NCBI RefSeq assembly: GCF_900111835.1
Contig: NZ_FOJP01000003.1
Span: forward strand, 1 to 64,000
Direction: 5' to 3'
Origin: Metapseudomonas otitidis
GTDB taxonomy: Bacteria; Pseudomonadota; Gammaproteobacteria; Pseudomonadales; Pseudomonadaceae
Length of the DNA: 64,000 nucleotides
The position numbers and the translations under genes were made by a program. The notes beneath the pieces are model-generated. The model had not been told where the DNA came from, ran no database searches, and saw only the letters and a list, made by a program, of their open reading frames with translations. Positions 1 to 64,000 of this stretch are shown piece by piece (position 1 is the stretch's first letter; each line of letters starts with the position of its first letter).

Positions 1-462
1 GAGCGTGGCGAGAACCGCAACCAGAACTACCTGCTCGGCCCGGGCTTCGACCTGGCCCTGCCCGGCTTCGACTACTTCCAGCTGAACTTCTACTACCGCA
101 AACCCGACGGCATCACCAAGAACCCGTCCGGCCAGTGGCAGGTCACCCCGGTGTGGTCCTACACCGTGCCGGTGGGCAAGTCCGACATCCTCATCGACGG
201 CTTCATGGACTGGGTCTGGAACAACAAGGACGCCACCACCAACCGCCCCAACGACCTGCACGCCAACCTGCACTTCAACCCGCAGATCAAGTACGACCTG
301 GGCAAGGCCCTGGACCTAGGCGCCAAGCAGCTCTACGTCGGTGTCGAGTACGACTACTGGAGCAACAAGTACGGCATCGACGACAACAGCTACCTGGGCG
401 ACACGATCCTCGGCGGCACCGACCAGAACACCGCCAGCCTGCTGGTCAAGGTGCACTTCTGA
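1..462 (+). CDS. Outer membrane protein, Tsx/OmpK nucleoside-channel family (5' truncated by window edge)
   Basis: The reading frame is open from base 1 and ends with TGA at 460-462, so only about the last 153 residues are visible. They alternate polar and aromatic residues as in an outer membrane beta-barrel and end in phenylalanine (LLVKVHF), the usual C-terminal signal for BAM-dependent insertion. Segments such as the FDYFQLNFYYRKPDG stretch and the tryptophan-rich GFMDWVW resemble Tsx/OmpK proteins, which pass nucleosides across the outer membrane. A nucleobase deaminase lies just downstream, which fits purine uptake. The family call is from recall and the N-terminus is missing. A strong hairpin follows the stop. 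Confidence 0.7.
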   Translation, partial: ERGENRNQNYLLGPGFDLALPGFDYFQLNFYYRKPDGITKNPSGQWQVTPVWSYTVPVGKSDILIDGFMDWVWNNKDATTNRPNDLHANLHFNPQIKYDLGKALDLGAKQLYVGVEYDYWSNKYGIDDNSYLGDTILGGTDQNTASLLVKVHF

Positions 463-477
463 TCGCGCCATGAAAAA

Positions 478-503
478 GGGGACGGCGCCTGCGCGCCGTC
501 CCC
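478..503. terminator. Bidirectional rho-independent terminator between porin and DUF2383 gene
   Basis: There is a perfect 11-bp inverted repeat, GGGGACGGCGC (478-488) and GCGCCGTCCCC (493-503), with loop CTGC. On the minus strand the stem is followed by TTTTTC, a proper U-tract for the gene ending at 523. On the plus strand the hairpin sits 15 bases after the porin stop, so it can serve both convergent genes. Confidence 0.85.
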
Positions 504-522
504 TCGCTTGAAACCGCTTCGA

Positions 523-972
523 TCAGCTGGCGCGAGCCAGGTTGCGCAGCGCCTTGATCTGGTCATGGTTGCGCTGGACGCCCAGCAGCTGCCGCTCGAC
601 CAAGGTGCGTGCCTCGGTCGGCAGCTCCTTGCCCAGCGCCTCGCGGTAATGCTTGAGCGCCACATCCTCGCCACGCTCGCACTCGTTGAGAATGGCCTCC
701 TCGCTCTTGCCGGTCACCAGCGCCTTGAGGTCCACCCAGCGGCGGTGCAGGGCACCCGCCACGCTGGAGGACGACTCGGGCTCGCCCCCCAGGCTGCGTA
801 CCATCTGCTGAAGCTCGGCGGTGGCACGGCCGCACTCCCGCGAGCGCTCGGTCAGGGTGGCCTTGAGCTGTGGGGTCTTCACGTGCTCGGCGCATTCGAG
901 GAAGCCCTTCTCACCGTCCTTGCTGGTCTCGATCAGTTCGTTCAGCGCATCAATGGCGTGCTCGTTGTTCAT
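523..972 (-). CDS. PA2169-type four-helix-bundle protein (DUF2383)
   Basis: This is a 149-residue, almost wholly alpha-helical, charged protein (MNNEHAIDALNELIETSKDG...). It matches the PA2169/DUF2383 family of small ferritin-like four-helix bundles, whose function is not established and which are often stress-associated in Pseudomonas. Conserved-looking elements are the IDALNELI start, the GEKGF segment and the late VERQLLGVQRNHDQI helix. The frame stays open 53 codons further upstream, but homology begins at the ATG ending at 972. No signal peptide is present, so it is cytoplasmic. It is monocistronic and converges on the porin. Confidence 0.85.
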   Translation of the reverse strand: MNNEHAIDALNELIETSKDGEKGFLECAEHVKTPQLKATLTERSRECGRATAELQQMVRSLGGEPESSSSVAGALHRRWVDLKALVTGKSEEAILNECERGEDVALKHYREALGKELPTEARTLVERQLLGVQRNHDQIKALRNLARAS

Positions 973-1076
973 CGTGCAGTCCTCTTTCCGGTTGACGGGC
1001 GGCCGGCGGTCGCCCGGCCTTCGTATTGGTGGACAGGGCGACCCGAGGGACGGTTCAAGCTTTTCGCCCACCGGCG

Positions 1077-1919
1077 TTACTGCCCTTGCGCCTCCTTGCG
1101 CTTCTGCCGTTCGAGGAAGTCCACCTTCCACTGCTCCATGCCCATGTAGGCCGAGTCCAGGTTGGCCTCAACGCGATAGCGAGCCTTCAATGCCGCCACC
1201 TCCTGTGCGTGTTCGCCCAGGAAGCGATCGAAGCGCTGCACCAGTTCGGGGTGGCGTACGGACGACAGGTGGAAATGGCTGCGGGTGTGGGGCAGCGAAG
1301 GGTCGAACACCAGCGCACCCGGGCGGGCCCGGACGTTGTCCAGGTAATAGGTGGCGACCACCACATTGAAGTAGGCGCCATCCGTGTCCCGCCGCAGGGT
1401 CTGGTTGATCATCTGCCGCAGGTCACGGGCCTCCACCGGCTGGACCTGCCCCGCCTCGATACGCGACTGGTAGCCCCGGGGCGTCCAGCCCTTCACCAGG
1501 GCCAGCCGACGGATGCCGTCGAGCCCCTGGCCAGCATGTCGCGGGTCCACCAGCACGCCATCCACGTAGGCCACCACCGGCGTACTGTAGGTGGGCGCGT
1601 ACCCGGGCGCCGCCGCACCAGCCCACTCGGGGTTGTCCGGGTAGCGCAGGTCCACCTCCCCCGCCGCCGCCCGCTGCGCCAGCTCGTTGACCGGTAATGG
1701 CCGGTACTCCAGCTGCAGGCCCTCGCTGCGGGCGAACAGGTCCAGCAGGTCGCGGCCGAAGCCGCGGTACTGCCCGCTCTCATCGAGCTGGTAGTGAGGT
1801 TGGAACGCCAGGTTCTCGACACCTACCACATAGCCCTGGGCCTGCGCCGCCAGCGGCAGCACGCCCACCAGCAAGCCCGCACAGGCGAGCCTGCCGGGAA
1901 TCGACCTGCGGCGCCTCAT
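1077..1919 (-). CDS. Periplasmic solute-binding protein, amino-acid-type (SBP_bac_3 / COG0834)
   Basis: The 280-residue product starts with a basic n-region and a hydrophobic core ending in LAAQAQG, a clear Sec signal peptide cleaved around residue 27. The mature part (YVVGVENLAFQPHY, RGFGRDLLDLFARSEGLQLEYRPLP) has the layout of ABC-type polar-amino-acid binding proteins. No permease or ATPase gene lies beside it. Its ATG overlaps the stop of the upstream 8-oxoguanine deaminase by four bases (ATGA, 1916-1919), so the two are translationally coupled. This suggests an orphan binding or sensor protein expressed with purine catabolism. The ligand is unknown. Confidence 0.75.
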   Translation of the reverse strand: MRRRRSIPGRLACAGLLVGVLPLAAQAQGYVVGVENLAFQPHYQLDESGQYRGFGRDLLDLFARSEGLQLEYRPLPVNELAQRAAAGEVDLRYPDNPEWAGAAAPGYAPTYSTPVVAYVDGVLVDPRHAGQGLDGIRRLALVKGWTPRGYQSRIEAGQVQPVEARDLRQMINQTLRRDTDGAYFNVVVATYYLDNVRARPGALVFDPSLPHTRSHFHLSSVRHPELVQRFDRFLGEHAQEVAALKARYRVEANLDSAYMGMEQWKVDFLERQKRKEAQGQ

Positions 1920-3274
1920 TCACCGGTCACCAGTTGGCGGGCCAGGCGGTTGTGGCGCTCGAGCACCACGGGCAGGTCGACCGTCAGCAACTGGCCATCC
2001 CGCACCACCACCCGCCCGTTGATCACGCTGGTGGAGACCTGGGTCGGCGTGCAGAAGACCAGCGCAGCCAGCGGGTCGTGATGAGCCCCGGCATAGGCCA
2101 CGTGCCCCAGGTCGAAGGCCACGAAGTCCGCCGCCATGCCCGGCGCCAGGGCGCCGATGTCGTCGCGGTTGAGCACCTTGGCACCGCCCAGGGTGGCGAT
2201 TTCCAGCGCCTCGCGGGCGGTCATGGCGTCCGGACCGAAGCCGACCCGCTGCAGCAGCAGCGCCTGGCGCACCTCGCCGATCATGCTGGCGCCGTCGTTG
2301 GAGGCCGAGCCGTCCACACCGAGGCCCACCGGCACACCCGCATCGCGCATGCGGCGGATCGGCGCGATGCCCGAGGCCAGGCGCATGTTCGAGCACGGGC
2401 AATGGGCGACGCCGGTACCGGTGCGGGCGAACAGGTCGATGCCGTGCTGGTCCAGCTGCACGCAGTGGGCGTGCCACACGTCATGGCCGACCCAGCCCAG
2501 GTCCTCGGCGTACTCGGCGGGCGTCATGCCGAACTTCTCGCGGCTGTAGGCGATGTCGTTGACGTTCTCCGCCAGATGGGTGTGCAGGGAGACACCGTAC
2601 TGGCGGGCCAGCACGGCGGCCTCGCGCATCAGGTCACGGCTCACCGAGAAGGGCGAGCACGGCGCCACCACGACCCGCAGCATCGAACCGTGGGAAGCGT
2701 CGTGGTAGTCCTCGATCAGGCGCTGGGACTCCTTGAGGATGTCCGCCTCCTTCTCCACCACCGAATCCGGCGGCAGGCCACCCTGGCTGCGACCGACGCT
2801 CATGCTGCCGCGGGCGGCGTGGAAGCGCATGCCGATCTCGCGGGCGGCGTGGATGCTGTCATCCAGCTTGCAGCCATTGGGATAGATGTAGAGGTGGTCG
2901 CTGGAGGTGGTGCAGCCGGAGAGGATCAGCTCGGCCATGGCCGTCTGGGTGGACACCCCGATCATCTCCGGCGTCAGCCGTGCCCAGATGGGGTAGAGGT
3001 TGGTCAGCCAGTTGAACAGCTCGCCGTCCTGGGCGGCCGGCACCACACGGGTGAGGCTCTGGTACATGTGGTGGTGGGTGTTGACCAGGCCAGGGATCAC
3101 CACCTTGCCGGTCATGTCCAGCACCTCGTCGGCGCTCTGGGGCAGTTCGGCGCTCGGCCCCACCTGGCGGATGACGTTGTCCTCGATGAACAGGCCGCCC
3201 TGCCGGATCTCGCGGCGTTCGCCGTCCATGGTGACCAGCAGGTCGGCGTTCTTCACCAGCAATGTCTTGCCCAT
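1916..3274 (-). CDS. 8-oxoguanine deaminase (amidohydrolase superfamily)
   Basis: The 452-residue protein is full length for the family and very like P. aeruginosa PA0142, which hydrolyses 8-oxoguanine to urate and ammonia. The metal site of subtype-III amidohydrolases is visible: histidines in NTHHHMYQSL (residues 65-74), a later SLHTHLAEN histidine, WHAHCVQLD, and the aspartate in GLGVDGSASND. It is cytoplasmic. It is first in a two-gene unit with the solute-binding protein (4-bp overlap). The product urate feeds the purine-to-allantoin-to-glyoxylate route, the substrate of the gcl operon further along. The related families guanine deaminase and s-triazine hydrolase are less likely. Confidence 0.88.
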   Translation of the reverse strand: MGKTLLVKNADLLVTMDGERREIRQGGLFIEDNVIRQVGPSAELPQSADEVLDMTGKVVIPGLVNTHHHMYQSLTRVVPAAQDGELFNWLTNLYPIWARLTPEMIGVSTQTAMAELILSGCTTSSDHLYIYPNGCKLDDSIHAAREIGMRFHAARGSMSVGRSQGGLPPDSVVEKEADILKESQRLIEDYHDASHGSMLRVVVAPCSPFSVSRDLMREAAVLARQYGVSLHTHLAENVNDIAYSREKFGMTPAEYAEDLGWVGHDVWHAHCVQLDQHGIDLFARTGTGVAHCPCSNMRLASGIAPIRRMRDAGVPVGLGVDGSASNDGASMIGEVRQALLLQRVGFGPDAMTAREALEIATLGGAKVLNRDDIGALAPGMAADFVAFDLGHVAYAGAHHDPLAALVFCTPTQVSTSVINGRVVVRDGQLLTVDLPVVLERHNRLARQLVTGE

Positions 3275-3420
3275 GCGTACTCTCCTCCGCCCTCGTGGGC
3301 GATCTTGTTGTTCAGGGAATGGTCAGTCGGCGAATCGAAAGGCCGGCCGCAGCCCAACCCAGCGCCCGACAGGGCACTCAGCGGTTCAGGGGGAATGCGG
3401 GAAGCGGTCCGGCGTCTCGA

Positions 3421-4416
3421 TCAGCCGCCGGTGGCGCTCATGAAGCGGACCACCTGCACTTGCTGGTCGGCTTCGAAGTGGTGCCGTTCCGGCTTGAGCC
3501 GGAGCGCCTCCACCAGGGCCGAGCGCAGCCTGTCCGAATCGCCGGGGTGGCGACGGATCAATGCCTTCAGGTCGAGCGCGCCGTCACTGCCCAGGCACAG
3601 CACCAGCTTGCCCTCGGCGGTGACCCGCACCCGGTTGCAATCACCGCAGAAGTTGCGGCTGTGGGGTGAGATGAAGCCGACGTGGGTGTCGCTGCCGACC
3701 ACCTGGTAGTAGCGCGACGGGCCGCCGGTGCGGTGGCTGCTGGGCAGCAGCTCGAAACGTTGCGCCACCCGCTCGCGCACCTCCTCCGAGGTGCACAGGG
3801 TGACCTTGCGCTCATGGCTGGAGATGCTGCCCAGGGGCATCTCTTCGATGAAGCTGATGTCCAGGCCGCGCTCGACGGCGAAGGCCACCAGGTCCTCCAC
3901 CTCGTCATCGTTGCGGCCCTTCTGCACCACGCTGTTGAGCTTGATGCGCCGGAAGCCGGCCCCACGCGCCGCATCGATGCCCGCCAGCACCTGGTCGAGC
4001 CGATCACGCCGGGTGAAGGCGGCAAAGCGTTCGCGCTGTAGGGAATCGAGGCTCACGTTCAGCCGGGTGACGCCGGCACCGCGCAGGTCGGCGGCCATGT
4101 GCGCCAGCTGCGAACCGTTGGTGGTGATGGCCAGGTCGTCGAGCTCGCGACGCTGGCCCAGGCGGCCAAGCAACCCGGTGAGGCCCTTGCGCACCAGCGG
4201 CTCGCCGCCAGTGACGCGGATGCGCTTCACGCCCAGGCCGATGAAGGCATCGGCGACGGTGTACAGCTCTTCGAGGCTGAGGATCTGGGCGCGCGGCGCG
4301 AAGACCATGTCTTCGCTCATGCAGTAGGTGCAACGGAAATCGCACCGGTCGGTGACCGAAAGACGCAGGTAGGTGATGGAGCGACCGAAGGGGTCGCGCA
4401 AGGTGTGGTCTGGCAT
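3421..4416 (-). CDS. moaA: GTP 3',8-cyclase MoaA (molybdenum cofactor biosynthesis)
   Basis: This radical-SAM enzyme makes (8S)-3',8-cyclo-7,8-dihydroguanosine 5'-triphosphate from GTP, the first step of molybdopterin synthesis. The N-terminal CX3CX2C cluster is CDFRCTYC (C25, C29, C32), and a second C-terminal Cys cluster is in NFCGDCNRVRVTAEGKLVLC. The protein ends in GG, needed for the active site. I start it at the ATG ending at 4416 (MPDHTLRDPFGR), giving 331 residues; an upstream extension of 38 codons has no homology. By synteny it corresponds to moaA2 of P. aeruginosa, next to gcl. Xanthine dehydrogenase needs this cofactor, so the placement near purine genes is sensible. Confidence 0.93.
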   Translation of the reverse strand: MPDHTLRDPFGRSITYLRLSVTDRCDFRCTYCMSEDMVFAPRAQILSLEELYTVADAFIGLGVKRIRVTGGEPLVRKGLTGLLGRLGQRRELDDLAITTNGSQLAHMAADLRGAGVTRLNVSLDSLQRERFAAFTRRDRLDQVLAGIDAARGAGFRRIKLNSVVQKGRNDDEVEDLVAFAVERGLDISFIEEMPLGSISSHERKVTLCTSEEVRERVAQRFELLPSSHRTGGPSRYYQVVGSDTHVGFISPHSRNFCGDCNRVRVTAEGKLVLCLGSDGALDLKALIRRHPGDSDRLRSALVEALRLKPERHHFEADQQVQVVRFMSATGG

Positions 4417-4496
4417 CTTGAAGCCTGCCGCAGCACGCGCCGGTCGGGACCCGGCGGCATGGACGGATCGGCAGATAAGAGCAGAAAAAACACTTT

Positions 4497-4506
4497 TTGT
4501 ATACAG
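4497..4506. promoter_or_regulatory. Candidate operator TTGTATACAg, copy 1 (moaA/TetR divergent promoter region)
   Basis: TTGTATACAG matches the TTGTATACAA palindrome at 9 of 10 positions and is preceded by the same T-run as the copy at 7438. It lies in the 221-bp gap between the divergent moaA and TetR genes. The placement fits autoregulation of the TetR gene and co-regulation of moaA. The binding factor is inferred, not shown. Confidence 0.55.
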
Positions 4507-4637
4507 GAATGCGGGGCCGGAACCCGCCAAAAGGCTGCCCGTAGCTTGCTTGAGAGCGCGGGAAAGCCGGTGCTACCATGCCCGCCCGCTCGCCAGCCGA
4601 CCGTGAGGGCCCTCGGCGAGTGAACCAAGGAGCAGAT

Positions 4638-5267
4638 GTGAGCAGTATTCGCGAGCGCAATAGAGAGCTGATCCTGAGCGCGGCCAGCGAGGAGTTCGCC
4701 GACAAGGGATTCGCCGCGACCAAGACCAGTGACATCGCCGCCAAGGCAGGCTTGCCCAAGCCCAACGTCTACTACTACTTCAAGTCCAAGGAAAACCTCT
4801 ACCGGGAAGTGCTCGAGAGCATCGTCGAGCCCCTGCTGGCAGCCTCCCACCCGTTCAACGAAGGCGGCCACCCGGACCAGGTCCTGCGGGCCTACATCCG
4901 CTCCAAGATCCGCATCTCCCGCGACCTGCCCCACGCCTCCAAGGTGTTCGCCAGCGAGATCATGCACGGCGCGCCGCACCTGTCCGCCGAGCGCACCGCG
5001 CAACTCAACGAACAGGCCCGCCACAACATCGCCTGCATCCAGGGCTGGATCGACCAGGGCCTGATGGCCCCCGTCGATCCCAACCATCTGATGTTCAGCA
5101 TCTGGGCCGCGACCCAGACCTATGCCGACTTCGACTGGCAGATTTCCGTCGTCACCGGCAAGGCCAGCCTCAGCGACACCGACTACGACGCCGCCGCCGA
5201 CACCATCATCCGCCTGGTGCTCAATGGCTGCGAGGTGAAGCCGGCGCCCGAACGGCAGAGCGCCTGA
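4638..5267 (+). CDS. TetR-family transcriptional regulator (RutR/YcdC-like)
   Basis: The 209-residue protein has an N-terminal TetR helix-turn-helix at about residues 5-52, with the typical GFAATKTSDIAAKAGL and NVYYYFKSKENLYREVL segments, followed by a helical ligand domain resembling the YcdC/RutR C-terminal type. I choose GTG at 4638 because AAGGAG (4627-4632) lies five bases upstream; an upstream ATG at 4578 has no such support. It is transcribed away from moaA. A TTGTATACAg site lies 132 bp upstream of the start, and two more copies precede gcl, so it is the best local candidate to control the glyoxylate operon. The ligand is unknown. Confidence 0.85.
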   Translation: MSSIRERNRELILSAASEEFADKGFAATKTSDIAAKAGLPKPNVYYYFKSKENLYREVLESIVEPLLAASHPFNEGGHPDQVLRAYIRSKIRISRDLPHASKVFASEIMHGAPHLSAERTAQLNEQARHNIACIQGWIDQGLMAPVDPNHLMFSIWAATQTYADFDWQISVVTGKASLSDTDYDAAADTIIRLVLNGCEVKPAPERQSA

Positions 5268-5274
5268 CCACCCC

Positions 5275-6711
5275 TCAAGCCTTGAAGGTGAGGATCGGGC
5301 TGAAGCGGGCGATCACCGCGACCGTCTCCTCCTCCACCTGGGCACGCACCACCTCGCCGATCTCCTTGTAGGCGCCGGGCGCCTCCTCGATCAGCCGCTC
5401 CTCGCGACGGGTGATGCACTGCACCCGGTCCAGCCCCAGCCCATCCGGTGCGCGACGCGCCTGCAGGCGGACCTCGCTGCGGGACATCGAACGCCCCGCC
5501 CCGTGGCTGGCCGAGCGCAGCCACTGCGCGTTGCCCAGCCCCCTGAGCAGGTAGGAGTCGTGCCCCATGCTGCCGGGAATCAGCAGGTCCTGCCCGGCAT
5601 AGGCTGGCGTCGCGCCCTTGCGATGAACGTTGCCCACCGACTCCCGCAGCACGATGTTGTGCGGCACGTCCACCAGCAGCGGCGCCTCGATGTCCGTGCC
5701 GAACACCTCGCGGGTGCGCTGGCGCACCATCTCGGCGATCAGCGCGCGATTGGCATCGGCGTAGTGGGCGGCCGCATGCATCGCCGCCAGGTACTCATCG
5801 GCCATGGGCCCGAGCAGGGCGAACACCCGCGACTCGGGGTGGCGGATGCCCTTCGGCCACAGCTCGCGGGCCTTGTCCATCCAGCGCCGCCCGACATGGA
5901 AGCCCACGTCGCGGGAGCCGGTGTGGATCATCAGCACCACCTGCCCCACCGACAGGCCGCGCTCGAAGCAGGCACGGCGGTCCACCAGCTCGGTCACCAC
6001 CTGCACCTCGACGAAGTGGTTGCCGCCACCCACCGTGCCCAGGCCCGGATCGCGCAGGCGCGGGCGGGCCGGGTCCTGCAGGGCTGCGGGTGCATGGCGG
6101 GCTTCGCCGCGCTCGAACGACGACGGGTGCAACTGCGCCAGCTCCGCCATCACCTGGGCGTAGTCGAGGTGCCCGAACAGCCCCTCGCGCTCGCCCCGTT
6201 GGCGCAGCGACGCCCAAAAGTCGCCCAGCCCGCCGGCGAACAGCGCCGTCATGTCGCCCGGCGCCGTGGGAATGTTGCGGGTGCCGTCCAGCAGGTCGCC
6301 GCGGACGCGCTCCACCCAGTCGGCCTTGCGTGACAGGAAGCGCTCGTAGTCGAGGCCCAGCCGGTGCAGGCGCATGCCGCAGTTGATGTCGGTGCCGATG
6401 CTCTGCGGGATCACCATGTCCGGGCTGGTGACGATCACCGCACCGACCGGGATGCTGGTACCGGCATGGAAATCCGGTGTCGCACAGGCACAGCGCACCT
6501 CGCCACCCAACGGATGACGGACGCCTGCGAAGTCGAGCAGTTGCTGCACCGCCTTTTCCTCGATGGGCAGGGATTCGGGCAGCAGGATGCGCGCGTCGAG
6601 GCCGGCGCGGTTCAGGGAAGCGATCGAAAGGGTATTGCCGTTGACGCGGCTGATGGCCACGCCGCTGCGGGCCAGCTTCTGCTGGATCCGCTTGAAAGGG
6701 GTCTTGTTCAT
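5275..6711 (-). CDS. rtcB: RtcB-family RNA ligase
   Basis: RtcB joins RNA 2',3'-cyclic-phosphate or 3'-phosphate ends to 5'-OH ends using GTP and Mn2+. The 478-residue protein keeps the signature motifs: TPDFHAG (80s), GTDINCGM with the metal-binding D108 and C111, GTVGGGNHF, HTGSRDVG, and SASHGAGRSMSR, which contains the histidine guanylylated during catalysis. I start at the ATG ending at 6711 (MNKTPFK); a start 19 codons upstream is possible and neither has a strong ribosome-binding site. It ends seven bases from the convergent TetR gene. No archease, RtcA or RtcR is visible nearby, and the link to the surrounding metabolic genes is unclear. Confidence 0.88.
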   Translation of the reverse strand: MNKTPFKRIQQKLARSGVAISRVNGNTLSIASLNRAGLDARILLPESLPIEEKAVQQLLDFAGVRHPLGGEVRCACATPDFHAGTSIPVGAVIVTSPDMVIPQSIGTDINCGMRLHRLGLDYERFLSRKADWVERVRGDLLDGTRNIPTAPGDMTALFAGGLGDFWASLRQRGEREGLFGHLDYAQVMAELAQLHPSSFERGEARHAPAALQDPARPRLRDPGLGTVGGGNHFVEVQVVTELVDRRACFERGLSVGQVVLMIHTGSRDVGFHVGRRWMDKARELWPKGIRHPESRVFALLGPMADEYLAAMHAAAHYADANRALIAEMVRQRTREVFGTDIEAPLLVDVPHNIVLRESVGNVHRKGATPAYAGQDLLIPGSMGHDSYLLRGLGNAQWLRSASHGAGRSMSRSEVRLQARRAPDGLGLDRVQCITRREERLIEEAPGAYKEIGEVVRAQVEEETVAVIARFSPILTFKA

Positions 6712-6844
6712 GACGCTGCTTTTTCGATGGACGAAAACAGGCACCGCCCGATCAGGGCGATGCAGCATGTCCGTCAGCAGCAGAAGGGACGGCGCGCATC
6801 CTAGGCTTGCGACGGCTTCGCCGCAAGCCCCGGCGCGCCAGAAG

Positions 6845-7285
6845 TCAGGCCGGCAGGCCGGCGTCGGCCCTCAGACCGACCGCCTCCACGCCCGAGACGG
6901 CGCACTGCTCGTCGATGTCGGAGGTGTCGCCGCTGATGCCCACCGCCCCGATCACCTCCCCCGCCGGGTCGCGGATCAGCACGCCCCCCGGTGCCGGCAC
7001 CAGGTTGCCGTCGGCCAGGTGGTTGACGGCACCGATGAAGGCCGGGCGCTGCTGGGCGTCCGCCGCAATCAGCCGGGAGCCCTTGCCCAACGCCACCGCG
7101 CCCCAGGCCTTGCCGATGGCGATCTGCGGTCGAAGCATGCTGGCGCCGTCCTCGCGCTGCAGGGCGATCAGGTGCCCGCCGGCGTCGAGCACGGCAATGG
7201 TCAGCGGCGCGGCACGCAGGGCGCGCCCGGCCTCCAGCGCGCGGTGGGTGATGCTCATGGCGGTTTCCAGGGACAGGGTGCTCAT
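6845..7285 (-). CDS. GlcG/HbpS-family heme-binding-like protein
   Basis: The 146-residue single-domain protein (LTIAVLDAGGHLIALQREDG, QIAIGKAWGAVALGKGS, GGVLIRDPAGEVIGAVGISG) is a GlcG/HbpS (DUF336) member. GlcG-like genes accompany glycolate and glyoxylate genes in many bacteria, but the biochemical role is unsettled; HbpS of Streptomyces binds heme. The start is the ATG ending at 7285, with GAGGAAG just upstream. It is divergent from gcl across a 337-bp region carrying two TTGTATACAA copies, so it is probably co-regulated. It corresponds by position to PA1503 next to gcl in P. aeruginosa. Confidence 0.82.
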   Translation of the reverse strand: MSTLSLETAMSITHRALEAGRALRAAPLTIAVLDAGGHLIALQREDGASMLRPQIAIGKAWGAVALGKGSRLIAADAQQRPAFIGAVNHLADGNLVPAPGGVLIRDPAGEVIGAVGISGDTSDIDEQCAVSGVEAVGLRADAGLPA

Positions 7286-7437
7286 GGCGAGGCTTCCTCG
7301 GTCAGATGATGGTCCGGTCGCTCCTAAGCGCACCCAAGGGGCATCAGGCCCTGCTCGTCAGGCGCTGCTGGAGGCATTCGCCGGAGTAAATCAGGCAATA
7401 CAAAAAAATCAACACAAAAATACAATGATCGTGCTTT

Positions 7438-7447
7438 TTGTATACAA
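7438..7447. promoter_or_regulatory. Candidate operator TTGTATACAA, copy 2
   Basis: This is a perfect 10-bp palindrome within CTTTTTGTATACAAACAAG. It is closer to the GlcG-like gene start (7285) than the third copy and could control that side of the divergent region or support looping with the copy at 7587. Confidence 0.6.
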
Positions 7448-7586
7448 ACAAGATGAGCGGTAGCCGATAGCCAGCCTGAACCCCGCGTCAAACGGGCGTT
7501 TTAAAGAAAGCGCTCCCTTCGTCCATCTCCCCTGGAAATCTTCTTGACCCGTTCTCGAACGCCTGAATAGAATCCGCCAACACGAC

Positions 7587-7596
7587 TTGTATACAA
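7587..7596. promoter_or_regulatory. Candidate operator TTGTATACAA, copy 3 (gcl promoter)
   Basis: This perfect palindrome ends 26 bases before the gcl ATG at 7623 and sits between any gcl promoter and its ribosome-binding site (GAGG, 7611-7614), a classic repressor position. It is shared with the copies at 7438 and 4497. Confidence 0.65.
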
Positions 7597-7622
7597 TTTT
7601 CACAATAAACGAGGCACAAAAC

Positions 7623-9398
<1,776 letters not shown>

Positions 9399-9408
9399 CG
9401 AGCCACCT

Positions 9409-9437
9409 CCCCTCTCCCGTTCGTGGCGGGAGAGGGG
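9409..9437. repeat. Intercistronic hairpin between gcl and hyi
   Basis: CCCCTCTCCCG (9409-9419) and CGGGAGAGGGG (9427-9437) form a perfect 11-bp stem around a 7-base loop, with no U-tract. It lies 11 bases after the gcl stop and just before the hyi ribosome-binding site (GAGGAGA). It may stabilise or tune the transcript. Short C-rich/G-rich intergenic hairpins of this kind are common in Pseudomonas. Confidence 0.6.
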
Positions 9438-9458
9438 CGTCTACCGAGGAGAATCTTC

Positions 9459-10241
9459 ATGCCCCGTTTCGCTGCCAACCTGTCCATGCTGTTCACCGAG
9501 GTGGACTTCTTGGACCGTTTCGCCGCCGCCGCCGAAGCCGGCTTCAGCGGCGTCGAGTACCTCTTCCCCTATGACTACCCGGCCGAGGAGATCAAGGCCC
9601 GCCTGGACGCCAACGGCCTGGAGCAGGTGCTGTTCAACCTGCCAGCCGGCGACTGGGCCAAGGGTGAGCGCGGCATCGCCTGCCACCCCGATCGCATCGA
9701 GGAATTCCGCGCCGGCGTCGACAAGGCCATCGCCTACGCCAAGGTCCTGGGCAACAAGCAGGTCAACTGCCTGGCCGGCATCCGCCCGCAGGGCCACAGC
9801 TGCGAGGTGATCGAGAACACCTTCCTCAACAACCTCGAATACGCCGCCGAGCGCCTCGAAGCCGCCGGCATCACGCTGGTGATGGAGATGATCAACACCC
9901 TCGACATCCCCGGCTTCTACCTGCAGACCACCCGCCAGGCGCTGGATGTCCGCGAGAAGGTAGGCAGCCCCAACCTGTTCCTGCAGTACGACATCTACCA
10001 CATGCAAATCATGGAGGGAGACCTGGCCCGTACCCTGGAACGCAACCTCCCCGCTATCCACCACGTGCAGCTGGCCGACAACCCCGGCCGCCACGAACCG
10101 GGCACCGGCGAGATCAACTACCGCTTCCTCTTCCAGCACCTCGACCGCATCGGCTACCAGGGCTGGATCGGCTGCGAGTACAAGCCCGCCACCACGACCG
10201 CCGCCGGCCTGGGCTGGCTGAAAACCCACAACGCCATCTAA
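9459..10241 (+). CDS. hyi: Hydroxypyruvate isomerase
   Basis: Hyi interconverts hydroxypyruvate and tartronate semialdehyde. The 260-residue protein is a TIM-barrel of the xylose-isomerase-like family, with typical segments MPRFAANLSMLFTEVDFLDR, NCLAGIRP, TLVMEMINTLDIPGFYL (containing a conserved metal-binding glutamate), LFLQYDIYHMQ and IGCEYKPA. The start is ATG 9459, behind GAGGAGA. It is cytoplasmic. It lies between gcl and glxR in the standard order, and the gap to glxR is only 16 bases with its own ribosome-binding site (AACGAGG), so co-transcription is expected. Confidence 0.95.
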   Translation: MPRFAANLSMLFTEVDFLDRFAAAAEAGFSGVEYLFPYDYPAEEIKARLDANGLEQVLFNLPAGDWAKGERGIACHPDRIEEFRAGVDKAIAYAKVLGNKQVNCLAGIRPQGHSCEVIENTFLNNLEYAAERLEAAGITLVMEMINTLDIPGFYLQTTRQALDVREKVGSPNLFLQYDIYHMQIMEGDLARTLERNLPAIHHVQLADNPGRHEPGTGEINYRFLFQHLDRIGYQGWIGCEYKPATTTAAGLGWLKTHNAI

Positions 10242-10257
10242 TAACGAGGTATTCCAC

Positions 10258-11148
10258 ATGGCCAAGATCGGATTCATCGGCACCGGCATCATGGGCCTGC
10301 CCATGGCGCAGAACCTGCAGAAAGCCGGCCACCAGCTGTTCCTCTCCAACCACCATGACAAGGCCCCTGCCGCGCTCGTCGAGGCCGGCGCCATCGCCCT
10401 GGCCAACCCCCGCGAAGTGGCCCAGGAAGCCGAGTTCATCATCGTCATGGTGCCGGACACCCCGCAGGTCGAAGACGTACTGTTCCGCAAGGACGGCATC
10501 GCCGAAGGCGTGGGCCCGAACAAGGTGGTGATCGACATGAGCTCCATCTCCCCCACTGCCACCAAGGCCTTCGCCGAGAAGATCAAGGCCACCGGCGCCA
10601 CCTACCTCGACGCCCCCGTCTCCGGCGGTGAAGTCGGCGCCAAGGCCGCGACCCTGAGCATCATGGTCGGCGGCTGTCCGAATGCCTTCGAACGCGCCCT
10701 GCCGCTGTTCCAGGCCATGGGCAAGAACATCACCCGCGTCGGCGGCAGCGGTGACGGCCAGACCGCCAAGGTGGCCAACCAGATCATCGTCGCGCTGAAC
10801 ATCCAGGCCGTTGCCGAGGCCCTGCTGTTCGCCGCCCGCAACGGTGCCGACCCGGCCAAGGTGCGTGAGGCGCTGATGGGCGGCTTCGCCGGCTCGAAGA
10901 TCCTCGAAGTGCACGGCGAGCGCATGATCAAGGGCACCTTCGATCCGGGCTTCCGTATCAACCTGCACCAGAAGGACCTCAACCTGGCCCTCTCCGGCGC
11001 CCGCGAACTGGGCCTCAACCTGCCCAACACCGCCAACGCCCAGCAGGTGTTCAGCACCTGCGCCGCCCTGGGCGGCAGCGGCTGGGACCACTCCGCGCTG
11101 ATCAAGGGCCTGGAGCACATGGCCAACTTCTCCATCCGCAAGGAGTAA
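10258..11148 (+). CDS. glxR: 2-hydroxy-3-oxopropionate (tartronate semialdehyde) reductase
   Basis: GlxR reduces tartronate semialdehyde to D-glycerate with NAD(P)H. The 296-residue protein is a beta-hydroxyacid dehydrogenase: Rossmann motif IGFIGTGIMGLPMAQNL at residues 3-19, substrate-binding signature DAPVSGGEVGAKAATLSIMVGG around 118-139, and the catalytic lysine region GQTAKVANQIIVALNIQ. The C-terminal helical domain ends HMANFSIRKE. It follows hyi by 16 bp. A 222-bp gap with a very strong hairpin separates it from ttuD, so downstream expression may be tuned separately. Confidence 0.95.
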   Translation: MAKIGFIGTGIMGLPMAQNLQKAGHQLFLSNHHDKAPAALVEAGAIALANPREVAQEAEFIIVMVPDTPQVEDVLFRKDGIAEGVGPNKVVIDMSSISPTATKAFAEKIKATGATYLDAPVSGGEVGAKAATLSIMVGGCPNAFERALPLFQAMGKNITRVGGSGDGQTAKVANQIIVALNIQAVAEALLFAARNGADPAKVREALMGGFAGSKILEVHGERMIKGTFDPGFRINLHQKDLNLALSGARELGLNLPNTANAQQVFSTCAALGGSGWDHSALIKGLEHMANFSIRKE

Positions 11149-11253
11149 GGCGTTTGCCGCCGGGTGCATGAGCCGGTCCACGGATCGGTTTATCCTCGGC
11201 GAACCCCAATCGACTGCCCTGGCCCGAGGTGACACGGCGCCAGAGGCCAGGGT

Positions 11254-11310
11254 GGTCGATCCCAGTCCCGAGCGGCCCCGCACCCCGGCCGCTCGGGACT
11301 GGGATCGGCC
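11254..11310. repeat. Long inverted repeat (24-bp arms) between glxR and ttuD
   Basis: The arms 11254-11277 and 11287-11310 are complementary over 24 bp with a single T/C difference, which is a G-U wobble in RNA; the inner 21 bp (11257-11277 with 11287-11307) are perfect. The loop is 9 bases (CCGCACCCC). No U-tract follows. This is much longer than an ordinary terminator and lies inside the operon, suggesting a processing, stability or attenuation element, or a small repeat element. Confidence 0.8.
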
Positions 11311-11370
11311 CGCCCGACGCCCCAGGCCGACGGTAGCCCCCGAACCACTGCCCTGCCCTGGAGCCCCCTC

Positions 11371-12640
<1,270 letters not shown>

Positions 12641-12651
<11 letters not shown>

Positions 12652-14056
12652 CAAGAAAGTGAAGATCCTCGCCACCCTCGGGCCGGCGATCAAAGGCATC
12701 GACGACATCCGCGACCTGGTGAAGGCCGGCGTCAACCTGTTCCGCCTGAACTTCAGCCACGGCGAGCACGCCGACCACGCCCAGCGCTACCAGTGGGTGC
12801 GCGAGGTGGAACGCGAGCTGGGCCACCCCATCGGCATCCTCATGGACCTGCAAGGGCCCAAGCTGCGGGTCGGCCGCTTCGCCGAAGGCAAGGTCCAGCT
12901 GGAGCGCGACCAGGCCTTCCGCCTCGACCTCGACGCCCGCCCCGGCGACAGCCAACGGGTCAACCTGCCCCACCCGGAGATCATCCAGGCCCTGGAGCCG
13001 GGCATGAGCCTGCTGCTGGACGACGGCCGCCTGCGCCTGCAGGTGACCGCCAAGCATGCCGACGCGGTGGAAACCCGCGTGATCGCCGGCGGCGAGCTGT
13101 CCGACCGCAAGGGCGTGAACGTGCCCGAGGCGGTGCTGCAGCTCTCCCCCCTGACCGCCAAGGACCGCCGTGACCTGGACTTCGGCCTGGAGCTGGGCGT
13201 GGACTGGGTGGCGCTGTCGTTCGTCCAGCGCCCCGAGGACATCGTCGAAGCCCGCGAGCTGATCCAGGGCCGCGCCGCGCTGATGGCCAAGATCGAGAAG
13301 CCCTCCGCCGTGCAGCACCTGGAGGCCATCGCCCGCCTGTGCGACGCCATCATGGTGGCCCGTGGCGACCTGGGGGTCGAAGTGCCGGCCGAGAACGTGC
13401 CGCGCATCCAGAAGGACATCATCCGCACCTGCCGCCAGCTCGGCCGGCCGGTGGTGGTGGCGACCCAGATGCTCGAGTCCATGCGCTTCTCCCCGGCGCC
13501 GACCCGCGCCGAAGTCACCGACGTGGCCCACGCCGTGGCCGAAGGCGCCGACACCGTGATGCTGTCGGCCGAGACCGCCTCCGGCGACTACCCGCTGGAA
13601 ACGGTGCAGATGATGAGCAAGATCATCCGCCAGGTGGAGAACGGCCCGGACTTCCAGAGCCAGCTCGACGTGGCCCGCCCCCAGGCCGAAGCCACGGCCT
13701 CCGACGCCATCAGTTGCGCCATCCGCCGCATCAGCAGCATCCTCCCCGTGGCCGTGCTGGTGAACTACACCGAGTCCGGCGCCTCCAGCCTGCGCGCCTC
13801 CCGCGAACGGCCCAAGGCGCCGATCCTCAGCCTGACGCCGAACCTGGCCACGGCGCGGCGCCTGACCCTGGCCTGGGGTGTCTACTCGGTGGTCAACGCC
13901 CGCCTGCACCGCGTCGAGGAGATCACCGGCACCGCCCTGGAGATCGCCCGTGGCCAGAATATGGCCCGCACGGGAGACACCCTGGTGATCACCGCCGGCG
14001 TCCCCCTCGGCACGCCCGGCTCCACCAACCTGCTGCGTATCGAACAACTGTCCTGA
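12641..14056 (+). CDS. pykF: Pyruvate kinase
   Basis: It converts phosphoenolpyruvate and ADP to pyruvate and ATP. The 471-residue length is normal. Motifs include KVKILATLGPAIKG with FRLNFSHG (residues 4-38), MDLQGPKLRVG, the active-site segment LMAKIEKPSAVQHLEAI containing the catalytic lysine, MVARGDLGVE, and TQMLESM. It corresponds by synteny to pykF (PA1498) of P. aeruginosa. The ATG at 12641 lies inside the end of ttuD (11-base overlap), so the last two genes of the operon are translationally linked and carry glycerate through to pyruvate. Confidence 0.94.
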
Positions 14057-14062
14057 GGTGAA

Positions 14063-14086
14063 GCGGGCCGGCACGTATCGGCCCGC
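14063..14086 (+). terminator. Possible terminator after the gcl-pyk operon
   Basis: GCGGGCCG (14063-14070) and CGGCCCGC (14079-14086) form an 8-bp GC stem seven bases after the pyk stop. There is no clear U-tract, so termination efficiency is uncertain. Confidence 0.4.
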
Positions 14087-14175
14087 CGCCTCCCAGCCCC
14101 GGCGCGGCCCGCCCATGCAGCGAGCCGCGCCTGACGTGCCCACGAGCCGTCCCACGCGTTCTTTCGACTGCCACC

Positions 14176-15102
14176 ATGCGAAGCCCACACCCAACCCTCC
14201 GGGGCTGGTTCATCGGCCCCCTCAACGGGGTGAGCCAGGTATTCCTGCAACGTCATCCGGGCTGCGGCGCCGTGCTGCTGCTCGCCATCTTCCTCGGGGC
14301 ACCCAGCCTGCTGCCCTACGCCGTGTTGGGTACCTGGAGTGCCTGGTTCATCGCCCGTTGCCTGGGCGCAGCCCCTGACGACCTCGACGCCGGCCTCTAT
14401 GGCTACAACGGCTGCCTGCTGGGCCTGCTGCTCGGGTTGCGCCTGGAGGGCGAGGCGCTGCTGCCGCTGTTCGTCATCGCCGCAGCCGGGCTGTCGAGCC
14501 TGGTGATGCGCCCTCTGCTGCGTGCCTCGCGCCACCACGACGGCCTGCCGGTGTACACCAGCCCCTTCGTGGCGCTGGGCTGGATCAGCCTGTGGCTGGC
14601 CGGCCTGCTGCCGCCGCCCCAGCCGGACGACACGCCCTGGCCCCAGGTGACCCTGGCGGACGGTGGCCTCGCCCTGTTGCGCAGCTTCGGCCAGGTGATC
14701 TTCCTCGACAGCCCCGCTGCCGGGGCCTGCGTCCTCGCCGCCCTGGCCCTCGCCAGCTGGCGCGTGGCGGCCTGGGCCCTGCTGGGCGCCGGCTCGGCGC
14801 TACTGCTGGGCATGACCCTGGCGCTGCCGCACACGGCCGTGATGGGTGGGCTGTTCGGCCTCAACGGCGTACTCATCGCCATCGCCCTCGGCCAGGGTGT
14901 CCGCAGCCTGCCCCACGTGCTGCTGGGGGTGGGGCTGGGCCTGCTGCTGCAACCCGGCTTCGCCGCCCTGGGGCTGCCGGCCATGACCGCACCCTTCATC
15001 CTCGCCTGCTGGCTGGTGCTGGCCGGTGGGCGCCTGCTGCGGGACAGCGCCCGGCGCACTGCCGACAACGCCCATGCGCTGCGCCGTGCCCGCCGCCTTT
15101 GA
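14176..15102 (+). CDS. Urea transporter (UT family)
   Basis: The 308-residue integral membrane protein has about ten hydrophobic segments arranged as two homologous halves. Each half has the urea-channel signature: GLYGYNGCLLGLLLG around residue 74 and GLFGLNGVLIAIALG around 225, plus the TAPFILACW motif near 279 typical of UT proteins. It mediates urea passage across the inner membrane. No urease gene is in the window, but urea is a by-product of ureide breakdown, the source of glyoxylate for the operon just upstream. The ATG at 14176 has only a weak ribosome-binding site. Confidence 0.88.
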   Translation: MRSPHPTLRGWFIGPLNGVSQVFLQRHPGCGAVLLLAIFLGAPSLLPYAVLGTWSAWFIARCLGAAPDDLDAGLYGYNGCLLGLLLGLRLEGEALLPLFVIAAAGLSSLVMRPLLRASRHHDGLPVYTSPFVALGWISLWLAGLLPPPQPDDTPWPQVTLADGGLALLRSFGQVIFLDSPAAGACVLAALALASWRVAAWALLGAGSALLLGMTLALPHTAVMGGLFGLNGVLIAIALGQGVRSLPHVLLGVGLGLLLQPGFAALGLPAMTAPFILACWLVLAGGRLLRDSARRTADNAHALRRARRL

Positions 15103-15190
15103 AAGACCATTTCAAGAGAGGCTCAGAACATTGCACGACGGCCGCCGGCCGGGCATCGTGAGCCTCCCTGCCACTGCAACCGGGCCCACC

Positions 15191-15814
15191 ATGAGCCGAC
15201 TCGATCCGACCCGCTGGAACCGCCTCTGGCAGCAGCTGGGTGCCACAGCCCCCGCCGATAGCTTCGAGCACCTGCTGGCGGCCTATTCCGCACCGGACCG
15301 CGCCTACCACAGCGACGCCCACATCGCGGCCTGCCTGGCGCACTTCGACACCTGGCAACACCTGGCCGGGCACCCACACCTCGTCGAACTGGCGCTCTGG
15401 ACCCACGACCTGGTCTACGACACCCGCCGCCAGGACAACGAAGCCGCCAGCGCCGAGCAGGCAGTGGCCTGGCTGGAGGCCGCCGGGCTCGGGCACCACG
15501 GCGAGGCCGTTCGCGCGCTCATTCTCGCCACCTGCCACCAGGCACCGCCGCAAGGTGCCGACGCCGGGCTGGTGGTCGACCTCGACCTGTCCATCCTCGC
15601 GGCCCCGCCGCCGGTGTACGACGCCTACGAAACCGCCATCCGCCAGGAGTACCACTGGGTGCCGGAGCCGCTGTTCCGGGCCGGGCGCAGCAAACTCCTG
15701 AAGCAGCTCCTGGCGCACCCGGCGCTCTACCACAACGCCCCGCTGGCCGAGCGCTGGGAGCAGCCGGCCCGGCAGAACCTGCAGCGGGCCCTGCTTGCCC
15801 TCGGCGCAGAATAA
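15191..15814 (+). CDS. HD-superfamily metal-dependent phosphohydrolase-like protein (COG4339)
   Basis: The 207-residue cytoplasmic protein has an HD-type metal site: AYHSDAHIAACLAHF (residues 38-52) and the HD pair in LALWTHDLVYD (around 75-85), then an NEAASAEQA helix and VVDLDLSIL. This matches the predicted HD phosphohydrolase family COG4339, which has no assigned substrate. I start at ATG 15191 (MSRLDPTRWNRLW), where homology begins; the longer frame upstream overlaps the urea transporter end and is not supported. It follows the transporter by 88 bp and may be co-transcribed. Confidence 0.8.
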   Translation: MSRLDPTRWNRLWQQLGATAPADSFEHLLAAYSAPDRAYHSDAHIAACLAHFDTWQHLAGHPHLVELALWTHDLVYDTRRQDNEAASAEQAVAWLEAAGLGHHGEAVRALILATCHQAPPQGADAGLVVDLDLSILAAPPPVYDAYETAIRQEYHWVPEPLFRAGRSKLLKQLLAHPALYHNAPLAERWEQPARQNLQRALLALGAE

Positions 15815-15896
15815 GCAAATTACTTTTCAGTTCTTTAAAGCATATGCAGCCAGCCGCTATAGTCCCGCTCCTCACTCCGCCAAGAAGGAACGCACA
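15815..15896 (+). promoter_or_regulatory. AT-rich promoter region of sulfate-binding protein gene
   Basis: A markedly AT-rich stretch (about 15813-15848) precedes a TATAGT -10-like hexamer near 15858, just ahead of the gene start at 15897. AT-rich upstream regions are usual for CysB-activated sulfate genes; CysB control is inferred from gene function only. Confidence 0.4.
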
Positions 15897-16895
15897 GTGA
15901 AACGACTGTTCTCCGCCTCGCTCCTCGCCGCAGGTCTCGCCCTGGCCGGTGCCGCCCATGCCGCACCGCCGCTGCTCAACGTCTCCTACGACGTGATGCG
16001 CGACTTCTACAAGGACTACAACGCCGCCTTCCAGAAGCACTGGAAAGCGGAAAAGGGCGAGAACGTCACCCTGCAGATGTCCCACGGCGGCTCCAGCAAG
16101 CAGGCCCGTGCCGTGATCGACGGCCTGCCGGCCGACGTCATCACCATGAACCAAGCCACCGACATCGACGCCCTCGCCGACAACGGCGGCCTGGTGCCGA
16201 AGAACTGGGCCGAGCGCCTGCCGAACAACAGCGCACCGTTCACCTCCGCCACCGTGTTCATCGTGCGCAAGGGCAACCCCAAGGGCCTGAAGGACTGGCC
16301 GGACCTGGTGAAGGACGGCGTGCAGGTGGTGGTGCCCAACCCCAAGACCTCGGGCAACGGCCGCTACACCTACCTCTCCGCCTGGGGCTACGTGCTGAAG
16401 AACGGGGGCGATGAAGAGAAGGCCAAGGCCTTCGTCGGCCAGCTGTTCAAGCACGTGCCGGTGCTGGACACCGGTGGCCGTGCCGCCACCACCACCTTCA
16501 TGCAGAACCAGATCGGCGACGTGCTGGTGACCTTCGAGAACGAAGCCGAGATGATCGCCCGTGAATTCGGACGCGGTGGCTTCGAGGTGGTCTACCCCAG
16601 CGTTTCCGCCGAGGCCGAGCCGCCGGTGGCTGTGGTCGACAAGGTGGTGGACAAGAAAGGCACCCGCGAAACCGCCGAGGCCTACCTGAAGTACCTGTGG
16701 AGCGACGAGGGCCAGACCATCGCCGCCAACAACTACTTGCGCCCGCGCAACCCGGAGATCCTCGCCAAGTTCTCCGACCGCTTCCCGAAGGTGGACTTCT
16801 TCTCCGTGGAGAAGACCTTCGGCAGCTGGCGTGACGTGCAGAAGACCCACTTCCAGGACGGTGGCGTGTTCGACCAGGTCTACACCGCCCAGTGA
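15897..16895 (+). CDS. Periplasmic sulfate/thiosulfate-binding protein (Sbp/CysP family)
   Basis: The 332-residue protein has a signal peptide (MKRLFSASLLAAGLALAGAAHA) cut near residue 22, then the family motif LLNVSYDVMRDFYKDYN. Other Sbp signatures are LQMSHGGSSKQARAVIDGLPAD, NPKTSGNGRYTYLSAWGY and LKYLWSDEGQTIAA. It delivers sulfate or thiosulfate to the CysTWA transporter, whose genes are not in this window; by position it resembles PA1493. The start is GTG 15897 with AAGGAA six bases upstream, rather than an ATG 102 bases earlier in the preceding gene's tail. Confidence 0.93.
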   Translation: MKRLFSASLLAAGLALAGAAHAAPPLLNVSYDVMRDFYKDYNAAFQKHWKAEKGENVTLQMSHGGSSKQARAVIDGLPADVITMNQATDIDALADNGGLVPKNWAERLPNNSAPFTSATVFIVRKGNPKGLKDWPDLVKDGVQVVVPNPKTSGNGRYTYLSAWGYVLKNGGDEEKAKAFVGQLFKHVPVLDTGGRAATTTFMQNQIGDVLVTFENEAEMIAREFGRGGFEVVYPSVSAEAEPPVAVVDKVVDKKGTRETAEAYLKYLWSDEGQTIAANNYLRPRNPEILAKFSDRFPKVDFFSVEKTFGSWRDVQKTHFQDGGVFDQVYTAQ

Positions 16896-16900
16896 CCCAG

Positions 16901-16926
16901 CAGGGCCCGGCCAGCGCCGGGCCCTG
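16901..16926. terminator. Terminator hairpin between convergent genes
   Basis: CAGGGCCCGGC (16901-16911) and GCCGGGCCCTG (16916-16926) form a perfect 11-bp stem with loop CAGC, followed by TCGTTTC on the plus strand. It sits between the sulfate-binding protein gene and the convergent aminopeptidase gene and can stop both transcripts. Confidence 0.75.
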
Positions 16927-16931
16927 TCGTT

Positions 16932-18026
16932 TCAGCCGCGCCAGCCCTGGGCGCGCAGCGCCTCCAGCAACACATCCCCTTCCAGCGCCGGCACCCGGCG
17001 CCCATCCGCCGTGACCATCGCCCGCCCGGCCAACAGTGCATTGACGATGGCCTCCTCCACCGCCTCTGCCGCCGCCGAGAACAGCGGGGAGATGTGGTCG
17101 TTATTGACCATTGCCAGCGGTGTGCTGAACGGCAGGTCCTTGCGCGCGTAGTCCGCCGGCGGCAGGTTGCGGTTGCCGGTGGCGAAGGCCAGGAAGATGT
17201 CGCCGCTGGAGTCCTCGGTGCCGCCGCCGGTCCGGGCGATACCGATGGAGGCGCGCTGGGCCAGGCGCTGGCACTGGTGCGGCAGCAGCGGCGCGTCGGT
17301 GGCGATGATCACCACGATCGAGCCCATGCCGGGGGTATCACGCTCGGCGAAGGGCGACTCGATCTCGGTCAGCACGCGTCCTACCGGGTAGCCGTCCACC
17401 CGCAGCTCACGGCGCACGCCGTGGTTGGCCTGCACCAGCGCCCCCACCGCCCAGCCACCCTGCTCCGCCGGCAGCTGCCGGGAGGCGGTGCCGATCCCGC
17501 CCTTGAATTCGTGACAGATCATCCCGGTGCCACCACCCACGGCGCCCTCCTCCACGGCACCGCTGCGCGCCTCGGCCAGGGCCTGGCGCACCTGCTCGGG
17601 GCCGACGTGCTGGCCCCAGATGTCGTTGAGCAAACCGTCGTAGGTCTCCATCACCACCGGCATGCACCAGTACACCGCCTGCCCGGCCTGCTCGCGCTCG
17701 GCCGCCACCAGGGCATCGCGCACCACGCCGACACTGTGGGTGTTGGTGATGGCCAGCGGCGTGGTCAGCAGGCCCGCCTCGCGGATCCACTCCAGGCCGG
17801 TGGCGTCACCGTTGCCATTGAGCACATGGCAACCGGCGAAGCAGGGTTGCTGGCGGGCCGAACCCTCGCGGGGCTGCACCAGGGTCACCCCGGTGCGCAC
17901 CGGCTTGCCGTCGCGCACCTCCTCCAGCGTGCTGTGGCCGACCCGGACCCCGGGCACATCGGTGATGGCGTTGAGCGGGCCGGGCGTACCCAGGCCGATG
18001 CGGATTCCCAATTGACGCGCGCGCAT
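16932..18026 (-). CDS. P1-family (S58) self-processing aminopeptidase, DmpA type
   Basis: The 364-residue protein resembles L-aminopeptidase D-Ala-esterase/amidase DmpA and beta-peptidyl aminopeptidases, N-terminal-nucleophile enzymes that cleave themselves at a Gly-Ser bond. The expected pieces are present: ITDVPGVRVGHSTL near the start, GAVGGGTGMICHEFKGGIGT, the oxyanion-hole Asn in QANHG (N201), the GMGSI cleavage site (G235/S236, S236 the nucleophile), and EDSSGD around 271-276. The start is the ATG ending at 18026, with AAGGAG upstream. It lies 16 bp behind an APC permease and probably acts on an imported amide or peptide. Confidence 0.88.
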   Translation of the reverse strand: MRARQLGIRIGLGTPGPLNAITDVPGVRVGHSTLEEVRDGKPVRTGVTLVQPREGSARQQPCFAGCHVLNGNGDATGLEWIREAGLLTTPLAITNTHSVGVVRDALVAAEREQAGQAVYWCMPVVMETYDGLLNDIWGQHVGPEQVRQALAEARSGAVEEGAVGGGTGMICHEFKGGIGTASRQLPAEQGGWAVGALVQANHGVRRELRVDGYPVGRVLTEIESPFAERDTPGMGSIVVIIATDAPLLPHQCQRLAQRASIGIARTGGGTEDSSGDIFLAFATGNRNLPPADYARKDLPFSTPLAMVNNDHISPLFSAAAEAVEEAIVNALLAGRAMVTADGRRVPALEGDVLLEALRAQGWRG

Positions 18027-18042
18027 GGCGACTCCTTGTGGT

Positions 18043-19407
18043 TCAAAGCTTCTGGAAGGCCGGGCTGAACTTGCCATAGGTGCAGTAGAAGATCACCGAG
18101 ACGGCCAGCAGCCCGAGGATGATGAGCAGGTCCCGGCTGGAGGCCGCCAGGCCCAGGTTGACCAGCAGCGCCGCGGCACCACCGGCAGCCAACAGGGCCG
18201 GCAACGGCCAGAACGGCATGCGGTAGCTGTGTTCCAGGTCACGCCGCAGCACCCGGCTGAACAGGCCGCACAGCCCCACCACCAGGTAGACCAGGACGAT
18301 CAGCAGCACCGTGAACGAAGTCAGTTCGGCCAGGTTGGAGCTGAAGCTGAGCAGCGCCGAGGGCACCGCCAAGAACAGCGTGGCCAGCCAGGGCGAATCC
18401 CAGCGCGGATGAATGCGGGTGAAGGTGCGGTTGAGGGTCGGCATCCACAGCTCGTCGCGGCCGCTGCTGAAGATGACCCGGCCGATCTGGATGACGATGG
18501 CGACGATGGCGTTGAACACCGAGAGGAAGATACCGGCGCTGACCCAGCGCGACAGCGTCTCGTTGCCCAGGCTGGCGAGCAGGTAGCCGATGGGGTCGGG
18601 GCTGGCGATCAGGGTCTCCAGCGAGGGCGCGCCGATGATCAACGCGGTGAGCGGCACCAGCTCGATCACCACCACCAGCACCAGGGACCACAGCACCGCC
18701 TTGTGCACGCCCCGGCCGCCGCATTTCATGTCCTCGGCCATCAGCACCGCGCTGCCGTAGCCGTTGTAGGAGAACAGCGCCGTGCCCACCGCGCCCAGCA
18801 CCAGCGCCATGGGCGCCGCCTGGAGCACGCCGCCATCGAGGATCTGCGGGTGCAGCAGCACGCTGGCCGGCTGACTGGGGTTGCCGAAGCCCAGGCCGAC
18901 GATCACCAGCAGCGCGGCCACCTCCAGCAACAGGCAGAGGCCGGTGACCCAGGCGTTGACCTTGATGTTGAGAATGCCCAGCGCGTAGCTGGCGACGACG
19001 ATGGTCAGCGCCACCGTCTGGCTGTCGAACGCCGTGCCCAGCGCGCGGTTGAGGTAGGTGGCGGCACCGGTGGCCAGCACCGGCGGGATGAACAGCAGCA
19101 TGGCCAGCACCGTGAGGAAGGTGGCGTAGCCGGCCAGCCCACCGAAGATGCGCTTGGCGTAGACGTACTCCCCGCCGGCCGAGCGGTGCGCACGGCCCAG
19201 TTCGGCGTAGCAGCAGGCGAACATCAGGGCCAGCACGCCGGCCAGGGCGAAGGCCATGAAGGCGCCGCTGCCGGCCTGCTGGATGGCGAAGGGGGCGATC
19301 ACGAAGATGGAACTGGCGGGGGTGACCCCGGAGACGGTGATGGCGACGACATCGGCGGTGCCGAGACTGGGTTTGAGACGGCCGCCCGCAGGCGTGGAAG
19401 CGCTCAT
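18043..19407 (-). CDS. APC-family amino acid/amine permease
   Basis: The 454-residue membrane protein has about 12 hydrophobic segments. The first carries the APC consensus (VVAITVSGVTPASSIFVIAPFAIQQAG), followed by the GRAHRSAGGEYVYAKRIFG loop typical of amino acid permeases of COG0531. Substrate cannot be read from sequence. It is first in a two-gene unit with the DmpA-type peptidase, so transporter and hydrolase likely handle the same amino acid derivative, and it is divergent from a LuxR-type regulator that probably controls the pair. It corresponds to PA1485 by position. Confidence 0.87.
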   Translation of the reverse strand: MSASTPAGGRLKPSLGTADVVAITVSGVTPASSIFVIAPFAIQQAGSGAFMAFALAGVLALMFACCYAELGRAHRSAGGEYVYAKRIFGGLAGYATFLTVLAMLLFIPPVLATGAATYLNRALGTAFDSQTVALTIVVASYALGILNIKVNAWVTGLCLLLEVAALLVIVGLGFGNPSQPASVLLHPQILDGGVLQAAPMALVLGAVGTALFSYNGYGSAVLMAEDMKCGGRGVHKAVLWSLVLVVVIELVPLTALIIGAPSLETLIASPDPIGYLLASLGNETLSRWVSAGIFLSVFNAIVAIVIQIGRVIFSSGRDELWMPTLNRTFTRIHPRWDSPWLATLFLAVPSALLSFSSNLAELTSFTVLLIVLVYLVVGLCGLFSRVLRRDLEHSYRMPFWPLPALLAAGGAAALLVNLGLAASSRDLLIILGLLAVSVIFYCTYGKFSPAFQKL

Positions 19408-19512
19408 ATCCTGATCCTCTGGTTGTTATTGGGATTGAGGCAGACATCAAGCAGTACGCAATGGCGCTTCTTGCGGCGCCGGTTGGTGGGCCGATTCTGG
19501 GCGGGGCCCGGC

Positions 19513-19540
19513 CGTGCGCCAATCACCCTATTGGCGTACG
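19513..19540. promoter_or_regulatory. Candidate operator: imperfect palindrome in permease/LuxR divergent region
   Basis: CGTGCGCCAAT (19513-19523) and ATTGGCGTACG (19530-19540) are inverted repeats matching at 10 of 11 positions, separated by six bases. The site lies 66 bp before the regulator start and about 105 bp before the permease start, as expected for a dimeric LuxR-type protein controlling both. Confidence 0.55.
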
Positions 19541-19605
19541 CCCCCTTGAGGCCGGGGGAGCGGATCGGACAAGCTGGCCTCCCCCTTTTCGATCTGGAGC
19601 ACCGC

Positions 19606-20409
19606 ATGGACAGCCTGTTCAGGGAGGTCGGCCTGCATGCCGGCCTGGGCCGTACCGTCGAGCACCTCGGCGGCGAGCGGTTCTGGAAGCAGCTGATCCT
19701 GCTGCTGCACCAGTGGCTGCCGTTCGACAACGCGCTGGCGGCCTACTACCCCGCCCAGGGCGCGCCGCAGCCCCTGGAGGAGTACGACGCCGAGCCGGAA
19801 GGCACACCCACCGCCATGCCGGCCTACCTCAGCGGGCCCTACCTGCTCGACCCCTTCTACCAGGCGTGCCGGGAAGGGCTGCCCAGCGGCTTCTACCGCC
19901 TGGAGGAAGTGGCGCCGGACCACTTCCGCCAGAGCGAGTACTACCTCAGCTACTTCCACGACAACGTGCTGGAAGACGAGGTGCAGTTCATCGCGCAGCT
20001 CCCCGGCGCGGGCAGCCTGTCCCTGTCACTGGGCATGCGAAAGCGGTTCGATGCGGCGGAATGCGGCCTTGCGGCCCTGGTGGCGCCCTGGGTGCTGGCG
20101 CTGATGCAGCAGCACTGGCGCCAGCGCCTGCAGGCTCGCGACCCGGCCAGCCAGGACCAGGTGGCCTCGCAGGTGCGCGATGCCCTCAGCCAGTTCGGCG
20201 CGGGGGTGTTGTCGGAGCGGGAGCTGGAGATCGCCCGGCTGATCCTGCGGGGCTATTCGAGCAAGGCGATGGCGGAGCGACTGGCCATCTCGCCGGACAC
20301 GGTGAAGGTCCACCGCCGGCATCTCTACGCCAAGCTGGACATCTCCTCCCAGCCGGAGCTGTTCTCGCTGTTCATCCAGGCCCTGGGGCACGACCCGGAG
20401 AACCCATGA
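19606..20409 (+). CDS. LuxR-type transcriptional regulator
   Basis: The 267-residue protein has a C-terminal GerE/LuxR helix-turn-helix at about 200-258 (LSERELEIARLILRGYSSKA, ISPDTVKVHRRHLYAKLDI). The N-terminal 190 residues resemble neither an autoinducer-binding domain nor a receiver domain, so the signal is unknown. I start at ATG 19606 with GGAG ahead; the open frame extends far upstream only as a shadow of the permease gene. It is divergent from the permease-aminopeptidase unit, with a palindrome in the shared region, so it most likely regulates that unit. Confidence 0.85.
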   Translation: MDSLFREVGLHAGLGRTVEHLGGERFWKQLILLLHQWLPFDNALAAYYPAQGAPQPLEEYDAEPEGTPTAMPAYLSGPYLLDPFYQACREGLPSGFYRLEEVAPDHFRQSEYYLSYFHDNVLEDEVQFIAQLPGAGSLSLSLGMRKRFDAAECGLAALVAPWVLALMQQHWRQRLQARDPASQDQVASQVRDALSQFGAGVLSERELEIARLILRGYSSKAMAERLAISPDTVKVHRRHLYAKLDISSQPELFSLFIQALGHDPENP

Positions 20410-20431
20410 GGCAAGCCGTGAGTCCCGCCCC

Positions 20432-20995
20432 TCAGTCGAAGGCGTCGGCCCACTGGGCGAACTGCATGCACAGGCCGAAGCTGGTCACGTCACGGGTGTC
20501 GGCCATGCAGTTGACCGCCATGCGCGGCGTACCGCCCTTGACGTAGTCGGACACACAGGCCCGCTCGTTGCGCTTGAGCAGCTTGTAGGCGGTGTCGAAC
20601 TTGTACATGGCCTCGTCCAGCTGGGCCTGGGTGATGCGCTTCTGGCGTACACGCTCACGCCCGAGCTGCTGGGCCTCACGGATCAGCGACGGCATGCGCG
20701 AGATGGCGGCCGCGCACTGCACCACGCCTTTCTGCTGGAGCTGGCCGGGGTTGAGGTCGTCCTCATCGTCCAGGTCCAGTCCACTGGAAGACTTCGAACG
20801 GGAGGTCAGCTCGCTGTCGTCGAGGCCCTGCATGGTGTTCACCTGCAGCCTCTCTTCATGGACGTTGCGGCTTTCCGGCGGCGGGGTGTCGGTGAAATGC
20901 ACGCGGCCCTGCTCGTCTCGCCATTGGTAGACCTGAGCGCTGGCAGGCAGGGAAAGGACGATGGCCAAGGTGGCCAGGCAGGCGCGAGCGAACAT
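20432..20995 (-). CDS. Exported DUF4124-domain protein
   Basis: The 187-residue protein has a signal peptide (MFARACLATLAIVLSLPASA, cleaved near residue 20) followed directly by the DUF4124 motif QVYQWRDEQGRVHFTDTPPP. The remainder is a charged low-complexity region (about 55-80) and a helical C-terminal domain with three cysteines. DUF4124 proteins are common periplasmic or envelope proteins of gammaproteobacteria with no known function. It is likely monocistronic. A CRP/Vfr-like palindrome lies 80 bp upstream. Confidence 0.8.
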   Translation of the reverse strand: MFARACLATLAIVLSLPASAQVYQWRDEQGRVHFTDTPPPESRNVHEERLQVNTMQGLDDSELTSRSKSSSGLDLDDEDDLNPGQLQQKGVVQCAAAISRMPSLIREAQQLGRERVRQKRITQAQLDEAMYKFDTAYKLLKRNERACVSDYVKGGTPRMAVNCMADTRDVTSFGLCMQFAQWADAFD

Positions 20996-21075
20996 CCATG
21001 TGCTCCGGAGATATCAAAACGCCAGCAACTTACCTAAGCGCCCGGATGCTGTCCATGGCCCTGCGAGCCGCCCTT

Positions 21076-21091
21076 TGTGACGCAGGTCACG
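21076..21091. promoter_or_regulatory. Candidate CRP/Vfr-type site
   Basis: TGTGACGCAGGTCACG fits the TGTGA-N6-TCACA pattern in 9 of 10 conserved positions. It lies about 80 bp upstream of the DUF4124 gene start and overlaps the stop of the lipoprotein gene. The match may be chance. Confidence 0.35.
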
Positions 21092-21470
21092 GATGGCGAC
21101 GACCCAGCCCGGCGGGCACGCCGGAGGCGTCGGTGGGCTGCCAGGGACCGTCGGCGCCGTTGGACCAGCTCCAGCCGCCATCCCAGCGGTAGTAGGTGCG
21201 TTCGCGGTAATAGAGCTCGCCCCGCCCTTCCAGCACATACACCCCGAGGGTGTTGTCCCAGTAGCAGGCCGCGCCGGGTGGCGGGGCATAGCGGGGGTGG
21301 GTCTTCATGCGGGTCACCCGCGGGGTTGGCGCAGGGGCCGGGGTGACGCGCGGCGGTGTTGCCGCGGGCCCCTGGGCAGGCGGCTGGCCTGCCGGGGCGG
21401 GAGGCCGGAGGGTACAGCCGGCCAGGGTGACGAGCAGGCAGGCCAGGGACAGTCGAAGGGTCGCGTGCAT
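21087..21470 (-). CDS. Small proline-rich lipoprotein of unknown function
   Basis: The 127-residue product begins with a lipoprotein signal peptide; LVTLAGC is a lipobox with the lipidated cysteine at residue 19. A proline/alanine/threonine-rich linker (about 20-60) follows, then a short aromatic domain (ACYWDNTLGVYVLEGRGELYYRERTYYRWDGGW, read here in parts) that may be an SH3-like or wall-facing fold. I do not recognise the family. It is 23 bp downstream of ccmI and could be read through from the ccm operon. Confidence 0.7.
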   Translation of the reverse strand: MHATLRLSLACLLVTLAGCTLRPPAPAGQPPAQGPAATPPRVTPAPAPTPRVTRMKTHPRYAPPPGAACYWDNTLGVYVLEGRGELYYRERTYYRWDGGWSWSNGADGPWQPTDASGVPAGLGRRHP

Positions 21471-21493
21471 GGCCGCCGGCTCCGATGGGGTTG

Positions 21494-22702
21494 TCAGGGC
21501 TGATCCGGGCTGTCGATGGTCAACTGCTGCGGATCCTCGGTAGCACTAGACAACGCCGGGCCGCGTCCGATCCATTCACCGCTCTTGGCATTGCCTTCAC
21601 GGGATACACGGGCGACCAGTTGCACCTGCGGGAAGTTGGAGATCTTCAGTTGCGGCATCATCGCGTCGGCGTCGCTGAGCACCACCTCGGCCGGCAGGTC
21701 CTTCACCGTCAGGCGCTTGACGGCCAGCGGCATGGGCGGACCTTCGGCGGCGCGGGCGAAGATGAACACCGTGTCGCCCGGCTGCACCTTGTCTTTCAGT
21801 GCGGCGGCCAGGTCGACGCGGACCTTCAGCTGCGGCATGGACTTGGTGAGCGTCTCGCGCTCGGGCAGGGTTTCGCCGTTCTCGGCCAGCCGCTCGCGGG
21901 CCCGGTCGATCCCACCTTGCAGGGCAGCGCGGGACGGGTCGTCCTGGGGCAGCACGGCGATCAGGCGTTCCCAGTAGCCGATGGCGTCCTTGAAGCGGCC
22001 TTCCTCGAAACCGGCGATGCCCAGCAGGCCCAGGCTGGTGACCTCGTTGGGGTCCGCCTTGAGGGCGTCTTCGGTCAGCGCCTGGACTTCAGGGGTGAAA
22101 CGCTTCTGGCTGGCGAAGTACAGCGCCTGGGCCCACTGGCCGAGCAGCTCGGGCTGACGGCCGGCGATCTGCACCGCGCGCTCGTAGGCCTTGGCGGCAT
22201 CGACCGGGCGCTCCTGGGCCATGTAGGTACGGCCGAGGAAGTACCAGCCTTCGGCGGAATCCGGCTGGGCCTGCACGGCCTTTTCCAGGCGCGCGGTCAT
22301 TTCCTCGATGGTGCGCGGCTGTTCGCGCATTTCGCGGGCCAGCTGGACCTTGTCGCTGGAACCCCAGTGGGCATACAGGCCAAGGCCTAGGGCCGGCACC
22401 AGCAGTGCGGCGAGCAGCGGCAGCGCACGCCCCAGGCGAGCACTGCGGTCGGCGGCGGCGCCCTCGGTATCGGCCAGCAGTTCGCGGGCCGCTTCGGCGC
22501 GACCGGCCTCCAGCTGGGCCTCGGTAAGGGTGCCGGCCTCGTGCTGGGCCTGCAATTCGGCCAGGCGCTCCTGGTACAGGGCGACGTTGAGGGCGGTTCG
22601 GTCTTCCTCGGCCTGGGCCTTGCGGCCGCGCAGCACGGGAATCAGTAGGAATGCCAGGGCGACCAGCAACAGCAGGCCGGCGGCGAGCCAGAAATCGATC
22701 AT
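21494..22702 (-). CDS. ccmI: Cytochrome c maturation protein CcmI (CycH)
   Basis: CcmI is the apocytochrome chaperone that presents the CXXCH region to the heme ligation complex. The 402-residue protein has an N-terminal membrane segment, a cytoplasmic loop with [18 protein letters not shown] (the usual CcmI start), a second membrane segment near 95-115, then a periplasmic TPR region ([27 protein letters not shown]) and a C-terminal globular domain. Its ATG overlaps the ccmH stop by one base (TGATG). It is the last gene of the ccm operon. Confidence 0.92.
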
Positions 22703-23187
22703 CAGCGGTTCTTGTCCTGAGTCTCTTGATTGAGCAGCGCATCCAGACGGGCGCGCTCATCGCTGGAAAGCAGTGCATCACCCGGCGCGTTCTCGACGCG
22801 GCGACGGCGCAGCACGATCACCCCGAGCACCAGCAGGCCGCCGGCCAGCAGGCCAGCCGGGCCGTACCAGAGCAGCAGCGTGCGGCCGTTCACCGGGGGC
22901 TTGTAGCGCACGAAGTCGCCGTAGCGGGCCACCAGGAAGTCGACGATCTCGTCATTGCTCTTGCCCGCTTCGAGCATGCGGTAGATCTCGCGGCGCAGGT
23001 CGGTGGCGATAGGGGCGTTGGAGTCGGCGATGTTCTGGTTCTGGCACTTGGGGCAGCGCAGTTCTTCGGTGAGCACACGGAAGCGCTCGCGCTCGGCTTC
23101 GTCACGGAACTCGTAGGTGTCGATGGCCGCGCGGGCGACGCCGGTGAGGGCAAGGCCGAGGGCCAGGGTGGCGAGCAGGCGCTTCAT
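22702..23187 (-). CDS. ccmH: Cytochrome c maturation thiol-oxidoreductase CcmH
   Basis: CcmH keeps the apocytochrome CXXCH cysteines reduced for heme attachment. The 161-residue protein has a signal peptide (to about residue 20), the redox motif [16 protein letters not shown] (C45 and C48), and a C-terminal transmembrane anchor. The start is the ATG ending at 23187, which overlaps the ccmG stop by four bases. This is the short CcmH form, with the TPR part encoded separately as ccmI, as is usual in Pseudomonas. Confidence 0.95.
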
Positions 23188-23720
23188 TGGCCGGCCTCGT
23201 CGACCAGGGACTGGTACAGCGGCGCCAGCTGCTCGCGCCAGACGACCTCGTCGATCACACCGACGAACTTGTGGCGGATGATGCCGTCCTTGTCGATCAG
23301 GAAGGTCTCGGGGGCGCCGTAGACGCCCAGGTCCAGGCCGAGGCTGCCCTGCTCGTCGCGGATGTCCAGCTGATAGGGGTTGTGGAACTCCTTCAGCCAC
23401 TTGAGGGCGGCGGCGTTGTCGTCCTTGTAGTTGACGCCGTAGATGGTCACGCCCATCTGCGACAGCTTGTTCAGCACCGGGTGCTCGACCCGGCAGGAGA
23501 TGCACCAGGTGCCCCAGACGTTGACCAGCGCGGGCTTGCCCTTGAGGTCGGCCTCGGTCAGCGTGCGCGCGCCGTCCACGGCCGGCAGGCTGAACGCGGG
23601 GAAGGGCTTGCCGATCAGCGCCGAGGGCAGCTCGGCGGGGTCGAGGAACAACCCGCGGTAGAGGAACACCGCCACGCCGAGGAAGATCGCCAGCGGCAGC
23701 AACAGGATCAGGCGCTTCAT
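23184..23720 (-). CDS. ccmG: Thiol:disulfide interchange protein CcmG (DsbE)
   Basis: This 178-residue thioredoxin-like protein is anchored by an N-terminal membrane helix (residues 3-22), has the motif WGTWCISCRVEHP (C73-X2-C76), and contains the GVNYKDD and YGAPETFLIDKDG segments specific to DsbE. It reduces CcmH or apocytochrome in the periplasm. It overlaps both neighbours by four bases. Confidence 0.95.
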   Translation of the reverse strand: MKRLILLLPLAIFLGVAVFLYRGLFLDPAELPSALIGKPFPAFSLPAVDGARTLTEADLKGKPALVNVWGTWCISCRVEHPVLNKLSQMGVTIYGVNYKDDNAAALKWLKEFHNPYQLDIRDEQGSLGLDLGVYGAPETFLIDKDGIIRHKFVGVIDEVVWREQLAPLYQSLVDEAGQ

Positions 23721-25690
23721 GCTTGAGCTCCAGCCAGGCCCAGGGCGTCACGCACCCGGGTCTTCACCTTGACCCGGTAGCGCGGGTCGAATGCCGCCAG
23801 GACGCCGCCCAGGCCCATCAGCAGGCCACCGAGCCAGATCCAGCGGACGAACGGTTTGACGTGCACGCGCACGGCCCAGGCGCCATCACCCAGGGGCTCG
23901 CCGAGGGCGACGTAGAGGTCGCGGGTGAAGCCGGCGTCGATGCCGGCCTCGGTCATCATCGACTGCTGCACGGTGTACAGGCGCTTCTCCGGGTGCAGCA
24001 CGGCGATCTGCCGATCACCGTCGAGGACACGGACGGTGCCCTTGTCGGAGGTGAAGTTGGGGCCTTCGTGGTGGGCTGCGCCCTCGAACACGAAGCGGTA
24101 GCCGCCCAGCTCCACCGACTCGCCGGGGGACAGGCGCAGGTCACGCTCGGCGCTGTACTGGCTGGAAAGCACGACGCCGAGGGCACACACGGCGATGCCG
24201 GCGTGGGCCAGCTGCATGCCCCAGTAGCTGCGGGTCAGGCTGCGGGCGCCCTTGAGCAGGCCCTTGTGGCGGGTCTTGTCGAGCAGGTCGCGGACGCCGG
24301 CCAGCAGCACCCAGGCGGACAGGCAGCCAACCGCCAGCACCGCCCAGTGGAAATCCCCCAGGACGAACGCTGCGAGCACGCCCAGCACCAGGCTGCCCAC
24401 CAGCACCGGGCCGAGCATGCCCACCAGCCACTTCACCGGGGTGTCCTTCCAGCGCACCAGCACGCCCACGGCGATCACCACCATCAGCAGGGCCATCAGC
24501 GGCAGGAACAGGGCATTGAAGTACGGCGGGCCGACGGAGAGCTTGGCGCCGGACAGCGCGTCCAGCACCAGCGGGTAGAGGGTGCCCAGCAGGATCATGG
24601 CGGCGGTCACCACCAGCACCAGGTTGTTGACCAGCAGCAGCGTCTCGCGGGACCAGAGGGCGAAGCCCACCTGGCTCTTGACCACCGGCGCGCGGATGGC
24701 GAACAGGGTCAGCGAGCTGCCCACCACGGCCAGCAGGAAGCCGAGGATGAACACGCCCCGCTCCGGGTCGGCGGCAAAGGCGTGCACCGAAGTCAGCACG
24801 CCGGAACGGACCAAGAAGGTACCCAGCAGGCTGAGGGAGAAGGCGGCGATGGCCAGCAGCACGGTCCAGCTCTTGAATACGCCACGCTTCTCGGTGACGG
24901 CCAGGGAGTGGATCAGCGCGGTGCCGACCAGCCAGGGCATGAAGGAGGCGTTCTCCACCGGGTCCCAGAACCACCAGCCCCCCCAGCCGAGTTCGTAGTA
25001 GGCCCACCAGGAGCCGAGCACGATGCCGACGCTGAGGAAGGCCCAGGCGATGATGGTCCACGGACGCGACCAGCGCGCCCAGGCGGCGTCCAGGCGACCG
25101 CCGAGCAGCGCGGCGATGGCGAAGGCGAAGGCCACCGAGAAGCCGACGTAGCCCATGTAGAGCATCGGCGGGTGGACGATCAGGCCGAAGTCCTGCAGCA
25201 GCGGGTTCAGGTCGTTGCCGTCGGCCGGCATGTTCGGCAGCAGGCGCTTGAAGGGGTTGGAGGTGATGATCAGGAACGACAGGAAGCCGATGCTGATCAT
25301 GCCCATCACGCCCAGGACGCGGGCCAGCATCACCTCGGGCAGTTGCCGGGAGAACACCGAGACGGCGAAGGTCCAACCGCCGAGGATCAGCGCCCAGAGC
25401 AGCAGCGAGCCCTCGTGGGCACCCCATACGGCGCTGAACTTGTAGTACCAGGGCAGCGCGCTGTTGGAGTTGCTGGCGACGTAGGCGACCGAGAAATCGT
25501 CGCTCATGAAGGCCCAGGTGAGGCAGCCGAAGGAGAACGCCAGGAAGGCGAACTGCCCCCAGGCGGCCGGTTGCGCCAGGCTCATCCACTGCCGGTCGCC
25601 GCGCCAGGCGCCGATCATCGGCAGGGTGGCCTGCACGGCAGCCATGCACAGGGCGAGGATCAGGGCCAGGTGGCCGAGTTCGGGAATCAT
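23717..25690 (-). CDS. ccmF: Heme lyase subunit CcmF
   Basis: CcmF attaches heme from CcmE to apocytochrome c. The 657-residue polytopic protein contains the WWD domain GWGGWWFWDPVENASFMPWL (around 230-250) and the conserved WGAHEGSLLLWALIL segment near residue 90, with a large periplasmic domain before the last membrane helix. It overlaps ccmG by four bases and lies three bases after ccmE. Confidence 0.96.
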   Translation of the reverse strand: MIPELGHLALILALCMAAVQATLPMIGAWRGDRQWMSLAQPAAWGQFAFLAFSFGCLTWAFMSDDFSVAYVASNSNSALPWYYKFSAVWGAHEGSLLLWALILGGWTFAVSVFSRQLPEVMLARVLGVMGMISIGFLSFLIITSNPFKRLLPNMPADGNDLNPLLQDFGLIVHPPMLYMGYVGFSVAFAFAIAALLGGRLDAAWARWSRPWTIIAWAFLSVGIVLGSWWAYYELGWGGWWFWDPVENASFMPWLVGTALIHSLAVTEKRGVFKSWTVLLAIAAFSLSLLGTFLVRSGVLTSVHAFAADPERGVFILGFLLAVVGSSLTLFAIRAPVVKSQVGFALWSRETLLLVNNLVLVVTAAMILLGTLYPLVLDALSGAKLSVGPPYFNALFLPLMALLMVVIAVGVLVRWKDTPVKWLVGMLGPVLVGSLVLGVLAAFVLGDFHWAVLAVGCLSAWVLLAGVRDLLDKTRHKGLLKGARSLTRSYWGMQLAHAGIAVCALGVVLSSQYSAERDLRLSPGESVELGGYRFVFEGAAHHEGPNFTSDKGTVRVLDGDRQIAVLHPEKRLYTVQQSMMTEAGIDAGFTRDLYVALGEPLGDGAWAVRVHVKPFVRWIWLGGLLMGLGGVLAAFDPRYRVKVKTRVRDALGLAGAQA

Positions 25691-25693
25691 CGA

Positions 25694-26143
25694 TCAGCCC
25701 TCTTTCTTCTCAGGCAGGTTGCCGCTTTCCTTGAGGGCCTTGGTGACCTCCGGCGGCATGTACTTCTCGTCGTGCTTGGCCAGCACCTCGTCAGCCACCA
25801 GCACGCCCTGCCCGTCCAGCTTGCCCAGGGCGACGATGCCCTGCCCTTCGCGGAACAGGTCGGGGAGGATGCCGTGGTAGCGGATGGTGACGCTCTTGGC
25901 GAAGTCGGTGACCACGAACTCGACGTCGAGGGAGTCGCCGGTGCGCTTGACCGAGCCTTCGGCCACCATGCCGCCGGCGCGGATGCGAGTGTCCTGGGGG
26001 GCTTCGCCGTTGGCGATCTGGGTGGGGGTGTAGAACAGGTTGATGTTCTGCTGCAGCGCCGACAACGCCAGCGCCACGGCGATCCCCACCCCGGCGAGGA
26101 TGGCCAGGATGATGAACAGGCGCTTCTTGCGGATCGGATTCAC
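25694..26143 (-). CDS. ccmE: Heme chaperone CcmE
   Basis: The 149-residue protein has one N-terminal membrane anchor and a periplasmic beta-barrel domain. The heme-binding histidine is in [10 protein letters not shown] (H124, with Y128), the HXXXY motif of bacterial CcmE. The [20 protein letters not shown] strand region is typical. The start is GTG at 26143, overlapping the ccmD stop. CcmE carries heme from CcmABCD to CcmF. Confidence 0.95.
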
Positions 26144-26316
26144 TTGCCTTCCTCCCGGCGCAGACGGCGCGCCTCTTCTTTCAGGTAGCGACGCCGGGCT
26201 GCGACCGGCAGCGCGACGTTGAGCGCCAGGACCAGCAGGCTGATGCCGTAGGCGCTCCAGACGTAAAGGCCGTGGTGGCCCATGGCGAGGAACTCGCCGA
26301 ACGATGCAAAACTCAC
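26140..26316 (-). CDS. ccmD: Heme exporter protein CcmD (small membrane protein)
   Basis: This gene is only 58 codons. It starts at GTG (26316, overlapping the ccmC stop as GTGA) with product [20 protein letters not shown]..., continues with one transmembrane helix (about 22-40), and ends in a basic tail ([18 protein letters not shown]). The GHHGLYVW motif ahead of the helix is the CcmD signature. It links CcmC-heme-CcmE to the CcmAB ATPase. Its stop overlaps the ccmE start. Confidence 0.92.
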
Positions 26317-27068
26317 GATGCCTTCTCCACCAGGGCCTTCACCTCGTTGCGCACCCAGGCGGCGCGGGCCTCGCGACGCAGGACTTCAAGGCGCATGCGC
26401 ATCAGCACCACGGCGCCGAAGAAGCAGTAGAAGCCCAGCACCATCAGCAGCAGCGGCACCCACATCTCGGCGGGCATGGCCGGCTTCTCGGTGACGGTGA
26501 AGGTGGCCGGCTGGTGCAGGGTGTTCCACCACTCCACCGAGTACTTGATGATCGGGATGTTGATGACCCCGACGATGGCCAGCACCGCGCAGGCCTTGGC
26601 GGCGCTGTCACGATTGCTGATGGCCTGGCCCAGTGCAATCACACCGAAGTACAGGAACAGGAGGATGAGCATCGACGTCAGTCGGGCATCCCACACCCAC
26701 CAGGCCCCCCAGGTGGGCTTGCCCCACACGGCACCGGTCACCAGGGCGATGAAGGTCATCCAGGCGCCTACCGGCGCGGCGGCCTGCAGGGCGACGTCGG
26801 CCAGCTTCATCTTCCAGACCAGCCCGACCACACCACAGACGGCGAGCATGACGTAGCAGGACTGAGCCAGGAAGGCGGCCGGGACGTGGATGTAGATGAT
26901 CCGGAAGCTGTTGCCCTGCTGGTAGTCCGGCGGTGCGAAGGCCAGGCCCCAGACGGTACCGACGGTGATCAGCAGGGCGGCGCCGACGGCGAACCAGGGG
27001 AGCCAGCGGCCACTGATCTCGTAGAACCATTTCGGCGAACCCAGCTTGTGGAACCAGGTCCAGTTCAT
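26313..27068 (-). CDS. ccmC: Heme handling protein CcmC
   Basis: CcmC loads heme onto CcmE. The 251-residue protein has six membrane segments and the tryptophan-rich periplasmic motif [14 protein letters not shown], with conserved histidines in [10 protein letters not shown] and [10 protein letters not shown] start at the ATG ending at 27068 ([12 protein letters not shown]), which matches family starts; the longer upstream frame runs into ccmB antisense and is not supported. The 71-bp gap to ccmB is the only loose junction in the operon. Confidence 0.95.
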
Positions 27069-27139
27069 CGGGCCCACCTGCTGGGCACGGAGGCCTGTGC
27101 GGACATCGGCAGTTCTCTCATCAAGGCAACTCTTGTTCG

Positions 27140-27811
27140 TTATTCGCCGACGCTGATGGTCAGGCCGGCGGCTATGGCAAAGGGAGTCAGGGTCACCGCC
27201 AGGGCGGTGAGGCAGCCCAGCCACAACAGGTGGCCGACAGCCGGCAATCCTTGCAGGGCCGCTTGCAGGGCCCCGCTGCCGAGAATCAGCACGGGGATGT
27301 ACAGCGGCAGTATCAGCAGCGCGAGAAGCAGGCCGCCGCGCTTGAGACCAACGGTCAGCGCGGCACCCACCGCACCCAGCAGGCTCAACACCGGCGTGCC
27401 CAGCAGCAGGGAGCCGAGCAGCACCGGCAGGCAGCGGGCGGGCAGGCCCAGCATCAGCGCCAGCAGCGGCGCCAGCAGGACCAGCGCCAGTCCGGAGAAG
27501 AGCCAGTGTGCCAGCACCTTGGCCAGGACCAGAAGCGGCAGGGGGTGCGGCGAAACGACCCACTGTTCCAGCGAGCCGTCCTCGAAATCACTGCGGAAAA
27601 GCCCGTCCAGCGAGAGCAGGACGGCCAACAGGGCCGCTACCCAGACCAGCCCCGGTGAAAGGGTTTGCAACAATTGGCTCTCGGGACCGACCGCCAGGGG
27701 GAACAGGGCGATGACGATGGCGAAGAACACCAGGGGGTTGGCCAGCTCGGCAGGGCGACGGAACAGCAGGCGCGCTTCGCGGGCCATGACCAGGGTGAAG
27801 ACCGATCTCAT
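27140..27811 (-). CDS. ccmB: Heme exporter permease CcmB
   Basis: The 223-residue protein with six membrane helices is the permease partner of CcmA. The start [30 protein letters not shown] and the FEDGSLEQW motif are typical. It overlaps ccmA by four bases. With CcmA it drives release of holo-CcmE from CcmCD. Confidence 0.95.
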
Positions 27812-28443
27812 GCCGCACGTCGTCCCAGGTCCAGTTCACGGTAGCCCGCCGGCAGGTGGGCGGGGCTGTGGTGGGTGGTGAACACCACCAGGCCGCCACG
27901 CTCGCAGTGCCCGGCCAGGTGCGCCTCGAGCTGGGCGACGCCCTGCTTGTCGAGTGCGGTGTAGGGTTCGTCGAGGATCCACAACGGCGGCGGATCGAGG
28001 TAGAGCCGCGCCAGGGCGACACGACGCTGCTGGCCAGCGGAGAGGGTGTGGCTGGGAACGTCCTCGAATCCACGCAGCCCGACGGCGGCCAGCGCTTCCC
28101 AGATCGCCTCGCGCTCGGCGCTCTGGTGCAGGGCGCAGAGCCAGGTCAGGTTCTCTTCCGGGGTGAGCAGGCCCTTGATGCCGGCGGCATGGCCAATCCA
28201 CAGCAGCTCGCGGGCCAGTTCGGCACGCTGCCGACCGAGGGCGACGCCTTTCAGCAGGATCTCGCCGGAGGTGGGTTGCATCAGGCCGCAGAGCAGGCGC
28301 AGCAGGCTGGTCTTGCCACTGCCGTTGGGTCCGCTGATCTGCAACATTTCCCCGGGTTCGAGCGCCAGGTCCAGCCCTTCGAAGAGCATCCGCCAATCAC
28401 GCTCGCAGGCGAGGTCGAGGGTCTGGAGGTAGGGACTGGTCAC
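27808..28443 (-). CDS. ccmA: ABC transporter ATPase CcmA
   Basis: The 211-residue ABC ATPase has Walker [15 protein letters not shown] (residues 38-51), signature [14 protein letters not shown], Walker [14 protein letters not shown] and an H-loop histidine in FTTHH. It uses a GTG start (28443) in front of [18 protein letters not shown]. It is the first gene of ccmABCDEFGHI, so its promoter must lie in 28444-28591, shared with the divergent FliK-like gene. Confidence 0.95.
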
Positions 28444-28551
28444 GTCAGCGGATACCCTGCGGGGAACTCAAGTGATGGGGTCGCCGGCCGCTATACTGGA
28501 ATCGCGCTCCACCGCCAGCCCGGACGGGGCGGCATTATACATGTCATCCCC

Positions 28552-28571
28552 AGCCCCGAAGGGGGCTTTTT
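28552..28571 (+). terminator. Leader terminator upstream of the FliK-like gene
   Basis: AGCCCC and GGGGCT pair around GAAG, followed by a T-run, in AGCCCCGAAGGGGGCTTTTT, a compact intrinsic terminator on the plus strand. It lies 20 bases before the gene start at 28592 with no gene ahead of it on that strand, so it would act on the leader RNA. Confidence 0.65.
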
Positions 28572-28591
28572 CAACAGGTTGTAACCCTTTG

Positions 28592-30139
28592 ATGACCGAG
28601 ATCAGCACTTCGCGCCCCATCGCTTCCGTGCCCACCGCCAGCCGGGCGGCGCAGGCTGTAGCAGATGCCGCGCTGAAGCTGCTGCAACCATCCAATGGCC
28701 TGCTGGCGGCCGGCGACAGCGCCGAGGCCGAGGTCGTCAGCGTCAAGGAAACCGCACAGAACAGCTTCCAGGTGATGCTGCGCCTGAGCCTGGGCAGCGG
28801 CCAGCAGGCAACGCTGGAAGCCACCAGCACGCGCCCCCTGAGCCAGGGCTCGCTGGTGAACGTCACGGCCCTTTCGGACAGCCGCCTGATGGTAGCCCTG
28901 CAACCGACCGGTGCCCTGCCGCTGGACAGCCTGGACCTGGAGCAAGTGCCGGTCGGCACGCTGATCCAGGGCAAGGTGGTCGCCAGTGAACAGCTTGCCG
29001 AGGCAAAAGCGACCGTCTATCGCACCCTGATCAACCTGATCAACACGCCGCTGGCAGGCCGCCAGCTGGCTGTCGACAGCCCGCAACCGCTGCCGGTCGG
29101 CAGCCTGCTCAGCGCCCAGGTCCAGGGCGACCAGTCCCTGCGCTTCATCCCGCTGAGCAATCGCCTGGACCAGTTGGCCCTCAGCCAGCAGTTGAACAGC
29201 CAGGTGTCGCGCCAGGGTTCCCTGGAGGGCCTGTTCGGCGCCCTTGCCGAACTCGACCCGGACCTGCCACCGAACCTGCGCAACGCCGTGGAGCGCCTGC
29301 TGGGCTCACTGCCCGGCCCCGGCCAGCTGAGCGACGCCAAGCAACTGGCCAAGGCCATGGAGAACAGCGGTGCGCTGCTGGAGGCGCGCCTGCTGGCCGG
29401 TCATGGCGCCGCCACCGGGCAGGACCTGAAGGGCAACCTGCTGCGCCTGATCGCCCAATTGCTGCCTGAGCTGCCCAACGCACCGGCGGCGCTGCCCACC
29501 GCTGGCGCCAGCAACGCCATGGCCCAGGCCCTGCCGGCCTTCATCCGCAACGCACTGGGCTCCCTCGGCCAGGCCAGCTCGCGCCAGCAGGCACTGAGCT
29601 TCCCCCTCCCCTCCCGCCTGGCCCAGGCCGCACAGGAGGAAGGCGACCTGGAAACCCTGCTGAAGCTGGCGGCGGCAGCCGTCTCGCGCCTGCAGACCCA
29701 CCAGCTCTCCAGCCTGGCGCAGTCGCAGATGACCCCGGAGGGCAACCTCGTCACCACCTGGCAGCTGGAGCTGCCGATGCGCAACCAGCAGGAAATCGTC
29801 CCGCTGCAGATCAAGATCCAGCAGGAAGAGCGTCAGGCCCAACAACAGCGGCGCAAGGACGAACAGAAGGAAAACCTCTGGCGTATCGAACTGGCGTTCG
29901 ACATCGCCCCCTTGGGCCCTTTGCAGGTCCAGGCGCAGTTGCTGCGCGGTTCGATCTCCAGCCAACTGTGGGCGGAGCGAGCCGCCACGGCGCGCTTCAT
30001 CGACAGCGAACTGGGCAATCTGCGGGAGCGGCTGGTGGCCGCCGGCCTGGAAGTGGGTGAACTGGCCTGCCAGCAAGGCACGCCGCCCCAAGGTCCACGC
30101 ACGACCCTGCAGCAACGCTGGGTGGATGAGACGGCATGA
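28592..30139 (+). CDS. Second FliK-like protein (flagellar hook-length control C-terminal domain)
   Basis: The 515-residue protein is mostly glutamine/alanine/leucine-rich and helical. Its last 130 residues have the Flg_hook (FliK C-terminal) pattern: WQLELPMRNQQEIVPLQIKI, WRIELAFDIAPLGPLQVQAQ and LRERLVAAGLEVGELACQQG. It is distinct from the canonical fliK at 51156-52493. It overlaps by four bases (ATGA) with a gene for a free FlhB C-terminal domain, its natural partner type. It is on the opposite strand from the flagellar cluster, and a leader terminator precedes it. The start at 28592 has a weak ribosome-binding site. The function is inferred to be substrate-specificity control or a modified export role. 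Confidence 0.8.
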   Translation: MTEISTSRPIASVPTASRAAQAVADAALKLLQPSNGLLAAGDSAEAEVVSVKETAQNSFQVMLRLSLGSGQQATLEATSTRPLSQGSLVNVTALSDSRLMVALQPTGALPLDSLDLEQVPVGTLIQGKVVASEQLAEAKATVYRTLINLINTPLAGRQLAVDSPQPLPVGSLLSAQVQGDQSLRFIPLSNRLDQLALSQQLNSQVSRQGSLEGLFGALAELDPDLPPNLRNAVERLLGSLPGPGQLSDAKQLAKAMENSGALLEARLLAGHGAATGQDLKGNLLRLIAQLLPELPNAPAALPTAGASNAMAQALPAFIRNALGSLGQASSRQQALSFPLPSRLAQAAQEEGDLETLLKLAAAAVSRLQTHQLSSLAQSQMTPEGNLVTTWQLELPMRNQQEIVPLQIKIQQEERQAQQQRRKDEQKENLWRIELAFDIAPLGPLQVQAQLLRGSISSQLWAERAATARFIDSELGNLRERLVAAGLEVGELACQQGTPPQGPRTTLQQRWVDETA

Positions 30140-30468
30140 AACAGACCGAACGCCGCCAAGCGATTGCCCTGTCCTATGACGGGGTCAGTGCACCGAACCT
30201 GACCGCCAAGGGTGACGACGAGCTGGCCGAGGCGATCCTCGCCATCGCCCGCGAGTACGAGGTGCCGATCTACGAGAACGCTGAGCTGGTGCGCCTGCTG
30301 GCGCGGATGGAACTGGGCGAGGCCATCCCCGAGGCGCTGTATCGCACGCTGGCCGAGATCATCGCCTTTGCCTGGTACCTGAAGGGCAAATGCCCGGCGG
30401 GCTTCGACCCCGACGCCACCCGGGACGTGACGCCCGGCCTGCCGCTGCTGGAGGGCCCTAAGGGCTGA
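30136..30468 (+). CDS. Free-standing FlhB C-terminal-domain homologue (FlhX/YlqH type)
   Basis: The 110-residue soluble protein aligns with the part of FlhB that follows its NPTH autocleavage site. Its RRQAIALSYDG matches the HFAVALKYDP segment of this genome's FlhB (from H273), and VPIYENAELVRLLARMELGEAIPEALYRTLAEIIAF matches VTVLESPALARAV...EIPAGLYLAVAQVLAY. There are no membrane segments and no NPTH motif, so it is a ready-made FlhB-CC domain. FlhX/YlqH proteins of this kind are known to replace or interact with FlhB-CC in other bacteria. It is coupled to the FliK-like gene and overlaps the convergent rhodanese gene by 11 bp. Confidence 0.85.
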   Translation: MKQTERRQAIALSYDGVSAPNLTAKGDDELAEAILAIAREYEVPIYENAELVRLLARMELGEAIPEALYRTLAEIIAFAWYLKGKCPAGFDPDATRDVTPGLPLLEGPKG

Positions 30469-30886
30469 GCGCCAGCACCTCACCCTCCATGCCCTTGCCT
30501 TGGGGGAAGTCCAGCAATTGCCAGGCGAAGTAGCCGTCACGGAAATAGAAGACCTGGCGATACCCCCATCCCACTGCCAGTTGCGCCGCCAGCGCCCCGC
30601 GCGGGCAGACGTCGCTGTCGCAGTAGATCACCAGCGGCACATGCCGCGGCCACTGGGGCATGGCCAGGCCGGCGAAGCGGTCGGCCAGGTCCAGGTGCAC
30701 GGCACCGTGAACGTGGCCCCAGCTCCACTCCCGGTCCGGCCGGACGTCGATGAACAGGGCGCCGTAGTCGAACAGCCGCTTGGCCTGCAGCACGTTGACA
30801 GTCGTCGCTCCCGCAACATGCAAGGGTGCCTCTTCCGCCTGGGCCAGCGGCAAGAGGAGCAAGAGCAACAGGGGAGCCAGGCGCAT
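30458..30886 (-). CDS. Exported rhodanese-domain protein
   Basis: The 142-residue protein has a signal peptide (LLLLLLLPLAQA, cleaved near 17) and a rhodanese fold: LFIDVRPDREWSWGHVHGAVHLDL, then the active loop VIYCDSDVCPRG with the sulfur-acceptor cysteine C89 and a second cysteine C94. A periplasmic rhodanese could handle sulfane sulfur or thiol redox; no substrate can be assigned. The start is the ATG ending at 30886 with CGGAG ahead. It is last in the chemotaxis run and converges on the FlhX-type gene. Confidence 0.82.
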   Translation of the reverse strand: MRLAPLLLLLLLPLAQAEEAPLHVAGATTVNVLQAKRLFDYGALFIDVRPDREWSWGHVHGAVHLDLADRFAGLAMPQWPRHVPLVIYCDSDVCPRGALAAQLAVGWGYRQVFYFRDGYFAWQLLDFPQGKGMEGEVLALSP

Positions 30887-30989
30887 GGGCAACTCCGCTC
30901 GGTGGGCCTGGTTAGAGCCTAGTCCGGGCAGAAGTGCCGACTTGGAGTGATTGGTTAGATGACAGGCGGGGCTTAGAACCGGGCGCGCA

Positions 30990-31400
30990 TCAGCTCTGGG
31001 CCTGCTTGCGCGCGAGCTGGAGCTTGCTGACCAGTTCCGCCTCGGCCTTGCTGAGCCCACAGGAATGAGTGAGGTCGTCGACGCTCGCCCCCATGCCCGC
31101 CAGGCGCGCAGCCTGGGTGAAGGAGATGCTGCTGGGGTCGCGCTGCTCGATCTGACTGACCTTGTCGGGCAGCGGCGCCACCACCCGGCGCAGCTCGTGC
31201 AACTCCTCCCCCATGCGGATGCTGCCGCTGAGGTAGGCATCGAGACGGCGGGCCAGTTCCTTCAGCCGCTGGTCTCGAGCCGCTTCGCGCTTGGCCTGTT
31301 CCTGGGCGAGCTCCAGCTGCTGCCGGCGCAATCGCACGCAGGCGAAGGCGAGCGCCGCACAGGCGACCGCCAGGACCAGCAGCGCGATCTCGATCAGCAC
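30990..31400 (-). CDS. DUF2802-domain membrane-anchored protein
   Basis: The 136-residue protein has one N-terminal membrane helix (residues 3-24), a coiled-coil stretch rich in Q/E/K/R (about 25-80), and a C-terminal DUF2802 domain (ISFTQAARLAGMGASVDDLTHSCGLSKAEAELVSKLQ) resembling a small helix-turn-helix-like fold. The same gene follows cheW in other Pseudomonas; its role is unknown, but placement suggests a link to polar chemotaxis or motility. It begins one base after the cheW stop. Confidence 0.8.
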   Translation of the reverse strand: MLIEIALLVLAVACAALAFACVRLRRQQLELAQEQAKREAARDQRLKELARRLDAYLSGSIRMGEELHELRRVVAPLPDKVSQIEQRDPSSISFTQAARLAGMGASVDDLTHSCGLSKAEAELVSKLQLARKQAQS

Positions 31401-31401
31401 G

Positions 31402-31881
31402 TCAGATGCTCTCCAGCTCCGACCACTCTTCTTCGCTCATCATCTTGTCCAGCTCGACCAGGATCAGCAGCTCGCCGTTCTTGTTGCAGACGCCCTGGAT
31501 GAACTTGGCCGACTCCTCGTTGCCCACGTTGGGCGCGGTCTCGACCTCGGACTGACGCAGGTAGACCACTTCGGCGACGCTGTCGACGAGGATGCCCACC
31601 ACCTGCTTGTCCGCCTCGATGATGACGATGCGGGTGTTGTCGGTGACCGGCGCGGAATCCAGGCCAAAGCGCTGGCGGGTATCGATCACCGTCACCACGT
31701 TGCCACGCAGGTTGATGATGCCCAGGACGTAGCTGGGAGCCCCCGGCACCGGCGCGATCTCGGTGTAGCGCAGGACTTCCTGCACCTGCATCACGTTGAT
31801 GCCGTAGGTTTCATTGTCCAGGCGGAAAGTCACCCACTGCAGGATGGGATCTTCGGAACCTTGCCCTGACGATTTCTTCAT
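31402..31881 (-). CDS. cheW: Chemotaxis coupling protein CheW
   Basis: The 159-residue protein is a single CheW SH3-like domain (ILQWVTFRLDNETYGINVMQVQEVLRY, GIINLRGNVVTVIDTRQRFG, ILVDSVAEVVYL) that bridges chemoreceptors and CheA. I start at the ATG ending at 31881 (MKKSSGQG); nine upstream codons lack support. It follows a ParP-like gene and belongs to the cheYZAB-motCD-parCP-cheW run. Confidence 0.94.
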   Translation of the reverse strand: MKKSSGQGSEDPILQWVTFRLDNETYGINVMQVQEVLRYTEIAPVPGAPSYVLGIINLRGNVVTVIDTRQRFGLDSAPVTDNTRIVIIEADKQVVGILVDSVAEVVYLRQSEVETAPNVGNEESAKFIQGVCNKNGELLILVELDKMMSEEEWSELESI

Positions 31882-31982
31882 GTTCCCTAGCCTCTTCTTG
31901 TACCGCACGGGGCGGCGAATGCGGGTTGACCGCCTTGTTGCGAATCCGGCGCCCCGGCGTGCGGAGCCTGCCTCTTCATTGT

Positions 31983-32852
31983 TCAGTTAAGCGACATGTT
32001 CTTGACGGCGCCACTGGCAATCAATTCGGCCAGCGCGGCGACGTCCAGCAACGCACACATGTGCTCGATCACCGTGCCGGCCAGCCAGGGTCGCTGGCTG
32101 CGCTGGCTGCGCCACTTGATCTCGTTCGGGTCCAGGCGGATGGAGCGGCTCACCTGGTGCACGGCGAGACCCCATTCGTAGCCCTGGACGGAAATAACGT
32201 ACTGCAGCCCCTCGCGGAAATCATCGCGGTAACGGTCCGGCATCACCCAGCGGGCCGTGTCCAGCACCTTCAGGTTGCCCGCCTGGCACGGCAGGATACC
32301 GAGGAACCAGTCCGGCTGGCCGAACAATGGCGTGAGTTCCTGGCCGGCAAGTGGGTAGATGGAGCCCAGGCAGACCAGAGGCACGGCCAGGGTCAGCCCG
32401 GCAACGTCGAACAGCAGGCATTCAAAAGGCTCTTCCGCCCATTGAGGGCGACCCTCGAAGCTGGGTGGCAAAGGCTCGCGGGGCTCGACGCTGGCAACCT
32501 GCAGTTCGGCAACCGGTTCCACCAGCGCAAGCTCCGGCTCTGGCTCCGGGATTGCCGGCACCAGCACCGGCTCGGCGATGACCGGCGCAAGCTGACGCAC
32601 CGGGCGATCCTCCAGCTGGACCGCTACGGGAGCGGCACGCACCACGCGAGGAGCCGCCTCCGGCGCGGCGGCCAGGACTGGGCGCGCCTGGTTCAGCCGG
32701 GCATCGCGCACCTGCTCCTCGAGCACGGCAGCCTCGAATTCCTCCAGGCTTACGCTGTCGGCGAGTTCGATGGCTGCTTCCTGCAGCAGGGAGTCCAGGT
32801 AGGACTGCAACGCCAGTTGCGGTCGTGTGGTGGTGGCGAGGGTACGGCTCAT
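31983..32852 (-). CDS. CheW-domain protein, ParP-like chemotaxis array partner
   Basis: The 289-residue protein has a variable, proline/glutamate-rich N-terminal 130 residues (short helical region LQSYLDSLLQEAAIELADS at 13-31) and a C-terminal CheW-like domain (ECLLFDVAGLTLAVPLVCLGSIY onward). In Vibrio, ParP has this layout, pairs with the ATPase ParC and ties CheA to the cell pole. Here it lies directly after the ParC-like gene and before cheW, the same order. The name is by analogy. The start is the ATG ending at 32852. Confidence 0.78.
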   Translation of the reverse strand: MSRTLATTTRPQLALQSYLDSLLQEAAIELADSVSLEEFEAAVLEEQVRDARLNQARPVLAAAPEAAPRVVRAAPVAVQLEDRPVRQLAPVIAEPVLVPAIPEPEPELALVEPVAELQVASVEPREPLPPSFEGRPQWAEEPFECLLFDVAGLTLAVPLVCLGSIYPLAGQELTPLFGQPDWFLGILPCQAGNLKVLDTARWVMPDRYRDDFREGLQYVISVQGYEWGLAVHQVSRSIRLDPNEIKWRSQRSQRPWLAGTVIEHMCALLDVAALAELIASGAVKNMSLN

Positions 32853-32942
32853 GGGTGGGACCTGCGACGTTGGGCTCGACAGTCTATCGGCACAGGGCAT
32901 GCCGGACTTGAGAGCACCTGTAGCTCAGCATAGACGCTCATA

Positions 32943-33731
32943 TCAGGCGACCTGCGCGGCGAGCTGCTGGCTCAGCAGGTGCTTGAGCAGCGCGCGATAG
33001 GCGATCACACCACGGCTGTTGCCGTCGTACTGCGACGGGGTCACGCCGGCACGGCTGGCATCCCTCAGGCGGGTGTCCACCGGGATGTAGGCCGGCCAGA
33101 GGTGCTCGGGATAGGTGTTGCGCAGCACACGCAGAGTATTCAGGGACGCCTGGGTCCGACGGTCGAAAAGAGTCGGCACGATGGTGTAGGGCAGCGCCTG
33201 CTTGCGCGAGCGATTGACCATGTTGAGGGTGCTGACCATGCGTTCCAGGCCCTTCACTGCCAGGAATTCGGTCTGCACGGGGATCACCAGTTGTTGGCTG
33301 GCAGCCAGCGCATTGACCATCAACACGCCGAGAAGCGGCGGGCTGTCGATGATGGCGTGGTCGAATTCCTGCCACAGCTGCGCCAGGCTCTTGGCGATCA
33401 CCAGGCCCAGCCCGTTCTGCCCGGGCGACTGGCGCTCGAGGGTGGCCAGGGCGGTGCTGGAAGGCAGCAGCGACATGCGCTCGTGGCTGGTCTGCAGCAG
33501 CAGTTGCCGGGGCAGCCCTTCCGGTACGCCGCCCTGGTGGAGGAACAGGTCGAAGCAGCTGTGCTCCAGGGTATCGGGGTCATGGCCGAAATAGCTGGTC
33601 ATGGAACCGTGGGGGTCGAGATCCACGACCACGACGCGCTTGCCGGCGTCGGCCAGCAAGCCTGCCAGTGCAATGGAGGTGGTGGTCTTGCCGACACCAC
33701 CCTTCTGATTGGCTACCGCCCAAACTCTCAT
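32943..33731 (-). CDS. ParA-family ATPase, ParC-like polar chemotaxis protein
   Basis: The 262-residue protein has the deviant Walker A QKGGVGKTTTS (signature lysine K10, catalytic K15), DLDPHGSMT, and the Walker B HAIIDSPPLLG. It is an orphan ParA without a ParB partner, located between motD and the ParP-like gene; in Vibrio the equivalent ParC positions chemotaxis arrays at the pole. The start is the ATG ending at 33731, with GGAGG 9 bases upstream; the longer frame lacks homology. Confidence 0.85.
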   Translation of the reverse strand: MRVWAVANQKGGVGKTTTSIALAGLLADAGKRVVVVDLDPHGSMTSYFGHDPDTLEHSCFDLFLHQGGVPEGLPRQLLLQTSHERMSLLPSSTALATLERQSPGQNGLGLVIAKSLAQLWQEFDHAIIDSPPLLGVLMVNALAASQQLVIPVQTEFLAVKGLERMVSTLNMVNRSRKQALPYTIVPTLFDRRTQASLNTLRVLRNTYPEHLWPAYIPVDTRLRDASRAGVTPSQYDGNSRGVIAYRALLKHLLSQQLAAQVA

Positions 33732-33771
33732 GCTCTTCGTCCTCCCGGCGAAACCACAGCCTTGCCGAGGA

Positions 33772-34656
33772 TCATTGTCCACCCGCTGGCGCGGGCGACG
33801 GGGAATTGACGGCCCCCGCTGCGGAGGGCCCCGGTGCAGGCGCTGGTGCAGTTTGCGTGCCAGCACGTCGCAACGCGTCATCCGGCTTGGCTTTGCCCGC
33901 CCCTACCCCACTCACCGCTCGCCGCACGTCGAGGTTTCGCGAAACCACCAATACCACACGGCGGTTGCGTGCGCGCCCTTCCGCCGTCGAGTTGTCCGCC
34001 ACCGGCTGGAATTCGCCGTACCCGACCGCCGCGAGGCGCGCCGGATTGACCCCGTCCATGGAAAGCATCCTCACGATACTGGATGCACGGGAGGCGGAAA
34101 GCTCCCAGTTGGAAGGATAGGCGGCGGTACTGATGGGCAGGTTATCGGTGAAGCCTTCGACGTGCACGGGGTTTTCGTAGGGAGCGAGGATCTTCGCCAC
34201 CTTCTCGATGATGGTGAACGCCTCATTGGTGGGGATGGCATCGCCACTGGGGAACAGCAGGCTGGAATTCAGCTCGATCTCCACCCAGAGCTCGTTGCCG
34301 CGAACCGTCATCTGCTCGTTGGAAATCAGGTCGCCGAACGCTGCCTGCATGCTCTCGGTGATGCTCTGCAAGGGGTCGGCCTGGGCATCGCCAGGCCCGC
34401 CCTGCTCTGCAGACGTCTGCTCTGCCTCGGTGGTACGAGGGCGCTCTTCGCCGATCGGGATCGGCTTGATCGAGCGATCCGGCTGGTTGAAGACGCCGGT
34501 CAGGGTGTCCGAGAGGATCTTGTACTTGCCCTCGTTGATCGAGGAGATGGAGTACATGACCACGAAGAACGCGAACAGCAGCGTAATGAAATCGGCGTAT
34601 GAAACGAGCCAACGCTCGTGGTTCTCATGCTCTTCGTGCTGACGCCTGCGAGCCAT
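33772..34656 (-). CDS. motD: Flagellar motor stator protein MotD
   Basis: MotD with MotC forms the second stator set of Pseudomonas. The 294-residue protein has a short cytoplasmic start, one membrane helix (WLVSYADFITLLFAFFVVMYS, with the proton-path aspartate in YAD, residue 22), a plug/linker region, and a C-terminal OmpA-like peptidoglycan-binding domain (VHVEGFTDNLP, SNWELSASRASSIVRML, GYGEFQPV, NRRVVLVV). The last 40 residues are an Ala/Pro-rich tail. Confidence 0.94.
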   Translation of the reverse strand: MARRRQHEEHENHERWLVSYADFITLLFAFFVVMYSISSINEGKYKILSDTLTGVFNQPDRSIKPIPIGEERPRTTEAEQTSAEQGGPGDAQADPLQSITESMQAAFGDLISNEQMTVRGNELWVEIELNSSLLFPSGDAIPTNEAFTIIEKVAKILAPYENPVHVEGFTDNLPISTAAYPSNWELSASRASSIVRMLSMDGVNPARLAAVGYGEFQPVADNSTAEGRARNRRVVLVVSRNLDVRRAVSGVGAGKAKPDDALRRAGTQTAPAPAPGPSAAGAVNSPSPAPAGGQ

Positions 34657-34668
34657 GCCATGCCTCCA

Positions 34669-35409
34669 TCAATCCACGAAGCCTTGCAGCTTCAGTTCGA
34701 TGGAGCGGGGGTTCTCACCCTCGCCGATGGAGAGGATGCCCTCCAGCAGCATTTCCCGGTAGCGCGACTGGCGCATGGCGATAGCCTTCAGCTTGCTGCT
34801 CACCGGCAACAGGAGCAGGTTGGCGAAACTCACGCCGTAGATGGTGGCGACGAATGCTACCGCAATGCCGCCTCCCAGCTGACTCGGGTCGGCCAGGTTG
34901 CCCATGACGTGGATCAGCCCCATCACCGCACCGATGATGCCGATGGTGGGGGCGTAGCCGCCCATGCTCTCGAACACCTTGGCGGCCTGCAGATCGCGGG
35001 CCTCCTGGGTATAGAGGTCCACTTCGAGAATGCTGCGGATGGACTCCGGCTCGGCACCGTCGACCAGGAGCTGCAAACCCTTGCGGGCATAGGGGTCCGG
35101 CTCGGCGTCGGCTATGGGCTCCAGGCCCAGGAGCCCTTCCTTGCGTGCCGCCATGCTCCAGCCCACCACGCTGTTGATGCCGCCGGTGAGGTCGATCCTG
35201 GGCGGGAAGATGATCCAGCGAAGGATTGCCAGAGCCCGCTTGAGCACGCTCATGGGCGTCTGGAGCAAAGCGGCGCCCACGGTACCGCCAATCACGATCA
35301 GCGCAGCCGGGCCGTTCAGAAGGGCACCGGCGTGCCCTCCTTCGAGGTAGTTGCCCCCAACGATGGCGACCAGTGCAAGGATGATCCCTACGATGCTCAA
35401 CGCATCCAT
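34669..35409 (-). CDS. motC: Flagellar motor stator protein MotC (MotA family)
   Basis: The 246-residue protein has four membrane helices and the MotA/ExbB domain: GGNYLEGGHAGALLNGPAAL, GYAPTIGIIGAVMGLIHVM, and FVATIYGVSFANLLLLP with a conserved proline. It pairs with MotD, 12 bp downstream, to form the proton channel that drives the motor. It lies 17 bp after cheB. Confidence 0.94.
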   Translation of the reverse strand: MDALSIVGIILALVAIVGGNYLEGGHAGALLNGPAALIVIGGTVGAALLQTPMSVLKRALAILRWIIFPPRIDLTGGINSVVGWSMAARKEGLLGLEPIADAEPDPYARKGLQLLVDGAEPESIRSILEVDLYTQEARDLQAAKVFESMGGYAPTIGIIGAVMGLIHVMGNLADPSQLGGGIAVAFVATIYGVSFANLLLLPVSSKLKAIAMRQSRYREMLLEGILSIGEGENPRSIELKLQGFVD

Positions 35410-35426
35410 TTACCGCACTACTCCCA

Positions 35427-36539
35427 TCACAGGCATGCTTCGGCGATATGCCTGCCAATGTCGTCGAGGCCGTAGACCGCGTCTGCCAGGTTGGCCTTCA
35501 CGATCGCCATCGGCATGCCATAGATCACGCAACTGGCTTCATCCTGCGCCCACACCTGGCTGCCGCTCTGTTTGAGCAGGCGTGCGCCCTCGCGGCCGTC
35601 CGCGCCCATGCCGGTCAGCACCACGGCCAGGACCTTGTCATTGAAGGCCTTGGCAGCGGAGCCGAAGGTGATGTCGACGCAGGGCTTGTAGTTGAGGCGC
35701 TCATCGCCGGGGAGGATGCGCACGGTCCCGCGCGGATCCACCATCATCTGCTTGCCGCCCGGTGCCAGCAGGGCGAGGCCAGGCCTGAGCTGGTCGCCAT
35801 CCTCGGCCTCCTTGACGGAGATACGGCAGAGCTTGTCCAGGCGCTCGGCGAATGCCTTGGTGAACGCCGCCGGCATGTGCTGGATCAGCACCAGCGGCGC
35901 CGGGAAATTGGCGGGCAGCTGGGTCAGCACACGCTGAAGCGCAACAGGACCACCCGTCGAGGTGCCGATGGCCACCAGCCGGTAGGACTTGCGCTTGGGC
36001 GCAGGCCCGCTGCTGGAACTACCACTGGATGAGGAAGCCGGTGCTGGGGCAGGTGCAGCCGCAGGGCGAGACAGGCTCGACGGGCCGGAACTGCTGGGCG
36101 TCGGCGCGGCAGGCGGCGGGGTGTAGCTGCTGTAGCGACGGTTGCTCCGCGCGATGCTGTGCACCTTCTCGCAGAGCAGTTGCTTGACCTTCTCCGGATT
36201 GCGGGAGATGTCCTCGAAGTTCTTCGGCAGGAAGTCGACCGCACCGGCATCCAGCGCATCGAGGGTTACCCGGGCGCCTTCGTGAGTCAGGGAGGAGAAC
36301 ATCAGGACCGGAGTCGGGCAGCGCTGCATGATGTGCCGGACGGCGGTGATGCCGTCCATCATGGGCATTTCGTAATCCATGGTGATGACGTCAGGCTTGA
36401 GCGCCAGCGCCTGGTCGATGGCCTCCCGGCCATTCGTGGCGGTCCCTACCACCTGGATATTGGTGTCGGCGGACAGAATCTCCGAAACGCGACGACGGAA
36501 GAAGCCGGAGTCATCAACCACCAGAACCTTGACTGCCAT
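35427..36539 (-). CDS. cheB: Protein-glutamate methylesterase/deamidase CheB
   Basis: The 370-residue protein has a receiver domain ([13 protein letters not shown]; phosphoacceptor D55 in MDYEMP), a long Ser/Pro/Ala linker (about 140-180), and a C-terminal methylesterase domain with the catalytic Ser in IGTSTGG, His in LIQHMPAAF and Asp in GMGADG. It removes methyl groups from chemoreceptors. I start at the ATG ending at 36539, with AGGAG five bases upstream. A hairpin separates it from cheA. Confidence 0.95.
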
Positions 36540-36552
36540 AAACACTCCTAAC

Positions 36553-36575
36553 AGGCGGCCCCCAACGGGCCGCCT
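36553..36575 (-). repeat. Hairpin in the cheA-cheB junction
   Basis: AGGCGGCCC (36553-36561) and GGGCCGCCT (36567-36575) form a perfect 9-bp GC stem with a 5-base loop. On the minus strand it begins seven bases after the cheA stop and ends a few bases before the cheB ribosome-binding site. There is no U-tract, so a role in mRNA stability or cheB dosage is more likely than full termination. Confidence 0.65.
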
Positions 36576-36581
36576 AAACGA

Positions 36582-38906
36582 TCAACCGCGGCGCGCGTAG
36601 CGCTTGAGCATGCTCGGCACGTCGAGGATGAGGGCGATTCGTCCATCGCCGGTAATGGTGGCACCGGACATGCCGGGCGTCCCCTGCAGCATCTTGCCAA
36701 GCGGCTTGATCACCACTTCTTCCTGGCCGACCAGTTGATCCACCACGAAGCCGATGCGCTGGGTACCCACGGAGAGGATCACCACGTGCCCTTCACCCTG
36801 CTCCTCGTATGAGGCGTCACGAACCAGCCAGCGCTTGAGGTAGAACAGCGGCAGGGCCTTGTCGCGGACGATCACCACTTCCTGGCCATCCACAACGTTG
36901 GTGCGGGACAGGTCGAGGTGGAAGATCTCGTTGACGTTAACCAGCGGGAAGGCGAAGGCCTGGTTGCCCAGCATCACCATGAGCGTCGGCATGATCGCCA
37001 GGGTCAGCGGCACCTTGATGACGATCTTGGAACCCTGCCCTTTCTGCGAGAACACGTTCACCGTGCCGTTGAGCTGGGAGATCTTGGTTTTCACCACGTC
37101 CATACCCACGCCACGACCGGATACGTCCGAGATCTCGGTCTTGGTCGAGAAGCCCGGGGCGAAGATCAGGTTGTAGCACTCCAGCTCGGTCAGGCGGTCG
37201 GCGGCATCCTTGTCCAGCAGCCCTTTCTCGACGGCCTTGGCACGGAGGATGTTCGCGTCCATGCCCTTGCCGTCGTCGGTGATCATCAGAAGGATGTGGT
37301 CACCCTCCTGCTCGGCGGACAGCACGACGCGACCGGTACGTGCCTTGCCGGCGGCCTCGCGCTCCTCGGGCGTCTCGATACCGTGGTCCACGGCGTTGCG
37401 CACCAGGTGGACCAGCGGGTCGGCAAGGGCCTCGACGAGGTTCTTGTCGAGGTCGGTCTCCTCCCCCACCAGCTCGAGGTTGATCTCTTTCTTCAGGTTG
37501 CGGGCTAGGTCGCGCACGAGGCGCGGGAAGCGGCCGAAGACCTTCTTGATGGGCTGCATGCGGGTCTTCATCACCGCGGTCTGCAGGTCGGCGGTCACCA
37601 CATCGAGGTTCGACACGGCCTTGGCCATGGCCTCGTCACCGCTGTTGGCACCGAGACGCACCAGACGGTTACGCACCAGTACCAGCTCGCCCACCATGTT
37701 CATGATCTCGTCCAGGCGAGCGGTGTCCACCCGTACGGTGGTTTCCGTTTCGCTGGCTGCCGCAGGAGCAGCCTTGTCTCCGTTAGCCGTCGGCGCAGCC
37801 GGACGGGCAGCTGCCGGCGCAGGCTTGGCAGGTTCGGGTTTGGCGGCAGCAGGCTTCGCCGGCTCGGTCGCTTTCGCGGCGGGAGTGGCCGCAGGCTTGG
37901 CGGGTGCCGCAGCGGGCTTCGCAGGTGCCGCCGGCTTGGCCGGGGCTGACGAGGCGGGAGCTTCCGCGACGAACTTGCCCTTGCCATGAAGCTGGTCCAG
38001 CAGGGCTTCGAACTCGTCATCGGTGATGTTGTCGCCGCCCGGCGCAGCCGGTGCTGCGGTATCGGACGCAGACGCGACAGCAGCCGGTGCGGTGTCATCC
38101 ACAGCGGGGGCGACAAACTTGCCCTTGCCGTGAAGCTGGTCAAGCAGCGCTTCGAACTCATCATCGGTGATGTCATCACCGCCCGGCGAGGCAGAAGGGG
38201 CAGCAACCGGCTCGGGCGCCTTGGGCGCACTGGCAGCTGGCGCTGCATCGCCGACGAACTTGCCCTTGCCATGGAGCTGGTCCAGCAGCGCTTCGAACTC
38301 GTCATCGGTAATTTCATCCGACGCGGCCGCTTCGTTGCCGGCTGCGGGTTCGGCATTGGGACCAGAAGGCTCGTCCAGCGCCGTCAGCAGTTGCTCGAAC
38401 TCGCTGTCGGTGATGTCACCCGATGCCGGTGCGGCAGGCTCTTCGGCTTCCGGCTCGGGTTCAGGTTCGGGCTCAGGTTCAAAAACCTCGGCGACAGGCT
38501 CAGGCTCGGACGCACCTGCAGGCTCTGCCAGGCGCGACAATGCGGCCAGCAGCTCGGGCGTGGCGGGCGTCGGCTCGGCGCGCTCGCGTACCTGGCTGAA
38601 CATCTCGTTGACGGTATCCAGTGCCTGGAGCACCACGTCCATCAGCTCGGCATCGACTCGACGCGCACCCTTGCGGAGGATGTCGAACACGTTTTCGGCG
38701 ATGTGGCAGCATTCCACAAGGGCGTTTAGCTGGAGGAAACCAGCTCCGCCCTTGACCGTGTGGAAACCCCGGAAAATGGCATTGAGCAGATCCATATCGT
38801 CCGGACGGCTCTCCAGCTCAACGAGCTGCTCGGACAATTGCTCCAGTATTTCGCCGGCCTCTACCAGGAAGTCCTGGAGGATTTCTTCATCGGCGTCGAA
38901 GCTCAT
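36582..38906 (-). CDS. cheA: Chemotaxis histidine kinase CheA
   Basis: The 774-residue kinase has P1 Hpt (phosphoacceptor H49 in FHTVKGGAGF), a very long Ala/Pro/Glu linker (about 110-400), the P3 dimerisation domain from VDTARLDEIMNMVGELV, the P4 ATPase with the N-box LVHLVRNAVDHGIE and GRGVGMDVVKTKI, and a C-terminal CheW-like P5. The linker contains four copies of an ITDxEFExLLxxL motif, three of them nearly identical over 20 residues. The typical P2 CheY-binding domain is not obvious. It phosphorylates CheY and CheB. Confidence 0.95.
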   Translation of the reverse strand: MSFDADEEILQDFLVEAGEILEQLSEQLVELESRPDDMDLLNAIFRGFHTVKGGAGFLQLNALVECCHIAENVFDILRKGARRVDAELMDVVLQALDTVNEMFSQVRERAEPTPATPELLAALSRLAEPAGASEPEPVAEVFEPEPEPEPEPEAEEPAAPASGDITDSEFEQLLTALDEPSGPNAEPAAGNEAAASDEITDDEFEALLDQLHGKGKFVGDAAPAASAPKAPEPVAAPSASPGGDDITDDEFEALLDQLHGKGKFVAPAVDDTAPAAVASASDTAAPAAPGGDNITDDEFEALLDQLHGKGKFVAEAPASSAPAKPAAPAKPAAAPAKPAATPAAKATEPAKPAAAKPEPAKPAPAAARPAAPTANGDKAAPAAASETETTVRVDTARLDEIMNMVGELVLVRNRLVRLGANSGDEAMAKAVSNLDVVTADLQTAVMKTRMQPIKKVFGRFPRLVRDLARNLKKEINLELVGEETDLDKNLVEALADPLVHLVRNAVDHGIETPEEREAAGKARTGRVVLSAEQEGDHILLMITDDGKGMDANILRAKAVEKGLLDKDAADRLTELECYNLIFAPGFSTKTEISDVSGRGVGMDVVKTKISQLNGTVNVFSQKGQGSKIVIKVPLTLAIMPTLMVMLGNQAFAFPLVNVNEIFHLDLSRTNVVDGQEVVIVRDKALPLFYLKRWLVRDASYEEQGEGHVVILSVGTQRIGFVVDQLVGQEEVVIKPLGKMLQGTPGMSGATITGDGRIALILDVPSMLKRYARRG
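37968..38414 (-). repeat. Repeated 20-residue motif in the CheA linker
   Basis: Copies of ITDDEFEALLDQLHGKGKFV occur at CheA residues 199-218, 246-265 and 294-313 (bases 38253-38312, 38112-38171, 37968-38027), spaced 47-48 residues apart, with a decayed copy ITDSEFEQLLTALDE at 165-179. The intervening sequence is Ala/Pro-rich and not conserved between repeats. Confidence 0.9.
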
Positions 38907-38918
38907 TAGGCGGCTCCC

Positions 38919-39704
38919 CTAGAAACCAAGGCTGGATAACAGATCATCGACGTCGACCTGATCGGCCACGACGTCATCACGCTTATCGGCATTGATCTGC
39001 GGACCTTCACCCCTAGATGGATCTTTTAGTTTTTCTTTCTCGACAACCATCGCTTCGCGGTCATGCTGGATGCCTGCGAAACGGTCTACGTCACTGGCCA
39101 TCAGCACCAGTTTCACTAGGTTGTGCTCAACTTCGGTCACCAACTGGGTGACGCGTTTGATCACTTGCCCGGTCAGGTCCTGATAGTCCTGTGCCAGCAG
39201 GATGTCGTTCATATGGGAGGATAGCTGCTCGGTGTCGCGCTGGCTGCGCGCCAGGAACGATTCGATGCGCTTGGCCAGCTCCCGGAACGCATCCGCGCCG
39301 ATCTCGCGCCGCATGAAGCGCCCCCACTCCTCGGAAAGGCTCTGGGCTTCATCGCCCAGGCCATTGAGCAGCGGTGCGCTCTCCTCCACCAGATCCATGG
39401 TGCGGTTGGCTGCCTTCTCCGTCATGTGCACGACGTAAGAGAGACGATCCGTCGCATCGGCGATCTGGGACATTTCCTTGGCGTGCGGCAGATGCGGATC
39501 GATCTGGAAGTTGACGATCGCATTGTGCAACTCGCGGGTGAGCTTGCCGACTTCCTGATAGAGGCCGCGGTCGCGAACCTTGTTCAGTTCGTGGATCAGT
39601 TGCACCGCATCGCCGAAGTTGCCCTTTTCAAGGGTTTCCACCAGCTCGCGTGCATGATTTTTCAGGGTCGACTCGAGGTCTCCCGACTGGGAATCTTTAT
39701 CCAT
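38919..39704 (-). CDS. cheZ: CheY phosphatase CheZ
   Basis: The 261-residue helical protein has the catalytic region LLAQDYQDLTGQVIKRV, with the Asp and Gln that complete the CheY-P active site, and a C-terminal CheY-docking helix VDDLLSSLGF joined by a charged linker. The start is the ATG ending at 39704 (MDKDSQSG), with GAGG upstream; a 17-codon extension overlaps cheY and is not favoured. It dephosphorylates CheY-P. Confidence 0.95.
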   Translation of the reverse strand: MDKDSQSGDLESTLKNHARELVETLEKGNFGDAVQLIHELNKVRDRGLYQEVGKLTRELHNAIVNFQIDPHLPHAKEMSQIADATDRLSYVVHMTEKAANRTMDLVEESAPLLNGLGDEAQSLSEEWGRFMRREIGADAFRELAKRIESFLARSQRDTEQLSSHMNDILLAQDYQDLTGQVIKRVTQLVTEVEHNLVKLVLMASDVDRFAGIQHDREAMVVEKEKLKDPSRGEGPQINADKRDDVVADQVDVDDLLSSLGF

Positions 39705-39723
39705 GGCGTCCTCGCGACTGGCA

Positions 39724-40098
39724 TCAGCCGTTGACCCGCTCGAAGATCTTTTCAATCTTCTCTTTGAGAACCTGGGCCGTGAACGGCTTGACCACGTACC
39801 CGTTCACGCCGGCCTGGGCGGCTTCGATGATCTGATCGCGCTTGGCTTCAGCAGTCACCATCAGCACCGGCAGGTGCTTCAGGCGCTCGTCGGCGCGCAC
39901 GGCACGCAGCAGGTCGATGCCGGTCATGCCGGGCATGTTCCAGTCGGTGACCAGGAAATCGAAATTGCCGCTGTGCAGCATCGGCAAGGCGGTCGTGCCG
40001 TCGTCGGCCTCTGCGGTGTTGGTGAAGCCCAAATCACGCAGGAGGTTCTTGATGATGCGTCTCATCGTCGAGAAATCGTCCACGATGAGGATTTTCAT
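39724..40098 (-). CDS. cheY: Chemotaxis response regulator CheY
   Basis: This 124-residue single receiver domain has VDD at 6-8, phosphoacceptor D52 (VTDWNMPG), T82 (MVTAEA) and K104 (VVKPF). CheY-P binds FliM, whose N-terminal peptide is also encoded here. I give the conventional start MKILIVDDF (ATG ending at 40098). However, GGAGG lies about 17 bases before that ATG and only five before an in-frame TTG at 40110, so translation may start four codons earlier (MDKNMKIL). Confidence 0.95.
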
Positions 40099-40132
40099 GT
40101 TCTTGTCCAAATCGACCTCCGTACAGTCCTGA

Positions 40133-40155
40133 ACGCCCCCGGGTCACGGGGGCGT
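40133..40155 (-). repeat. Hairpin between fliA and cheY
   Basis: ACGCCCCCG (40133-40141) and CGGGGGCGT (40147-40155) form a perfect 9-bp GC stem with a 5-base loop, 26 bases after the fliA stop on the minus strand. There is no U-tract. It may partly separate fliA expression from the chemotaxis genes or protect mRNA ends. Confidence 0.65.
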
Positions 40156-40180
40156 CGTTCAATCGAAAAACCGGTGTGCT

Positions 40181-40927
40181 TCAGGCACGCCACTCACCCA
40201 GCCGGGCCCGCAAACGCGCGGCGCACTGGCTGTGCAACTGGCTGACTCGGGATTCACTGACTCCCAGCACTTCACCGATTTCCTTCAAATTCAGCTCTTC
40301 GTCGTAATACAGCGCCAGCACCAGGCGCTCTCGTTCCGGCAGATTGGCGATGGCATCGGCCAGCGCCGCCTGGAAGCGCTCGTCTTCCAGGTCATTCGAA
40401 GGTTCGAGATGGGTGACTCCGGTGTCTTCGTGCGCCGTGCCATGCTCCCCGCCTTCCAGAAGGTCGTCGAAGCTGAACAGCCGGCTGCCCAAAGTGTCGC
40501 TCAGGATGCCGTAGTAATCTTCGAGACTCAATCCAAGTTCGGCCGCAACCTCCTGATCTTTAGCGTCACGTCCGGTTCTTGCCTCGACTTTGCGGATGGC
40601 GTCGCTGACCATCCGGGTATTGCGGTGGACCGAGCGCGGTGCCCAGTCGCCCTTGCGGACCTCGTCGAGCATCGCCCCGCGGATGCGGATCCCGGCGTAG
40701 GTCTCGAAACTCGCGCCCTTGCTGGAGTCGTACTTCTTCGATGCTTCCAGCAGGCCGATCATCCCCGCCTGCATGAGGTCTTCAACCTGCACGTTCGCCG
40801 GCAAGCGTGCCAGCAGGTGGTAGGCGATCCGCTTGACCAGGGGCGCGTAGCGCTCGATCAGCTGGTGCTGGGAATCCCCGGCCTGAGCCTTGTTGTACAT
40901 GCGAAGTCCACTTGCGGGTGGTGTCAT
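40181..40927 (-). CDS. fliA: RNA polymerase sigma-28 factor FliA
   Basis: The 248-residue sigma factor contains region 2 (YAPLVKRIAYHLLARLPANV, DLMQAGMIGLLEA, GASFETYAGIRIRGAMLDEVR), region 3 (WAPRSVHRN) and region 4 (LPERERLVLALYYDEELNLKEIGEVLGVSESRVSQLHSQ). It transcribes late flagellar and chemotaxis genes. Its start overlaps the fleN stop by four bases (ATGA). Confidence 0.96.
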   Translation of the reverse strand: MTPPASGLRMYNKAQAGDSQHQLIERYAPLVKRIAYHLLARLPANVQVEDLMQAGMIGLLEASKKYDSSKGASFETYAGIRIRGAMLDEVRKGDWAPRSVHRNTRMVSDAIRKVEARTGRDAKDQEVAAELGLSLEDYYGILSDTLGSRLFSFDDLLEGGEHGTAHEDTGVTHLEPSNDLEDERFQAALADAIANLPERERLVLALYYDEELNLKEIGEVLGVSESRVSQLHSQCAARLRARLGEWRA

Positions 40928-41757
40928 ACGGTCGAATCCGCGATGGGTTGCTGCACCAGTCGCTCGACGAAGAACTCAAGGTGGCCGCGGGGGTTGGCCG
41001 GCAACGGCCAGCTGTCGACCTTCTGAGCAATCGCCTTGAACGCCAGGGCACATTTCGAACGCGGGAACGCTTCGTAGACCGCTCGCTGCTTCTGCACCGC
41101 CTTGCGCACGGACTCGTCGTAGGGGACGGCGCCGACGTACTGCAAGGCCACATCGAGGAAGCGATCGGTCACCTTGGTCAGCTTAGCAAAGAGGTTGCGA
41201 CCTTCCTGCGGGCTGTGGGCCATATTGGCCAGGACCCGGAAACGGCTCATGCCGAAGTCGCGGTTGAGCAGCTTGATCAGCGCATAGGCGTCGGTGATGG
41301 ACGTGGGCTCGTCGCAGACGACCACGATCACTTCCTGCGCCGCACGGACAAAGCTGACCACCGCATCGCCGATGCCGGCGGCGGTGTCGATCACCAGCAC
41401 GTCCAGGTTGTCGCTGATCTCGCTGAAAGCCTGGATCAGGCCGGCATGCTGCATCGGCGAGAGCTGGACCATGCTCTGCGTGCCGGAAGCGGCCGGCACG
41501 ATGCGGACGCCGCCCGGCCCTTGCAGCAGCACGTCACGCAGGTCGCACTCGCCTGCGATCACGTCCGCCAGGGTCCGCTTGGGCGTCAGCCCGAGCAGCA
41601 CGTCGACGTTGGCCAGGCCGAGGTCGGCGTCGAGCAGCATCACGCGGCGCCCCAGGTCGGCCAGCGCCAGCGAGAGGTTCACGGATACGTTGGTCTTGCC
41701 GACACCGCCCTTGCCACCGGTTACAGCAATCACCTGTACGGGATGCAAACTACCCAT
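40924..41757 (-). CDS. fleN: Flagellar number regulator FleN (FlhG)
   Basis: The 277-residue MinD/ParA-type ATPase has the deviant Walker A TGGKGGVGKTNVS (K16, K21), switch motif LDADLGLANVDVLLG and Walker B LVIDTAAGIG. It restrains FleQ and so limits polar flagella to one. It works opposite FlhF, encoded 75 bp upstream. Confidence 0.95.
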   Translation of the reverse strand: MGSLHPVQVIAVTGGKGGVGKTNVSVNLSLALADLGRRVMLLDADLGLANVDVLLGLTPKRTLADVIAGECDLRDVLLQGPGGVRIVPAASGTQSMVQLSPMQHAGLIQAFSEISDNLDVLVIDTAAGIGDAVVSFVRAAQEVIVVVCDEPTSITDAYALIKLLNRDFGMSRFRVLANMAHSPQEGRNLFAKLTKVTDRFLDVALQYVGAVPYDESVRKAVQKQRAVYEAFPRSKCALAFKAIAQKVDSWPLPANPRGHLEFFVERLVQQPIADSTV

Positions 41758-41832
41758 TTATCACACACCTTGTTCACGTCGACTGGGCCACTTGGCGCAT
41801 TCACGCCACCCATCCCGGGCGGCTCTGGGTTT

Positions 41833-43179
41833 CTATCCAACCTGGCGAGTGGGCGCCTGGTACAGACCTGCGAACAGGTCGGCCATGGCTTCCTCGCTGG
41901 GGTCCTCCGGTGCCTGAAGGCTCACCGCACGGCTCACCAGTTGGTGGCTGCGCGGAACCTGGAGATCATCCGGAATCCGAGGCCCATCAGCGAGATAGGC
42001 TACCGGCAGATGCTGGCCGATAGCCAGTCCCAACACTTCGCCCAGGCTCGCGGCTTCATCGAGCTTGGTCAGGATGCAGCCCGAAAGGCCACACCGCTTG
42101 TAACTATGGTAGGCCGCTTTCAGCACCTGGCTTTGACTGGTTGCAGCCAAAACGAGGAAATTGCGCGCTTTCACGCTGCGGCTGGCCAGTGTCTCGAGTT
42201 GCATTTTAAGCGCCGGATCGTTCGCCGGCAGCCCCGCCGTATCAATCAGCACCACACGCTTGCGTGCGAGGGGGGCGAGAGCCTGGGTCAGCGACTGGCC
42301 CGGATCGACGTGAGTGACGGACACACCGAGGATGCGGCCCAGGGTCTTCAGTTGTTCCTGGGCACCGATCCGGTAGCTGTCCATGCTCACCAGGGCGATC
42401 TGCTGGGCGCCGTACTTAAGCACGTAGCGGGCGGCCAGCTTGGCCAGGGTGGTGGTCTTGCCCATGCCGGCGGGACCGACCAGGGCGATCACGCCACCCT
42501 CCTCCAGCGGCTCCTCGGCAGGGGTACGGATGGCGTGGGCCAGGTGGGCCAGCACCATGCGCCAGGCCTGGCGCGGATCCTTGACGCTGCTGACGCGCTC
42601 CAGCAGCACACGGGACAGCTCCACCGGCAGCCCCATCCGCTGCAGGCGACGCCACAGATTGGCCTGCTGCGGGCGACGGTTCTGCATCTGGCTCCAGGCG
42701 ATGGAGCCGAGCTGGACTTCGATCAGCTCGCGCAGCCCATTGAGCTCGAAACGCATGGCATCCAGCGCGCGCTGGTCGGCCATCGGCGCAGCAGCCGGGG
42801 TGACCGGAACGGCCGCGACGGCTGCCGGCGCCACGGCGGGACGGGTCGGGCGCATGGCGGCCTCAAGGGCCTCCGGCGAAGGCTCGGAGCGATCCGGAAC
42901 CAGTTGCCGGTTGCGTCCGACATCCGCGCGAGCGGCGCGATTGGACAGCTCGGCATGGGCCTCGGCGATGCGTGCCTGGGTGCGGCGCAGCTCCGCTTCC
43001 AGGGCCGGGTTCGGCTTGCTGGGGGCCGGAGCAGGCATGGGGTAGTCGAGTGCCGCCGTGATCTCGACACCACCGGCCACGCGCCGGGTGCCGATGATGG
43101 AAGCATCGGCGCCCAGTTCGTCCCGCACCAGTTTCATGGCCTGGCGCATATCCGCAGCGAAGAAGCGTTTGACCTGCAT
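41833..43179 (-). CDS. flhF: Signal-recognition-type GTPase FlhF
   Basis: FlhF places the flagellum at the cell pole. The 448-residue protein has an N-terminal basic region (MQVKRFFAADMRQAMKLVRDE), a variable Ala/Pro linker (about 45-140), and the NG domain with P-loop GPAGMGKTTT (235-244), VLIDTAGL and TKLDEAASLGE. It follows flhA by 15 bp with a GAGG ribosome-binding site. Confidence 0.95.
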   Translation of the reverse strand: MQVKRFFAADMRQAMKLVRDELGADASIIGTRRVAGGVEITAALDYPMPAPAPSKPNPALEAELRRTQARIAEAHAELSNRAARADVGRNRQLVPDRSEPSPEALEAAMRPTRPAVAPAAVAAVPVTPAAAPMADQRALDAMRFELNGLRELIEVQLGSIAWSQMQNRRPQQANLWRRLQRMGLPVELSRVLLERVSSVKDPRQAWRMVLAHLAHAIRTPAEEPLEEGGVIALVGPAGMGKTTTLAKLAARYVLKYGAQQIALVSMDSYRIGAQEQLKTLGRILGVSVTHVDPGQSLTQALAPLARKRVVLIDTAGLPANDPALKMQLETLASRSVKARNFLVLAATSQSQVLKAAYHSYKRCGLSGCILTKLDEAASLGEVLGLAIGQHLPVAYLADGPRIPDDLQVPRSHQLVSRAVSLQAPEDPSEEAMADLFAGLYQAPTRQVG

Positions 43180-43194
43180 GGCCTGTGACCTCGG

Positions 43195-45318
43195 TTAGTT
43201 CTGCCCCACAGTCGCAACTATGGTGACCTGCTTGTTGTCCGGTATTTCCTGGTAGGCCAGTACGTTCATGGTGGGTACGGCCAACCGGGCGAAGCGCGAC
43301 ATCATGGATCGGATCGGGCCTGCCACCAGGAGGATCGCCGGCTTGCCGAGCATCTCCTGGCGCTGCGCCGCGTCCACCAGGGAACGTTGCAGCTTCTCGG
43401 CCATGCCCGGTTCGAGGAGGATGCCGTCCTCCGCGCCCTGACCGGCCTTCTGCATACTGTTCAGCAAAATCTGTTCCAACCTGGGCTCCAGGGTGATCAC
43501 AGGCAGCTCCGGCTCTAGTCCCACAATGCCTTGGACGATTGCGCGGGAAAGTGCGACGCGAACCGCCGCCACCATCGCGGCGGGATCTTGACTCTTCGGC
43601 GCCACGTTCGCGATGGCTTCGGCGATGGTGCGGATGTCGCGTACCGGCACCTGTTCCTGCAGCAGGTTCTGCAGCACCTTGAGCAGCGTCGACAGTGACA
43701 CCAGCCCCGGCACCAGCTCCTCGGCCAGCTTCGGCGAGCTCTTGGCCAGCAGCTGCATCAGTTGCTGCACCTCCTCGTGCCCCAACAACTCGTGGGCATG
43801 CTTGTGCAGGATCTGGTTGAGGTGGGTGGCCACCACCGTGCTCGCATCCACCACCGTGTAGCCCAGGGACTGCGCCTGGTCGCGCTGACTGGCGTCGATC
43901 CAGACGGCTTCCAGGCCAAACGCCGGATCCTTGGCGGCGATGCCGTTGAGGGTGCCGAACACCTGGCCAGGGTTGATCGCCAACTCGCGATCCGGATACA
44001 CCTCTGCCTCCGCCACGCTCACCCCCATCAGCGTCAGCCGATAGGCGTTGGGCAGCAGGTCGAGGTTGTCGCGGATGTGTACGGACGGCATGAGGAAGCC
44101 CATCTCCTGGGAGAGCTTCTTGCGCACGCCCTTGATCCGCGCCAGCAACTGGCCGCCCTGGTTGCGATCCACCAGCGGGATCAGCCGGTAGCCCACCTCC
44201 AGGCCCACCATGTCCACCGGAGTGACGTCGTCCCAACCCAGCTCCTTGGTTTCCTGGGGACGCTGGGCCGGCAGCAGCTCCTGCTGGCGCTGGACTTCCT
44301 GGGCGGCCGCTTCCTGGGCCTTCTTCGACTTGTGCCAGATCCACCAGGCGCCGCCGGCGGAAATCGCGCCCAGGCCGATGAAGGAGACATGCGGCATGCC
44401 CGGCACCAGCCCCATGGCGACCAGGATGGCAGCGGAAACGGCCAGCGCCTTGGGCGAGGTAAACATCTGGCGGTTGACCTGCTGGCCCATGTCCTCGGAG
44501 CTGGACACGCGGGTCACCATGATCGCGGCAGCGGTCGACAGCAGCAGCGAGGGAATCTGTGCCACCAGGCCGTCACCGATGGTCAGCAGCGAGTAGATGC
44601 GCCCGGCATCGCCGAAGGTCAGGCCGTGCTGGACGATACCGATGGCCATGCCGCCAATGAGGTTGATGAACAGGATCAGCAGGCCGGCGATGGCGTCACC
44701 GCGCACGAACTTGCTGGCACCGTCCATGGAACCGTAGAAATCCGCCTCCTGGGACACCTCGGCACGGCGCTTCTTGGCCTCGTTCTGGTCGATCAGACCG
44801 GCGTTGAGGTCGGCGTCGATGGCCATCTGCTTGCCGGGCATCGCGTCCAGGGTGAAACGCGCGCTCACTTCGGAAATACGCCCGGCACCCTTGGTGACAA
44901 CCACGAAGTTGATGATCATCAAGATCGCGAAGATCACCGCACCGACTACGTAGTTGCCGCCGATCACCACCTCGCCGAAGGCCTGGATCACCTTGCCCGC
45001 CGCGTCATGCCCATCCTGGCCGTGCAGCAGTACCACGCGGCTGGAGGCCACGTTCAGCGCCAGGCGCAGCAAGGTGGAAACCAGCAGGATGGTGGGGAAC
45101 ACCGCGAAATCCAGCGGGCGCAGCGCATAGACGCTGACCAGCAGGACGACGATGGACAGCGCGATGTTGAACGTGAAGAACACGTCCAGCAGGAAGGGCG
45201 GCACCGGCAGGGTCATCATCCCCAGCATCACCAGCACCAGCAGCGGCACCCCCAGGTTGCCCCGGGAGAGGCTGGCGAAGTTGCCGCGCAGGTTGCCCAT
45301 CAGTTGCGTGCGATCCAC
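43195..45318 (-). CDS. flhA: Flagellar export gate protein FlhA
   Basis: The 707-residue protein has about eight N-terminal membrane helices, the FHIPEP-family signature RFTLDAMPGKQMAIDADLNAG around residue 150, and a large cytoplasmic domain that forms the nonameric export ring. I choose GTG at 45318 (MDRTQLMGNLRGN) with GAGGA seven bases upstream, matching the family start; the frame runs 14 codons further. A sigma-54-like element lies about 80 bp upstream. Confidence 0.94.
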   Translation of the reverse strand: MDRTQLMGNLRGNFASLSRGNLGVPLLVLVMLGMMTLPVPPFLLDVFFTFNIALSIVVLLVSVYALRPLDFAVFPTILLVSTLLRLALNVASSRVVLLHGQDGHDAAGKVIQAFGEVVIGGNYVVGAVIFAILMIINFVVVTKGAGRISEVSARFTLDAMPGKQMAIDADLNAGLIDQNEAKKRRAEVSQEADFYGSMDGASKFVRGDAIAGLLILFINLIGGMAIGIVQHGLTFGDAGRIYSLLTIGDGLVAQIPSLLLSTAAAIMVTRVSSSEDMGQQVNRQMFTSPKALAVSAAILVAMGLVPGMPHVSFIGLGAISAGGAWWIWHKSKKAQEAAAQEVQRQQELLPAQRPQETKELGWDDVTPVDMVGLEVGYRLIPLVDRNQGGQLLARIKGVRKKLSQEMGFLMPSVHIRDNLDLLPNAYRLTLMGVSVAEAEVYPDRELAINPGQVFGTLNGIAAKDPAFGLEAVWIDASQRDQAQSLGYTVVDASTVVATHLNQILHKHAHELLGHEEVQQLMQLLAKSSPKLAEELVPGLVSLSTLLKVLQNLLQEQVPVRDIRTIAEAIANVAPKSQDPAAMVAAVRVALSRAIVQGIVGLEPELPVITLEPRLEQILLNSMQKAGQGAEDGILLEPGMAEKLQRSLVDAAQRQEMLGKPAILLVAGPIRSMMSRFARLAVPTMNVLAYQEIPDNKQVTIVATVGQN

Positions 45319-45398
45319 ATCGAGGTCCTCGAGCACTGGCGGGCAAGCCTGCCCAACCATTCAAAATCTTGACGCGCGAAACCGCGCACAAGCTCTGG

Positions 45399-45414
45399 TG
45401 CAAGAACCCTTCCA
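45399..45414 (-). promoter_or_regulatory. Candidate sigma-54 promoter of flhA
   Basis: Read on the minus strand the element is TGGAAGGGTTCTTGCA. GG-N10-GC spacing is exact and the -12 part TTGCA is good; the -24 part (TGGAAG) departs from TGGCAC. It lies about 80 bp before the flhA start. Confidence 0.5.
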
Positions 45415-45470
45415 ACTTCGTGAAACCCTGGCAGAACAGCGCGTTATGTCGACCCGGGCGGGTCCGCGCC

Positions 45471-46607
45471 CTACTCGTCGCGCCGCAGATCGGCGGGGAT
45501 GGGCGGCTCGGAAAGCGGCGGCGGTCGCTTGGCCTTGCCGGCACGGAACTGCTTGAGCTGATAGACGTAGGCCAGCACCTGGGCCACCGCCAGGTAGAGG
45601 CCGGCCGGAATCTCGTGGTCCAGCTCGGTGGAATAGAACACCGCCCGCGCCAGTGCCGGCGACTCCAGCACGGTGACCTTGTGCTCCTGGGCGATCTCGC
45701 GAATCTTCAGCGCGGTGAAGTCGTTGCCCTTGGCCAGCAGCACCGGGGCGGTGCCCTTGGCCGGGTCGTACTTGAGCGCCACGGCGAAGTGGGTCGGGTT
45801 GGTGATGACCACGTCGGCCTGGGGCACGGCAGCCATCATGCGGCGCTCGGCCATCTCCCGCTGCATGCGGCGGATGCGCGCCTTGACCTCGGGCTTGCCC
45901 TCGGAGTCCTTGTACTCGTCGCGCACTTCCTGCTTGGTCATCATCAGCTTCTGCTTGTTGTCCCAGAGCTGGTAGGGCACGTCGATCCCTGCGATGAGGA
46001 TCAGCCCGCAGGCCAGCCAGACCGCACTCCAGCCCACCACCTGGACGCTGTGCAGGATGGCCCGGTCCAGCGGCTCATGGGCGATAGCCAGCAGATCATC
46101 GGCATCGGCAGAGAGCACCATGAGCGCCACTATCAGCACCAGCGCGAACTTGCCCAGAGCCTTGAGCAACTCCACCAGCGCATGGGTGGAAAACATGCGC
46201 TTGAGGCCGGAAAGCGGATTCATCCGGCTGAACTTGGGTGCCATCGCCTCCGGGGAGAACAGCCAGCCCCCAAGCGCCGTAGGCGCCGCAAGGGAGATGA
46301 TCAGCAGGGTCACCATCAGCGGCATCGTCGCTGAGAGCGCCATCTGCCCGGCATGCAGGAGGAACAGACCCATGCTGCGCTCGTCCAGCAACACCTCGCG
46401 GGAGAAGTCGAAGCTGCTGCGCATCATCTTCATCATCATGTCCGCCAGCCCCCCACCAGTGGCCAGCAGCCCGCCTGCCCCACCCAGGGTGATGGCCAGG
46501 GTGTTCAGCTCCCGGGATCGAGCGATCTGCCCCTTCTCGCGTGCCTCCTGCTGGCGTTTCGCTGTGGGTTCTTCGCTCTTGTCCGCCCCGCTCTCACTCT
46601 CCGCCAT
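45471..46607 (-). CDS. flhB: Flagellar export switch protein FlhB
   Basis: The 378-residue protein has four membrane helices and a cytoplasmic domain with the autocleavage motif NPTH (N270-H273) in VVITNPTHFAVALKYDP. Cleavage switches export from hook to filament substrates, triggered by FliK. It is the last gene of the fliLMNOPQR-flhB operon, 60 bp after fliR. The free FlhX-type gene at 30136 copies the domain after this cleavage site. Confidence 0.96.
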   Translation of the reverse strand: MAESESGADKSEEPTAKRQQEAREKGQIARSRELNTLAITLGGAGGLLATGGGLADMMMKMMRSSFDFSREVLLDERSMGLFLLHAGQMALSATMPLMVTLLIISLAAPTALGGWLFSPEAMAPKFSRMNPLSGLKRMFSTHALVELLKALGKFALVLIVALMVLSADADDLLAIAHEPLDRAILHSVQVVGWSAVWLACGLILIAGIDVPYQLWDNKQKLMMTKQEVRDEYKDSEGKPEVKARIRRMQREMAERRMMAAVPQADVVITNPTHFAVALKYDPAKGTAPVLLAKGNDFTALKIREIAQEHKVTVLESPALARAVFYSTELDHEIPAGLYLAVAQVLAYVYQLKQFRAGKAKRPPPLSEPPIPADLRRDE

Positions 46608-46667
46608 GGCGCACCTCGGCAGCAGGCCCGGTTGACCGACCGGGACGGGTAAGGGGTTGAAGGAACA

Positions 46668-47444
46668 TCAGCGCGCCCTCACCAGCTCGCGCAGCAGTTG
46701 CAGCGCATCGGTGGCCAGTATCTGGTACTGGGAGAGGATGTCGGCCATGCCGATCCAGATGATCACCAAGCCCATGGCCACGGTGAGCGGGAAACCGATG
46801 GAGAAGATATTCAGCTGCGGCGCTGCACGGGTCATCACACCAAAGGCGATGTTCACCACCAACAACGCCGTGATCGCCGGTAACGCCAGCAACAGGCCGG
46901 CCCCCAGCACCCAGCCCAGGCGGGTGGCCAGTTCCCAGAAGTGAGCGGCCATCAGCCCCCCTCCCACCGGCAGGGTCACGAAACTCTCGGCCAGCACCTC
47001 GAACACCACCAGGTGGCCGTTCATGGCCAGGAACAGCAGCGTCACCAGCATGGTGAAGAACTGGCCGATCACCGGCACCGACACACCGTTGGTGGGGTCC
47101 ACCATGGACGCGAAGCCCAGGCCCATCTGTACCGCCAGGATCTGGCCGGCCACCACGAAGGCGTGGAAGAACAACTGCAGCGCAAACCCCATCACAGCCC
47201 CGATCAGCACCTGCTCCAGCACCAGCAGGAAGGCCCGCAGGCTCACGGCGTCCACTTCAGGCATGGGTGGCAGATTGGGCGCCAGCACCACGGTGATGGC
47301 GAGGGCGAGGTAGAGCCGCACGCGATTCGGCACCAGCTGGGTCCCGAACAGCGGCATGGTCATCAGCAAGGAAGCAATGCGGAACAGCGGCAGCACCAGG
47401 CTGGCGACCCAGCCACCGATCTGCGAGGAGGTCAGCTCCAGCAT
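46668..47444 (-). CDS. fliR: Flagellar export gate protein FliR
   Basis: The 258-residue protein with about six hydrophobic segments is part of the FliPQR export channel. The conserved regions are LPLFRIASLLMTMPLFGTQLVP, QMGLGFASMVDPTNGVSVPVIGQFF and VNIAFGVMTRAAPQLNIFSIGFPL. It begins one base after the fliQ stop. Confidence 0.95.
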   Translation of the reverse strand: MLELTSSQIGGWVASLVLPLFRIASLLMTMPLFGTQLVPNRVRLYLALAITVVLAPNLPPMPEVDAVSLRAFLLVLEQVLIGAVMGFALQLFFHAFVVAGQILAVQMGLGFASMVDPTNGVSVPVIGQFFTMLVTLLFLAMNGHLVVFEVLAESFVTLPVGGGLMAAHFWELATRLGWVLGAGLLLALPAITALLVVNIAFGVMTRAAPQLNIFSIGFPLTVAMGLVIIWIGMADILSQYQILATDALQLLRELVRAR

Positions 47445-47445
47445 C

Positions 47446-47715
47446 TCAGCCGATCAGCATGGGGATGTTGTGGTACAGCGTGGTGATGTACTCCATCAGC
47501 TCACGGGTCAGCCAGGGGCCGGCCACCATCAGCGTCAACAGCATCACCAGCAGGCGCGGCAGGAAGCTCAGGGTCTGCTCGTTGATCTGGGTCGCGGCCT
47601 GGAACATCGCCACGATCAGGCCCACCACCAGGCTCGGCACCACCAGGATCCCGACGATGACGCAGGTCAGCCACAGCGCCTCGCGGAACAGGTCGACGGC
47701 AATCTCGGGTGTCAT
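47446..47715 (-). CDS. fliQ: Flagellar export gate protein FliQ
   Basis: The 89-residue protein has two membrane helices, with the typical MTPEIAVDLFREALWLTCVI start and VGLIVAMFQAATQINEQTLSFLPRLL hairpin. It packs around FliP/FliR in the export gate. It lies between fliP (two-base gap) and fliR (one-base gap). Confidence 0.95.
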   Translation of the reverse strand: MTPEIAVDLFREALWLTCVIVGILVVPSLVVGLIVAMFQAATQINEQTLSFLPRLLVMLLTLMVAGPWLTRELMEYITTLYHNIPMLIG

Positions 47716-47717
47716 CG

Positions 47718-48473
47718 CTAGACGCCTCCGAAGCTTCCGGCCAGGGTGCCGATGATCAGCGCCCAGCCATCCACCAGCACGAACAGCATGATCTTGAACG
47801 GCAATGAAATGATCAACGGCGAGAGCATCATCATGCCCATCGCCATCAGTACGCTCGCCACCACCAGGTCGATGATCAGGAACGGGATGAAGATCATGAA
47901 GCCGATCTGGAAGGCGGTCTTCAGCTCGGACGTGACGAAGGCCGGCACCAGGATGGTCAACGGCGTGGCGTCGGCACTGGGAATGTCGGTGCGCTTGGAC
48001 AACCGCACGAACAGCTCCAGGTCACTGGAGCGGGTCTGCGCCAGCATGAAGTTCTTGACCGGTCCCTCGGCCCGCTTGATCGCCTCCTGGGCCGGCAACT
48101 GCCCGTTCAGGTAGGGCTGCAGGGCATCGCGGTTCACCTGGTCGAACACCGGCCCCATGATGAACATCGTCAGGAACAGCGCCATCCCGGTGAGGATCTG
48201 GTTCGACGGGGTCTGCTGCAGGCCCAGCGCCTGGCGGAGGATGGAGAAGACGATGATGATCCGGGTGAAGCTGGTCATCAGCATGACGAACGCCGGGATG
48301 AAGCTCAGCGCCGTCATGATCAGCAGAATCTGCAGGCTGACCGAATACTCCTGCTGACCCTGTGCGTCGGTGGTCAGGGTGATGGCGGAGACCGACAACG
48401 GGTCGTCGGCGCCCAGCGCCAGGGGGGCCGCCACCGCCAGCAGCAGGGCGATCAGGATGCGCCAGAAGGCCAT
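47718..48473 (-). CDS. fliP: Flagellar export gate protein FliP
   Basis: The 251-residue protein has a cleavable signal peptide (residues 1-21) and four membrane segments, with signatures [34 protein letters not shown] (in part) and [22 protein letters not shown]. The ATG shares one base with the fliO stop. It forms the core pentamer of the export gate. Confidence 0.95.
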
Positions 48474-48943
48474 CAGTGCTTGTCCTTGTCCTTGCCCAGC
48501 AACTCCATCAGGCGCTGGGCGAATTCGGGTTGGGCGGGTTGCGAATCGGGCAGGTGCACCGGCTCCTTGAGCACGTGCAGCGGGGTGATCCGGCCTGGCG
48601 TGAGCCCGAGCAGGACCTGCTCGTTACCCACCTGGACCAGCACCAGCCGGTCCCGCGGGCTGAGGGCCTGGCTGGCGATCAGGCGGATCGCCCGGTCACT
48701 GCCACGCGGCCCCATCTGCTGCACCCGGCGCAGCAGCCAAGCGAGCAGGAAGATCACCCCCACCACCAGCAAAAGGCCCAGGGTGAGCTGGCCCAGCTGG
48801 GCGGCCACACCGCTGCCGCCAGTCACCGCAGCCGCAGCCGCAGCCGTGGCGCTCGCCGCAGCAGGCGCCGAGGCGACCGCTGCCGGCTCGGCGGCCATGG
48901 CCGCCAGCGGGGCGAAGATGAGGGCGAACAGGAGGCGGCTCAT
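48473..48943 (-). CDS. fliO: Flagellar protein FliO
   Basis: The 156-residue protein has an N-terminal signal-like helix, an alanine-rich periplasmic stretch, one membrane helix ([21 protein letters not shown], about 53-73), and the FliO domain [37 protein letters not shown] (in part). FliO helps assemble the FliP ring. It lies two bases after fliN. Confidence 0.93.
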
Positions 48944-48945
48944 GG

Positions 48946-49422
48946 TCAGCGCAGCTTCTTGATGCGTTCGCTGGGGCTGATCACGTCGGTCAGGCGGATG
49001 CCGAACTTCTCGTTCACCACCACCACTTCCCCGTGAGCGATCAGGGTGCCGTTGACCAGCACGTCCAGCGGCTCGCCGGCCAGGCGGTCCAGCTCGATCA
49101 CCGAGCCCTGGTTCAGCTGCAACAGGTTGCGGATGGTGATGTCGGTATTACCCACTTCCATGGAGATGGACACGGGAATGTCGAGGATCACATCCAGGTT
49201 CGGGCCATCCAGGCTCACCGGCGCGTTGGAGCGCGGCACGCTGCCGAACTCTTCCATGGGCGCACGGGGGTTGGCGGCAGGGGCCTCGGGGGCAGCGCCC
49301 TGGTTCATCAGCGCGTCGATATCGTCCTGACCGGGGCTCTCGCCGGCCTCCGCCAGCGCGGCCGCCCACTCGTCGGCAAGCGCCTGCTCCTCGGGCGTGG
49401 TGTTTTCTTCTTCGTCTGCCAT
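48946..49422 (-). CDS. fliN: Flagellar motor switch protein FliN
   Basis: The 158-residue protein has an acidic N-terminal extension (about 1-70) and a C-terminal SpoA domain (LDVILDIPVSISMEVGNTDITIRNLLQL, VNEKFGIRLTDVISPSERIKKL; each read in part). It forms the lower C-ring and an export docking site for FliH. It is 35 bp downstream of fliM. Confidence 0.95.
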   Translation of the reverse strand: MADEEENTTPEEQALADEWAAALAEAGESPGQDDIDALMNQGAAPEAPAANPRAPMEEFGSVPRSNAPVSLDGPNLDVILDIPVSISMEVGNTDITIRNLLQLNQGSVIELDRLAGEPLDVLVNGTLIAHGEVVVVNEKFGIRLTDVISPSERIKKLR

Positions 49423-49457
49423 CTCGACCTCTTGGGCTTACGTAATGAGAGCGACCG

Positions 49458-50429
49458 TCAGCGGGGACGGTCGATGGGATCCAGTATCTGCAGCGACAGG
49501 TTGCCCTTGTGGGCCCCCAGCTTGACCTTGAAGGCCGGCACGCCGTTGGCGCGCATGATCATGTACTCGGGCATGTCCACCGGGATCACATCTCCGGGCT
49601 GCATGTGCAGAATGTCCCGCAGGCGCAGCTGGCGGCGGACCACGGTGGCGCCCACCGGCACGCTGACGTCGAGGATGTCCTCGCGCAGGGCCTTGATCCA
49701 GCGCTCGTCCTGGTCATCGACATCGGACTGGAAGCCGGCATCGAGCATCTCGCGGATCGGCTCGATCATCGAATAGGGCATGGTGATGTGCAGGTCGCCG
49801 CCACCGCCGTCCAGCTCGATGTGGAAGGTGGAAACCACCACCACCTCACTGGGGCTGACAATGTTGGCGAGTGCCGGGTTCACCTCCGAGTTGATGTACT
49901 CGAAGTGCACGTCCATCACCGCGTGCCAGGCCTCTTTCAGGTCGATGAAAGCCTGGTCGAGGACCATGCGCACCACCCGCAGCTCGGTGGGGGTGAATTC
50001 GCGGCCTTCGATCTTGGCGTGGCGGCCATCGCCCCCGAAGAAGTTGTCCACCAGTTTGAACACCAGCTTGGCGTCGAGGATGAACAGCCCGGTGCCGCGC
50101 AGCGGCTTCATCTTTACCAGGTTGAGGCTGGTGGGAACGTAGAGGGAATGCACGTACTCGCCGAACTTCATCACCTGCACACCGCCCACCGCGACGTCCG
50201 CGGAGCGGCGCAACAGGTTGAACATGCTGATGCGGGTGTAGCGGGCGAAGCGCTCGTTGATCATCTCGAGGGTGGGCATGCGCCCACGGACGATGCGGTC
50301 CTGGCTGGTCAGGTCATAGCTTTTGACACTGCCAGGCTCGACATCACTTTCGGTCTCAACGAGGCCATCGTCGACGCCGTGCAGCAGGGCATCGATCTCG
50401 TCCTGGGAAAGGAGGTCTTGTACGGCCAT
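49458..50429 (-). CDS. fliM: Flagellar motor switch protein FliM
   Basis: The 323-residue protein starts with the CheY-P-binding peptide DLLSQDEIDALLHG (residues 5-18), then the CheC-like middle domain with the GGXG-like segment DNFFGGDGRHA, and a C-terminal SpoA domain (RQLRLRDILHMQPGDVIPVDMP). It links CheY-P to the rotation switch. It follows fliL by 12 bp. Confidence 0.96.
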   Translation of the reverse strand: MAVQDLLSQDEIDALLHGVDDGLVETESDVEPGSVKSYDLTSQDRIVRGRMPTLEMINERFARYTRISMFNLLRRSADVAVGGVQVMKFGEYVHSLYVPTSLNLVKMKPLRGTGLFILDAKLVFKLVDNFFGGDGRHAKIEGREFTPTELRVVRMVLDQAFIDLKEAWHAVMDVHFEYINSEVNPALANIVSPSEVVVVSTFHIELDGGGGDLHITMPYSMIEPIREMLDAGFQSDVDDQDERWIKALREDILDVSVPVGATVVRRQLRLRDILHMQPGDVIPVDMPEYMIMRANGVPAFKVKLGAHKGNLSLQILDPIDRPR

Positions 50430-50441
50430 GGTTGAACCCGC

Positions 50442-50966
50442 CTACTGCAATACGAAGTTGGTGAACAGGACCTGCTCGATCACGACCTTGCCGGTTTCCT
50501 GCTTGGCCAGTTCCTGGACGGTCGCCGTGGCCTGCTGGCGCAGCATTTCCTTGCCCACGGCAGTCACGAGGTTGTCGAAGTTCTGGCCGGAGAACAGCAT
50601 GACGAGCTTGTTGCGCAGCACCGGCATGTGGACTTTCAGGGCATCCATCTCGCCCTTGTCACGGGCCATCAGCGCCACGCTGACCTGCATGTAGCGCTGC
50701 CGCCCGTTCTGGTTGAAGTTGACCACGAAGGCAGGGGCAAGCGGCTCGTAGATGGCCGGCTGCTTGACCGGAGCGGCGTGCTCGGCGGCCGCCTCCTCCT
50801 TCTTGCCCTCTTCCTTCTTGTCCCCGCCCTTGCTGAGGAAGAACCAGGTGGCCCCGACGGAAAGCCCGATCGCCAGCAACAGCGCCACCACGATCAGGAT
50901 GATCAGTTTGAGCTTGCTCTTGCCCGCCGGTTTCTCTTCCCCGGCCGCTGCTTCTTTCTTCGCCAT
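50442..50966 (-). CDS. fliL: Flagellar basal-body-associated protein FliL
   Basis: The 174-residue protein has a lysine-rich cytoplasmic N-terminus, one membrane helix (LIILIVVALLLAIGLSVGAT, about 21-40), a charged linker and a periplasmic FliL domain (AIYEPLAPAFVVNFNQNG). FliL supports stator function. I start at the ATG ending at 50966 (MAKKEAAAGEEK). It heads fliLMNOPQR-flhB behind a sigma-54-type promoter. Confidence 0.93.
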   Translation of the reverse strand: MAKKEAAAGEEKPAGKSKLKLIILIVVALLLAIGLSVGATWFFLSKGGDKKEEGKKEEAAAEHAAPVKQPAIYEPLAPAFVVNFNQNGRQRYMQVSVALMARDKGEMDALKVHMPVLRNKLVMLFSGQNFDNLVTAVGKEMLRQQATATVQELAKQETGKVVIEQVLFTNFVLQ

Positions 50967-51016
50967 GCCAATATTCCGTCGCTGAGCGGCTTTCCGTCCG
51001 CATTCAATGGGTTGTG

Positions 51017-51032
51017 AGCAAGTGCTATGCCA
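51017..51032 (-). promoter_or_regulatory. Sigma-54-type promoter of the fliL operon
   Basis: On the minus strand the element is TGGCATAGCACTTGCT, with GG-N10-GC spacing and near-consensus -24 and -12 boxes, 51 bp before the fliL start and downstream of the fliK terminator. Confidence 0.75.
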
Positions 51033-51082
51033 GGCTCTCAACAATCGCGCTGGGTATACCAGTGTCGCCCGCGCCTGTCATC

Positions 51083-51120
51083 CAAGAAAAAGCGCCCGGT
51101 ACGTTCTCGTACCGGGCGCT
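51083..51120 (-). terminator. Rho-independent terminator after fliK
   Basis: AGCGCCCGGTACG (51091-51103) and CGTACCGGGCGCT (51108-51120) form a perfect 13-bp stem with a 4-base loop. On the minus strand it is followed by TTTTTCTT, a strong U-tract. It closes the fliK transcript 35 bases after the stop. Confidence 0.93.
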
Positions 51121-51155
51121 CTAAGTCTAGAACAGGACGGCGTCGGCTCGACGGA

Positions 51156-52493
51156 TCAGGCGTAGTAGTCCACCAGACCCCGGGCGACGCCGGCCGCAGC
51201 AGGTCGCAGTTCACTGACACCTGCCAGCGTCTCGTCATCGCCGGAACCGCCCAGCAAGCCGCCATTGCCACTGCCGCCGCCACGACGCTCACCCTCGCCG
51301 CCCTGCTGGCCTTGCCAGCTGCGCGCCAGGGACTGGTCGGAGACGTTGACGTCGAGCTGGGTCATGCCCTGCTGGTTGAACATGTCGCGCAGGCGGTGCA
51401 TCTGCCCTTCCAGCGCATCCCGCACGCCGGCGTTGGGGCTGGCGAAGGTGACCTGGGTCTGGTCCTGGTTCATGTGGATGCGCACCTCCAGCCGTCCCAG
51501 CTCCTGCGGGTCGAGCTGGATCTCGGCGGACTTCAGGTTCTGACTGGACAACCACATCACCCGGTCCACCACCGCCTCGCTCCAGCCGTTCTGGTTGATG
51601 GCCACCGGCTGGCCGGGCACCACGGCCGGGGCACGCTGGGCCATGGCCGATTGCTGGGTCACGGCCTGGTTGAGGGCATTCAGGCGGCTGTCCAGCACCT
51701 CGCTGCGGATCTCCGCCTTGTTCTCGCCCAGCCCCTGGACCAGTTGTTCGGAGAACTCGCCGGCCGGCAACTCGACCTCGGGCGGCGTCTCGCTCACGTC
51801 GGCGTTCTTCTCGGAGAAGGCTGCCATGGCGCTGGCGAAGTTATGACTGCCGCTGGCGGAATTCTGGCTGTTCACCGTGGTAGTGGTGGCCGTCTGGACC
51901 GGGTCGCCCTCATTGCTGGCCTGCAGTGTCTGGGGCAGACCGACGACACCCTGGAGCGGGTCGGTTTCCTCTGCCCTGGGCTGGGTTGCCTGGGTCTGGG
52001 GCGTCGTGGCCAGTGGCGTGGTGACCACCAGCGCCGGCACCTCGGGCTGCACATCCGCCGGCTGTACCTGCGGTTCGGTGGGCACCGGCGGCGTCTGGCC
52101 GTTCATGGCCATCAGCAGCAGCGGATCGAGCGTCGAACTGCCGTCGCTGGACGTGGTATCCGTCGAATCGTCGCTGGTGGTGGTGGCGGCTGCATCCGAC
52201 GGCAAGGCGTTGCCGCTATCGGCAACGGTGGTCGGCTTGTCTGCCGGTGCGGCAGCCGGTTTGTCGGCCGGCTCGTCACTCTTGCGGTTGTCGGCAGGCT
52301 TGTCCCGGGCCTGCTTGGGCGCGGGTTCACTTCGTTCTGCAGGCTTGGCTTGCCGTTCCTTCGCATACATCTGGGCGAAGCTGGGAGCCCCGCTGTTGCT
52401 GGGCTCGGGCGTCCGCACCTGGGACTTTGCCGCCTGAAAGTTCGGCTTCACCTCAGGCTTGGCCTGCAGAAGCATATCGGGGGCAACGGGCAT
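51156..52493 (-). CDS. fliK: Flagellar hook-length control protein FliK
   Basis: The 445-residue protein has a long disordered Pro/Ala/Thr/Asp-rich N-terminal part (ruler and export signal) and a conserved C-terminal Flg_hook domain (VMWLSSQNLKSAEIQLDPQELGRLEVRI, then the HMNQDQTQVTFASPNAGVRDALEGQMHRL segment; both read in part). It interacts with FlhB to switch export specificity. I start at the ATG ending at 52493 with GGAGAG upstream. It has its own sigma-54-like promoter and terminator, so it is a single-gene unit. Confidence 0.93.
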   Translation of the reverse strand: MPVAPDMLLQAKPEVKPNFQAAKSQVRTPEPSNSGAPSFAQMYAKERQAKPAERSEPAPKQARDKPADNRKSDEPADKPAAAPADKPTTVADSGNALPSDAAATTTSDDSTDTTSSDGSSTLDPLLLMAMNGQTPPVPTEPQVQPADVQPEVPALVVTTPLATTPQTQATQPRAEETDPLQGVVGLPQTLQASNEGDPVQTATTTTVNSQNSASGSHNFASAMAAFSEKNADVSETPPEVELPAGEFSEQLVQGLGENKAEIRSEVLDSRLNALNQAVTQQSAMAQRAPAVVPGQPVAINQNGWSEAVVDRVMWLSSQNLKSAEIQLDPQELGRLEVRIHMNQDQTQVTFASPNAGVRDALEGQMHRLRDMFNQQGMTQLDVNVSDQSLARSWQGQQGGEGERRGGGSGNGGLLGGSGDDETLAGVSELRPAAAGVARGLVDYYA

Positions 52494-52533
52494 GGGCACT
52501 CTCCGCTGGGGGTTGGATTCGTGCCAGGGAGAT

Positions 52534-52549
52534 TGCAAGTGACGGGCCA
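52534..52549 (-). promoter_or_regulatory. Sigma-54-type promoter of fliK
   Basis: On the minus strand the element is TGGCCCGTCACTTGCA, with GG-N10-GC spacing and a consensus TTGCA -12 box, in the 65-bp gap between hptB and fliK. It would allow fliK expression independent of the hsbAR-hptB genes. Confidence 0.7.
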
Positions 52550-52558
52550 AGTCCGCCG

Positions 52559-52912
52559 TCAGAGGCGATAACGCTGCCGCTCGGAGCGCATGAGGATGCG
52601 CACGATGGCGAATTCACGCTCGATCTGTTCCACCAGCGAGGGCGCCTCGTCGAGTTGCTCACGACGTCCGGCTTCTTCCAATTGCTTGCACAGCGACGAC
52701 AGCAAAGGCGCCCCCATGTTGCTGCAGCTGCCCTTGAAGCTGTGGGCAGCCAGGCGCAGCCCCTGGGCATCGCCCTGGTCGCAGGCCTGGTGCAACAGGC
52801 GCAGACGCTCCTCGGAGTCCACCAGGAAGGTGTCCAGCAGGACGGGATACTCGTCCTCCATCACCTCCTGCAAGGCAGCGAGCACAGTGGTATCGATATG
52901 CAGATCGGACAA
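52559..52912 (-). CDS. hptB: Histidine phosphotransfer protein HptB
   Basis: The 117-residue single Hpt domain has phosphoacceptor H57 in LAAHSFKGSCSNMGA. It resembles P. aeruginosa HptB (PA3345), which receives phosphate from hybrid kinases and passes it to HsbR. The best start is TTG at 52912 (MSDLHIDTTVLAALQ) behind a G-rich stretch; earlier ATGs would overlap hsbR coding and lack homology, so the N-terminus is uncertain. It lies 31 bp after hsbR. Confidence 0.85.
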   Translation of the reverse strand: MSDLHIDTTVLAALQEVMEDEYPVLLDTFLVDSEERLRLLHQACDQGDAQGLRLAAHSFKGSCSNMGAPLLSSLCKQLEEAGRREQLDEAPSLVEQIEREFAIVRILMRSERQRYRL

Positions 52913-52943
52913 CCCGGTTACCCCCGGCAGAACACAATGAACA

Positions 52944-54638
52944 TCAGGATGGGCGCGGCCAGACGAACTCCACGCGAATGCCCTTGCCATCCTCCGGCAA
53001 GTCGCAGCGTGCGGCAAGCTGCCTGACGAGATTCAGGCCGCGCCCGCTGAGCAGCACCTTGCCGTCCTGGACGGCAGGCAGTTGCCGCGCATCGAATCCC
53101 TTGCCGCTGTCCTCGACCTGGATACGCAGGCGCCCTCCCTCCCCCTCAGGCATCAGCGCGAGGTGGATGCGTACATGCCCCTCCTCCAGCCGCTCCAGGC
53201 GCGCGCTGCGCTCGCGGTAGTACTCGGCGAACCCCTTGGCATCTCGCTTGAGGGAGGAGTCCAACCCCAGCACGCCGTGCTCCAGGGCATTGGAATACAG
53301 CTCCGCCAGCACGGTGTAGAGCGCACCGCCCTGCTCCCTCAGCCCCTGCACCTCCAACAGCAACTGCAACAGGAACGGCAACGGGTTGAAGCGCTTGAGC
53401 GTCTGGGCACGGAACTCGAAGCTGGCCGACCAGTCCAGGGGGCTGAGCTGGCCACTGTCGGTGAAGTCCAGTTGCGGCCATTGCTCCAGGCCATCCACCA
53501 CGCCCACTTCGATCATGCTGACGTCGTCCTGGGCTTCGCCACGGAACGCCGTGAGGGATTGCTGGATGGCATCGAACAGGTGCTCGGAACGCCCACAGCG
53601 GGCGAACACCTCCTTCAGCCGCTCGTCGCCGTACAGCTCTCCGGCTTCGTTGCGCGTTTCCAGCACCCCATCGGACCAGAGGAAGATGCGATCCCCCAGC
53701 TCCACCGGGTAGACCTCGTAGGTGGCATCGAACACCGCCGGGTCCAGGACCCCCAACGGCAGGTGCCGGGACACCAGCGGCACCACGCTGCCATCGGCGC
53801 CGCGATGCAGGTAACCCTCCGGCAGGCCGCCATTCCACACCTCCAGCAGCCGCTGCTGGAAATTGAGGTTGAGCAGCGTGGCGCAACAGAACACGCCCAC
53901 CGGCAGGATGCGTTTCAGCTTGGCGTTCATCTCCCGGAGGATGTCGGACATGGCATAGCCCTTGGCCGTCATGCCGTAGAACACCTCGGCCAGGGGCATC
54001 GCCCCGATGGCCGCTGGCAGGCCATGGCCGGTGAAGTCCCCCAGCAGCACATGCATGCCGCCCGAGGGCTTGAAGGCGGCCAGCAACAGGTCACCGTTGA
54101 ACAGCGCATAGGGCGACTGCAGGTAGCGGATGTTGGAGGCCTTGAGGCAGCCGGAGTGAGCCACCTTGTCGAACACCGCCTTGGCCACTCGCTGCTCGGT
54201 GAGCAGGTGCTCATGGTGCCGTGCGATCAGGTCGCGCTGGTGCAGCACCGTCTCCTGGAGGCGGCGCAGGCGGTCCATGGCATTGATCTTGGCTTCGAGG
54301 ATGACCCGGTTGTAGGGCTTGGCGAGGAAGTCGTCGCCGCCGGCCTCCAGGCAGCGTACGAGGGCTTCGTTCTCGGTCAGGGAGGTGAGGAAGATGATCG
54401 GGACCAGTTCCTCCCCTGCCATTTCCTTGATGCGCCGTGCGGCTTCGAAGCCATCCATCTCCGGCATCAGCGCGTCCATCAGCACCAGGTTCGGCCGTTC
54501 CTGCTGGAACAACGCCACCGCCTCCACGCCGTTGCCGGCAGTCAGGGCGCGGTGCCCCTGGCGACTGACGATGGTGGACAGCAGCATGCGGTCGGCCGCG
54601 TTGTCCTCGGCGATGAGGATCGACAGACGGCCGGGCAC
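52944..54638 (-). CDS. hsbR: HsbR: receiver, PP2C phosphatase and anti-sigma kinase-like response regulator
   Basis: The 564-residue protein has a receiver domain (ILIAEDNAADR; phosphoacceptor D55 in LMDALMPEMDG), a short coiled coil, an SpoIIE-type PP2C phosphatase (LLLAAFKPSGGMHVLLGDFTGHG around 180-205, with LWSDGVLETRN), and a C-terminal HATPase/RsbW-like kinase domain (VLAELYSNALEHGVLGL, LSGRGLNLVRQL). In P. aeruginosa HsbR controls phosphorylation of HsbA. I start at GTG 54638, five bases after GAGG; it follows the hsbA stop directly. Confidence 0.9.
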   Translation of the reverse strand: MPGRLSILIAEDNAADRMLLSTIVSRQGHRALTAGNGVEAVALFQQERPNLVLMDALMPEMDGFEAARRIKEMAGEELVPIIFLTSLTENEALVRCLEAGGDDFLAKPYNRVILEAKINAMDRLRRLQETVLHQRDLIARHHEHLLTEQRVAKAVFDKVAHSGCLKASNIRYLQSPYALFNGDLLLAAFKPSGGMHVLLGDFTGHGLPAAIGAMPLAEVFYGMTAKGYAMSDILREMNAKLKRILPVGVFCCATLLNLNFQQRLLEVWNGGLPEGYLHRGADGSVVPLVSRHLPLGVLDPAVFDATYEVYPVELGDRIFLWSDGVLETRNEAGELYGDERLKEVFARCGRSEHLFDAIQQSLTAFRGEAQDDVSMIEVGVVDGLEQWPQLDFTDSGQLSPLDWSASFEFRAQTLKRFNPLPFLLQLLLEVQGLREQGGALYTVLAELYSNALEHGVLGLDSSLKRDAKGFAEYYRERSARLERLEEGHVRIHLALMPEGEGGRLRIQVEDSGKGFDARQLPAVQDGKVLLSGRGLNLVRQLAARCDLPEDGKGIRVEFVWPRPS

Positions 54639-54645
54639 GGGCACC

Positions 54646-54951
54646 TCAGGCAATCTGGAACAACTGCTCGAAGTTGGAGATGGCGAGGATCTTGCGGACG
54701 TCCGGGTTGCAGTTGGCCAGGCGGATCTGGGCGCTGTCGCCCCCCGCATGGTCACGCAGCAACAGGAGCATGCCGAGGGCAGAGCTGTCGAGGTAGGTGG
54801 TGCCCTTCAGGTCGACGACATAGCGCTTGGGGGAAATGTTGACGCGCTCGTAGGCGTCGCGAAATTCCTGGTGGGCCCCGAAATCGAAACGTCCCTGAAT
54901 GACGATGGTCAACTCTTGCCCGTCGCTCGAAGGCAGCGAGGTGATGGCCAT
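54646..54951 (-). CDS. hsbA: HsbA: STAS-domain anti-sigma-factor antagonist
   Basis: The 101-residue STAS domain has the phosphorylatable serine motif YLDSSALGMLLLL (S56/S57). In P. aeruginosa the unphosphorylated form binds FlgM, releasing FliA, and the phosphorylated form acts with HsbD on c-di-GMP. The start is the ATG ending at 54951 with AAGGAG six bases ahead. It lies between fliJ and hsbR, so the motility/biofilm switch sits inside the flagellar cluster. Confidence 0.9.
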   Translation of the reverse strand: MAITSLPSSDGQELTIVIQGRFDFGAHQEFRDAYERVNISPKRYVVDLKGTTYLDSSALGMLLLLRDHAGGDSAQIRLANCNPDVRKILAISNFEQLFQIA

Positions 54952-55028
54952 GCAAGACTCCTTGGTCAGATGAAAAGGCGCGTGCTGAGAAGATTTAGCA
55001 CCCGCCAGGGACCTCGGCAACCTGCGTC

Positions 55029-55478
55029 TTACTCCTGTCCGGGACGATTCAGACGCTGGGAGAGTTCATCCAGCAGGCGTTGCTCACGCTTGTCCTCTGC
55101 CAGCCGGGCCTCGTCACGGTAGCGCTGCACCAGCTTTTTCAGGCCCTCCAGCCGCGCGTAGCGTTGCTGCCAGGTGTCCCGCGCACGGTTCAGGTTCTCC
55201 CGGTGCCAGGCCACGCTCTGGTTCTGCTGGCTCACCGCCGCCTCCAATTGCGAAAGGAAACGCTGGTAGTTGGTCAGCCACTGGCCACTGACGCCCTGGC
55301 TGCCCTGGGTGATCCACTGCTGCTGGTAGTCGCCCCGGTAGCGCTCGAGGTCGCCAAGCTTGCCCTCGGCCTGGGCCAGCTGGGCCTGGCACTGGCCCAT
55401 CAGCCGCGCGGCTTCGCGCTCGGCCTTCTGGGCCATCTCCACCACCGGCGCAAGGCGCGCCGCCCGGTCATTGGCCAT
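55029..55478 (-). CDS. fliJ: Flagellar export chaperone FliJ
   Basis: The 149-residue protein is almost entirely an antiparallel coiled coil (ARLAPVVEMAQKAEREAARLM at the start), rich in Q, R and E, as in FliJ, which inserts into the FliI hexamer and activates FlhA. It lies six bases after the fliI stop. Confidence 0.93.
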   Translation of the reverse strand: MANDRAARLAPVVEMAQKAEREAARLMGQCQAQLAQAEGKLGDLERYRGDYQQQWITQGSQGVSGQWLTNYQRFLSQLEAAVSQQNQSVAWHRENLNRARDTWQQRYARLEGLKKLVQRYRDEARLAEDKREQRLLDELSQRLNRPGQE

Positions 55479-55484
55479 CGTTCA

Positions 55485-56843
55485 TCAACCCGCGTTGCCG
55501 TTGGCCAGTACGCCCCCCAGGCGCATGACGCTGCTGGCCAGCGGCTCGCTCTCGTCCAGGCCCTGCTGGAGGAAGGCCGCCATGGCGGGCTGGCGGGCGA
55601 TGGCCAGGTCGGTGTCCGGGTCGCCACCGGCGACGTAGGCGCCGACGCTGATGAGATCGCGGCTCTGCTGGTAGCGCGACCACAGCTGCTTGAAGCGCTG
55701 GGCCATCTTCAGGTGCTCGGGGCTGACCACCTGGGGCATGACCCGGCTGATGGACGCCTCGATGTCGATGGCCGGGTAGTGACCCTCCTCCGCCAGCCGG
55801 CGTGAGAGCACGAAGTGCCCGTCGAGCACGCCCCGCGCCGAGTCGGCGATGGGGTCCTGCTGGTCGTCGCCCTCGGAGAGCACGGTGTAGAAGGCGGTGA
55901 TGGAACCGCCGCCCTTCTCGCCATTGCCGGCGCGCTCCACCAGCTTGGGCAGCTTGGCGAAGACCGACGGCGGATAGCCCTTGGTCGCCGGCGGCTCGCC
56001 GATGGCCAGGGCGATCTCCCGCTGGGCCTGGGCGAAGCGGGTCAGGGAATCCATCAGCAGCAGGACATTCTTGCCCTTGTCGCGGAAGTATTCGGCGATG
56101 CGGGTGCAATACATGGCGGCACGAAGACGCATCAGCGGCGCGTCGTCGGCAGGTGATGCCACCACCACCGAGCGCTTGAGCCCCTCCTCGCCGAGGATGT
56201 GCTCGATGAACTCCTTCACCTCGCGGCCCCGTTCGCCGATCAGGCCGACCACGATGATCTCCGCCTCGGTGAAGCGGGTCATCATGCCCAGCAGCACCGA
56301 CTTGCCGACGCCGGTGCCGGCGAACAGGCCCAGCCGCTGGCCGCGACCGACGGTGAGCAGGCCGTTGATGGAGCGGATGCCGACATCCAGGGGAACGGAA
56401 ATGGGGTCGCGGTTCAGCGGGTTGATCACCGGGCCGTCCATCGCCACCCAGTCCTCGGCCTTCATCCCGCCCTTGCCGTCCAGCGCACGGCCGGCGCCAT
56501 CCAGCACTCGACCGAGCATGGACATGCCCATGGGCAGGCGGCCGGTATCCGGCAGGGGCACGACCCGCGCACCGGGCGCGATGCCGGCCAGGCTGCCCAC
56601 CGGCATCAGGTACAGCTTGCCGCTGGCGAAGCCCATGACTTCGGCCTCGACCTGTACGGGGTGGTAGCTGTCGTCGTTGATCACCAGGCAGCGGCTGCCG
56701 ATGGCCGCACGCAGGCCCTCGGCCTCCAGGGTCAGGCCGACCATGCGCAGCAGGCGCCCCTCCACCACGGGCTGGTTGGGCAGGCTGACCGCGTCGGCAT
56801 ACCCGGCCAGGCGGCGGGCAAAGCTGACCCGATCAAGACGCAT
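55485..56843 (-). CDS. fliI: Flagellum-specific ATPase FliI
   Basis: The 452-residue F1-beta-like ATPase has Walker [16 protein letters not shown], Walker [21 protein letters not shown] (in part) and the [18 protein letters not shown] signature. It energises export with FliH and FliJ. I start at the ATG ending at 56843 (MRLDRVSF) with GAGG six bases upstream; an ATG two codons earlier (56849) is possible. It overlaps the 3' end of fliH by 11 bases. Confidence 0.96.
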
Positions 56844-57642
56844 GGCCATCCTCGAGGTCGATGGACAGGTCAGCAGCCGGTGGATGCACCTTCTGGTCCC
56901 GCTGCTGGTCGAAGAGCTGCTTGAGGGCCTGGGCCAGGCGGGTTTCCACGCTGGCATCGATGCGGCTGTGCTCGGTCTCGATCCGGCAACCGCCGGGCAG
57001 CAGGCCATCGTCTTCGAGGATGCGCCAGGATTCCTCATGGCGCTCGCGCAGGGCCTTCACCAGTTCGAAGTCCTGCGGGTTGACGTGGATGCGCACGTTG
57101 CTCGCGCCCATGGGCAGCAGCTTGAGGGCTTCCCGCAGGATGTGGCGCAGCTGGGAGGAGTCGGTGGACAGCTCGCGCTGCACCACCTGCCGGGCCATGT
57201 GCCCCACCAGGTGGATGACGGCCTCTTCCAGTTGCTGATCCTGCTCGGCGATGGGGTCCATCAGTTGCCCCATCAACTGTTCCAGCGCGTCGAGGCGGGC
57301 ATTGAGCGCGACCTCCGCCTCCTGCTTGGCCTTGAGCTGGCCGGCGTGGAAGCCGTCCTTCTCGCCGGTGGCGAAGCCTTCGTTGTAGGCGTCCTGGCGG
57401 ATGGCCTCCAGCTCCTCCAGCGTCAGCGGCTTGACGTCTTCCGGCGGGACCTCTTCGATCGTCTCCAGCCCCGGCTCCGGCGCTGCCTCGTCGACGGGCG
57501 CAGCAGGCTCCTCGCTCGGCACCGGTTCCGGCTCGACCACGGGTGCCGGCACCTCCGGGTCGAAGCTGGGCAGCGACCAGCGGTCGAAGGCATTGACATC
57601 CTTGGCGCGGATCAGCTCGCTCTGCGCATCCTTGTTGGCCAT
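56833..57642 (-). CDS. fliH: Flagellar export ATPase regulator FliH
   Basis: The 269-residue protein has a Pro/Glu-rich region (about 25-75), the glycine-repeat helix [21 protein letters not shown] typical of FliH (GxxxG-like spacing, about 88-110), and a C-terminal V-ATPase-E-like domain. It holds FliI and docks on FliN. It overlaps fliI and lies 10 bp after fliG. Confidence 0.94.
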
Positions 57643-57652
57643 GGAATGCGCC

Positions 57653-58669
57653 TCAGATCATTTCTTCGCCGCCCTTGCCACCGAGGACGATCTCCCCGGC
57701 TTCGGCCATCCGGCGGGCGATGGTGAGGATTTCCTTCTGTGCCGCTTCCACGTCGCTGACGCGCACCGGGCCCTTGGCCTCGAGGTCGTCGCGCAGCAGT
57801 TCGGCGGCACGCTTGGACATGTTCTTGAAGACCTTTTCCTTGATCGCGTCGTCGGCGCCCTTGAGCGCCACCACCAGCACCTCGGAGGACACTTCGCGCA
57901 TGAGCGCCTGGATGCCCCGGTCGTCCACGTCGGCCAGGTTGTCGAAGACGAACATGAGGTCTTCGATCTGTCCGGACAGGTCGGCGTCCACTTCGCGGAT
58001 GGAGTCCATCAGCGCGCCTTCGACCGAGCTGTCGAGGTAGTTCATGATGTCCGCCGCACGCTTGACGCCACCCATGGTGGTGCGGGTCGAACTGGCGTTG
58101 CCGGCGAACTGCTTCTCGAGGATCAGGTTCAGTTCCTTCAACGCGGACGGCTGCACGGTGTTGAGGGACGACACCCGCAGGATGATGTCGAGGCGGACCT
58201 TGTGGTCGAAGTGGCTGAGCACTTCACCGGCCTGGTCGGGGTCGAGGTAGGCGACGACGATGGCCTGGATCTGCGGGTGCTCGTAGCGGATCACGTCGGC
58301 CACGGCGCGCGGCTCCATCCACTTCAGGCTGTCCAGGCCGCTGGTGCTGCCGCCCAGCAGGATGCGGTCGATGAGGTTGTTCGCCTTGTCCTCGCCCAGG
58401 GCCTGGGTGAGCATCTTGCGGATGTAGCCGTCGGCACCGACGCCCAGGCTGGTCTGGTCGCCGACGATCTCGACGAACTCGCCCATCACCTGCTCCACCT
58501 GCTCGCGGTGGACGTTGCGCATCTGCGCCATGGCCACGCCGACCTTCTGGACCTCCTTCGGGCCCATGTGGCGCAGCACTTGTGCGGCATCGGTCTCGCC
58601 AAGGGACAGGAGCAGGATGGCTGCCTTGTCCACCTTGGTCAGCTTGGCTGGGGGGCGATTGTCACTCAT
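57653..58669 (-). CDS. fliG: Flagellar motor switch protein FliG
   Basis: The 338-residue protein has an N-terminal MS-ring binding domain, the middle-domain EHPQ motif (YEHPQIQAIVVAYLDPD) and a C-terminal torque domain with charged helix segments (LMFVFDNLADVDDRGIQALMREV). It transmits stator force to the rotor. It overlaps fliF by eight bases. Confidence 0.96.
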   Translation of the reverse strand: MSDNRPPAKLTKVDKAAILLLSLGETDAAQVLRHMGPKEVQKVGVAMAQMRNVHREQVEQVMGEFVEIVGDQTSLGVGADGYIRKMLTQALGEDKANNLIDRILLGGSTSGLDSLKWMEPRAVADVIRYEHPQIQAIVVAYLDPDQAGEVLSHFDHKVRLDIILRVSSLNTVQPSALKELNLILEKQFAGNASSTRTTMGGVKRAADIMNYLDSSVEGALMDSIREVDADLSGQIEDLMFVFDNLADVDDRGIQALMREVSSEVLVVALKGADDAIKEKVFKNMSKRAAELLRDDLEAKGPVRVSDVEAAQKEILTIARRMAEAGEIVLGGKGGEEMI

Positions 58670-60449
58670 CGGAGTTGATCCACTCTTTGACTACCAGGGC
58701 CACGCGACCCGGGTCTTCAGCCACCAGGCTCTTGATCGCGTTCAGTTGCGCATCATACCCCTCGCTCGGGCTGGGCAGGAGGATGCTCTGCGGTCCGCCG
58801 AGGCTGACCCGATCATCGGCCAGCTCACCGGACAGCCCACCACCCAATTCGCCCAGCTCGCGCTCGGCCGCCAGGGCTGCCTCGCGTTCCTTGTCCTTGG
58901 CGCCGGAGATGTTGTTCAGCACCGGACGCAGCACGAACCACACCAGGATCAGGATCAGCAGCGCCGGGAACAGCTGCTTCAGCGCGGACGTCAGCATCTG
59001 GAACCAGACCTGCTCGTACCACGGCAGTTCGATCACATCGTCCTGGCCGCCGAGGAACGGCGTGTTGATCACGCTGACGCTGTCGCCACGACTGGCGTCG
59101 AAGCCCACTGCGTCCTGCACCAGGCGGGTGAAGCGGGCCAGCTCGTCAGCGGTCCAGGGCACGTGGGTGGTCTCGCCCTGAGCGTTGACCTTGACCTGGT
59201 CGTCCAGCACCACCGCCACGGACAGGCGGCGCAGGCGGCCTTGCTGCTGCTTGGTGTAGCTCACCGAGCGGTCCAGCTCGTAGTTGCGGGTGCTCTGGTC
59301 GCGCTTGTCGGTCGGGTACGGCGCCAGCAGCGGCTTGCCGGTGGCCTGGTCGATGATCTGCTGGCCGTTGTCGTCGAGGATCGGCTGGCCGGGCTGCACG
59401 CCGGGGGCTGCAGCGGCGGTGGCCTGTTGCGGGGCATTGGCCGGGCCGGGGGGCTGGTTGGACAGCGCACCGGGCACACCCTGGGGCCCGGAACCCGCCT
59501 GGCGCTCCTCGGCGAGCTTCTGCTCACTGCGCAGGGCCGGCTGGTCGGGGTTGAACATTTCGGAGGTGGACTCGACGGCGCTGAAGTCGACGTCTGCCGA
59601 CACCTCGGCCTTGTAGCGGCCGCTGCCGAGCACTGGCTGCAGGATGCTGTGCACGCGCTGGGTGAACAGGCTCTCCATCCGGCGGGTGTAGTCGTACTGC
59701 TTGCCCGCCATGGTCAGCTCGGACAGCTCCTGCTGGTCGGACAGCAGGGTGCCCTTCTGGTCGACCACGGTGACCTGGCCTTTCTCCAGTTCGGGAACAC
59801 TGGTGGCCACCAGGTTGACGATGGCCATCACCTGGCTCGGCTCGAGATTGCGGCCCGGGTACAGCTCAACCAGTACGGAGGCGCTGGGCTTGCGCTCATC
59901 ACGGACGAATACCGAGCTTTTCGGGATGGCCAGATGGACGCGCGCGCCCTTGACGTTGTTCAGGCTGGAGATGGTGCGAGCCAGCTCGCCTTCCAGGCCC
60001 CGGCGGTAGCGGGTGGCCTCCATGAACTGGCTGGTGCCCAGGCCCTGGTCCTTGTCGAGGATTTCGAAACCGACGTTGCCGTCGCTGGGGGCGAGGCCGG
60101 CGCCAGCGAGCTTGATGCGCGCGCGCGCCACATCGTCCGCCTTGACCAGCAGCGCGCCGGAGTTGGGCTCGATCTTGTAGGGAATGTCGGCGCCGTTCAG
60201 CGTCTCCATCACCTGGTTCGCGTCCATGCCGGTGAGGCTGCCGTACAGCGGGCGGTAGTCCGGCTGCTGAGACCAGAGCACCACGGCGAAGCCGATGGCG
60301 ACACTGGCGGCCAGGCCGACCATGAGGCCGATCTGGCGCAGCATGGTCATCTGCGACAGGTTTTCCAGGAAGGCCAGTCCGAACAGGGGCTTCTTCTCAC
60401 CCGGCTCGGTGGAGGGTGCCGGTACGTTGGCGGTTGCTGCGTCTGCCAT
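58662..60449 (-). CDS. fliF: Flagellar MS-ring protein FliF
   Basis: The 595-residue protein has two membrane helices (IGLMVGLAASVAIGFAVVLW near 38-58; LFPALLILILVWFVLRPVL near 470-490), a large periplasmic ring-building region between them, and a C-terminal cytoplasmic tail that binds FliG. It is the foundation of the basal body. It lies 15 bp after fliE. Confidence 0.96.
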   Translation of the reverse strand: MADAATANVPAPSTEPGEKKPLFGLAFLENLSQMTMLRQIGLMVGLAASVAIGFAVVLWSQQPDYRPLYGSLTGMDANQVMETLNGADIPYKIEPNSGALLVKADDVARARIKLAGAGLAPSDGNVGFEILDKDQGLGTSQFMEATRYRRGLEGELARTISSLNNVKGARVHLAIPKSSVFVRDERKPSASVLVELYPGRNLEPSQVMAIVNLVATSVPELEKGQVTVVDQKGTLLSDQQELSELTMAGKQYDYTRRMESLFTQRVHSILQPVLGSGRYKAEVSADVDFSAVESTSEMFNPDQPALRSEQKLAEERQAGSGPQGVPGALSNQPPGPANAPQQATAAAAPGVQPGQPILDDNGQQIIDQATGKPLLAPYPTDKRDQSTRNYELDRSVSYTKQQQGRLRRLSVAVVLDDQVKVNAQGETTHVPWTADELARFTRLVQDAVGFDASRGDSVSVINTPFLGGQDDVIELPWYEQVWFQMLTSALKQLFPALLILILVWFVLRPVLNNISGAKDKEREAALAAERELGELGGGLSGELADDRVSLGGPQSILLPSPSEGYDAQLNAIKSLVAEDPGRVALVVKEWINSDE

Positions 60450-60464
60450 TTCTCACCTCCCCCC

Positions 60465-60800
60465 TTAAACCGGCATCTGCATGATGTCTTGGTAGGCCTG
60501 GACCAGCTTGTTGCGCACCTGGGTCAAAGCCTGGAAGGAAACGCTGGCCTTCTGCGAAGCGATCATCACATCCGTGATGTCGACGCCGCTCTTGCCCATC
60601 TCGAAAGCGGTGGCCAACTGACTGGACGCCTGCTGAACTTCGCTCACTTTGTTGACGGCCTGACCGAGCATCTCGGAAAAGCTCGGCACAGCAGCAGCCT
60701 CGGGCGCAGCTTGGGTGGTGGGTTTGGGTCGTGCCATCGCCTCCATTTGCATGGAGCGCATTTCCAGCATCAGGCGATTGAATTCGACACCCTGGCTCAT
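60465..60800 (-). CDS. fliE: Flagellar hook-basal body protein FliE
   Basis: The 111-residue helical protein has the FliE C-terminal signature ([31 protein letters not shown], read in part). It joins the MS ring to the rod. I start at the ATG ending at 60800 ([14 protein letters not shown]) with GGAGGA just upstream. A consensus sigma-54 promoter lies 57 bp before it, so it heads fliEFGHIJ. Confidence 0.95.
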
Positions 60801-60856
60801 CACATTCCTCCGCGGCCGCAGATTTTTGACGCAGGAGCGGCCTTTGAAAGGGTATT

Positions 60857-60872
60857 TGCAAAAAGGGTGCCA
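60857..60872 (-). promoter_or_regulatory. Sigma-54 promoter of the fliE operon
   Basis: On the minus strand the element is TGGCACCCTTTTTGCA, a full match to TGGCAC-N5-TTGCA with correct GG-N10-GC spacing. It is about 57 bp before fliE and downstream of the fleR stop, as expected for a FleQ/FleR-activated class of flagellar genes. Confidence 0.88.
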
Positions 60873-60987
60873 GAAGTGGCGAAGGCGCTTGGGAAGGGGC
60901 TGAAACGCAGGCAGAACAAAGGGTTGGCGCTGCCCTTGCAGGCCGGCCAACCCGGTGTTCAATGCTCAGACAGGCACGGGGCTCTCG

Positions 60988-62406
60988 TCAGCTGGCGTAG
61001 AGGTAAGCCTCGACGTCCATGCCGGCATCGCGCATCTGCGCCAGCTTGTAGCGCAGGGTCCGGGGGCTGATGCCGAGCCGCTCGGCCGCCTCCTTGCGAC
61101 GCCCCCGCTCCAGGCGCAGTGTCTCGATGATCATCTGGAACTCATGGCGGCGCAGGTCCTCACCCAGCGCGCTGGCAGCGTCGACCACAACCGGCGGAGT
61201 AGCGACTGGCGGCGCAGCGGAGACCGGTACGGACGACACAATCGGCTGCGGCGCCAAAGAACCGACACTCATGCCGATGGGTGCATCCAGGCACAGGTCG
61301 TGGGGTTGGACGATGCCGCCCTGCTGGAGAATCAGCGCCCGCTGGATGGCGTTGTCCAGCTCCCGCACGTTGCCCGGCCAGGGATGGCGCAACAGCGCAT
61401 CGCGTGCCTCGCGGGAGAGGCTGACAGGGGCGTGGTTCATCTTGCGTACGTGCTTGGCCAGCAGGCGCTCGGCCAGGGGCAGGATGTCCGCCGGGCGCTC
61501 GCGCAAGGCGCGCCAGGCCAGGGGGAAGACCGAGAGCCGGTAGTAGAGGTCTTCACGGAAACGTCCGGCCGCCACCTCTCCCGCCAGGTCGCGGTTGGTG
61601 GTGGCGAGCACGCGAATATCCAGCTCGATGGGCTTGCGCGCACCGACGCGCTCCACCTCACGCTCCTGCAGCACCCGCAGGAGCTTGGCCTGCAGCGCCA
61701 GCGGCATTTCGGAAATCTCGTCCAGCAGGATGGTGCCGCCATTGGCCAGTTCGAACTTGCCGGGCTGGGCGGCGATGGCGCCGGTGAATGCCCCTTTCTC
61801 GTGACCGAAAAGCGTGGCTTCCAGCATGTTGTCCGGGATGGCCGCGCAGTTGATGGCGATGAAAGGCTTGTCCGCACGGGACGACTGCAGATGGATGTAG
61901 CGCGCCAGGACCTCCTTGCCGGTACCGGACTCGCCGGAGATCAGCACGGTGGAGTCGCTGCGGGCGACCCGGGCCGCCAGCTCCAGCAGCTGACGGCTGG
62001 CCGGGTCCTCGGCGATAGGGCCTTCGGCTTCGCCACGGGGGACATGGCCCAGGGCATGGCGCCCGACAAGGTCCAGCAGCACGCGAGGCTCGAAAGGCTT
62101 GACCAGGTAATCCGCCGCGCCCTGGCGGATCGCATCCACGGCACGTTCGACGGCGCCGTAGGCGGTCATCAGCAGGACGGGGAGCTGCGGATACCGCGTG
62201 CGGATCAGGGCCAGCAACTGGTGCCCATCCATGCCCGGCATGTTCACGTCGCTGATGACCATGCCGAAGTGCTCTTCGCCCAGGGCCACCAAGGCGGCCT
62301 CGGCGCAATCGGCCTCACGGTAGGTGTAGCCGCCGAGGGCCAAGGTATCGGCCAGGGCTTCGCGCAGGGCGCGGTCGTCTTCGACCAGCAGGATCTTGAC
62401 GGTCAT
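60988..62406 (-). CDS. fleR: NtrC-type flagellar response regulator FleR
   Basis: The 472-residue protein has a receiver domain (phosphoacceptor D53 in VISDVNMPGMDG), an AAA+ sigma-54 interaction domain (Walker A GESGTGKE, sigma-54 loop GAFTGA, Walker B GGTILLDEI) and a C-terminal Fis-type helix-turn-helix (RRKEAAERLGISPRTLRYKL). It activates the basal-body/hook tier of genes. It follows fleS by four bases. Confidence 0.95.
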   Translation of the reverse strand: MTVKILLVEDDRALREALADTLALGGYTYREADCAEAALVALGEEHFGMVISDVNMPGMDGHQLLALIRTRYPQLPVLLMTAYGAVERAVDAIRQGAADYLVKPFEPRVLLDLVGRHALGHVPRGEAEGPIAEDPASRQLLELAARVARSDSTVLISGESGTGKEVLARYIHLQSSRADKPFIAINCAAIPDNMLEATLFGHEKGAFTGAIAAQPGKFELANGGTILLDEISEMPLALQAKLLRVLQEREVERVGARKPIELDIRVLATTNRDLAGEVAAGRFREDLYYRLSVFPLAWRALRERPADILPLAERLLAKHVRKMNHAPVSLSREARDALLRHPWPGNVRELDNAIQRALILQQGGIVQPHDLCLDAPIGMSVGSLAPQPIVSSVPVSAAPPVATPPVVVDAASALGEDLRRHEFQMIIETLRLERGRRKEAAERLGISPRTLRYKLAQMRDAGMDVEAYLYAS

Positions 62407-62410
62407 GGAA

Positions 62411-63622
62411 TCACTCCTGTTTAGCCGGCTGTGCCGCCAGCAGCGGCAGAACCAGGGTGGCGCAGGTACCCAGCCCCACGCGCGAGCGCAACGTCAGCTC
62501 GCCCTGGTGGGCACGTGCCACGGCCTTGACCACGGCCAGGCCGAGGCCGGTTCCGGTGGTCTTGGTGGTGAAGAAAGGCTCGCCCAGACGCGCCAGGGTG
62601 GCGGGCTCGATGCCGGGGCCGTTATCGCTGACGGACAGGTGCAGGGCGTTGCCACGGGCAAAGAGGTGCACCTTCAGGCGCAGCCGCGGGCCGGCGGCCT
62701 GGGTGGCGTTTTCGATCAGGTTCAACAGTGCACCGACGAGGGTGTCGCGGTTGCACAGCACCTCTCCCCCACTGATGTCGCACTGCCAACGCACCTGGGC
62801 GCCGGCGAGGTGGGGTTCAGCGGCCGAGCGCAACGCGGCGAACAGCATCACCGGCGCAAGGCGATCCGGCAGCGGCAGGTCGCCCCGGGCGAACACCAGC
62901 ATGTCGCGCACCTGGTGCTCCAACTCATGGAGGCGTTCCTTGAGGCGGCTGGCAAAGCGCTGCTGCTGCTCGGTCGGCAGCACCTGCTCAGCCAGGTGGC
63001 TGGCATAGAGCAAGGCGGCGGAAAGCGGGGTGCGGATCTGATGGGCCAGGGAAGCGACCATGCGCCCCAGCGAGGACAGGCGCTCATGGCGGGCCAATTC
63101 GTCCTGCAAGCGGCGGGTTTCCGTCAGGTCGGCCAGCAGCACCAGTTGACCAGGCTCACCGTCGAGGGATCGGGTGGCGATGGAGACGCGACGGCCATCC
63201 TTGAGGGATATCTCATGGCCGTCGTCCTTGCGGGGAGCGAAATTGCGCGCGATGACCTCGCGCCAGAGCATGCCGACCAGGGGGCGCCCGAGCAGGCTGC
63301 AGGCCACCGGGTTGGCCTCGCGGACGACACCCTGCCCATCGAGGACGATGACGCCACCGGGCAGCAGGTCCAACAGGCTCTGCAGGCGCTGGGCCAGGCG
63401 CTCCTTTTCAGCCAGCTCCTGCATGCGCTGGGCACTGACCAATGCCAATTGCCCCTTGAGCTCGGTGACACGCGCTTCGAGCACGTTGTACGACTCACTG
63501 AGCTGAGACGACATCTGGCTGAACATGGCAAACGTCTTTTCGAGGCTGGCACGGCCGGCCTCTTCGACATTCACCCAGGTGTTCTCGTCGTCTTGCTGTG
63601 CGGGGTTGGCTCTTGCGGTCAT
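62411..63622 (-). CDS. fleS: Flagellar sensor histidine kinase FleS
   Basis: The 403-residue soluble kinase has a coiled-coil N-terminus, a PAS domain (LLDLLPGGVIVLDGQGVVREANPVAC, about 110-135), the H-box SLAHQIRTPLSAALLYASHL and an ATPase domain (NLIENATQAA, GLGLAVVKAVARAHQG). There are no membrane helices. It phosphorylates FleR. A sigma-54-like element lies 54 bp upstream. Confidence 0.95.
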   Translation of the reverse strand: MTARANPAQQDDENTWVNVEEAGRASLEKTFAMFSQMSSQLSESYNVLEARVTELKGQLALVSAQRMQELAEKERLAQRLQSLLDLLPGGVIVLDGQGVVREANPVACSLLGRPLVGMLWREVIARNFAPRKDDGHEISLKDGRRVSIATRSLDGEPGQLVLLADLTETRRLQDELARHERLSSLGRMVASLAHQIRTPLSAALLYASHLAEQVLPTEQQQRFASRLKERLHELEHQVRDMLVFARGDLPLPDRLAPVMLFAALRSAAEPHLAGAQVRWQCDISGGEVLCNRDTLVGALLNLIENATQAAGPRLRLKVHLFARGNALHLSVSDNGPGIEPATLARLGEPFFTTKTTGTGLGLAVVKAVARAHQGELTLRSRVGLGTCATLVLPLLAAQPAKQE

Positions 63623-63675
63623 TTCAGTCTCTCGCTCGGCAAACCGTCATCCAACGGTCGTTTCACAAGAGACTT

Positions 63676-63691
63676 AGCAATACCCGTGCCT
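63676..63691 (-). promoter_or_regulatory. Sigma-54-type promoter of fleSR
   Basis: On the minus strand the element is AGGCACGGGTATTGCT: -24 GGCAC, -12 TTGCT, exact GG-N10-GC spacing. It lies in the 110-bp gap between fleQ and fleS, consistent with FleQ activating fleSR. Confidence 0.8.
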
Positions 63692-63732
63692 AAAAATTAA
63701 TCCATTTAAATCAGCTAGTTAGCAAAAGGACG

Positions 63733-64000
63733 TCAATCTTCCGCCATATCTTCGTCGCGGCGGCTCATACCGTACTTGCGCATCTTCTCCACCAAGGTGG
63801 TGCGTCGGATACGCAGGCGCTCGGCGGCACGGGCCACCACACCGGCCGCATCGTCCAGCGCCTGCTGGATCAGCTCCTGCTCGAGGTTGCCCAGGTAATC
63901 CTTCAGGTCCAGGCCTTCGGGCGGCAGCATCGCCGGAGCACTGACGCCGGGCAGGCCGGCGCCGATGGCGGAACGCTCCTCCAGCTCTTCGCGCAGGCTG
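63733..64000 (-). CDS. fleQ: Flagellar master regulator FleQ (C-terminal part; truncated by window edge)
   Basis: The visible 88 residues are the end of the protein: a linker (LREELEERSAIGAGLPGVS) and a Fis-type DNA-binding helix-turn-helix (AAGVVARAAERLRIRRTTLVEKMRKYGM). Position directly upstream of fleSR and the sequence identify FleQ, the c-di-GMP-responsive sigma-54 activator at the top of the flagellar cascade. The AAA+ and REC-like domains lie beyond the window. Confidence 0.92.
   Translation of the reverse strand, partial: SLREELEERSAIGAGLPGVSAPAMLPPEGLDLKDYLGNLEQELIQQALDDAAGVVARAAERLRIRRTTLVEKMRKYGMSRRDEDMAED

Follow-up and report, generated by a model that had tools for sequence, protein, structure and literature searches.

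A second FliK-type gene overlapping a gene for a free FlhB C-terminal domain: a candidate accessory unit of flagellar export

A stretch of 64,000 nucleotides of Metapseudomonas otitidis DNA (the window) carries two overlapping genes, fliK2 and fhlB, which encode a second FliK-type protein and a stand-alone equivalent of the C-terminal cytoplasmic part of FlhB (FlhB-CC). Their products, FliK2 and FhlB, probably form a co-translated accessory unit of flagellar export, a reading that takes in a presumed late expression, a presumed binding of the two proteins to each other and a presumed action after the hook-to-filament switch. At the level of sequence, the identity of the proteins, their coupling, their dependence on flagellar genes, an ancient split of FhlB from FlhB and the conservation of a predicted FliA-type promoter are established, and an accessory role of the pair after switching is what we infer.

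Gene layout and domain architecture

The two open reading frames and their four-base overlap were confirmed as the initial annotation had described them (Table 1), as was their location on the strand opposite to that of the flagellar cluster with cheW, parA, motA, cheA, fliA, flhF, flhA, flhB and fliK. The ATG of fliK2 at 28592 is kept in relatives, so that a longer GTG start at 28472 is unlikely. The pair is bordered on the 5' side by ccmA-ccmB and on the 3' side by a rhodanese-like gene, a DUF2802 gene and cheW, all on the other strand. The genes fhlB (+) and that for the rhodanese-like protein (-) are convergent, their 3' ends sharing 11 nt (window 30458-30468). In many families a DUF2802 gene (here at window 30990-31400) likewise separates cheW from the pair. 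A fusion of fliK2 and fhlB was considered and rejected, as the long open frames are stop-to-stop frames.

Table 1. Positions in the window of the pair, its domains and sites, and related flagellar genes
Feature	Position	Strand	Basis or remark
fliK2 (second FliK-type protein, 515 aa)	28592..30139	+	PF02120 E 6e-18; AF2 pLDDT 76.7
fhlB (stand-alone FlhB-CC-like protein, 110 aa)	30136..30468	+	PF01312 262-334; AF2 pLDDT 84; matches 3b1s/3b0z
ATGA stop/start overlap of fliK2 and fhlB, 4 nt	30136..30139	+	ORF coordinates; same -4 overlap in 46/57 adjacent pairs
Predicted sigma-28 (FliA)-type promoter, TCAAG-N14-GCCGCTAT	28468..28494	+	About 124 bp upstream of fliK2 ATG; 18/18 in genus
Two N-terminal beta-barrel domains of FliK2, residues 43-105 and 124-187 (OB-like, weak)	28718..29152	+	AF2 secondary structure
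Conserved helical module of FliK2, residues 191-293, motifs SGLFLE and DLKA	29162..29470	+	Family alignment, AF2
FliK C-terminal switch (T3S4) domain of FliK2, residues 419-501	29846..30094	+	PF02120; structural match to 5cuk, 2rrl
FhlB A19-P20 = FlhB A286-P287 (early-substrate pocket)	30190..30195	+	Alignment to 3b0z; P20 invariant in 59
FhlB A73, I76 = FlhB A341, L344 (early-substrate pocket)	30352..30363	+	A73 in 59/59; position 76 I or L throughout
Sigma-28-type sigma factor gene (fliA candidate)	40181..40927	-	Pfam Sigma70 r2/r3/r4; adjoins ParA-type ATPase (fleN-like) and SRP54-type GTPase (flhF-like) genes
Full-length flhB, intact NPTH and CC domain	45471..46607	-	Context gene
Main fliK of the flagellar cluster	51156..52550	-	Context gene

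The FliK character of the larger protein lies in its C-terminal part, which matches Pfam Flg_hook (PF02120) at 64.9 bits against a gathering cut-off of 29.8, a model that also matches 54 of 54 relatives. In the predicted model, this part resembles the PscP switch domain (5cuk; Z 6.2, rmsd 3.0 over 76) as well as the FliK-C structure 2rrl. The N-terminal barrels match OB-like folds weakly (VIA Z at most 6.1, and for the second barrel only), so no fold is claimed for them. A profile made from the N-terminal part finds FliK2 proteins, including one that is parted from its FhlB, and misses the main FliK of the window.

The smaller protein corresponds to the part of FlhB that follows the cleavage site. 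It aligns with positions 262-334 of the 335 in Pfam Bac_export_2 (PF01312; E 4e-17), matches the FlhB tail of its own genome with 40% identity across 78 residues, and has FlhB cytoplasmic domains as its closest PDB sequence matches. The best NCBIfam model is TIGR00789 (flhB_rel), which scores 71.5 bits, below its curated cut-off of 117.35, and which matches 59 of 59 aligned relatives. Against TIGR00328, the model for full FlhB, FhlB covers only positions 268-346 of 348, and the NPTH motif is absent, so FhlB is not a full FlhB. The AlphaFold2 model, made from an alignment of 59 relatives, matched in a structure search the C-terminal domains of FlhB, EscU, YscU, SpaS and PscU and little besides, with a VIA Z of 10.6 for 3b1s_D (rmsd 3.5 over 79 residues) and of 9.6 for 3b0z_B (rmsd 3.3 over 78 residues). 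The latter match begins at FlhB P270, with which residue 5 of the model pairs, so that the protein begins just before the P270 equivalent of cleaved FlhB. FhlB is thus a stand-alone FlhB-CC, having the FlhB-CC fold without a transmembrane or CN part and beginning beside the cleavage site; the predicted fold likewise upholds the earlier assignment of the 110-residue protein, as the PF02120 and structural matches do that of its partner to the FliK type. The four residues that form the early-substrate pocket of Salmonella FlhB, A286, P287, A341 and L344 (PMC9307174), have their counterparts in FhlB (Table 1). In a tree of 79 FhlB and 44 FlhB-CC sequences from Pseudomonadota (88 columns), all FhlB stand apart from all FlhB-CC (support 0.986); the two being fully separate groups, FhlB is an old paralogue and not a recent copy.

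Co-conservation and the link to the flagellum

The distribution of the pair was followed in 184 genomes of the class, mostly one per family. A flagellar-type FlhB is present in 99 of them, a count from which G064, with an injectisome-like FlhB and no FliK, was excluded. The short protein is present in 68 of the 99, and an extra FliK accompanies it in 66 of these 68 genomes as against none of the 31 that do without it (Fisher p ~1e-23, kinship ignored). At 58 loci read in other genomes, 45 chosen by FhlB and 13 by FliK2, the gene for FliK2 lies directly upstream of that for FhlB in 57: all 13 loci chosen by FliK2 have FhlB, and at 44 of the 45 chosen by FhlB the gene for FliK2 is its direct neighbour. 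With the start codon closest to the stop, 46 of the 57 adjacent pairs have the exact 4-nt overlap, and the arrangement is thus beyond chance. Co-conservation of the two genes, which the initial annotation had named as a check, is thus supported, and neither of the two results that it had set down as counting against its reading was obtained. At the one exceptional locus (L047:3962-6752, minus strand) FliK2 is upstream, and three co-directional chemotaxis-type genes, cheW-like, cheY-like and STAS-like, stand between it and fhlB. Outside the class, a recognisable FliK2 stands beside 13 of 20 FhlB genes; in two genomes (L161:4358-5371 and L164:3950-4966) an FhlB-type gene comes after a corA-type magnesium transporter gene, not after fliK2. 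The pair is missing from about a third of the flagellated genomes in the class and is thus not essential to flagella in general.

The FlhB of pair carriers keeps its CC domain, with NPTH in 18 of 20 and NPVR or NPSH in the other two. As carriers retain a complete FlhB, usually with NPTH, the pair is no stand-in for a defective FlhB, and the proposal that it replaces cleaved FlhB-CC by need finds no footing. A second proposal, that the pair serves another export system, fares no better, the pair being in one copy whether there are one or two flagellar systems, and absent or broken where flagellar genes are missing. FhlB is single-copy in 18 of 18 genomes of the genus, including three with a second flagellar FlhB. 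The genome of the window itself encodes another set for flagellar export (FlhA, FlhB and a FliK-type gene; contig C13:318000-352000, L011/L012), which has no FhlB of its own.

Genomes that seemed to carry the pair without flagella were inspected individually. In the first (G031), which has neither FlhA nor full-length FlhB, repeat insertions have broken both fliK2 and fhlB, and a function without flagella was rejected on this ground; the second (G044) is a fragmented assembly in which FlhA is present. The locus L071:7883-9854 comes from a complete genome that has neither FlhA nor full FlhB; it keeps cheW, parA, cheA and related genes, whereas copies of one repeat interrupt fliK2, fhlB and cheB, and it is a flagellar cluster caught in decay. 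An association with FlhF was uninformative, since almost every flagellated genome sampled has a match over the cut-off of the FlhF model.

A predicted FliA-type promoter and the probable timing of expression

The site predicted from sequence upstream of fliK2 is close to TAAAG-N14-GCCGATAA, its -10 box, GCCGCTAT, being two bases off GCCGATAA. Its spacing is that of the FliA consensus applied to Pseudomonas, TAAAGTTT-N11-GCCGATAA (PMC7286023). The pattern TMAAG-N14-GCCGMTA has seven matches in the whole genome: one before fliC, three before chemoreceptor-type genes (with cache, PDC or HBM sensor domains and HAMP), one before fliK2-fhlB and two at apparently unrelated places. The reversed control pattern has 14, so that the count alone is no evidence for FliA, which lies instead in the genes downstream and in conservation. 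The site stands before the pair in all 18 genomes of the genus (Table 1), and in sister lineages the core varies with motif and spacing kept, as TAAAG-N14-GCCGATAC in L229 and L231, as TCAAG-N14-GCCGTTAT in L232 and L234 and as TCAAG-N14-GCCGCTAC in L058. The pattern was picked after the window site had been seen, and independent testing comes from the other families: there, only 7 of 52 fliK2 upstream regions score 11 out of 13, where shuffles predict 0.1, and sites occur at 0.34 per kb before fliK2 versus about 0.03 per kb in the rest of these loci. Two loci, L051 and L052, have a perfect 13/13 FliA consensus (TAAAG-N14-GCCGATAA) some 330 bp beyond fhlB, on the same strand as that gene. No sigma-70 promoter was found upstream of fliK2 and no sigma-54 site in the 52 upstream regions. 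The region before fliK2 gave no Rfam match and a weak fold z-score, and the idea of a small RNA or a terminator there was rejected.

Sigma-28 is active only after the hook-filament switch, and the conserved FliA-type promoter therefore suggests that fliK2-fhlB is probably made after that switch. The pair had been described as lying outside the export operons, which is correct as to position; with its own FliA-type promoter, however, it looks like part of the flagellar regulon.

Possible roles and known relatives

As an accessory unit of export, the pair would be made by sigma-28 only after hook completion and export of FlgM, FliK2 and FhlB would bind each other in the manner of FliK-C and FlhB-CC, and FhlB would act on the export gate after the switch, with FliK2 controlling FhlB. 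In Salmonella, FlhB-CC keeps the apparatus in its early mode and is required for early secretion, and FliK helps to eject it once the hook is finished (PMC13344023). Since sigma-28 is active only after that step, FhlB made under sigma-28, together with a FliK-type partner of its own, would appear when the original FlhB-CC is gone. FhlB might refill the site vacated at switching, or it might hold leftover rod and hook subunits in the conserved early-substrate pocket. That most flagellated gammaproteobacteria have a second, late specificity module of this kind, in which a sigma-28-controlled FliK2-FhlB complex refills the FlhB-CC site or traps early substrates after the switch, is a tentative and rather doubtful extension; if true, export specificity would be controlled at two times and not once. 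A copy of FlhB-CC produced that late might just as well be a silent backup.

It is unlikely that FhlB is a constitutive backup for lost or uncleaved FlhB-CC, idle while FlhB is intact. Going by its title, the 2006 report of Wand et al. (cited in PMC3040844) reportedly describes HP1575 as a 'spare part' that permits export in H. pylori when FlhB-CC is deleted, and FhlB would suit such a part in beginning near the P270 equivalent and keeping the pocket. Yet it has been kept over deep time though the FlhB of its carriers is complete, it is coupled in the class to a dedicated FliK-type partner, and the promoter of the pair is of the late type. The chances are smaller still that the pair is the counterpart of enteric Fluke (Flk/RflH) and blocks premature switching. 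Fluke and FlhB-CC both hold the early mode in Salmonella (PMC13344023), and Fluke occurs in one family only (f156; 8 of 249 genomes of the phylum), which has little or no stand-alone FhlB; this exclusion, however, involves a single clade and so amounts to one event, many genomes have neither Fluke nor the pair, and expression from a sigma-28 promoter would come too late for this role. Least probable is control of hook length at the first switch, as the initial annotation suggested. That switch is known to have FliK-C and FlhB-CC as its two halves, and FliK2 carries the switch domain; but a complete main FliK and a complete FlhB are encoded in this genome, the profile of the N-terminal half of FliK2 shows no relation to the window's main FliK, and the late-looking timing of the pair fits this role less well.

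Stand-alone FlhB-CC proteins (FhlB/FlhX, HP1575) and an flhX-fliK pair are already in the literature, so the kind of protein is not new: the flhX-fliK pair is named in Nitratiruptor (PMC9321776), FlhX is counted as an export component in surveys, including the same paper, and flhX (Cj0848c) is entered in a C. jejuni table. In the literature searched, we found no paper on the Pseudomonas fliK2-fhlB pair and no function of a stand-alone FlhB tail beyond the 'spare part' report; the overlap rule, the distinct N-terminal half of FliK2 and the FliA-type promoter are, as far as searched, unreported. A stand-alone FlhB tail is conserved in most of the flagellated gammaproteobacteria sampled, and its dedicated FliK partner and late promoter pose a testable question, namely what role a copy of FlhB-CC has after the original has been ejected. 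The late promoter also changes how the role of the pair should be tested. As far as the sampled enteric relatives show, the pair is absent from the Salmonella model; it allows the interaction of FliK-C with FlhB-CC, by which switching is driven, to be studied with simple genetics outside that model.

Like HP1575/FlhX of Helicobacter and Campylobacter, to which it is likened by description, FhlB is a free FlhB-CC without a membrane part, encoded apart from flhB; unlike them, fhlB has a 4-nt overlap with a FliK2 that has an N-terminal module of its own, and a FliA-type promoter. With the C-terminal cytoplasmic domain of FlhB (3b0z, 3b1s) it shares the fold, the conserved core and the four-residue substrate pocket, and it differs in being a separate gene product that forms a separate clade in the tree and has no transmembrane or CN part and no NPTH. 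FliK2, in turn, resembles the FliK C-terminal domain and the PscP switch domain (2rrl, 5cuk) in its own C-terminal switch domain, whereas its N-terminal half is predicted to consist of beta-barrels and a helical module where the main FliK has a half of low complexity.
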